From IMG/VR virus record IMGVR_UViG_3300023196_000081, positions 1 to 25,866 of that record: a DNA stretch of 25,866 nt; one strand, written 5' to 3'. Below the pieces are notes generated by a model. It searched no databases and was not told the origin of the DNA. It saw only the letters and a list, made by a program, of their open reading frames with translations. The position numbers were made by a program, and so were the translations under genes. The DNA comes from a virus. Shown piece after piece: positions 1-25,866 of this stretch (positions are counted from its first letter, which is position 1; each line of letters begins with the position of its first letter).

Positions 1-619
1 GCTGACTTGTTGGTCCAAAATCCAAATCGCTTTCCAAATCATCAAACCCGCTGCCTACTACCTTCGCAGGTATCTCAGCCACCATTCTCGCATTGGGATG
101 AAATTGTTTCAACTTAAGCAGCTCCTGTAGTGGCTTTGCCTTAACCAGTAACTCGATCTCCTCCATATCAAAAACCAATGCCGTATTGGTAGAAGGTCGG
201 AACTGGATGTAATTCTCGGCATCAGCCTTAGTCGCAACCACCACCAGCAGACCACCGTCCGCGCACTCGTGTTCAATCGTATTAACTTGCGGTATCTGTG
301 TCAGGTTCATACTTTCAGCCCAAACCTCCAGCGCCTTGTACCCCCTGACCATCCCGTTGACCGCCTTCTCGTAATCCTCCCTGTTTTGTGCAGCCCAAAT
401 CCGCTGTAACTGAATCATCAACTTCTCACGCATGGACGGCTCACACAAATCCTGCAACCTATTGATGCCCCATTTATCCTCCATTGCATCCTTGACGTTA
501 ATCAGCTGCACTAATTTGGTCTGCTTGAACAACTCAAACGGATCAATTGGAAACGGCTGCGGCTCCGTCAACTTTCCACGCTTAATCTTGGCATCAATCC
601 GATCCTTTGCCTTCGCCAT
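1..619 (-). CDS. Partial gene, unrecognised; candidate terminase small subunit
   Basis: The reading frame is open for 206 codons from an ATG at 617-619 and leaves the window at base 1, so the C-terminus is missing. It is preceded by a G-rich ribosome-binding site (GGGGGTTAGAT before ATG). The protein starts MAKAKDRIDAKIKRGKL, which is basic, and continues as a mostly helical protein with no membrane segment. I do not recognise a family with confidence. The terminase small subunit idea rests on position and character. It follows the replication genes and the repeat-rich non-coding region, and in a circular map it would lie just upstream of the missing stretch before the portal gene, where the packaging genes belong. 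It could equally be a replication or regulatory protein. No catalytic motif is visible in the part present. Confidence 0.75.
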   Translation of the reverse strand, partial: MAKAKDRIDAKIKRGKLTEPQPFPIDPFELFKQTKLVQLINVKDAMEDKWGINRLQDLCEPSMREKLMIQLQRIWAAQNREDYEKAVNGMVRGYKALEVWAESMNLTQIPQVNTIEHECADGGLLVVVATKADAENYIQFRPSTNTALVFDMEEIELLVKAKPLQELLKLKQFHPNARMVAEIPAKVVGSGFDDLESDLDFGPTSQ

Positions 620-630
620 ATCTAACCCCC

Positions 631-830
631 AAATCCAAAATAGACAAAAATAGACAATCTACAAATTACATTTTGAAATCACAATATCGCAATAGACAAA
701 TTACGTGTATTATATATACACGTAATGTAATTTGTCTATCGCAATAGACATATTCAAAATAGACAAATTACATACCCTATAGACAAATCGACAAATAGCA
801 ATTTGTCTATTGCACCCAAATAGATACCCA
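631..830. repeat. Iteron-like array of ATAGACAAA repeats in the non-coding gap (possible origin or operator cluster)
   Basis: This 222-base gap (620-841) has no gene and is very AT-rich. It holds nine copies of the 9-mer ATAGACAAA. Six are exact: plus at 640, 692, 759 and 779; minus at 731-739 and 802-810. Three have one mismatch: 650, 744 and 787. Three copies extend to ATAGACAAATTAC (692-704, 759-771, and inverted at 727-739). Some neighbouring copies are 10 or 20 bases apart, about one or two helical turns. Clustered short repeats in an AT-rich region beside a primase-helicase gene fit a phage or plasmid-type replication origin. They also fit a multi-site operator controlling the next gene. 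No protein that binds them is known from the sequence. Confidence 0.8.
689..742. promoter_or_regulatory. Nested palindrome inside the ATAGACAAA array
   Basis: ATTACGTGTAT (700-710) is perfectly inverted as ATACACGTAAT (716-726) around the 5-base spacer TATAT. Outside it, GCAATAGACAAATT (689-702) faces AATTTGTCTATCGC (729-742), which is inverted except for one base. Two ATAGACAAA repeats are therefore held in mirror orientation around an AT-rich centre. This could be a dimer or tetramer binding site or a melting or cruciform element of an origin. The centre is not followed by a U-run, so it does not look like a terminator. Confidence 0.7.
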
Positions 831-841
831 AAAACACCCAA

Positions 842-2941
842 TTAAAAAGCCTCTTTATGTTGACCTTTTTGATAGTCAAGGCTATCACGCCACATCAATT
901 TACCGTCAATTTGCACCCCGTAATGCTCGCTTAATTGCTCCTTTGACCGATACCAGATCGTATTAAAGTGCTTTAATTCTGCTGAATTGCTAACGTCAAC
1001 ACCCATCGAATTGAGCAATTCCTGACGTACAGCAGAGACCAACACAACACGTTTGTTGCCCCCTTGCTCGGTCTGCTGGATGAAGTTTTCCTTCATCACC
1101 TTGAGGAAAGCCTCATACGCCTTCTTCTGATTCTTGCCCTTGCCCAAGGCACTTTGCTTGGACTTGTGCTGCTCCACCGAGTTTGTTACGTCATCCCCAG
1201 CACCTTTAATCGCCAAACTGATTAGCGGAAACGGACCCTCTGACAGAGGTATTTCCACGCAAACAAACGGGTAAATAGCCCCATCCTCACCGTCCTTTTG
1301 TTTTGTGATGGTCAGCAAACCCTCTGCCTTACCCTCAACGCGAGTAATCTCCAGCTCGGTATCCACCGCCCCTAACAGGCTGCTGTGACCACGCAAACCC
1401 TTATCTAGGTTCTTACCGTTATGGTGCAAGACCATCACGGCGCAGTCGTACCGCTGCTGAATCCTGCCGACATTGATAACCCACTCCCCCATCGCCTCAC
1501 TCGCGTTCTCATTGCCACCGCCAAACGATCTAGCTAACGTATCAATCTGTATCAGTTGCAAACGCTGCTCACGGCGATTCAATTCCAGCACCAAGGCATC
1601 CACCTCCACCAGCAATAACTCGATATCTTCACGGCTATTTCGCAGGTTGAGCTGATGCCTGATTAAGTAAATTGGCGTGTTCTCAGGTGTCTCGTTGTGT
1701 ATCCTGCAAGCCTTCATCCTTGCACCGACACCGCCGTGACCCTCTCCAATGATCTGCAATACAGCACCCTGATTGATGACGGCCTTACCCATCCAATGCC
1801 GTCCCGCTGCAATGGCCTCGGCAATGTCCAGAGCAATGAACGACTTAAAGCTGGCTGGTGGCCCAAACAGCGCCGAGAATGACTTGTGCGGCACGACACC
1901 CTCAATCAGCCACTCGACTGGCTCATCCTTGATCGCGTCCCACGACTCAATCTGGAACCTCTTACGGGTTGGTGGTGCAGGTAATGCGTCTGCATTACTA
2001 GGCAGGTACTCAGGATAGTCATCGTCATCCAAACCCACACTCATCGCCGCATCGAATGCGCTGAAATCGAACTTATGCTTCTCTTGGAACTGCGTTGGTA
2101 GATCAATCACGTCACCAGCTAACGGCTCCTGCGACTTGGCTAGTTCAGCCAGCAGCGCCCTCGTCCCACCGCCCTCTATCCACTCCACAGCGTCATCGCC
2201 CAGACCTGTGACAGGCAGGGTCACTATCCTGATAGTCTTGGCTATTCCGAATAATTCTTTAACTACTCTTTTAGCGTGCTGCCAACCTGCTGCATCGTTG
2301 TCAGGCAGTATGACCACATTCGCACCTGCAAAGTATTCCGTAATCGCATCAGGCCACGATCCTGCACCCGTGTGACTGGTCGTGGCAGTCGCACCTAAAC
2401 CAATTACGGCATCTGCTGCCTTCTCGCCCTCGCAGAGGTAGATCGCCCTACCCGCTGACTTCGCTTGCAGCAGACTGGGAAGTGCGTAGGGGACGATGCG
2501 AACGTCACCCAGACCGTGACCCTTCACCCCATCATTACGCACCAGCCTGTAGTCCTTGCCCTTCTCCGTATCCGTCTTGTACCTGCGCTTAATGAAGAGG
2601 CTGTCCCCATCCTCATTACGGTAGTGCCACTCCTGTTCTAATTCCATCAGGGTCTTAGGTTTTTGTGTGTACGTTATCGGCGACAGGCTGGCAAACACGT
2701 CTGGCTTTGGCGGTAACTCAGGCAGCAAGTGCCTGTCCCTGATGCACTCAAACACGTCCAGTTGATTGCACCCAGCGTGACAATGAAACAAGTATTTTCC
2801 TGAGTCATCCTCACTTATGGATAGGGATGGATTCTTGTCCCCCTTACCCTGCCCGTGGGACGGTACTGGGCAGGATGCAACCCATTGACCGTTGACCTGC
2901 TTGGCATTGCCTAGCTCCTTGGCTATGTGTTCTGCTGACAT
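842..2941 (-). CDS. Bifunctional primase-helicase (CHC2-like zinc finger, TOPRIM, RepA-like ATPase)
   Basis: This 699-residue protein probably primes and unwinds phage DNA at the replication fork. The N-terminus has a zinc-finger-like set: C24, H29, C54 and C58. A TOPRIM domain follows, with EGEKAAD at 171-177 and the acidic DND at 214-216. The C-terminal half is a RecA-fold ATPase of the RepA/AAA_25 type: Walker A GPPASFKS (360-367), Walker B LQLIQID (461-467), then VLHHNGK (504-510) and LRGHSSLLGAVD (516-527). The last 120 residues are charged and may bind partners. The ATG is preceded by AAGGTG. The gene lies after the replication genes but is separated from them by a strong terminator, so it may have its own expression level. 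No DNA polymerase accompanies it in the window. Confidence 0.9.
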   Translation of the reverse strand: MSAEHIAKELGNAKQVNGQWVASCPVPSHGQGKGDKNPSLSISEDDSGKYLFHCHAGCNQLDVFECIRDRHLLPELPPKPDVFASLSPITYTQKPKTLMELEQEWHYRNEDGDSLFIKRRYKTDTEKGKDYRLVRNDGVKGHGLGDVRIVPYALPSLLQAKSAGRAIYLCEGEKAADAVIGLGATATTSHTGAGSWPDAITEYFAGANVVILPDNDAAGWQHAKRVVKELFGIAKTIRIVTLPVTGLGDDAVEWIEGGGTRALLAELAKSQEPLAGDVIDLPTQFQEKHKFDFSAFDAAMSVGLDDDDYPEYLPSNADALPAPPTRKRFQIESWDAIKDEPVEWLIEGVVPHKSFSALFGPPASFKSFIALDIAEAIAAGRHWMGKAVINQGAVLQIIGEGHGGVGARMKACRIHNETPENTPIYLIRHQLNLRNSREDIELLLVEVDALVLELNRREQRLQLIQIDTLARSFGGGNENASEAMGEWVINVGRIQQRYDCAVMVLHHNGKNLDKGLRGHSSLLGAVDTELEITRVEGKAEGLLTITKQKDGEDGAIYPFVCVEIPLSEGPFPLISLAIKGAGDDVTNSVEQHKSKQSALGKGKNQKKAYEAFLKVMKENFIQQTEQGGNKRVVLVSAVRQELLNSMGVDVSNSAELKHFNTIWYRSKEQLSEHYGVQIDGKLMWRDSLDYQKGQHKEAF

Positions 2942-2966
2942 TGCGTCACCTTATTATTTTTAGAGG

Positions 2967-2992
2967 AAAAAAAAGCCCTGCCAAAGCAGGGC
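2967..2992 (-). terminator. Intrinsic terminator between the ssDNA-binding-like gene and the primase-helicase gene
   Basis: On the minus strand GCCCTGC, the loop TTTG and GCAGGGC form a perfect 7-bp stem, directly followed by eight T. It begins 16 bases past the stop codon of the upstream gene and ends about 25 bases before the primase-helicase start. This is a textbook rho-independent terminator. Read-through, antitermination or a separate promoter is needed for the primase gene. Confidence 0.9.
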
Positions 2993-3008
2993 GCGTACAG
3001 AGACCTAT

Positions 3009-3596
3009 TTAGAAAATCTCATCCTCTGCCGCCAAGAATGCGGCAGCGGGTGACACGGCTGCGGCTGGTGCAGTACGCACCGCAGCCACCGCCTTATTTA
3101 CCACCGCCACCTCGTCAATGATCTCGTTCATGCCAGCGGGACGTGCAACCCACGACACCAGATTGAAGGCTGGGATGCGGGTTGTACCCTTTCCAATCTT
3201 CTCCAGCTTTGATCCTGTGTACTCGATCACGGGTAACTTGCCAGCGTTCTTTGCCATGTCCTGACTGCACATCTTGTAGAGCTGCTCCAAGCCCATGTTC
3301 GGACCCACGCCGTTGCTGGACCACTCAACAAGACCTAATTCCTTGTTGTAGAACTTAACAAGAAAACCTCTCTTGTGGTCAGGTGAAGGCTGCGGACCCT
3401 TCTTGCCTAAACTGGCATCTGCTTGCCAGTCGCGTGTACCGACCGCCAGCATTAGCCAACCTGTCTCTGTAGCTGGCATATCGAATACAACCTTCTTTAG
3501 CTGTATCTCCTCGCCGTTGGAGTTTGTCCAGGCATTCGCCTGTGGACTGAATCGGATGAAGTTACCTGATCCAGAGGAAGAACTTAGATTTAGCAT
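3009..3596 (-). CDS. Putative single-stranded DNA-binding protein
   Basis: This 195-residue protein has no catalytic motif that I can see. It has a beta-rich N-terminal two-thirds with several aromatic residues (FIRF, GWLML, FLVKFYN, LVEWSSN). An Ala/Val/Pro-rich linker (about 165-188) leads to the acidic, aromatic end AEDEIF. That plan, a folded domain plus flexible linker plus acidic tail ending in F, is typical of SSB proteins and of T7 gp2.5-like proteins, whose tails bind partner enzymes. The gene sits between a RecB-like nuclease and a primase-helicase, which fits a role coating or handing over single strands. The function is inferred from architecture and context, not from a recognised domain. 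The ribosome-binding site is weak (AAGAAAG). Confidence 0.5.
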   Translation of the reverse strand: MLNLSSSSGSGNFIRFSPQANAWTNSNGEEIQLKKVVFDMPATETGWLMLAVGTRDWQADASLGKKGPQPSPDHKRGFLVKFYNKELGLVEWSSNGVGPNMGLEQLYKMCSQDMAKNAGKLPVIEYTGSKLEKIGKGTTRIPAFNLVSWVARPAGMNEIIDEVAVVNKAVAAVRTAPAAAVSPAAAFLAAEDEIF

Positions 3597-3613
3597 TTTG
3601 CTTTCGCTTTCTT

Positions 3614-3633
3614 AAAAATGTGACTTTTGTCAC
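3614..3633 (-). terminator. Weak hairpin with U-run between nuclease and ssDNA-binding-like genes
   Basis: On the minus strand GTGAC, AAAA and GTCAC form a 5-bp hairpin followed by A and five T. It lies in the 59-base gap between two replication genes. It is short, so it may act as a partial terminator, an mRNA-stabilising hairpin or a small operator. Confidence 0.4.
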
Positions 3634-3655
3634 GGGTTGGGGGAATCAGTTTATG

Positions 3656-4741
3656 TCAAATACTCAGGCCGACATCACGCTGTAGCGTCAGTCCTGATGA
3701 CTCTTTTTTAGTGTAATCGTCTAATTTAGATTTATTTTCTTTACCGAGTAGCTTTTCCGCAACGCTCGGACTAATCATCTCCGTGCTGTATATCTGGTCA
3801 TCAGACAGCCCAGCAGCCACCAGCATTGCCACGGCATCAGCCTCATTCACCCACTTACGGGTGGCACGTTTCGGACCCATCTGCCAGCCGACCACCACAG
3901 CACCATCCTTGATGCGGATAGCAGCATAGTCACGTAGGGCAGATATGTACGCCTCAACCGTAGATACCTGATCAAGATACTTCGCCAGCTCTGCCTCCGT
4001 CATCACAGGTAATGCCTTAGTGTCCTTAAACTCATTAGCGGGTCTAAACAGGTCATCAAACGATTGCTTGTGGGCTGGGCATATTGGTTTTGCGGGACAC
4101 CATTGGCAGCCAGCCTCCGTGATTGTTGGTGGTGTATCCTCAATAGCCTCTTCAGCGGCAGGGATAAGCACGTCCTCTTTCCAGATCAGCAGCTCGTCCA
4201 CCGACATCTTGTGGGTGCGTACAGGACCATGATGCGGCTGTATCACCCGCAGCTCAACGTCCTTAAAAATCTTGTGCTTTACCTTGTTGATGGCTCCGAT
4301 AGCGTAAATCTTCATCTGGTCAGAGTCCGCATCCACAAATCCCTTGCCCGTCTTGAGGTCAGCCACAATGATTGTGGTGTCATCCCACGCAATCACGTCA
4401 GCAGTACCACCAACCTTGATGGCAGGTGTCTCATGCGCCGTGAGGTACTGCTCCACCAGCAGGGACTTGGTGATGCCCTCGATGGCCTTGATCTCGTCAA
4501 TATGCTGCTGGGCGTATTCAGCGTGCTCCTTGCTGATCTTGATGCCCTCGATGCTGCCATCCACAAAGTCAGCGGGACTCGCACCCGTCTGGTGGCAAAT
4601 CTCGCTCAAGCTGTGGATGGCAGTCCCGATCTTGGCAGCCTCACCTGACTCCTTGTAAGGCATCTTGGCTGTTAGCTTTACGCTGGCAGGGCAGTTAATC
4701 CAGCGCGTAGCACTTGATGGGCGTAGCAGGGTCTGTTTCAT
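3656..4741 (-). CDS. RecB/Cas4-like PD-(D/E)XK nuclease with Fe-S cysteines (DUF2800-like)
   Basis: This 361-residue protein resembles the DUF2800 branch of the PD-(D/E)XK nucleases, single-strand exonucleases used in phage recombination. The motifs appear in order: GTAIH (39-43), GGTADVI with D115, ADLK with D128 and K130, and the QxxxY motif Q142/Y146. Four cysteines, C17 plus C212, C215 and C221 (CxxCx5C), match the split Fe-S staple of Cas4 and AddB nucleases. All active-site residues are present, so it should be active. The start codon overlaps the stop of the upstream small gene (ATGA at 4738-4741), indicating coupled translation. With the RuvC-like resolvase and the ssDNA-binding-like protein it probably forms a recombination or replication-repair set. 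Confidence 0.85.
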   Translation of the reverse strand: MKQTLLRPSSATRWINCPASVKLTAKMPYKESGEAAKIGTAIHSLSEICHQTGASPADFVDGSIEGIKISKEHAEYAQQHIDEIKAIEGITKSLLVEQYLTAHETPAIKVGGTADVIAWDDTTIIVADLKTGKGFVDADSDQMKIYAIGAINKVKHKIFKDVELRVIQPHHGPVRTHKMSVDELLIWKEDVLIPAAEEAIEDTPPTITEAGCQWCPAKPICPAHKQSFDDLFRPANEFKDTKALPVMTEAELAKYLDQVSTVEAYISALRDYAAIRIKDGAVVVGWQMGPKRATRKWVNEADAVAMLVAAGLSDDQIYSTEMISPSVAEKLLGKENKSKLDDYTKKESSGLTLQRDVGLSI

Positions 4742-4935
4742 ACTTGACTCTCGTCTATAAGAATTTGGTAGGCCAGCTTACGTACCTCGTTCGATACCGC
4801 ATGACCCAAATCCTCTGGGTCCATCATGCGTTTAAGCAAAGCGGTCTTGTATTTATCTTGATGACGTTGATTCTCTAATGCAGTCGCAAGGAAGACGATA
4901 TGCTCGCGTAGGGTTTTAATTGTTTCTTCAGTCAT
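4738..4935 (-). CDS. Small helical protein of the replication operon, unknown function
   Basis: This 65-residue protein begins MTEETIKTLREH. I chose the ATG at 4933-4935 rather than an ATG 21 bases further upstream, because the chosen start overlaps the end of the resolvase gene by eight bases (ATGACTGA), a typical coupled arrangement. The downstream nuclease start overlaps its stop (ATGA). The sequence is amphipathic and probably all helical, with no cysteine pairs or membrane segment. No family is recognised. Tight packing between a resolvase and a nuclease suggests an accessory role in DNA metabolism, but this is only context. Confidence 0.7.
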   Translation of the reverse strand: MTEETIKTLREHIVFLATALENQRHQDKYKTALLKRMMDPEDLGHAVSNEVRKLAYQILIDESQV

Positions 4936-5404
4936 GTGAGTATCCGTAACTTGCAATTAATACCGCATCCGACCTGCCATCATCCTTGACCCTCTTGAAC
5001 AAATGTTGCTCCTTAGGGTACATCTCCATCGCACGGTGGCGGCTGCCGTCCTTACCCTTCTGTACCTTCATGGCCTTCTGCCATGTAGCGGGTGGCACTA
5101 CGGTGGTAGCAATCTCCATAGCCGCCAGTATCCCCAAGGTGATACCGTAACTCTGCCCAAAGCTGAACATGGATGCAACGCCCTGACCAGGCATCGCGCC
5201 CAGCCGTTCAAGGTATGCACCATCAGGTTTGAAGGTACGGATTAACTCCGATAGGCGCTGCGCTGATATTTGGCGCTTTGCCTTGCCATTACGGTCTAGC
5301 GTGACTGTCGGCATATCCTCCACGCTCTCAATCTGACCATCCACCAAGAGGCATAGAGCGCCATTTAGACCCACATCGATGCCGAGTATGCGTGAGTGCG
5401 TCAT
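4928..5404 (-). CDS. RuvC-like Holliday junction resolvase
   Basis: This 158-residue protein has the RNase H-like fold signature of RuvC-type enzymes that cut four-way DNA junctions. GIDVGLNGA carries the first acidic residue (D10), GAYLERL carries E66, and the C-terminal DDGRSDAVLIASYG carries D141/D142 and D146. The length matches the family. In phages such enzymes resolve recombination intermediates or branched DNA before packaging. The start overlaps the stop of the upstream regulator gene (ATGA at 5401-5404), and its own end overlaps the next small gene, so it belongs to one coupled operon starting at the control region near 5.7 kb. Confidence 0.9.
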   Translation of the reverse strand: MTHSRILGIDVGLNGALCLLVDGQIESVEDMPTVTLDRNGKAKRQISAQRLSELIRTFKPDGAYLERLGAMPGQGVASMFSFGQSYGITLGILAAMEIATTVVPPATWQKAMKVQKGKDGSRHRAMEMYPKEQHLFKRVKDDGRSDAVLIASYGYSHD

Positions 5405-5628
5405 AGCTCGCCTGTGACCTGTTTAAGGCTATCCTGACGTGCCTTGATAAGCGCAGCCAATGCACCCTCCAGCTTGATAACGGTGTCGTAGAGTGGCCTC
5501 GTATTGCCATTAAGCCAGCGGCTACTCTGGCTCTGATCGATGTCCGCAACACGGCAGACATCAGCCATCGTGTAGCCCACGGCCTCGGCTCTCTCCTTAA
5601 TTGCTTTGATGGGGTCTGTTTGTTTCAT
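5401..5628 (-). CDS. Small XRE/Cro-type helix-turn-helix regulator
   Basis: This 75-residue protein is basically one HTH domain. Residues 19-46 read as helix-turn-helix, with YTMADVCRVADI and the recognition helix QSQSSRWLNG (32-41), ending in an NTRPLYDTVIKLE segment common to XRE proteins. It is the first gene of the leftward operon and faces the divergent promoter region that also drives the rightward early block. It is therefore the likely binder of the palindromes at 5661-5675 and 5692-5707, acting as a Cro-like switch or autorepressor. No clear Shine-Dalgarno sequence precedes its ATG, suggesting low translation. Without an integrase in the window, lysogeny cannot be concluded. Confidence 0.85.
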   Translation of the reverse strand: MKQTDPIKAIKERAEAVGYTMADVCRVADIDQSQSSRWLNGNTRPLYDTVIKLEGALAALIKARQDSLKQVTGEL

Positions 5629-5660
5629 GCGAGAATGTTAACACTCGATTGATAAGTGAA

Positions 5661-5675
5661 TCAAGCAATACTTGA
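5661..5675. promoter_or_regulatory. Palindrome TCAAG-N5-CTTGA, possible operator
   Basis: TCAAG (5661-5665) and CTTGA (5671-5675) are perfect inverted copies around CAATA. The site lies between the regulator gene start and the leftward -10 box, just downstream of the leftward promoter. Repressor binding here would block leftward transcription. The binding protein is inferred to be the adjacent HTH regulator. Confidence 0.5.
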
Positions 5676-5679
5676 CTGA

Positions 5680-5707
5680 ATAATGTGGGTATTGACAGGG
5701 TTGTCAA
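5680..5707 (-). promoter_or_regulatory. Leftward sigma70-type promoter for the regulator/replication operon
   Basis: On the minus strand the -35 box is a perfect TTGACA (5707-5702). After 16 bases there is CATTAT (5685-5680), four of six matches to TATAAT. It points to the regulator gene about 50 bases away. It overlaps the rightward promoter, so both cannot be occupied at once. Confidence 0.5.
5692..5707. promoter_or_regulatory. Palindrome TTGACA-GGGT-TGTCAA forming both -35 boxes
   Basis: The rightward -35 box (5692-5697) and the leftward -35 box (5702-5707 on the minus strand) are exact inverted copies separated by four bases. A dimeric HTH regulator bound here would cover both -35 elements. 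It is a good operator candidate for the gene at 5401-5628. Confidence 0.6.
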
Positions 5708-5719
5708 CTGTGATATGAT
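5692..5719 (+). promoter_or_regulatory. Rightward sigma70-type promoter for the early gene block
   Basis: The -35 box is a perfect TTGACA (5692-5697). After 16 bases comes TATGAT (5714-5719), five of six matches to consensus. The expected start of transcription is near 5726, giving a short leader before the first early gene at 5767. This is the strongest promoter-like sequence that I can find in the window. Confidence 0.75.
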
Positions 5720-5735
5720 TTAGTCATCAACAACC

Positions 5736-5747
5736 GAGGCAAGCCTC
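5736..5747 (+). other. Leader hairpin of the early transcript
   Basis: GAGG, CAAG and CCTC form a small inverted repeat (extended GAGGC/GCCTC) between the promoter and the AGGAG ribosome-binding site of the first early gene. It may protect the 5' end of the mRNA. No U-run follows, so it is not a terminator. Confidence 0.35.
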
Positions 5748-5766
5748 ACAAACTAGGAGTAAGACG

Positions 5767-6021
5767 ATGACTACAGCAACACAAACAAACAATAGCCAAG
5801 AGATGTACGGATGCGATATTGACGCATTTGTAAAGTCAGTAAAAGACAGCATGACTTATAAATTTAATGGTGCAAACATGGTAGTGGCTGGCTTGATGTC
5901 AGACGCACAAGAATTGATTGCTGGTTGCGCGCAAGACCGCAGCCGCCAAACACTCAACATCGCCAAACACATTTTGTTTTTGATAATGGATGGCGAATTG
6001 ATCGGCACGGTAAAACAGTAA
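5767..6021 (+). CDS. First early protein, unknown function
   Basis: This 84-residue protein begins MTTATQTNNSQEMYGCDID. It is the first gene after the strong rightward promoter, with an ideal ribosome-binding site (AGGAG at 5755-5759, seven bases before ATG). It is predicted mostly helical with two cysteines and no signal peptide. I recognise no domain. First-position early phage genes are often host-takeover or anti-defence factors, but nothing in the sequence proves this here. A stable hairpin follows its stop codon, separating it from the overlapping genes downstream. Confidence 0.8.
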   Translation: MTTATQTNNSQEMYGCDIDAFVKSVKDSMTYKFNGANMVVAGLMSDAQELIAGCAQDRSRQTLNIAKHILFLIMDGELIGTVKQ

Positions 6022-6028
6022 ACCAAAC

Positions 6029-6042
6029 GGGGCTTCGGCCCC
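6029..6042 (+). other. GC-rich UUCG-tetraloop hairpin after the first early gene
   Basis: GGGGC, TTCG and GCCCC form a 5-bp GC stem capped by the very stable UUCG tetraloop. It sits eight bases after the stop codon and just before the next AGGAG site. No T-run follows, so it is more likely an mRNA-stabilising or processing element protecting the first gene's message than a terminator. Confidence 0.6.
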
Positions 6043-6059
6043 ATAACTAGGAGAACGTA

Positions 6060-6155
6060 ATGAAGATGTTTTTTGTGGACCTGTTCTGCGCCCTGCTGGG
6101 TGCAACCCTCATTGGGATGCCCTTTATTATTTACTTTATGGAGATGAAACCATGA
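6060..6155 (+). CDS. 31-residue single-pass membrane protein
   Basis: This very small gene starts at ATG 6060 with the ribosome-binding site AGGAG eight bases upstream (CTAGGAGAACGTA), nearly the same as that of the first early gene. The protein begins MKMFFVDLFCALLGA and is nearly all one hydrophobic segment (about residues 4-26), ending in a short charged tail. Its stop overlaps the start of the next gene (ATGA at 6152-6155), which strongly supports that it is translated. It should insert in the inner membrane. Its function is unknown; tiny early phage membrane proteins can affect host membrane processes or exclude other phages. Confidence 0.65.
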   Translation: MKMFFVDLFCALLGATLIGMPFIIYFMEMKP

Positions 6156-6334
6156 GTAGATTTAGCCAACTATTCAAGATGCCCTTGTCTACCGAGCTTG
6201 CCACCCGCGAGCTGGAGGAGGCCAAGCGCGAGCTGCTGCAAGCAATGAGTCTTGCAGAGTACGCTGATGCTATGGTGGTCTATAACACCGCCAGAGTTGA
6301 GCGCCTAACAGCCCACTTGGAGGCCATTAAATGA
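6152..6334 (+). CDS. Small helical early protein, unknown function
   Basis: This 60-residue protein starts MSRFSQLFKMPLSTELATREL. It is charged and predicted to form a helical hairpin (about residues 12-35 and 37-59). It resembles short conserved hypothetical proteins seen in early regions of proteobacterial phages, with a basic N-terminus, then a TRELEEAKRELL-type helix. There is no enzymatic motif. Its start overlaps the upstream membrane-protein gene and its stop overlaps the next gene (ATGA at both ends), so it is part of one coupled early operon. Confidence 0.7.
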   Translation: MSRFSQLFKMPLSTELATRELEEAKRELLQAMSLAEYADAMVVYNTARVERLTAHLEAIK

Positions 6335-6696
6335 ATACCGCTGAATTCCAGCAGCAGCAGAGGCAGGTGCTGCAAGCAGAGCAAACGCACCAAGTGCAAA
6401 TCGATCAGGAACGTAAAGAAAGGAAAACCCAAATGGATAAGATGCAAAAAGATATTGAAGACATCGTCAAGGTGATGTCCCCCGCAGCCGACATTGCTGG
6501 CGGTATGCTGACCCGTTATGACATCCTGCAAATCATCAACAAGTCAGTCACCCAAGGTGCATTGATGGGTTGGCATAGGTCTTTCGTATTTCACGATAGG
6601 AAGGCCAAACTAACCCAGCTTGAGCAGGAGAATCAAATCCTGATGGATAGGGTCAAGGAGCTGGAGATGGAAGTCTTAGCGAGGCAGGGTAAGTAA
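6331..6696 (+). CDS. Coiled-coil early protein, unknown function
   Basis: This 121-residue protein has two coiled-coil stretches. The Gln/Lys/Glu-rich N-terminus (about 5-50) and the C-terminal KLTQLEQENQILMDRVKEL segment (about 92-117) flank a less polar middle with AADIAGGMLTRYDILQIIN. Such a layout suits an oligomer or adaptor. No known domain is recognised. The start overlaps the previous stop by four bases, and its stop overlaps the next start (TAATG at 6694-6698). Confidence 0.75.
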   Translation: MNTAEFQQQQRQVLQAEQTHQVQIDQERKERKTQMDKMQKDIEDIVKVMSPAADIAGGMLTRYDILQIINKSVTQGALMGWHRSFVFHDRKAKLTQLEQENQILMDRVKELEMEVLARQGK

Positions 6697-6905
6697 TGCC
6701 AAGGCCAAAGTCCGAATTGACAAATCAGGACGTGTTCATCCACGTCCGCGTCACGCACTTGCAGCGGGTGGCTTTCAAGGAGCTGGGTGGCGCTAACTGG
6801 TTGCGTAGGCTATTGCGTGAGAAAATATCATTGACTACCTTCTACAGAGGAAAAGATGAAATTACTATCACGCGCACCAAGTCTAACCAAGACGAATACG
6901 ACTAG
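6696..6905 (+). CDS. Possible ribbon-helix-helix DNA-binding early protein
   Basis: This 69-residue protein starts MPRPKSELTNQDVFIHVRV. A basic N-terminus is followed by a short alternating strand (VFIHVRV, 13-19), then helix THLQRVAFKELGG and helix ANWLRRLLREKI. Strand-helix-helix in about 35 residues is the plan of Arc/MetJ-type ribbon-helix-helix repressors, so it may be a small early regulator. This is a pattern match, not a confirmed family. Translation is coupled to the upstream coiled-coil gene by a one-base stop/start overlap. Its last 50 bases overlap the start of the following gene. Confidence 0.7.
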   Translation: MPRPKSELTNQDVFIHVRVTHLQRVAFKELGGANWLRRLLREKISLTTFYRGKDEITITRTKSNQDEYD

Positions 6906-7050
6906 GCTGACAGATGCAGAAATCGAGTACATCTATAAGTCCATCATGTTCAGACCTGATGGCACTTACGCACTCCTCAATCGGCAGCCTTACTTGGTGC
7001 TTGCCAGAGCCATTGAGAAGGCCATTGCGGAGAAAAACAGGTGCGCTTGA
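6856..7050 (+). CDS. Small early protein, unknown function
   Basis: This 64-residue protein starts MKLLSRAPSLTKTNTTRLTDA. The ATG at 6856 has a good ribosome-binding site (AGAGGAAA) ending four bases before it, inside the previous gene, so a 50-base overlap is accepted. The folded part seems to begin at TDAEIEYIYKSIMFR and is helical, and the N-terminus is basic. No known domain is recognised. The end overlaps the next gene by ten bases. Confidence 0.65.
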   Translation: MKLLSRAPSLTKTNTTRLTDAEIEYIYKSIMFRPDGTYALLNRQPYLVLARAIEKAIAEKNRCA

Positions 7051-7229
7051 TACTCATCCTGCTTGCGCTATTGATGGCAGTCCTAGTGACCGCCAGCGAG
7101 GACTATCGTGATAGGCCCAAGTGCATTAAGTGGCGAGCCAAGGATGGTGATTACTGGGGAGGTCAGTCCGTCTGCCTTGAGTGGTCCAAGCCCAAAGATA
7201 CAAACAAAGTGGGTAAAGATAAAGAATAA
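7041..7229 (+). CDS. Small exported or membrane-anchored early protein (GTG start)
   Basis: This 62-residue protein starts at a GTG (7041) with GGAG nine bases upstream. It has a hydrophobic leader (MRLILILLALLMAVLVTAS) that reads as a signal peptide or anchor, cleavable near residue 18. There is no lipobox cysteine. The mature part is about 43 residues with only two cysteines (C28 and C45), which could form one disulphide in the periplasm. A stretch rich in Lys and Asp closes the protein. Its role is unknown. An early exported phage protein may alter the envelope, for example in superinfection exclusion, but that is speculation. Confidence 0.6.
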   Translation: MRLILILLALLMAVLVTASEDYRDRPKCIKWRAKDGDYWGGQSVCLEWSKPKDTNKVGKDKE

Positions 7230-7320
7230 AGACCCCAAATGCGAAAGATTAGGAGTCTGTCAATCACTATTGACACCATCATGCCCGACAGGGTTTTGCA
7301 GAAATAAGGAGACAACATGA
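7144..7320 (+). CDS. Possible cysteine-rich mini-protein, start uncertain
   Basis: In a frame offset from the exported-protein gene, an open frame ends with PKCERLGVCQSL and then four more turns containing two further cysteines (SCPTGFC). Its TGA (7318-7320) overlaps the ATG of the next gene (ATGA), a hallmark of real genes in this block. Only the segment after 7229 is free of other coding. The first usable ATG in frame is at 7144 and has no proper ribosome-binding site, so the start is uncertain. A frameshift from the upstream gene or a non-standard start cannot be ruled out. If real, it may bind a metal. Confidence 0.35.
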   Translation: MVITGEVSPSALSGPSPKIQTKWVKIKNKDPKCERLGVCQSLLTPSCPTGFCRNKETT

Positions 7321-7490
7321 ACGATAAAGAACTGGCATTTGAGTATATTGAGGACATGGCAAACCGCCGACCAGAGGAGGAAGGTGACCATGCTGCACCT
7401 AGTCAACTTGAACGTAACTTCTGCCCACGATGCGGAAAGCGTACTAAAGACTCCACCACCATTCACACCTGCACGCCACCGCGGGACTAG
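7317..7490 (+). CDS. 57-residue zinc-ribbon-like protein
   Basis: ATG at 7317 follows a strong AAGGAG site (7305-7310). The 57-residue product begins MNDKELAFEYIEDMANRRP and has FCPRCGKR (C36, C39) followed by IHTC (H50, C52), a compact zinc-binding knuckle. The N-terminus is acidic. Similar short proteins with one CPxCG zinc knuckle are frequent in early regions of proteobacterial phages and have no assigned function. It is the last gene of the plus-strand block and ends 17 bases from the end of the converging late operon. Confidence 0.75.
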   Translation: MNDKELAFEYIEDMANRRPEEEGDHAAPSQLERNFCPRCGKRTKDSTTIHTCTPPRD

Positions 7491-7507
7491 CCTCGCCAGT
7501 ATGTGGG

Positions 7508-9589
7508 TTAGTCTCCTAATAAGCCTGGTACTGCTCCACCCGCACTTGCAGAGTAACCTGCTGCCCGTGTCTGTTGCTGCATTGCCCTACGCATCAGCTC
7601 ATCCATGACGGGATTTAATCCCATGAGGTAAGCATTCTGCTCTGCTGCATTAGTACCCAGAGTACGCCTTGCAATCTCCTCTGCCACATTAGCATTGATG
7701 CCCTGCATACGTGAACCAGCTTGACGCATCAAGTTAGATGCACCACCCATCAAATCACCTCGCAGCATCTGCACACCCGCACCTAATAACTCTGTTGGTG
7801 CTGGCCCAGTAATATCAGCAATATCCTGTTCAATTCGTGCAGTTGGTGAGCCACCCTCTACTCGGCTACGAGTTATAGCCATCTGACGTTCACGGTCAAG
7901 GTTTTTGATTAGGCCTTCATAATTGAAAGTCTGGTTAGGCAATAGTGGTCCAACACCTTCTGCTGGTCCAAATACTGTTTGCAACCTGTCTTTCATTATC
8001 CCCTTGCTGAGATACTTGTCTGCAATGTTGGCGGTCTCCTTCTGGCTGTAGATGTCATCACGCAAATTCTGTATTGCACCTAGACGATACATCTCCTTCT
8101 CGCCCTCATTCTTTAGCTGTGCAATCTCACGGTTAATCTGTGATGGTGTCTTTTGCAGGAATCTGGCATTACCCATCTCCAGAGCATCCTTCAAGGCTGA
8201 CTCTCCAGAGAATGTATCCAATGCCTTCTTGTATACAGGCACTTTGTCTGTGATTGCATTTTCTAGTTCTAAACGTAAGTTGTTAAGGTCTCTTGCCTTC
8301 TCTGCACTACCAGCGCGTTTTGCCTCTGCATACATATCACCGACATACTTGTACGCCTTATCAAGCATCACCATGTCATTGTTAGGTATGTCGGCATACT
8401 GTGGCAATCGTTTGGCCTGTGCAATAGCAGCCTGTATATCCTTAGACTTGTCTAACAGATTTGTAATTGCTGGGCTTTCAATTTGACCGTAGGAGCGTGC
8501 AGCATCATAGAAAGGAGTCGCCGAATCCTTCCTGCGCTGCACGATGTCTGCGATAGCCTGGTCAATGTCAATCGCACCAGTCTTTGCCGCCTTGGTAATG
8601 TCCTCACCAATCCGTCCAGATGACTCTACAGCTCGTTGATATAAACCTTGGCGGGTAACGTCCTGCGCCCCCATTGGTATAGCCATAGCACCACGGGCAA
8701 GCCTTCTCATGGACTCACCGCCATAATCTGCAATGCTCTCAGGTTTTGCACCGTAACGTGCAATTAGACTCTGCTGCTCTCTGGTAAGTGCCTCTGGTGT
8801 TATCTCATTACGTGCCAATGCCCTTGCAATCAACTCATCAGCCTTGCTTGCTGCGCCTTTTGGTGTCACTATCCCAAGAGTTTCAAGCACCTTACGCCCA
8901 CCAGCTCCAGCGGCTGTGGTGGCTGCTGGTGTAGCACCACCAAGCACCCCGCCAACAGTTCCACCTATTGCAGCACCCATTGCCCTATTGCCCAATCCAC
9001 CCTCTGCGCCACCTGCTCCAGCGAGCGCACCTGTTGCAGCTCCATAGCCAAGGCCACGCCCCATCATGCTTAACAAGCCAGGTGCAACACGCGCTGTACC
9101 AGCCGCTGCCGCTGGTAATGTTGCGCCACCTGTGAATGGTGCTGCAATCAATGCCGCCGCAGTAGGAACCAATCCACCAGCCAATTCAGCAGCGAATGCC
9201 GTCTTAGGGTTTGCCTGTTCGTACTCTTTTATTCCAGCACGTACACGGGCAAGCTCCTTCTCATAGGGTGACTGTGCCTGTTTATTTAGAACCAAATTAC
9301 TTAATGTTTGATTTGCATCAAAAGCACTCATCCCACTTGACATTAAGGCCCGTGCAGCCGCCTCAATCTCATCAGCAGTATTAAATGTCAGACCCTGCAA
9401 TAATGGCCCCATCATTGTTGACTTGATGGGTTCAGCACCTAATTTTTGACGTGCGTTTATTGCTTGCTCAAACCGCGTTGGGGAGAACCCCTCCATCTTT
9501 AGATAGTCAGTAACCTCATTGGTGCTTGCACCCTGAGATTGCATCTTGCTGACGTTTCCAGTAATTCTGTCTAAATTTGATTCAGCCAT
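7508..9589 (-). CDS. Large internal virion/DNA-ejection-type protein
   Basis: This 693-residue protein is the last and largest gene of the late operon. Its region 131-230 is strongly Ala/Gly-rich with hydrophobic and glycine-zipper stretches (for example LAGGLVPTAAALIAAP and GAAIGGTVGGVLGG). The flanks are long helical, charged regions. This plan is common in the internal core proteins of podoviruses, which leave the head and form a channel through the envelope. It lies in a block with three other virion-type genes. No lytic transglycosylase or peptidase motif is visible. Assignment rests on composition and position. No terminator follows, and the opposite early operon ends only 17 bases away. 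Confidence 0.7.
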   Translation of the reverse strand: MAESNLDRITGNVSKMQSQGASTNEVTDYLKMEGFSPTRFEQAINARQKLGAEPIKSTMMGPLLQGLTFNTADEIEAAARALMSSGMSAFDANQTLSNLVLNKQAQSPYEKELARVRAGIKEYEQANPKTAFAAELAGGLVPTAAALIAAPFTGGATLPAAAAGTARVAPGLLSMMGRGLGYGAATGALAGAGGAEGGLGNRAMGAAIGGTVGGVLGGATPAATTAAGAGGRKVLETLGIVTPKGAASKADELIARALARNEITPEALTREQQSLIARYGAKPESIADYGGESMRRLARGAMAIPMGAQDVTRQGLYQRAVESSGRIGEDITKAAKTGAIDIDQAIADIVQRRKDSATPFYDAARSYGQIESPAITNLLDKSKDIQAAIAQAKRLPQYADIPNNDMVMLDKAYKYVGDMYAEAKRAGSAEKARDLNNLRLELENAITDKVPVYKKALDTFSGESALKDALEMGNARFLQKTPSQINREIAQLKNEGEKEMYRLGAIQNLRDDIYSQKETANIADKYLSKGIMKDRLQTVFGPAEGVGPLLPNQTFNYEGLIKNLDRERQMAITRSRVEGGSPTARIEQDIADITGPAPTELLGAGVQMLRGDLMGGASNLMRQAGSRMQGINANVAEEIARRTLGTNAAEQNAYLMGLNPVMDELMRRAMQQQTRAAGYSASAGGAVPGLLGD

Positions 9590-9597
9590 GATTGCCT

Positions 9598-11031
9598 CTA
9601 TGGACGTGGTGTTAAGTTGTATCTAGTAACGGGGTTTGAGCTTGCAGATGCAGGTGCAGCACCACCACCTAAACGTCTTAGACGCTGATCTGCTGTCTCA
9701 ATGCGCTTGAATGGGTCATACACAACTTGATTAGGATTTAGTTGGTATTGTGTTGCTATATCGCTGTAACGGCTAACCAAATCCTGCGCAAGTGGTCGTT
9801 GCGACTCAATGATGTTACGTGATTGCTGCAAGAAATCTGATCGTGTCCTCTCACCAAGTCGTTCACCACTAAGTGCCTTGTTATACATATTCCTCACGGT
9901 ATCACTTACACCGCCAGCATTTTGTGCGGTAGCAAACTCACCCTCACGCACTACAGAGCCAGGGTCAAGCACCTTCATAAATCCATAGACTAATGCAATA
10001 TCACCAGCAGGTGAGTTGTTTGTCGCAGCAGTCTCAATCTTTTGATAAGCCTGTGACAGCTCATTAAATGGTTTTGCTTGCGCTTGGAATTCAGCACGTA
10101 AATCCTTCTCATTACCAAACGGTGGCTTTGGCACACCTGGTATCAATGGGACTGGTCCAGCAACTTGTGCTGCCTGTGGTCTACGTGGCACATTCTCAGG
10201 TGTCACGGCTGGTGCTGCTGGCATTGCTGACCGTGGCAAGTTAGCACCGCCACCACCACCACCAACAGCGAAATAACCACCTTCAGCACTACCAACAACA
10301 GTTGGTGCAAGCGTCTTGCCAATCCTAGTGCCAGGTTGCATTGCGCTCTCATCGACAAACACTACACCGCCACCAGTATCAACAGGTTTAAGGACTCGTG
10401 CTGGGCCAAAGCGTGAATCTGTAACAAACGATCCGTCTGACATTCTTTGGCCTAATACATTCTTGTTTTGTATTGGGTCAAATACAGATGACGGTGTACC
10501 AACTGGGATTGGTTTAGGCGCTTCTTCTGCGCTCATGGGGATAGAGCCACCAGTCTCAGTCCGTATGCGATACGTTCCGTCTGATGCTAAATATGGTTCG
10601 CCAACGGTCTTAACTTTAGTTGGTTCTAGTTGGCGTTTAAGCACCTCTGATAACAATGACGCTGGTGCGGTTGCGACAATCTTTGCCTGTTGGTCAGTTA
10701 ATCCATAATTTGATGGGTTATTAAGAATGTCTGTTTTTAGGAATTGATTTTGTTTCTGCTCATCCAGCTTCTGCTTGGTCAGCAACTGCGCCAATGCACC
10801 CTGCTGCGCTGATTCATAGCCCCTCTGACCAGCCTCATACGCACCGCCTAGAGCCTGACCAAAGCTAATGGGAACTGGACTCCTACCGCTTGATTTAAGT
10901 AACGATGACGCAATAGCCATCAAGCCCTGCGTATTCATTCTTGATACTTGCTCTGGCGTAAGGTAGTCGCTTAGACCTTGGTCTTCACCACCAAAAATAT
11001 TGCCTAATAATCCGTCAAATGTAGTTGCCAT
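9598..11031 (-). CDS. Internal virion or tail-associated structural protein
   Basis: I place the start at ATG 11029-11031 (MATTFDGLLGNIFGG), giving 477 residues. GAGGT lies five bases before it, whereas the longer frame begins with an unsupported TTG. The N-terminal half is Gln/Ala/Gly-rich and helical. The middle has a six-glycine run. The C-terminal third contains DIALVYGFMKVLDPGSVVREG, a conserved-looking segment that I associate with podovirus virion proteins. Function is inferred from location between two glycine-rich ejection-type proteins; no enzyme motif is seen. Confidence 0.7.
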   Translation of the reverse strand: MATTFDGLLGNIFGGEDQGLSDYLTPEQVSRMNTQGLMAIASSLLKSSGRSPVPISFGQALGGAYEAGQRGYESAQQGALAQLLTKQKLDEQKQNQFLKTDILNNPSNYGLTDQQAKIVATAPASLLSEVLKRQLEPTKVKTVGEPYLASDGTYRIRTETGGSIPMSAEEAPKPIPVGTPSSVFDPIQNKNVLGQRMSDGSFVTDSRFGPARVLKPVDTGGGVVFVDESAMQPGTRIGKTLAPTVVGSAEGGYFAVGGGGGGANLPRSAMPAAPAVTPENVPRRPQAAQVAGPVPLIPGVPKPPFGNEKDLRAEFQAQAKPFNELSQAYQKIETAATNNSPAGDIALVYGFMKVLDPGSVVREGEFATAQNAGGVSDTVRNMYNKALSGERLGERTRSDFLQQSRNIIESQRPLAQDLVSRYSDIATQYQLNPNQVVYDPFKRIETADQRLRRLGGGAAPASASSNPVTRYNLTPRP

Positions 11032-11038
11032 ATTTACC

Positions 11039-11791
11039 TCACCCAAACATTCCAAGCAAACCGCCTATACCTGCACCAATACCTGTCCCAATGCCAGGAA
11101 CCATACTACCAATCTTAGCCCCCGCTAATGCACCGCCTAACGCCCCAGAGGCAGGGTTTGTATAGAATGGGGTTGATGTCGTCATGCCCAAATTGGGTAA
11201 CCCTTGACCCAAACCGCTTTGAGCAATCTGCAACTGCTGCAATGGTCGGTTACGGATGGCATCGTACTGCTGTTGCATTAACTGCCTACGCACATCACCC
11301 AGCCCCAGAACGGTCTGACCGCCTTGAATGGCCTGTTGGCGTGCGTACTGTGCGAGCTGCGCTGCCCTGTCATAGCCTTGGCTACGGAGGCCAGCGGCTA
11401 GGTCACCAGCAGTCTTTGCATAGCCAACATCCGTGGTGGCACGCTGGACACCCTCACGCGATCCACCAAAGGCTTTGGCTGCTATGGCTCTTGCAGCATT
11501 ACTGCCCTGTGCAATCTGACGCTGTTGCTCCAAGTCAGCCATTGAGCGATTGATAACGTCCTGCGTGTACGGATTCTGGAACCCCGCAATGGTCTCGCCC
11601 GTGAATGGTGTCATGGACTCATTGACTATCTGCTGCTCCCCCGCTGTATATAGTGGGTTGAATCCAGCAAACTCCTGCACAGGCAATCCAGCCGCTACGC
11701 TACGTGCTTGATTAAGGTTAGCAAGGTACGCCGCCTTTAGATCGGGGTCTATGCTCTCCGTTTTTGTTTGTGTGCCGCCGCCTTTGCTCAT
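11039..11791 (-). CDS. Glycine-zipper internal/ejection-type virion protein
   Basis: This 250-residue protein has a polar N-terminus (MSKGGGTQTKTESIDPDLKA). The middle is helical and Gln/Arg/Ala-rich, with NPYTQDVINRSMADLEQQRQ and FGGSREGVQRA. The C-terminus (about 216-250) is a pure glycine zipper with repeated GxxxG spacing. That tail can insert in membranes. The arrangement is frequent in phage virion proteins that are injected with DNA, as with P22 ejection proteins. Its TGA at 11039-11041 lies just before the next gene's ribosome-binding site. Confidence 0.7.
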   Translation of the reverse strand: MSKGGGTQTKTESIDPDLKAAYLANLNQARSVAAGLPVQEFAGFNPLYTAGEQQIVNESMTPFTGETIAGFQNPYTQDVINRSMADLEQQRQIAQGSNAARAIAAKAFGGSREGVQRATTDVGYAKTAGDLAAGLRSQGYDRAAQLAQYARQQAIQGGQTVLGLGDVRRQLMQQQYDAIRNRPLQQLQIAQSGLGQGLPNLGMTTSTPFYTNPASGALGGALAGAKIGSMVPGIGTGIGAGIGGLLGMFG

Positions 11792-11811
11792 ATTAGTACC
11801 CCTTTATTTAT

Positions 11812-12486
11812 TTAATATCCAAGCCCAGAAGTTCCGTCACCTGGACTAAATCCATAACCGCCATCAAGGCCACCACTATCGTAACTACCAAGTAGACCGC
11901 CAAGCGCATTTTCATCTCTTGCATTTGCTAGTGCATTAGCCATTGCCTGTTGAGCGTCAATAACTGCTGTATTTCCAGTAGTATTAGGCGTAATCATTCC
12001 AGCAGGTGCTAATGTCTCTGGTGCGTTAAAGGTTGAGTTAGGGTTAATACCTTGAGCAATTAATGCCTGATCTTGCACAAAGCCTGGAACCATTGCATTT
12101 TGCAGCATACCCAAAGTAGTAAAGCCAAATGCGTTCTGCAATCCTTGCGTAATAGCTGCCATCGTTGGATTATCAGCATAGTATGCCGCCTTCTCGTTAT
12201 CCGATAACGTACTCCAACTTCCAGGTGCTGCCTCTTGGTCATTCCCACCACCACCTCCATAGCCAATGCTTGCGCTGTTACCTAGCAATCCTGCTGGTGC
12301 TGTCATTACTCTTGGCTTATAAATCTCAGGGTCATAGCCACCAGTACCCATGTAAGGGTTTGCTAAATTGGCATACGGATTCTGGAATGCTGGCATACGT
12401 GACATGATGTCAGCGTATGGGTCAAAGGTCTGATAGATAGACCTATTCCGTTGCCGTCCTGCCAATAAATCATCATACAAAGACAT
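11812..12486 (-). CDS. Gly/Ala/Asn-rich virion-associated protein, unknown function
   Basis: This 224-residue protein starts MSLYDDLLAGRQRNRSIYQ. Composition is low-complexity, with many Gly, Asn, Ala and Tyr residues, a GYGGGGGND run near residue 75-83 and a Gly/Ser/Asp-rich end (GGLDGGYGFSPGDGTSGLGY). It looks partly disordered. No domain is recognised. It is co-transcribed with the GNAT-like gene upstream and the glycine-zipper protein downstream, so a minor virion or assembly role is likely. Confidence 0.65.
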   Translation of the reverse strand: MSLYDDLLAGRQRNRSIYQTFDPYADIMSRMPAFQNPYANLANPYMGTGGYDPEIYKPRVMTAPAGLLGNSASIGYGGGGGNDQEAAPGSWSTLSDNEKAAYYADNPTMAAITQGLQNAFGFTTLGMLQNAMVPGFVQDQALIAQGINPNSTFNAPETLAPAGMITPNTTGNTAVIDAQQAMANALANARDENALGGLLGSYDSGGLDGGYGFSPGDGTSGLGY

Positions 12487-12846
12487 TTACAACTCCTTAG
12501 TAAGAATAAACCACTTGGGGGAATATCCTTCGTCTTTCAAAAATGTTTTTTCCCAACCTTTACGCCCTGCAAGGGACACTCTGGTGCAACCATGCGACTT
12601 AGCCCAAGACTCGATGACTGGTCGCATCGCCTTGAGTTCATCGAGGTTTCCACCAGCAAGGAAATAATGTAAATCCTTGAGTCGTGGGTAGACAATGATC
12701 TCAGTTATCACTACGGAATCAGGTGCATCCCAACATTGAAACCTGTTGGCCTTCACCCCTTCCGCTATGTCCTCTATTGTATGCGTACCGCCAGAATATG
12801 CTAGTGCCGCCTCAATATGCTTTCTCAGTCGCCAAAATTCATCCAT
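12487..12846 (-). CDS. GNAT-fold-like late protein
   Basis: This 119-residue protein begins MDEFWRLRKHIEAALAYSGG. VVITEIIVYPRLKDLHYFLAGG reads as two strands of a GNAT fold, followed by a helix and CTRVSLAGRKGWEKTFLKDEG and the final KWFILTKEL strand. Similar short proteins lie among internal virion genes of T7-like and other podoviruses and are often called acetyltransferase-like. A clear acetyl-CoA-binding (Q/R)xxGx(G/A) loop is not evident, so catalysis is doubtful. The start overlaps the stop of the nozzle-like gene by one base (TAATG). Confidence 0.6.
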   Translation of the reverse strand: MDEFWRLRKHIEAALAYSGGTHTIEDIAEGVKANRFQCWDAPDSVVITEIIVYPRLKDLHYFLAGGNLDELKAMRPVIESWAKSHGCTRVSLAGRKGWEKTFLKDEGYSPKWFILTKEL

Positions 12847-14327
12847 TACCGCTTACCTGCCGCCACCGCCTCCAGCCGTGGCACGCCTACACGCCAGTCT
12901 TCTAATACGCTACCCGTGTATCTTACCTTGACCTGACGACCTGTAAAGCGTACGTCAGTAGGCTGCGAGGCTGCGTAGGGTCCGAATGTTGTCTCGGTGG
13001 ACATCGGGTACATCCGAGTCTTGAAGGACACCACCACCTCGCCCAATGTCTGCTCATCGGGAATGATGCGTCTTACGTTCATCACGTTGTCACCGACACC
13101 AATCTCTAGCGGCCCTGTCTCTGCATACGGCTGCACGGAGTCATAGGCGTAGCCAGTCTCATGCTCGTAAATGTAGCCGTCAACCGACACCATAAGAGGA
13201 TTTGAGAATACACCTCGGTCTGTACCGCAGGTGCGAGCCAGCAGTCCAATAGCCCAATGGCCTTCACGGTAGTTATAGCTTACGTAGGAGTCAACTTCAT
13301 TGGACGATACTGACGGATAGAACCACCACACCTCACCATACTGAGAATTGTGGACGGCATACACCTTAGATGCCTGATTCTGGTTGATGTTGCTAAACAC
13401 GTAGTCGCCAACATCGCACGGTAGTGGCTTGGCGTAGCCATCGTACTGCCAGAAGCCAGACCCAGACATCCAGACGGCAGCAGTCTCAATGACTGCAACT
13501 GCTTGTGTGGATATGACACCGCAACCAGCCCCTGCACGCTCAAATGAGTACACATAAGGTAGGCCAATGTAGGTGGCTGCGTGGCAATCCACGTCAGTCC
13601 AAATTAAATTTATCCCACGTAGGCGCTTGCCTGTCTTAATAGTCCCCGCCGTGGTCAACTCAAAGTCACCCGCCTGATTGGTAGATGATGGTGTCCATGT
13701 CGTGTTGTCCTCTTGGTCTGACCATGCCACCTTACGCGGGTTGCTACTGGCGCCCAAAGCAAAGACAAATCGCTCTGCTGTTGTCATTACGGCCTGACAA
13801 CCTGTTGGCGCGTTGGTGATGACCGCCGCAAGCGTTGGCGTGGTAAACCCTAACTGCCACTCGTACAGCTTGCCATCGGCATTAGAACAGGCCACAAGGT
13901 ACTCGCCCCAGTTGTCCAATGTCCACGTAGTAGCAGGAGTCAGGGAGCCTAAGTCTGGGCGTGCAACCCCGTAGTTGTAGTAACCATAGAATCCATAACC
14001 GTAACCTGTCTTGGCAGTTGCATCAGCAACTCCAGCCGTGAAACCTGACGGGGTGATGTCCTTGAGCGTACCCGCCTCGTTCATTACGTACAGCTTGGCG
14101 GCAGTACCCGCCACAATGTAGCGATCATTGCTATTGGTTCGCCACGCAATAAGGCCACGGGCAATGCCCGTCATCTGCGAGCTGCTGCGCTTAATCCATC
14201 CACCAATTGGGCGTAATGTATTCTCAAACCAGCGTACTAGGTTTGCATCGTAGTAACGTCCTACAGACTGGTACTCCGTGCCGTTACGGTACACGCCAGG
14301 TGGGAACTTTAGTTGAATTAAGGACAT
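12846..14327 (-). CDS. Tail nozzle/hub-like protein (P22 gp10-type, beta-propeller-like)
   Basis: This 493-residue protein starts MSLIQLKFPPGVYRNGTEYQ, followed by GRYYDANLVRWFENTLRPIGG, a start I associate with podovirus tail-hub or DNA-stabilisation proteins. The body is rich in short strands and repeated W/Y-containing segments (for example KVAWSDQEDNTTWTPSS and SYVSYNYREGHWAIG), consistent with a beta-propeller. A Tyr/Gly-rich patch lies at 108-120. In P22 the equivalent closes the portal channel and holds the DNA in. The family is inferred from sequence style and position in the tail region rather than from a catalytic motif. A one-base overlap couples it to the GNAT-like gene. Confidence 0.7.
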   Translation of the reverse strand: MSLIQLKFPPGVYRNGTEYQSVGRYYDANLVRWFENTLRPIGGWIKRSSSQMTGIARGLIAWRTNSNDRYIVAGTAAKLYVMNEAGTLKDITPSGFTAGVADATAKTGYGYGFYGYYNYGVARPDLGSLTPATTWTLDNWGEYLVACSNADGKLYEWQLGFTTPTLAAVITNAPTGCQAVMTTAERFVFALGASSNPRKVAWSDQEDNTTWTPSSTNQAGDFELTTAGTIKTGKRLRGINLIWTDVDCHAATYIGLPYVYSFERAGAGCGVISTQAVAVIETAAVWMSGSGFWQYDGYAKPLPCDVGDYVFSNINQNQASKVYAVHNSQYGEVWWFYPSVSSNEVDSYVSYNYREGHWAIGLLARTCGTDRGVFSNPLMVSVDGYIYEHETGYAYDSVQPYAETGPLEIGVGDNVMNVRRIIPDEQTLGEVVVSFKTRMYPMSTETTFGPYAASQPTDVRFTGRQVKVRYTGSVLEDWRVGVPRLEAVAAGKR

Positions 14328-14338
14328 GATTGATTATC

Positions 14339-14983
14339 CTACGAATTTGATACAAATGACATTGTGGCGACTACAGAGGCAGTCGATGGTCTGGTCGGTG
14401 ACGTGCCAGCCGCATACGCTTGGATGCTGACGGCGGTGCTATCAACCGAGAACCAAATCTCGACATAATCGTTTTCAACAAGTGACAGAAAATAGTTCCA
14501 CCCCACAATGTTGTGGTAAAAGTCGGTAGCACTTTTCCTTGCTTGCAAACCAATGAGACCTGTGCTGCCAACTATGTCCGTGCCGTTCTTACGCAGCCAG
14601 ATGCTCATGTCGTGGATTGCGTTATTGGTGTTCTCAACCTGCACAGAGAATTGCAAGTTATATATTCCAGCATCCGTCACGGTCAGCCTCGATGCCTTAC
14701 CGCCGCTAGTGACTACCGAGACACCATTTGCGTAGTCGGTGGTATTGAATACGATCACCGTAGCTGTATTGGCGGCTGCCGTCTGGTCGCTGGTGTCGGC
14801 AAACGCACCATAAGGGTTATTGAGGTTAGCTCCACCCTTTGACCCCAACAGGGTTGACATTGCAGCTCGTAACCTGATGAAGAATGTCCGCAGCAACCCG
14901 TTGGTCTGATTAGACAGCTCACGGTTGTACTCATTGTTTGCGCTGGGCAGCTCTGGTACGGGTGGGGTTGCTATTTGTGACAT
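14339..14983 (-). CDS. C1q/TNF-like jelly-roll virion protein
   Basis: This 214-residue protein has an N-terminal helical anchor (about 1-50, starting MSQIATPPVPELPSANNEY). A beta-rich domain follows (about 58-213) with GAFADTSDQTAAANTATVI, VTDAGIYNLQFSVQVENT, IWLRKNGTDI and SLVENDYVEIWFS. This order of strands is the pattern of C1q/TNF-like domains found in phage head and tail proteins. Such domains trimerise and can bind surfaces, so a host-contact or decoration role is plausible. It sits between the lysozyme and nozzle-like genes and has its own short gap before the lysozyme end. Confidence 0.7.
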   Translation of the reverse strand: MSQIATPPVPELPSANNEYNRELSNQTNGLLRTFFIRLRAAMSTLLGSKGGANLNNPYGAFADTSDQTAAANTATVIVFNTTDYANGVSVVTSGGKASRLTVTDAGIYNLQFSVQVENTNNAIHDMSIWLRKNGTDIVGSTGLIGLQARKSATDFYHNIVGWNYFLSLVENDYVEIWFSVDSTAVSIQAYAAGTSPTRPSTASVVATMSFVSNS

Positions 14984-15006
14984 TATTAAGACATTAGAAC
15001 AGCAAT

Positions 15007-15450
15007 TTAGGCAAGAAACAATGCCCGTTCTAGCTCCCTACGCTTTGTCAATCCTGCAAGTACCTTGCCGCCACCCTTGTTCCACTTTGCAAACTCTAAA
15101 GCTGCGGCGGCGTAATTTTTATTGTTTATCTTTGTGAGCAGGGTGCTGTTTGCTAGATTGCCCGTACCACAGTTATAAGCAAAGTCCACCAAGGCATCAA
15201 ATTGGTTCTGGTTTAGTGGAACTTTAACCAATGTATCTACAGCAATCTCATACTTATATAGCGTTTCTGCCAGCAAAATACTAGCCTCGGCTTCTGTTGT
15301 TGGTAGGTCATCCATGCTTACAGCTTTACCGTCAGCATAGCGTGTACTACCATACCCAATTGTTGGGATACCTGCTGGGCAACGATAAGCTTTAAGAACT
15401 AATCCCTCGCATTGCTTAATGATATTTATACAGTTTTCAGAGGCTTTCAT
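15007..15450 (-). CDS. Endolysin, GH24 lysozyme (muramidase)
   Basis: This 147-residue enzyme cuts peptidoglycan at the end of infection. It carries the GH24 E-x8-C-x5-T signature of P22-type lysozymes: E15 in CEGLVLKAY, C24 in RCPAG and T30 in IPTIGYGSTRY. FDALVDFAYNCGTGNLANST and GLTKRRELERALF, typical of the family C-terminal lobe, follow. There is no signal peptide or N-terminal anchor, so it needs the adjacent holin to cross the membrane. Its start overlaps the holin stop (ATGA at 15447-15450), so the pair is translated together. Confidence 0.93.
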   Translation of the reverse strand: MKASENCINIIKQCEGLVLKAYRCPAGIPTIGYGSTRYADGKAVSMDDLPTTEAEASILLAETLYKYEIAVDTLVKVPLNQNQFDALVDFAYNCGTGNLANSTLLTKINNKNYAAAALEFAKWNKGGGKVLAGLTKRRELERALFLA

Positions 15451-15857
15451 TTTCTAGCCCTTATCTCCATAATTTTCTCTAAGGTGCGACCACCGAAATA
15501 GGCCGACATTACAAGCATACCCCATTGGGCAAGCAATTCCACAAAGCTGGCTTGTACGTTATACCCAAAGGCTGACATCATTGCAAACAAAAAATAAGCA
15601 ATAAAAATGGCTACAAGGGCCATTGGCCTAATGTTTTTAGACAACCAGCTATCGCTAGACATATCTGCCTGCCAGCGTTCAGAGACACCTGCCTGTTCTG
15701 CTTTGTAAAGTTCGGTCTCATTAGCCATTTTTGCAAGCTCACCGTTCTGGGCAAGTATTGCTAGGTCAAGTTGCGCCTTGGCTTTAGCCTCTGGGTCTGG
15801 GATTAGTTTATCTATTAGTTTGCCGCCTATGGCAAGGATTGAGTCTAATGCAAACAT
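15447..15857 (-). CDS. Holin, GTA_holin_3TM-like
   Basis: The start is ATG 15855-15857 (MFALDSILAIGGKLID), giving 136 residues. TTTGGAG lies right before it, and the frame extension begins with an unsupported TTG. IPDPEAKAKAQ (19-29) and a charged helical middle precede WLSKNIRPMALVAIFIAYF, a transmembrane helix (about 78-97). A second helix follows (about 106-121) and a basic end. This layout matches the 3TM holin family of gene transfer agents and phages. It makes lesions in the inner membrane to release the lysozyme encoded directly downstream. A hairpin terminator lies just upstream, which may control timing of lysis. Confidence 0.85.
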   Translation of the reverse strand: MFALDSILAIGGKLIDKLIPDPEAKAKAQLDLAILAQNGELAKMANETELYKAEQAGVSERWQADMSSDSWLSKNIRPMALVAIFIAYFLFAMMSAFGYNVQASFVELLAQWGMLVMSAYFGGRTLEKIMEIRARK

Positions 15858-15867
15858 TTGTATCTCC

Positions 15868-15901
15868 AAAAAACGGGCAGCAAGATTTACTCACCACCCG
15901 T
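15868..15901 (-). terminator. Intrinsic terminator/attenuator just upstream of the holin gene
   Basis: On the minus strand ACGGGTGGTGAG and CTTGCTGCCCGT form a 12-bp RNA stem (eight Watson-Crick pairs and four G-U pairs) around the loop TAAAT, ending in six T. It lies between the acidic protein stop (15909) and the holin ribosome-binding site. The U-run runs straight into the GGAG of the holin, so transcription termination and holin translation are physically linked. Confidence 0.7.
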
Positions 15902-15908
15902 TGTAACT

Positions 15909-16118
15909 TTACTCAACAGCTTCAACTCCAACCGCTGGCACTTCTTCTTCTTCTTCTTCTTCATCTTCGGGAACAACTGGAACGTAGTCAACTTCCCAGT
16001 TAAAGTCTTCTTGGAATTCAATGAAGTCTTTGATGATTTCAATCTTGTCAAAGTCCATAGACTCAATGGTTACTTTGTCGTCACCCAAAAAACCGATATT
16101 AATTTCTAGCTTGTACAT
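15909..16118 (-). CDS. Small acidic protein, unknown function
   Basis: This 69-residue, very acidic protein starts MYKLEINIGFLGDDKVTIESM. The C-terminal third contains EDEEEEEEEVPAVGVE. The N-terminal part alternates hydrophobic and charged residues and may form a small beta structure. The acidic tail is encoded by seven pure TTC/GAA triplets (15942-15962), so its length can change by slippage. No family is recognised. It is followed by the terminator before the holin and preceded by a small inverted repeat at 16137-16152. Confidence 0.65.
   Translation of the reverse strand: MYKLEINIGFLGDDKVTIESMDFDKIEIIKDFIEFQEDFNWEVDYVPVVPEDEEEEEEEVPAVGVEAVE
15942..15962. repeat. (TTC)7 microsatellite coding for a poly-Glu tract
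   Basis: Seven perfect TTC triplets on the plus strand (GAA on the coding strand) encode seven Glu residues of the acidic protein. Slippage would change the tract in whole codons without a frameshift. Confidence 0.9.
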
Positions 16119-16131
16119 AAAAACTCCATAA

Positions 16132-16152
16132 AAATAGTAGCAAATTGGCTAC
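16132..16152 (-). other. Short inverted repeat before the acidic-protein gene
   Basis: On the minus strand GTAGC, a 6-base spacer and GCTAC form a 5-bp stem followed by TATTTTT, in the 57-base gap after the phosphoesterase gene. It could be a weak terminator or stabiliser of the upstream message. The stem is short, so confidence is low. Confidence 0.3.
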
Positions 16153-16175
16153 AAACGTAGCATAGAACGACTTTA

Positions 16176-17147
16176 TTACACTTTGACTATCTCACCCCTA
16201 AACTCTACATGATTTTCATCATGTTTTAGCACTAGCTCAGGCCACAATAAGTGGTCATTTTTGATGGTTAATACAGCAAAACCACTACGCCAGTTGGCGG
16301 GGTTGTGTTCCATGTAAGCGTCAAATTGTGGCCCGTCGGTATCAGCAAGCGTGCCTGTATCTACCCCATAGCGATTTCCCGTTAGGTCATTCCAAGGAGT
16401 TACCTTGAGGCTATGCAAGTGGCCTGTGACCATCGTTACGCCAGCGTTCACGGTGTTGTTATGTGTAGCGTGAATACCACCCTTCCACCGATGCTTGACC
16501 ACTAATTTTTCCGTTACCCAGCAAGAGGTGCAATGCTGCCATGATGAAAAATGGTCGCTTAAATTAAAACCTTTTACAAATTCATATTGCGGTGCGTTAG
16601 CAGACAATCTGCTTGCAAATCTCTGGTCATGGTTACCCATAGTCCATATCAATTTTGTATTGTGTCTAGCGGATTTGGCCGTGTCATCTATCTCTCCCAT
16701 TGCTATTTCGCACGCTTTCAGCTCTTGAATGATACTAGGTGCGCCCTCCCATCCGATGCGTGGGTGGCGTGATGCTTGCGCCCCATCAAAAATATCGCCA
16801 TTTGCAATGACGGCAACTGGCTTAAAGTTTTCAATAAATTTTATTAGTGCTCGGAAGGCGGTAGTGTGAATGCCAGGCCAAAAGTGTGCATCGGAAAAAA
16901 CAATAACTACACCGTTGCTGATGTTTAGGTTAAGTCTACTTGGGGTTTCTTTTCTGCCAGGAGGAACGTATCGTGGCGAACCTACATGGTCGCTCTTAAA
17001 AATCATGTCATACTTTTTTTCTATGGAATTGCGCCTGTAATTTACCTGTCTTTCAGCAATCCCCAAAACTCTAGCCACTTTAGCTGCGGACATGTGAGTG
17101 TTGTACAGTTCAATAAATTCTTCGTCAGTACAGGTGGCTTTACTCAT
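16176..17147 (-). CDS. Calcineurin-like metallophosphoesterase with N-terminal HTH-like segment
   Basis: This 323-residue protein has the full motif set of binuclear metallophosphoesterases. The motifs are FSDAHFW (D86, H88), NGDIFDG (D118, D121), TMGNHD (N172, H173), a histidine-rich IHATHN (H226, H229) and TGHLH (H243, H245). The first 45 residues (FIELYNTHMSAAKVARVLG then AERQVNYRRN) read as a helix-turn-helix, suggesting DNA association. Substrate is unknown: options include DNA ends (Mre11/SbcD-like), nucleotides or phosphoproteins. The start overlaps the stop of the zincin-like gene (ATGA at 17144-17147). The region is visibly more AT-rich than the virion genes around it, in line with an accessory gene. 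Confidence 0.85.
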   Translation of the reverse strand: MSKATCTDEEFIELYNTHMSAAKVARVLGIAERQVNYRRNSIEKKYDMIFKSDHVGSPRYVPPGRKETPSRLNLNISNGVVIVFSDAHFWPGIHTTAFRALIKFIENFKPVAVIANGDIFDGAQASRHPRIGWEGAPSIIQELKACEIAMGEIDDTAKSARHNTKLIWTMGNHDQRFASRLSANAPQYEFVKGFNLSDHFSSWQHCTSCWVTEKLVVKHRWKGGIHATHNNTVNAGVTMVTGHLHSLKVTPWNDLTGNRYGVDTGTLADTDGPQFDAYMEHNPANWRSGFAVLTIKNDHLLWPELVLKHDENHVEFRGEIVKV

Positions 17148-17524
17148 AAGTTTCTCTTTAGAAGTTTCTCTAAAACATTGATAACCTTATGCTCTTCTGC
17201 GCCAATTTGTTCTTGTGTTGCTGTGTGGTCTTGTGCAATCGATAACAAGTCAAACAGAAAGACGTGTAAACATTCGTGCAAAGCTGTGCTTGACAGACTT
17301 TCGGCATTTATCTCTGCTGCACCAAATTGTCCAATTCTATAAACAGCCAAATGTGATTGGTTATCGCATATAACAGATGCCATAGCAGTCTTTTCTTTTC
17401 GCAGACCACGCTCTATTCGCCAATCACCCAAGTAAAGAATTTCTTGCCATTGCTCAATGTACTTATCAAACTCTTTAATTTGCTCATCGTTGGGTACATT
17501 TTTATAAACCATCATCTGCCCCAT
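17144..17524 (-). CDS. Zincin-like protein with HExxH motif (putative metallopeptidase)
   Basis: This 126-residue protein has ALHECLHVF, an HExxH zinc site (H83, E84, H87), and downstream QIGAEEHKVINVLEKLL, where E110 or E111 can be the third ligand as in gluzincins. It is shorter than most metallopeptidases and looks like the minimal phage zincin domain. No signal peptide is present, so it would act in the cytoplasm or in the virion. Residues 20-65 form the preceding mixed helix-strand part with WRIERG. It overlaps the upstream membrane-protein gene by 13 bases and the phosphoesterase start by four, so the genes are co-translated. The target is unknown. Confidence 0.65.
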   Translation of the reverse strand: MGQMMVYKNVPNDEQIKEFDKYIEQWQEILYLGDWRIERGLRKEKTAMASVICDNQSHLAVYRIGQFGAAEINAESLSSTALHECLHVFLFDLLSIAQDHTATQEQIGAEEHKVINVLEKLLKRNL

Positions 17525-17973
17525 GTTAGATATTCAATAATCCCCCACAGCATTGTCCCGCCGATTGTGACAATCAATAATGACCAAAATGTGACGGTTG
17601 CAATATCCTCTAAATCCTGTTTATTTTTCTTACGTTTTTTCTCTAAAGCAATTTCATTTGCTTTTCTTTTTTGGCGTATCTTAGAGCGCTCGTGCAGCAT
17701 CATTTCCCAGACATCACCATTGCCTGAGTAAATGAGTAATTCTTTTAATTCTTGTTCTTGGTCGGCAAGCGTCTTGGCGTGCATTGCAATTTCCAATGCT
17801 CTGCCAGTATCTGATTTTGCGTTTTGACCTTTGGCTGTGACTACAGCATCTTTGGCATCCATAAATCCAATGACATCGTGCATGATGCCTTGGATATCCT
17901 TGCCCATTTTTATCGCCGCTTGTACCCCTTTAATTGCAGCTTGGGCGGCGGCAAATGCGGTAAAGGGGTCCAC
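17512..17973 (-). CDS. Membrane-anchored helical phage protein (GTG start)
   Basis: This 153-residue protein starts at GTG 17971-17973 directly after the stop of the upstream gene and reads MDPFTAFAAAQAAIKGVQAA. It is helical throughout, with ALEIAMHAKTLADQEQELKEL, LLIYSGNGDVWEMMLHERSK and a very basic KKRKKNK stretch near residue 112-118. It ends in one transmembrane helix (about 125-147) and a short tail. This arrangement recurs in marine and freshwater podoviruses as a conserved hypothetical protein. The C-terminal anchor and the neighbouring lysis genes suggest a membrane or virion role, but spanin-like features are not clear. Confidence 0.7.
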   Translation of the reverse strand: MDPFTAFAAAQAAIKGVQAAIKMGKDIQGIMHDVIGFMDAKDAVVTAKGQNAKSDTGRALEIAMHAKTLADQEQELKELLIYSGNGDVWEMMLHERSKIRQKRKANEIALEKKRKKNKQDLEDIATVTFWSLLIVTIGGTMLWGIIEYLTWGR

Positions 17974-18168
17974 TTAAATTCCCGCTAACTTTTTGATGAC
18001 CTCCGCAAGTGCGCCTGGCCCCAATAACGTAGCCAGAATAAGTGCGTACAAAATGAACTCAATGCGCTGCATCCTATCTTTGCCTGATTGAAGCATGGCG
18101 TTTATTTGGTGATACCTCTCCTCACAGACTGCTGTGTGTACGGCTAAGTCTTTTTCGGTATCTGTCAT
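17974..18168 (-). CDS. Single-pass membrane protein, XhlA/holin-accessory-like
   Basis: This 64-residue protein starts MTDTEKDLAVHTAVCEERYH, a charged coil (about 1-35). IEFILYALILATLLGPGALAE then forms one transmembrane segment (about 37-56) with a short end VIKKLAGI. Coil plus C-terminal transmembrane helix is the plan of XhlA-like haemolysin or holin-accessory proteins. Whether it works with the holin at 15447-15857 is unknown. Its start overlaps the end of the small tail-fibre partner gene (ATGA at 18165-18168). Confidence 0.6.
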   Translation of the reverse strand: MTDTEKDLAVHTAVCEERYHQINAMLQSGKDRMQRIEFILYALILATLLGPGALAEVIKKLAGI

Positions 18169-18380
18169 GCTTTACTTTCTAAAGCTGTGATTCGTTCTGT
18201 TAGGGTGGTGATGAGGGCTTGTTGTTCTTGGGCAATCTGCTCTAGCGTTTTGCCAACAACTAAACTTGCTTGAGCCGCTTGCCATTTGGCATTTTGTGCT
18301 TGAGCATAAGCTATTTCTTCAGCAGTTAAATCAACTATAGTTTGCTCGCCAGTTAATACGTTTACTTCAATGCGTTGCAT
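18165..18380 (-). CDS. Small tail-fibre-associated protein, possible assembly chaperone
   Basis: This 71-residue protein starts MQRIEVNVLTGEQTIVDLTAE. A short beta start leads to EEIAYAQAQNAKWQAAQAS and an end helix LITTLTERITALESKA. Proteins with this VNVLTGE...LTAEE pattern often follow tail-fibre genes and act in fibre assembly or as fibre-tip extensions. It sits two bases after the fibre stop, supporting that role by context. Confidence is moderate because no conserved active residue exists. Confidence 0.55.
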   Translation of the reverse strand: MQRIEVNVLTGEQTIVDLTAEEIAYAQAQNAKWQAAQASLVVGKTLEQIAQEQQALITTLTERITALESKA

Positions 18381-18382
18381 GA

Positions 18383-19144
18383 TTAACCCTCGTAAAGAAT
18401 GTTGATTGAACCAGCGTCAAAGGTGTCTGTGCCGTTGACTGTGGTGATGCGGACACGGTCGAGGGTTCCTGAAAGTGTGACAGATGTTGAAGAAGAAAAC
18501 ATAACATTAGCAGAAGTTTCACAACCAGTAAAAGTACCCACCCAAACATTATTACTTAAAGTTGCAAATGTAATAATTCCACGATACAAATAAGAAGCAA
18601 TAACGCCGTTAATTAATAAACCCGCAGTTGATGCAGTTTCACCAGTAGCGCTTCCTAAAGACCTTTGACCAACTCCTAAATATCCTGTTGTTTGTGCTGA
18701 ACCAGAACCTATTTGTATTAATGGGTTAGATACACCACTCGTACTAACCCCATTAAGCATAACAGTAATACGCTTTACCCACGATGGCAAACCAGTAAAG
18801 TCAATAGATGTGCCGCTAGTAGATGCAACAGCAGTTCCACTCGTAATTGACCCACCTGCAATAGGGTTGGTAAATGTAACAACTTGGCTTGTGTCAATAC
18901 TTAAAGCAGTAGTGCCGACTGTTTTTATGGTTAACGCTGTTGAGGCATCAGTATCAATGCTGCCACCAATTTTCAATATCTTGCCTGTACCAACGTGTAA
19001 ACCTACGCTAGTGCCTGTTCCCGCAGCCGTAAATACTGAGTCCAGACTATCTAGGTCGGAATTTATCTTTGTTCCCCAAGAATCTGTTGAGGCTCCAACC
19101 TCTGGTTTGGTAAGTAGTAGGTTGCTTGTTGTGGAATCTGCCAT
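18383..19144 (-). CDS. Tail fibre/receptor-binding-type protein
   Basis: This 253-residue protein starts MADSTTSNLLLTKPEVGAST and continues DSWGTKINSDLDSLDSVF, a virion-attachment start that I associate with phage tail fibres and spikes. After it come Thr/Ser/Gly-rich repeats (about 45-115). A beta-rich C-terminal domain (from IDFTGLPSWVKRITVMLNG to GSINILYEG) could be the receptor-binding tip. No endosialidase or other cutting motif is visible. A GGAG site precedes the start. It follows directly after the free-standing HNH endonuclease gene. Confidence 0.75.
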   Translation of the reverse strand: MADSTTSNLLLTKPEVGASTDSWGTKINSDLDSLDSVFTAAGTGTSVGLHVGTGKILKIGGSIDTDASTALTIKTVGTTALSIDTSQVVTFTNPIAGGSITSGTAVASTSGTSIDFTGLPSWVKRITVMLNGVSTSGVSNPLIQIGSGSAQTTGYLGVGQRSLGSATGETASTAGLLINGVIASYLYRGIITFATLSNNVWVGTFTGCETSANVMFSSSTSVTLSGTLDRVRITTVNGTDTFDAGSINILYEG

Positions 19145-19156
19145 GTTAAGTCTCCA

Positions 19157-19657
19157 TTAAATTCCGTGATTAGGATGAAAGTCCAATTTAAATTCTGCTG
19201 ATTTACGTTTACAAACTGCTTCAAAAAAGTCATCAAAATATCCAAGAAATTTTCCACACGCTCTGACTTCCCATTTGTCATTACGCTTACCTAATCTCTT
19301 AGTCCAAGAAACACCAATTACACCTGATACATTATTTAATGGCTTTGAAATGTTTTTTGCATTTCCTGATCTATCAGTCGCTCTTAAATTAACAAGTCTA
19401 TTATCTGTTCTTATATGATTTATATGATCAACTTCTTCTGGGAAAAATCCATAAACATACATCCAAACTAATCTGTGTGATGCGTATTTAACACCATCAA
19501 TGCAAATCATCCAATATCCATGACCATCATTGCCACCTGCAATTTCCCCTTTAGATGCTCTTGTTCTATTGGATGCCCATGTGAAAACACCAGACTCAGA
19601 ATCATAGTGCAACACTTCTTTCAAGCGTTGTTGCGTCAATGACTCTGTCTTTGCCAT
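19157..19657 (-). mobile_element. HNH homing endonuclease with AP2 domain, free-standing
   Basis: This 166-residue coding gene (ATG 19655-19657) carries an HNH_3-type nuclease: H61 in YASHRLVWMYVYGFFPEEVDH, D77-H78, N80-H81, then IRTDNRLVNLR (N86, N90). From about residue 113, GVSWTKRLGKRNDKWEVRACG followed by KFLGYFDDFFEAV is an AP2 DNA-binding domain. The pair is the usual plan of phage homing endonucleases. They cut a site in genomes lacking the gene and so spread by repair. It lies between two complete virion genes in the same direction and is visibly AT-richer than them. I find no intron signs; the neighbours begin and end normally. Confidence 0.88.
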
Positions 19658-19666
19658 ATTTCTCTC

Positions 19667-20305
19667 CTAAACTGTTTCTGTCCAAGTAGTAGTATTATCA
19701 ACTAAATCTGTCCATGTCTCTGCCGTGTCTGCTTGCGCTGTCCATGTCTCTGCCGTGTCTGGGACTGCACCCCAGCCGAAACCAACTATTGTGCCAACGT
19801 AACCCACCAGCTCCACGCCAGTAATGGCTACCGAGACAGAATTAGACACACTACCAACTGCGCCTGTGCCATTGATACCCGTGATGGCTTGGAATGTTAT
19901 AACTTGTCCCACCATCGTGCCAACTGATAGGGTTGACGCATTGCCTGTTATGGCGGTGGTGCTGGTCAACCCAACAGAACCAATTGATCCAGTTACTGAG
20001 TTTCCATCAATAGATAACAAACGCTCAATGTTTCCAACCGATAAGGTAGACGCATTGCCCGTTACTGCTTTTGAAGAATCGGCAAGAACGGAGTTAACAG
20101 CGCCTGTTGACGCATTGCCTGTAATGGCAACAACTATCGTAAAAACTACTGTGCCTACATTGCCTGTTGCAATCGTGCCATCTTCTTGAATCGATCTGCT
20201 GGCAAGCAAAGTGCCAACTGCACCAGCAGCCTGATTGCCGCTGATGACAACATTGCCTATACCATAGACACCCTTGCCGTAATAGCCTGTTCCGTATGCA
20301 GCCAT
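19667..20305 (-). CDS. Repeat-rich virion protein
   Basis: This 212-residue protein starts MAAYGTGYYGKGVYGIGNV. From about 20 to 178 it has roughly eight repeats of about 20 residues with the pattern (V/I)TGNASTxxVGxV, separated by variable stretches. It then ends in a W/T-rich tail with three DTAETWT-like repeats of about 10 residues (183-212). This looks like a beta-solenoid or fibrous virion element. Repeats at DNA level match (19708-19761 and 19933-20128). No enzymatic motif is seen. It lies between the homing endonuclease and a beta-rich protein in the tail or decoration part of the operon. Similar YG-rich beginnings occur in phage structural proteins. Confidence 0.7.
   Translation of the reverse strand: MAAYGTGYYGKGVYGIGNVVISGNQAAGAVGTLLASRSIQEDGTIATGNVGTVVFTIVVAITGNASTGAVNSVLADSSKAVTGNASTLSVGNIERLLSIDGNSVTGSIGSVGLTSTTAITGNASTLSVGTMVGQVITFQAITGINGTGAVGSVSNSVSVAITGVELVGYVGTIVGFGWGAVPDTAETWTAQADTAETWTDLVDNTTTWTETV
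19708..19761. repeat. Tandem 24-bp perfect repeat, 30-bp period
   Basis: The 24-base stretch at 19708-19731 is repeated exactly at 19738-19761. It encodes the two DTAETWT units of the repeat protein's tail. Exact identity suggests a recent duplication. Confidence 0.9.
19933..20128. repeat. Dispersed 22-bp repeats inside the repeat-protein gene
   Basis: TTGACGCATTGCCTGTTATGG-like copies lie at 19933-19954, 20047-20068 and 20107-20128. The first and third differ at only one base; the second has a few changes. They code for the TGNAST units. Recombination between them could change repeat number. Confidence 0.75.
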
Positions 20306-20320
20306 GCCGCTGCCCCTTTT

Positions 20321-20776
20321 TTAAGCCAGCCTGATTAGGCCAGTACTTGCATCATTGGTCGGCATGGTTAAGGTGAATGTCCCAGCGGTCACGGTCTGAC
20401 TGCCAAAGGTATGCACGCTGACTGCCTTGTTGCTCTGGGTACTGTTATAGATCAGCACGGCATCAAACGCCGTGGACAAAGTAACCGAGCTGTAGGTGAT
20501 GCTGGCGCTGGGTGTCACAAACGCTGTTGTACCGCTAGTGCTGGGTGCAGTACCAAAGGTTACTGTTGCACCACCAGCGGTGTAGCCAGAGCCACTCACC
20601 TCGTTGGTTGCGCTGTACGCTGTTGTGGCTGCGCTGACCGTGGCAGATGCCAAGTACAAAGCAGCCTTGAAGGTGTCAGCGGCTGTCGATCCCCGCGTGA
20701 CACCTGTACCAAAATTGTGATGCCCAACAAGCAGCTCGCCCTTGAAGCTGGTACACATTGCCTGAGTATTTGCCAT
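20321..20776 (-). CDS. Beta-rich virion protein, unknown detailed role
   Basis: This 151-residue protein starts MANTQAMCTSFKGELLVGHHN. It has FKAALYLASATVSAATTAYSA, then GSGYTAGGATVTFG, and ends with VHTFGSQTVTAGTFTLTMP followed by ASTGLIRLA. It is almost entirely short strands and Thr/Ser/Ala-rich, with one Cys. Proteins with this order occur in many phages between adaptor and tail genes and are treated as virion structural proteins, possibly tail or decoration components. There is no signal or catalytic residue. Confidence 0.65.
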   Translation of the reverse strand: MANTQAMCTSFKGELLVGHHNFGTGVTRGSTAADTFKAALYLASATVSAATTAYSATNEVSGSGYTAGGATVTFGTAPSTSGTTAFVTPSASITYSSVTLSTAFDAVLIYNSTQSNKAVSVHTFGSQTVTAGTFTLTMPTNDASTGLIRLA

Positions 20777-20786
20777 AATTTAATCC

Positions 20787-20972
20787 TTAAATTTGTTGAC
20801 TGATTCCATCAGCAAACACATTGCGTTTCAGCGTCATGTGAACAGAACGATGCACCAGCTCGTTGTCGAGCCAAAATTCAACCCAGTTGGTTGTCTCTGT
20901 CTCATTGTCGATTGAACCCTCACGCTTTTCAAGCAATGATTCGTCCATATCGCCCTTGGTAGTAGTAATCAT
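20787..20972 (-). CDS. Small late protein after the adaptor gene, unknown
   Basis: This 61-residue protein starts MITTTKGDMDESLLEKREGSI. It is acidic with a middle of aromatic and hydrophobic residues (NWVEFWLDNELVHRSVHMTLK). Its start overlaps the adaptor stop (ATGA at 20969-20972), so it is translated with it. No family is recognised; it may be a minor connector or assembly factor. Confidence 0.6.
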   Translation of the reverse strand: MITTTKGDMDESLLEKREGSIDNETETTNWVEFWLDNELVHRSVHMTLKRNVFADGISQQI

Positions 20973-21592
20973 CCGAATGTCCTTGCGCGTGTCAGTAAAG
21001 AACCACCAGATGTTGACCCACGGTCATCAGCCACCTGCAATGATTCTAAGCCACTTTGATACAGGCTGGACCACACGCTAATTCGCTCATCGTTTTGCAA
21101 GTAGGGCGCGGCCTGTAGCAGGGAGCCATACAGATACACATCAGGTGAAGATGTCAACAGCCAGTTGGTCGTGACGGTAGCACTTAACTTATCTAACTTT
21201 GCGTAGTAGATTAACTCTGCCGTATAGGTGCTATCTGGTTCTGGGACGATACGAATCTGACCGCCAACAATACCAAAAAACCGAGGCTTGCCACTCGCAG
21301 AGTACGGTGACATCTTGAGAGAGTCGAGTGAATCAATGGTCTCAAACTGCAATGTTTGAATAGGATTGGTGTTTAACTTTAGAGATTTGGCCTCTAGAAA
21401 GTCATCAGGTGTTGCGCTGTACTCGGTGGTAAAACTCGCTGTAGCTCTCACAATCATCTGACGGGTACGGAGTGTCCGTTCAATCTGCGCCTCTGCGAGT
21501 GAGATGAAGTCGGGGACAACTGACGTAAGGTCGGTGCGATTGATCCAATCGGCAACCGAGGTCTTTAAATCTGCGTAGGTGTCGAGTGCCAT
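20969..21592 (-). CDS. Head-tail adaptor protein (SU10/P22 gp4-like)
   Basis: This 207-residue protein starts MALDTYADLKTSVADWINRTD, followed by PDFISLAEAQIERTLRTRQM. This helical start is typical of podovirus adaptors that attach below the portal. A mixed beta part follows (YSATPDDFLEAKSLKLNTNP, GKPRFFGIVGGQIRIVPEPD, YTAELIYYAKLDKL). Helices then contain YLYGSLLQAAPYLQNDERIS. In P22 and SU10 the ring made by such adaptors links portal to nozzle. It follows directly after the glycosyltransferase stop (TAA then ATG). Confidence 0.8.
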   Translation of the reverse strand: MALDTYADLKTSVADWINRTDLTSVVPDFISLAEAQIERTLRTRQMIVRATASFTTEYSATPDDFLEAKSLKLNTNPIQTLQFETIDSLDSLKMSPYSASGKPRFFGIVGGQIRIVPEPDSTYTAELIYYAKLDKLSATVTTNWLLTSSPDVYLYGSLLQAAPYLQNDERISVWSSLYQSGLESLQVADDRGSTSGGSLLTRARTFG

Positions 21593-22219
21593 TTATGTTT
21601 CCATTTCTCGCATTGCCCAAGTGTGGTCGTGCTTGAATTCAAAGGTTCCAATGTGGCCTATCTCTTTGCTCACATCGTGGTCTATCCATATTTTATAGCC
21701 AATCGACTTGGCCTTCATGCAGAAGAACACATCCTCACCGATATATCCCCTCTTATCGCTTCTCCACGGTGTCTCAAACCACGGCTCGGACATATTCTCG
21801 AACACCTCACGCTTAATCAGCATCACGCCGCAGCCGATACTGTCAACCTCTTGCAGACCGTGATCTTCTAGCATCGAGTACAGGGGTTCGCCGTTCAGTT
21901 TGGCAGTAGGACCAGTCGGTACTTTGCGCCTAGCGCAGTTGGTTGCCACGATGTCCACGTCATGCTTGAGCAGCTTGCCTACCAAATCCTGCGGAAACGT
22001 CATGTCGGAGTCAATAAATAGGATATGCGTTGCACCCTCTGCCATGCTGTCTAGGCATAGGTCTGCACGCTGGGTCTGGATGAGTGTGCCTTGACTAATA
22101 CGCAAACCGATAGAGTCGGTAGTGTTTAGTGTGTGGTAGGCCACCATGTTGACCAGGCAGTAGGTGAACTGGGTGTGGACCATGTCCCGCGCTGGTGTGC
22201 ATACGGATACATTGTTCAT
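21593..22219 (-). CDS. GT-A-fold glycosyltransferase in the head gene cluster
   Basis: This 208-residue protein starts MNNVSVCTPARDMVHTQFTY. A GT-A nucleotide-sugar site is seen: ATHILFIDSDMTFP (D70, D72 as the DxD metal motif). QRADLCLDSMAEG precedes it, and SIGCGVMLIKREVFE, RGYIGEDVFFCMKAKSIGY (G161-E162-D163) and HIG follow, matching acceptor and catalytic areas of family-2-like enzymes. There is no transmembrane segment. It is embedded between the capsid-associated gene (ATGA overlap at 22216-22219) and the adaptor. A target could be a virion protein, host surface glycan or DNA base; none is proven. Confidence 0.85.
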   Translation of the reverse strand: MNNVSVCTPARDMVHTQFTYCLVNMVAYHTLNTTDSIGLRISQGTLIQTQRADLCLDSMAEGATHILFIDSDMTFPQDLVGKLLKHDVDIVATNCARRKVPTGPTAKLNGEPLYSMLEDHGLQEVDSIGCGVMLIKREVFENMSEPWFETPWRSDKRGYIGEDVFFCMKAKSIGYKIWIDHDVSKEIGHIGTFEFKHDHTWAMREMET

Positions 22220-22524
22220 ACTTGTCCTGCCCGTACTCTGAAGTGGCGGTTTTCTGGGTCATTAAGCCAGCGTTTCATGTACGCTTGGTCATCTAATTTG
22301 CCCTCTGCCTTTAACTGATAAAAGATAGATAAAGGAATACTGGCTACACGGGAAAACTCACCATATCGGTCATGTTTCTCAGTAGCGTTGAATATTGCTT
22401 TATTCTCTTCAACGATTGCGGTCACATCTTGACGTGCCTCAATGGTGGCTTGCTCTGTCTCTTCGTCAAAGTGCCAGTATTTTGTGATTCCTGTGGAATC
22501 GTCTTGACTAAATATTTTGCTCAT
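22216..22524 (-). CDS. Small protein downstream of the major capsid gene
   Basis: This 102-residue protein starts MSKIFSQDDSTGITKYWHFDE. Its C-terminal part, ASIPLSIFYQLKAEGKL then YMKRWLNDPENRHFRVRAG, is a conserved-looking pattern of proteins placed just after SU10-type capsid genes. It is charged, soluble and without catalytic residues. A role in head assembly or host interaction is unknown. A hairpin lies in the gap between capsid and this gene, which may lower its expression relative to the capsid protein. Confidence 0.7.
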   Translation of the reverse strand: MSKIFSQDDSTGITKYWHFDEETEQATIEARQDVTAIVEENKAIFNATEKHDRYGEFSRVASIPLSIFYQLKAEGKLDDQAYMKRWLNDPENRHFRVRAGQV

Positions 22525-22532
22525 AAATAAAT

Positions 22533-22562
22533 GGGGAGTAGATTTCTCTACCCCCCTACTCC
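22533..22562 (-). other. Hairpin after the major capsid gene (partial terminator or mRNA stabiliser)
   Basis: Read on the minus strand, CCCC-type and GGGG-type arms around TCTAC/GTAGA form a stem with one bulged base and a four-base loop. An alternative 7-bp pairing GGAGTAG/CTACTCC also exists. It lies directly after the capsid stop codon. The following bases are ATTTATTTATG rather than a pure T-run, so termination would be incomplete. Confidence 0.55.
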
Positions 22563-22563
22563 A

Positions 22564-23526
22564 TTAAGAAGTTACCAAGTCAGCAGCCAAACCATGCGCG
22601 TCTTCGTTTAAAACGCGTAATCCCACCTCTACGAGGAGGAGTCGCTTCTCAGCGTCACCTGTCTTAGCCAACTCAATTTGCTGGAATGGACGTAGGTAAG
22701 ATACTTTTGCGTACTCAGGATCAAGCACAAAGGCATCACGCTCACGTTGGAAACGGTTAGGAACAACTTGAATGTTACCGAAGTCGCTTACATAAACGTC
22801 AGCCGCACCGATGATGGTGGCTGGCTTTTGACCGCCATCAATGTTGAAACGGCTAGAGGCAATACCTGCGAAACCAGATACGCGCTGCTTGTTAACAGGG
22901 CCTACCATGAGAATCTTAGGAACACCGCCAGATGTCCATACCTTTTGGATCACATTCTTGAGAATGGTCTCGGTGAAGGTACGCACATTGCCATCAGTAC
23001 GCAAGCTGTTTGGCAGCGATGTGTAAGATGGGTTTGCGCCATTGGTCTGCATATCCACATTGGTCTTGATCCAAGACGGCAGCGATGCAGTAGTACGTGC
23101 AGCGGTTGTTGAGCCAGCAGATGCTACTTGTGGGTTTAAGAAAATAAATTCTAAGTCTCTACGTAGCTCTAAACCGCGCTTAGAAATTTGGTAGGCTATC
23201 TCAGATTTTCTGCCTGCCTTGTTTACCACTTCTTCAGTTGCAGAAATAATCACAGTTTTACGTGCGATTTGTACATAGTTCTGCATACGAACAGTTGGAG
23301 TGACTGCATCAAAAGATGCAACATCGTCACCCTCTAACTGTGCATTTGTCGCAGCAGCCGCTAGGCTATCTGTTTGAAATTCAAACAGAGTGCTACTTAC
23401 TGTATCTTTTCCTATGTTACTTTGCAGAGGCGTTTCTTCTGGACTTATATTGCTAATAATATTGCTCAAGTCCTCCCGAATACCCTTTGCCGAGTATGTC
23501 GTGAATGTGTTAGTTACGATAGTCAT
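22564..23526 (-). CDS. Major capsid protein, SU10-like (DUF5309-type HK97 fold)
   Basis: This 320-residue protein starts MTIVTNTFTTYSAKGIREDL. Diagnostic for the SU10-type capsid family is the N-terminal sequence DLSNIISNISPEETPLQSNIG (about 19-39) followed by FEFQTDSLAAAATNAQLEG. The later parts VPKILMVGPVNKQRVSGFAG, VYVSDFGNIQVVPNRFQRER and FVLDPEYAKVSYLRPFQQIE are the usual core strands. The length fits the family. It comes directly after the scaffold gene (five bases), as usual for head genes. It should be the most abundant virion protein. Confidence 0.92.
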   Translation of the reverse strand: MTIVTNTFTTYSAKGIREDLSNIISNISPEETPLQSNIGKDTVSSTLFEFQTDSLAAAATNAQLEGDDVASFDAVTPTVRMQNYVQIARKTVIISATEEVVNKAGRKSEIAYQISKRGLELRRDLEFIFLNPQVASAGSTTAARTTASLPSWIKTNVDMQTNGANPSYTSLPNSLRTDGNVRTFTETILKNVIQKVWTSGGVPKILMVGPVNKQRVSGFAGIASSRFNIDGGQKPATIIGAADVYVSDFGNIQVVPNRFQRERDAFVLDPEYAKVSYLRPFQQIELAKTGDAEKRLLLVEVGLRVLNEDAHGLAADLVTS

Positions 23527-23531
23527 TTTAG

Positions 23532-24524
23532 TTACCTTAATAAATGTTCAATTGCTGATGCCGCGTCTTCAACGCGACCCGTTTGTGCTAGACGCTGTTT
23601 TGCTCTAACCGCCTCTGTTGTCTGGGACACCCGACCTGCTGCACCTGGCTTGGCAGTTCGCGGCCCATTGTTGACCACGGGTTTGATGTTTGTCCGTTTG
23701 GACATCATCTGATCATATAGCGCCGCTTTACGTAGCGCATGGACCACTCGATGGTCATAAATCTGCGACAGTTCTTGAGGCTTGAATCCCATCTTTTGAC
23801 CGAATTCTAGGAGCATCTTCTTTTCAGCAGCCGCCTTTGTGGGGTCTTTCCACTCTGGGATTGCTGATACCAAGGCTTTTTGCTCTTCAGCTAAATTGGC
23901 CTGTAGGTTTTGAATATGCTCCTGCTGCGCAACATATTGAAGTCGTTGCTGTTCGGCCTGAATAGCAATTACCTTCTCTTTGTTATTGCGTATCACCTCG
24001 TTCAGCTTTTCCCAAGCGATAGGGTCTTCGTGATAAAGACGATCCATATCGACTTGAGGTATCGCAGGTTGCTGTACCTGTTCGCTTAATGCACCTAACA
24101 ACTGAGCGTATTGAGCACGCTCGGCCCGAACTGCTTGCGTTTCCTGCTCGACTTGCTTTCGCACTTCGGCAATCTGCTGCGTTTTTCGGGTGTAGTCCTG
24201 AGTCCGTGAGTAGCCTTTTTGGAGTTCCTCCAGCGTCACAGTTTCCTCTTTTCCGTCAACTTTGACGGTGAATGTCTGTGGCTGTTCTTCCTCTAATTGG
24301 TCACCCTCTTCTTCTAACTGTTCATCAGTAGCCTCTAAATTCTCTGCGTCTGCATCAGATAATTCATTGTCTACTAATGCCGCTTCTGGCTCATCACCAG
24401 ATAACTGCGCCTCTTGGGTCTGTTGTTGTCCCTCATCAGGCAACATTGCTTCGAGTGCATTGGCTGCTTCAGCCACATTCATTGGCCCCTGCGGGACACT
24501 TGCCGTAGGCGTAGGTGTTTGCAT
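23532..24524 (-). CDS. Capsid scaffold protein
   Basis: This 330-residue protein starts MQTPTPTASVPQGPMNVAEA. An acidic, disordered N-terminus (about 30-82) is followed by FTVKVDGKEETVTLEELQKG and YSRTQDYTRKTQQIAEVRKQ (85-124). This is the conserved part of phage scaffolds. Long coiled coil follows (about 118-225), then a basic end with GRVSQTTEAVRAKQRLAQTG and AIEHLL, likely capsid-binding. Its place directly before the capsid gene supports the call. It guides head assembly and is expected to leave or be removed before DNA packaging. No separate protease is seen. Confidence 0.85.
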   Translation of the reverse strand: MQTPTPTASVPQGPMNVAEAANALEAMLPDEGQQQTQEAQLSGDEPEAALVDNELSDADAENLEATDEQLEEEGDQLEEEQPQTFTVKVDGKEETVTLEELQKGYSRTQDYTRKTQQIAEVRKQVEQETQAVRAERAQYAQLLGALSEQVQQPAIPQVDMDRLYHEDPIAWEKLNEVIRNNKEKVIAIQAEQQRLQYVAQQEHIQNLQANLAEEQKALVSAIPEWKDPTKAAAEKKMLLEFGQKMGFKPQELSQIYDHRVVHALRKAALYDQMMSKRTNIKPVVNNGPRTAKPGAAGRVSQTTEAVRAKQRLAQTGRVEDAASAIEHLLR

Positions 24525-24533
24525 GGCTATTCC

Positions 24534-24791
24534 TTAATTCTTTTGTGCGCGTTCAATGGCACGTTGCGCCACTTTACCATCATCGATTAGTTTTGCCAAC
24601 TCTGTCCGCAAATCTTCAACCGACCTAATTTTATTGTATGCGCTTTCACGCATAGCGGTATCGGCTGGCTTGCTGGACTTGAATTGCCAAAGAGCATCGT
24701 TCTCAATCTTGTTGAGAGCCAAGGACAATATTTCATCGTCCAGTATCTGCTGCGCTTTCCTTGATTTTCTTACTGCTTCTTCATTTATCAT
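24534..24791 (-). CDS. Small helical protein between portal and scaffold
   Basis: This 85-residue protein starts MINEEAVRKSRKAQQILDDEI. It is charged and helical, with a pattern of basic and acidic helices ending DGKVAQRAIERAQKN. The start overlaps the portal stop (ATGA at 24788-24791), so it is co-translated with the portal. Small proteins occupy this position in many podovirus head operons without known function; assembly or portal-associated roles are possible. Confidence 0.7.
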   Translation of the reverse strand: MINEEAVRKSRKAQQILDDEILSLALNKIENDALWQFKSSKPADTAMRESAYNKIRSVEDLRTELAKLIDDGKVAQRAIERAQKN

Positions 24792-25866
24792 TGAACCATT
24801 CCATTAGGGTTGATGGGTTGCTCCATTACTGGTGCGGCTTGTGCAGCTTGCTGCATTAAGACAGTCTGTTGACGCATGGCTTCACGGTCAACATTCTGAA
24901 TAGCTTGAATCTCGGCGGTTGAGATACTTGTCTGGTACTTTAATTCCAACTCATATTTTTTAATGTAGAGGTCTTGCGCTAACTGGTCTCTGCGATAGTC
25001 ATCGTCACGCATCATCTGCTCGCGCTTTAACTCCAGCTCGGCAGCCTTCTTCTGGATGTCGGCCTCGATGGACTTGGCCTGTACCGCAGCCAGTACCTGC
25101 TCTGGTGTCGGCTTTGCCTCTTGCTGTGGCGCTTGATAGTCGGCGGGTATCTGTCTAAAGAATTGGCTCGCATCCTTGAACCCAGCCAGCTCCACAATTT
25201 TCTGCAAGGTGCGTGAGTACATCTCAGGTGTCACCAAGGGATTCTGTGGACCCAACTGTGCAATGGCCTCCTGCTGCTTGGATGAGATCATTTGCAGGGC
25301 TTGCATACGCTCATTCGCATCACCATTGCCCAGACCGATATTGATGGTCACGTCCATGCTGGCATCCCATCCGCGGGGGTCAATCGTCACCCACTCATTG
25401 CGTAGCCTAATCGTGCGCTCCTTATCCTGATGGGTAGTAATCAGGAACAGTATTCCCTTAAACAGCTTCTTCATGCCCTCTGCCATCAATCGGGCAGTCA
25501 GCTCAATGCGGCCTTGGCTGGCGCCAATCGTTGCCTGTACCGCTGCCTTGGTGCTTGACTGCAATGCGTCTGCATTCAGACCCATCGCCGCCTTGCTCAT
25601 GCCTGTACGGTCCTCACGGATTTGGTCAATGTAGTCCAGCATCGGGAATGCGGCCTGTCCCACAAACGGCGTGGAGAATGGCTGCACCATGCCTGGCGCT
25701 CGCATACGAATCACCGCGCCAGTCTCATTGTTCAGCACGTCATCCATATTGACCTGCCCCTCGACCACCGCCGTGCGCGGGTGGATGGACTGCGCCAAAC
25801 TGTCTAAGGTGTTGCGTAGGATTTCCGACTTAATCTCTTGGATGTCATGGGTAATGTCCCAGATGG
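24788..25866 (-). CDS. Portal protein, P22-like, C-terminal part (5' end outside the window)
   Basis: The frame is open to the right edge. The TTG at 25796-25798 is an internal codon, since in-frame residues IWDITHDIQEIKSEILRNT continue upstream with no stop. The visible part is 358 codons. Its sequence DRTGMSKAAMGLNADALQSS and ATIGASQGRIELTARLMAEG, then FKGILFLITTHQDKERTIRL and WVTIDPRGWDASMDVTINIG, is typical of P22-type portals. The C-terminal part is a long coiled coil with many K, Q and E (about KAAELELKREQMMRDDDYRR), comparable to the barrel of P22 portal. As the ring at the head vertex it pumps DNA with terminase and joins the adaptor. Confidence 0.88.
   Translation of the reverse strand, partial: IWDITHDIQEIKSEILRNTLDSLAQSIHPRTAVVEGQVNMDDVLNNETGAVIRMRAPGMVQPFSTPFVGQAAFPMLDYIDQIREDRTGMSKAAMGLNADALQSSTKAAVQATIGASQGRIELTARLMAEGMKKLFKGILFLITTHQDKERTIRLRNEWVTIDPRGWDASMDVTINIGLGNGDANERMQALQMISSKQQEAIAQLGPQNPLVTPEMYSRTLQKIVELAGFKDASQFFRQIPADYQAPQQEAKPTPEQVLAAVQAKSIEADIQKKAAELELKREQMMRDDDYRRDQLAQDLYIKKYELELKYQTSISTAEIQAIQNVDREAMRQQTVLMQQAAQAAPVMEQPINPNGMVQ

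Follow-up and report, generated by a model that had tools for sequence, protein, structure and literature searches.

A probable iteron origin of replication beside a phage primase-helicase gene, whose DNA word appears to change together with the C-terminal domain of the helicase

An array of short repeats located beside the primase-helicase gene of a phage is most likely the site at which that phage starts to copy its DNA, an iteron origin that the primase-helicase would itself recognize through its C-terminal domain. The array was found in a linear IMG/VR fragment of 25,866 nucleotides (record IMGVR_UViG_3300023196_000081, positions 1 to 25,866; hereafter "the window"), which comes from a phage with SU10-type portal and capsid genes. 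The reading is based on comparison of the locus with those of its relatives, in which arrays at the same place are built from different words. The first-pass annotation had left the choice between an iteron origin and a multi-site operator, and the comparison gives good support to the former part of that suggestion and much less to the latter.

The array consists of nine copies of the 9-mer ATAGACAAA in both orientations within 171 bp (positions 640–810), and the earlier count of six exact and three one-mismatch copies was correct. Four of the exact copies are on the plus strand (640–648, 692–700, 759–767, and 779–787) and two are on the minus strand (731–739 and 802–810). The one-mismatch copies are all on the plus strand, at 650–658 (ATAGACAAT), 744–752 (ATAGACATA), and 787–795 (ATCGACAAA), the last of these overlapping the copy at 779 by one base. 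The perfect 11-bp inverted repeat that had also been described is present (700–726, arms 700–710 and 716–726, with a five-base AT spacer), and it forms the center of a hairpin core between two opposed iterons, the copies at 692–700 and 731–739. Chance as an explanation for the array is excluded by shuffles. Matches to ATAGACAAA with at most one mismatch numbered 19 in the whole window versus 6.7 ± 2.2 in shuffled sequence, and nine of the 19 are inside the 171 bp. Similarly, one exact 7-mer occurs eight times in 220-bp segments at 601–840; when the whole window was dinucleotide-shuffled 30 times, the highest count at any place was three to five. A sigma-70-like promoter (TAGACA-18-TATAAT, 11 of 12 positions, minus strand, 709–738) is located in the palindrome and directed at the next gene, and the total number of promoter-like matches in the array region equals the chance expectation. 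An Rfam search returned sub-threshold hairpin look-alikes only.

The array is intergenic, as originally placed, between the stop of the primase-helicase gene (842) and the start of a gene at the left edge of the window (619), both of which are on the minus strand. Reading leftward, the gene order is a RuvC-like resolvase, an exonuclease, an SSB-like gene (named from synteny with the CRP phages), the primase-helicase (842–2941, minus strand), the array, and the left-edge gene (2–619, minus strand). The primase-helicase is a protein of 699 residues that has an AAA_25 (RepA-like) helicase domain (Pfam, E = 3.8e-35), a weak Toprim match, and PHROG primase matches. The product of the left-edge gene, which lies downstream of the array and precedes the terminase small subunit gene, is 223 residues long when complete, as in the near-identical contig L005 (L005:4036–4707). 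No Pfam, PHROG, or PDB relative was found for it, and comparing its predicted structure with the PDB gave no noteworthy match. Its family is conserved across 64 loci; the N-terminal part is largely helix, and the C-terminal tail is acidic. In L005, the left-edge gene is followed by the genes for the terminase small and large subunits (TerS and TerL), the former encoding a product that resembles Sf6 TerS. The stretch of L005 that matches 620–841 is identical to that of the window, array included. This is little evidence of constraint, because the left-edge gene is also unchanged and the differences between the two contigs are mosaic and concentrated further upstream. Elsewhere in the window, overlapping and opposed promoter-like sites (TTGACA-16-TATGAT on the plus strand and TTGACA-16-CATTAT on the minus strand) were noted at 5680–5719, between a small Cro/CI-type HTH gene and the rightward genes; this is likely a divergent early control region.

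To relate the array to those of other phages, we gathered relatives through their terminase and left-edge proteins. In scans of viral contigs, the 9-mer array was found in the near-twin L005 and in no further phage, and in the relatives an array of another word is found at the same place. The first-pass annotation had proposed that absence of the array from relatives sharing the flanking genes should count against the element; this would have misled, as what is absent is the 9-mer, and a different-word array is present instead. Of the 64 loci encoding the left-edge family, 57 had enough upstream sequence to score, and 46 of these had at least five exact copies of one 7-mer within 220 bp, a density reached in none of 1140 shuffled sequences and in 14 of 1140 windows drawn at random from the same loci. 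The relatives' arrays are built of a word of 7–9 bp in both orientations, typically spaced at 9–11 bp, and lie about 30–200 bp before the left-edge gene. The words include GGTTACAAA, GGAGACAAA, CACCACAAA, GGTCGAATC, ACGGAATGG, AGCCGACT, ATCAGAA, GTATAAA, and many others; clustering sorted 54 loci into 23–38 different words, the number varying with the threshold. In long records, all or nearly all copies of the word are confined to the array. Of 45 non-redundant arrays, 38 have a stem of 6 bp or longer between two opposed copies, with an apex that is mostly AT-rich (TATA, TTAA, CTAAAG), and in a few of the 38 the stem is built from the iteron copies themselves. Judged by this shared sequence layout, the palindrome of the window is the hairpin core common to most of its relatives.

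Several other candidate arrays were evaluated during these searches. L007 and L008, which were obtained from pattern scans of viral contigs for a ATAGACAA array, were chance matches, that of L007 being three copies inside a terminase gene. In ctvy9321 (L011, MW202496), tandem GACGTG hexamers at 5403–5510 all run in the same direction, lying within a small gene or at its start, next to a resolvase gene; they are not a comparable array and look like a coding repeat. No array was found upstream of TerL in ctjtQ328 (L009), whose TerL is 68% identical. In phage ctyzp037 (L010, MW202711), a second GGGACA array with the same word as the main array was observed at L010:9263–9360, ahead of a phosphoesterase gene that is close to the terminase genes, and is possibly a second origin element or an operator. 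A second high score, within the primase gene of L010, was a coding repeat.

Arrays were also found beyond the left-edge-gene family when loci were fetched by the helicase. Among 64 new viral loci, an array was located 3′ of the helicase gene in 44, compared to none of 53 regions 5′ of it and none of 158 random segments; the remaining 20 were below the array threshold. In bacterial genome contigs, mostly proteobacterial, an array was 3′ of the helicase gene in 26 of 75 loci, versus none of 73 regions 5′ of it and two of 185 random segments. Those 26 loci (in contigs L187–L266) have at least five copies and 28 more have four, the 49 loci other than the 26 being below threshold. They are from Burkholderia, Paraburkholderia, Pandoraea, and others, and often have GGGAA or CGGGA words. 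The array-bearing RepA-type helicase loci in bacterial contigs are probably prophages or integrated elements. Among known phages, Rhizobium phage 16-3 (DQ500118) has eleven exact copies of CGTGACAA that extend from the helicase stop codon (L101:4088–4447), directly 3′ of the RecA-family ATPase gene p101; from its sequence, this array is likely the replication origin of a well-studied temperate phage. Phage RHph_Y3_1 has nine GTTCCCA copies 3′ of its helicase gene, and in Vibrio phage 1.210 a GGACA array is found one gene beyond the helicase, on its downstream side. The left-edge gene was undetected in the fetched stretches of these three phages. Mycobacterium phage Thonko, Gordonia phage Ligma, and Caulobacter phage GB2A have the helicase, and no array was recognized near it. 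No mapped origin for well-known phages such as Rhizobium 16-3 was found in the papers searched. Nor did we find, in open-access journals, a paper describing these arrays, and a term search of the paper on the CRP phages (PMC12629253) turned up no mention of repeats or of a replication origin.

As to what reads the word, sequence covariation predicts that it is the primase-helicase encoded next to the array, by way of its C-terminal domain. The clearest small set is that of four cultured Roseobacter phages. CRP-811 and CRP-823 each have ten exact copies of ACTACAAA, and CRP-821 and CRP-831 have copies of TGTATAAA at nearly identical positions and orientations, while TerL, TerS, SSB, nuclease, and portal are almost identical between CRP-823 and CRP-831. 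Across all proteins shared by the CRP phages, positions that follow the word number 34–35 in the primase-helicase, 7–10 in the left-edge protein, and 0–1 elsewhere, with the exception of g19. SSB, PDDEXK, TerL, and TerS have none or one such column in the four phages. The small protein g19 also follows the word in this set, and a true copy of it is present only in CRP-811 and CRP-823. Of 35 word-following columns in the primase-helicase, 33 are at alignment positions 643–750, in the final 110 columns, which is the C-terminal domain.

The same association was seen over a wider range of phages. In 69 non-redundant pairs whose helicase cores were more than 80% identical, motifs were the more alike the more identical the C-terminal domains were (Spearman rho 0.68, permutation p 0.0005). 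Corresponding values for other proteins in the same pairs were 0.19 for the left-edge protein (p 0.19), 0.17 for the helicase core, 0.08 for the N-terminus, −0.01 for TerS, and 0.07 for TerL. Pairs were restricted to similar cores because distant phages differ everywhere; in all pairs, the correlation is weak for every protein (0.13–0.32). The test was repeated with loci fetched by the helicase alone, after removal of contigs used earlier, and gave a rho of 0.93 for the C-terminal domain versus 0.13 for the helicase core (93 pairs from 31 non-redundant loci). This represents new sequences and not a new lineage, because those loci fall within the broad groups already sampled. TerS and TerL were rejected as readers of the word, being without correlation to it. 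Neither protein that the first-pass annotation had suggested as a binder is favored: motif similarity does not track the left-edge protein, and the two HTH proteins of the Roseobacter phage set do not track the motif.

The C-terminal domain comprises residues 580–699 (positions 845–1204, minus strand), of which about 603–686 are predicted to form a winged helix that would be the part reading the iterons. In pairs of phages with different words, divergence is about 0.05 up to the neighborhood of residue 580, where it climbs to about 0.5, and it is greatest at 650–669. AlphaFold2 produced a confident winged helix (a helix, two strands, two helices, and a two-strand wing), with pLDDT above 90 for most of it. 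In that model, the helix at residues 653–674 (H3; positions 920–985, minus strand) is in the recognition position, and it overlaps the stretch in which such pairs diverge most. Structure comparison (Foldseek, VIA) listed the winged helices of CRP/FNR regulators, MukE-MukF, ORC/Cdc6, and MCM, with a best Z of 8.9, which is middling and indicates the general fold only; none of these matches was strong enough to name a specific origin-binding family. A PDB sequence search with the domain returned nothing significant. In the nearest pair of loci, L029 and L037, the words are one base apart (CACTACAAA and CACCACAAA), and the winged helices differ by A656S, Y662N, and L664G, all of which are in H3. 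L024, which has the CACCACAAA word as L037 does, shares residues 656 and 664 with L037 and not 662. The N-terminal parts of the primase-helicases of L092–L099 and L010 align poorly with that of the window, with matches starting in the helicase core, while the helicase and C-terminal domain are shared; from these alignments, the primase part may have been exchanged in those phages.

The explanation that competes most directly for the same observations is that the array is an operator, at which binding by the C-terminal domain controls transcription of the left-edge and terminase genes while replication begins elsewhere. The promoter-like site in the palindrome aimed at the left-edge gene and the short distance between the relatives' arrays and that gene are as an operator would have them. 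However, arrays accompany the helicase gene in phages in which the left-edge gene was not detected, and up to eleven copies around a hairpin with an AT apex represent origin-like anatomy. A replicative helicase serving solely as a repressor would also be unusual. We therefore consider this explanation unlikely, noting that operator and origin roles may coexist. A related proposal, that the sites are bound by a phage repressor (the window's HTH protein, 5401–5628, or another regulator) and were diversified by immunity selection as in stoperator phages, draws on the multiple sites in both orientations and on the Cro/CI-type HTH gene within the window. It is highly improbable, since there is no ATAGACAAA site near that gene and, in the CRP phages, a change of word leaves the wHTH protein 98–99% identical, and no column of the second HTH protein follows the word. 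The CRP relatives are also mostly without an integrase, and the paper describing them suggests that they are strictly lytic (PMC12629253).

That the array might instead be a pac or cos site bound by the terminase small subunit is suggested by the position of the TerS gene, next after the left-edge gene and two genes downstream of the array's upstream neighbor, and by the resemblance of its product to Sf6 TerS. This we regard as extremely unlikely, as motif similarity is independent of both terminase subunits and TerS is identical in CRP-823, CRP-831, and CRP-821 despite their different words. The last alternative is neutral hitch-hiking, in which the C-terminal coding end and the array are swapped as one recombination block with no functional dependence between them, and the word has another reader. 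The two are physically adjacent and the genomes are mosaic, and block exchange alone could link them. Yet all copies of a word change in concert with their positions conserved, divergence starts at the domain boundary in several clusters, and where the word differs by a single base, the predicted recognition helix differs too. The left-edge gene, although as near to the array as the C-terminal coding end, does not follow the word, which argues that proximity alone fails to explain the link. In addition, other genes separate the array from the helicase gene in L010 and L102. Hitch-hiking as the whole explanation is thus very doubtful.

If the array is the origin, we envisage that several primase-helicase subunits would bind the iterons through their C-terminal winged helices and gather at both sides of the AT-rich hairpin. 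They would then help to melt the hairpin, or use it as a single-strand structure for loading or priming, and the primase-helicase would load as a helicase hexamer and prime synthesis. The downstream left-edge and terminase genes may be transcribed out of the array, and a regulatory role of the same binding is possible because the promoter-like site in the palindrome faces the left-edge gene. Against the origin reading, GC skew runs almost monotonically through five complete circular genomes and leaves the array unmarked; GC skew, which had been put forward as a check, was uninformative as an origin marker.

The proposed origin has similarities to several known systems. In the satellites SaPI and PICI, as described in PMC7581432 and PMC6092414, the origin immediately follows the 3′ end of the initiator gene, with iterons to either side of an AT-rich region, and the C-terminal domain of the helicase reads the iterons; according to PMC6092414, this arrangement is shared by no other known bacterial replicon. 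The array at 640–810 is likewise directly 3′ of the primase-helicase gene, a likeness of position only. Iterons are on both sides of an AT-rich region in the window and most of its relatives (the 38 of 45 arrays with a flanked stem), and the helicase C-terminal domain is the likely reader, based on covariation and the predicted winged helix. Unlike those systems, the primase-helicase has the RepA-like AAA_25 as its sole significant Pfam domain, with no D5- or P4-type domain detected in the window or in five relatives, and, unlike the PICI satellites, the window phage has its own virion genes, including portal and capsid. As both the helicase type and the satellite nature differ, we do not class the window as one of these systems, although it would work like SaPI/PICI and P4.

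The alpha protein of phage P4 is a single polypeptide with primase and helicase parts, whose C-terminal domain binds the origin by reading short iterons. The window protein similarly unites the AAA_25 helicase, PHROG primase matches, and a predicted C-terminal winged helix, with a helicase of a different family. P4 has two elements, ori and crr; one array is present in the window, which is a fragment, and L010 has a second. The P4 origin-binding domain was absent from the structural matches listed, an absence that is not informative. At oriV of RSF1010 (IncQ), the hexameric helicase RepA acts at an iteron origin with hairpins for priming, and a separate protein, RepC, binds direct iterons of about 20 bp. 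The window phage shares the RepA-like helicase, but the words of the window and its relatives are 7–10 bp, occur in both orientations, and appear to be read by the helicase and not by a separate protein. Bacteriophage lambda (PMC4488673) also has a phage initiator (O), iterons near an AT-rich element (ori lambda), and specificity that differs between related phages; its iterons, unlike those of the window, are 19 bp, lie inside the O gene, where the window array is intergenic, and are read by the N-terminal half of a non-helicase protein.

Why the words should be so diverse can be addressed more tentatively. It is possible, at odds a little below even, that a large class of phages with RepA-type primase-helicases, along with elements in bacterial genomes, keep re-coding their origin, the winged helix and all iterons changing together among phages that are otherwise nearly identical because cross-recognition is harmful. 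Harm would come from co-infecting phages, satellites, or decoy origins stealing the initiator. In lambda, extra copies of the origin block phage growth (PMC4488673), which by analogy offers a plausible reason for phages to diversify their origin words. If true, origin specificity would be an arms-race trait, like immunity or incompatibility.

Overall, the array is real and functional-looking, and is probably an origin. A likely replication origin is thereby assigned to a large group of phages from fresh and marine waters, most of them uncultured, as well as to known phages such as Rhizobium 16-3. An origin layout that was thought to be special to phage satellites would thereby occur in ordinary phages with another helicase. 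The loci also appear to hold an unusually clear record of coordinated change in a protein domain and a DNA word. In them, nature has matched at least two dozen DNA words with a winged-helix domain each, some of the words only one base apart, and with this series it should be possible to test by what changes such a domain comes to recognize another word and what makes phages replace the password to their origin again and again.
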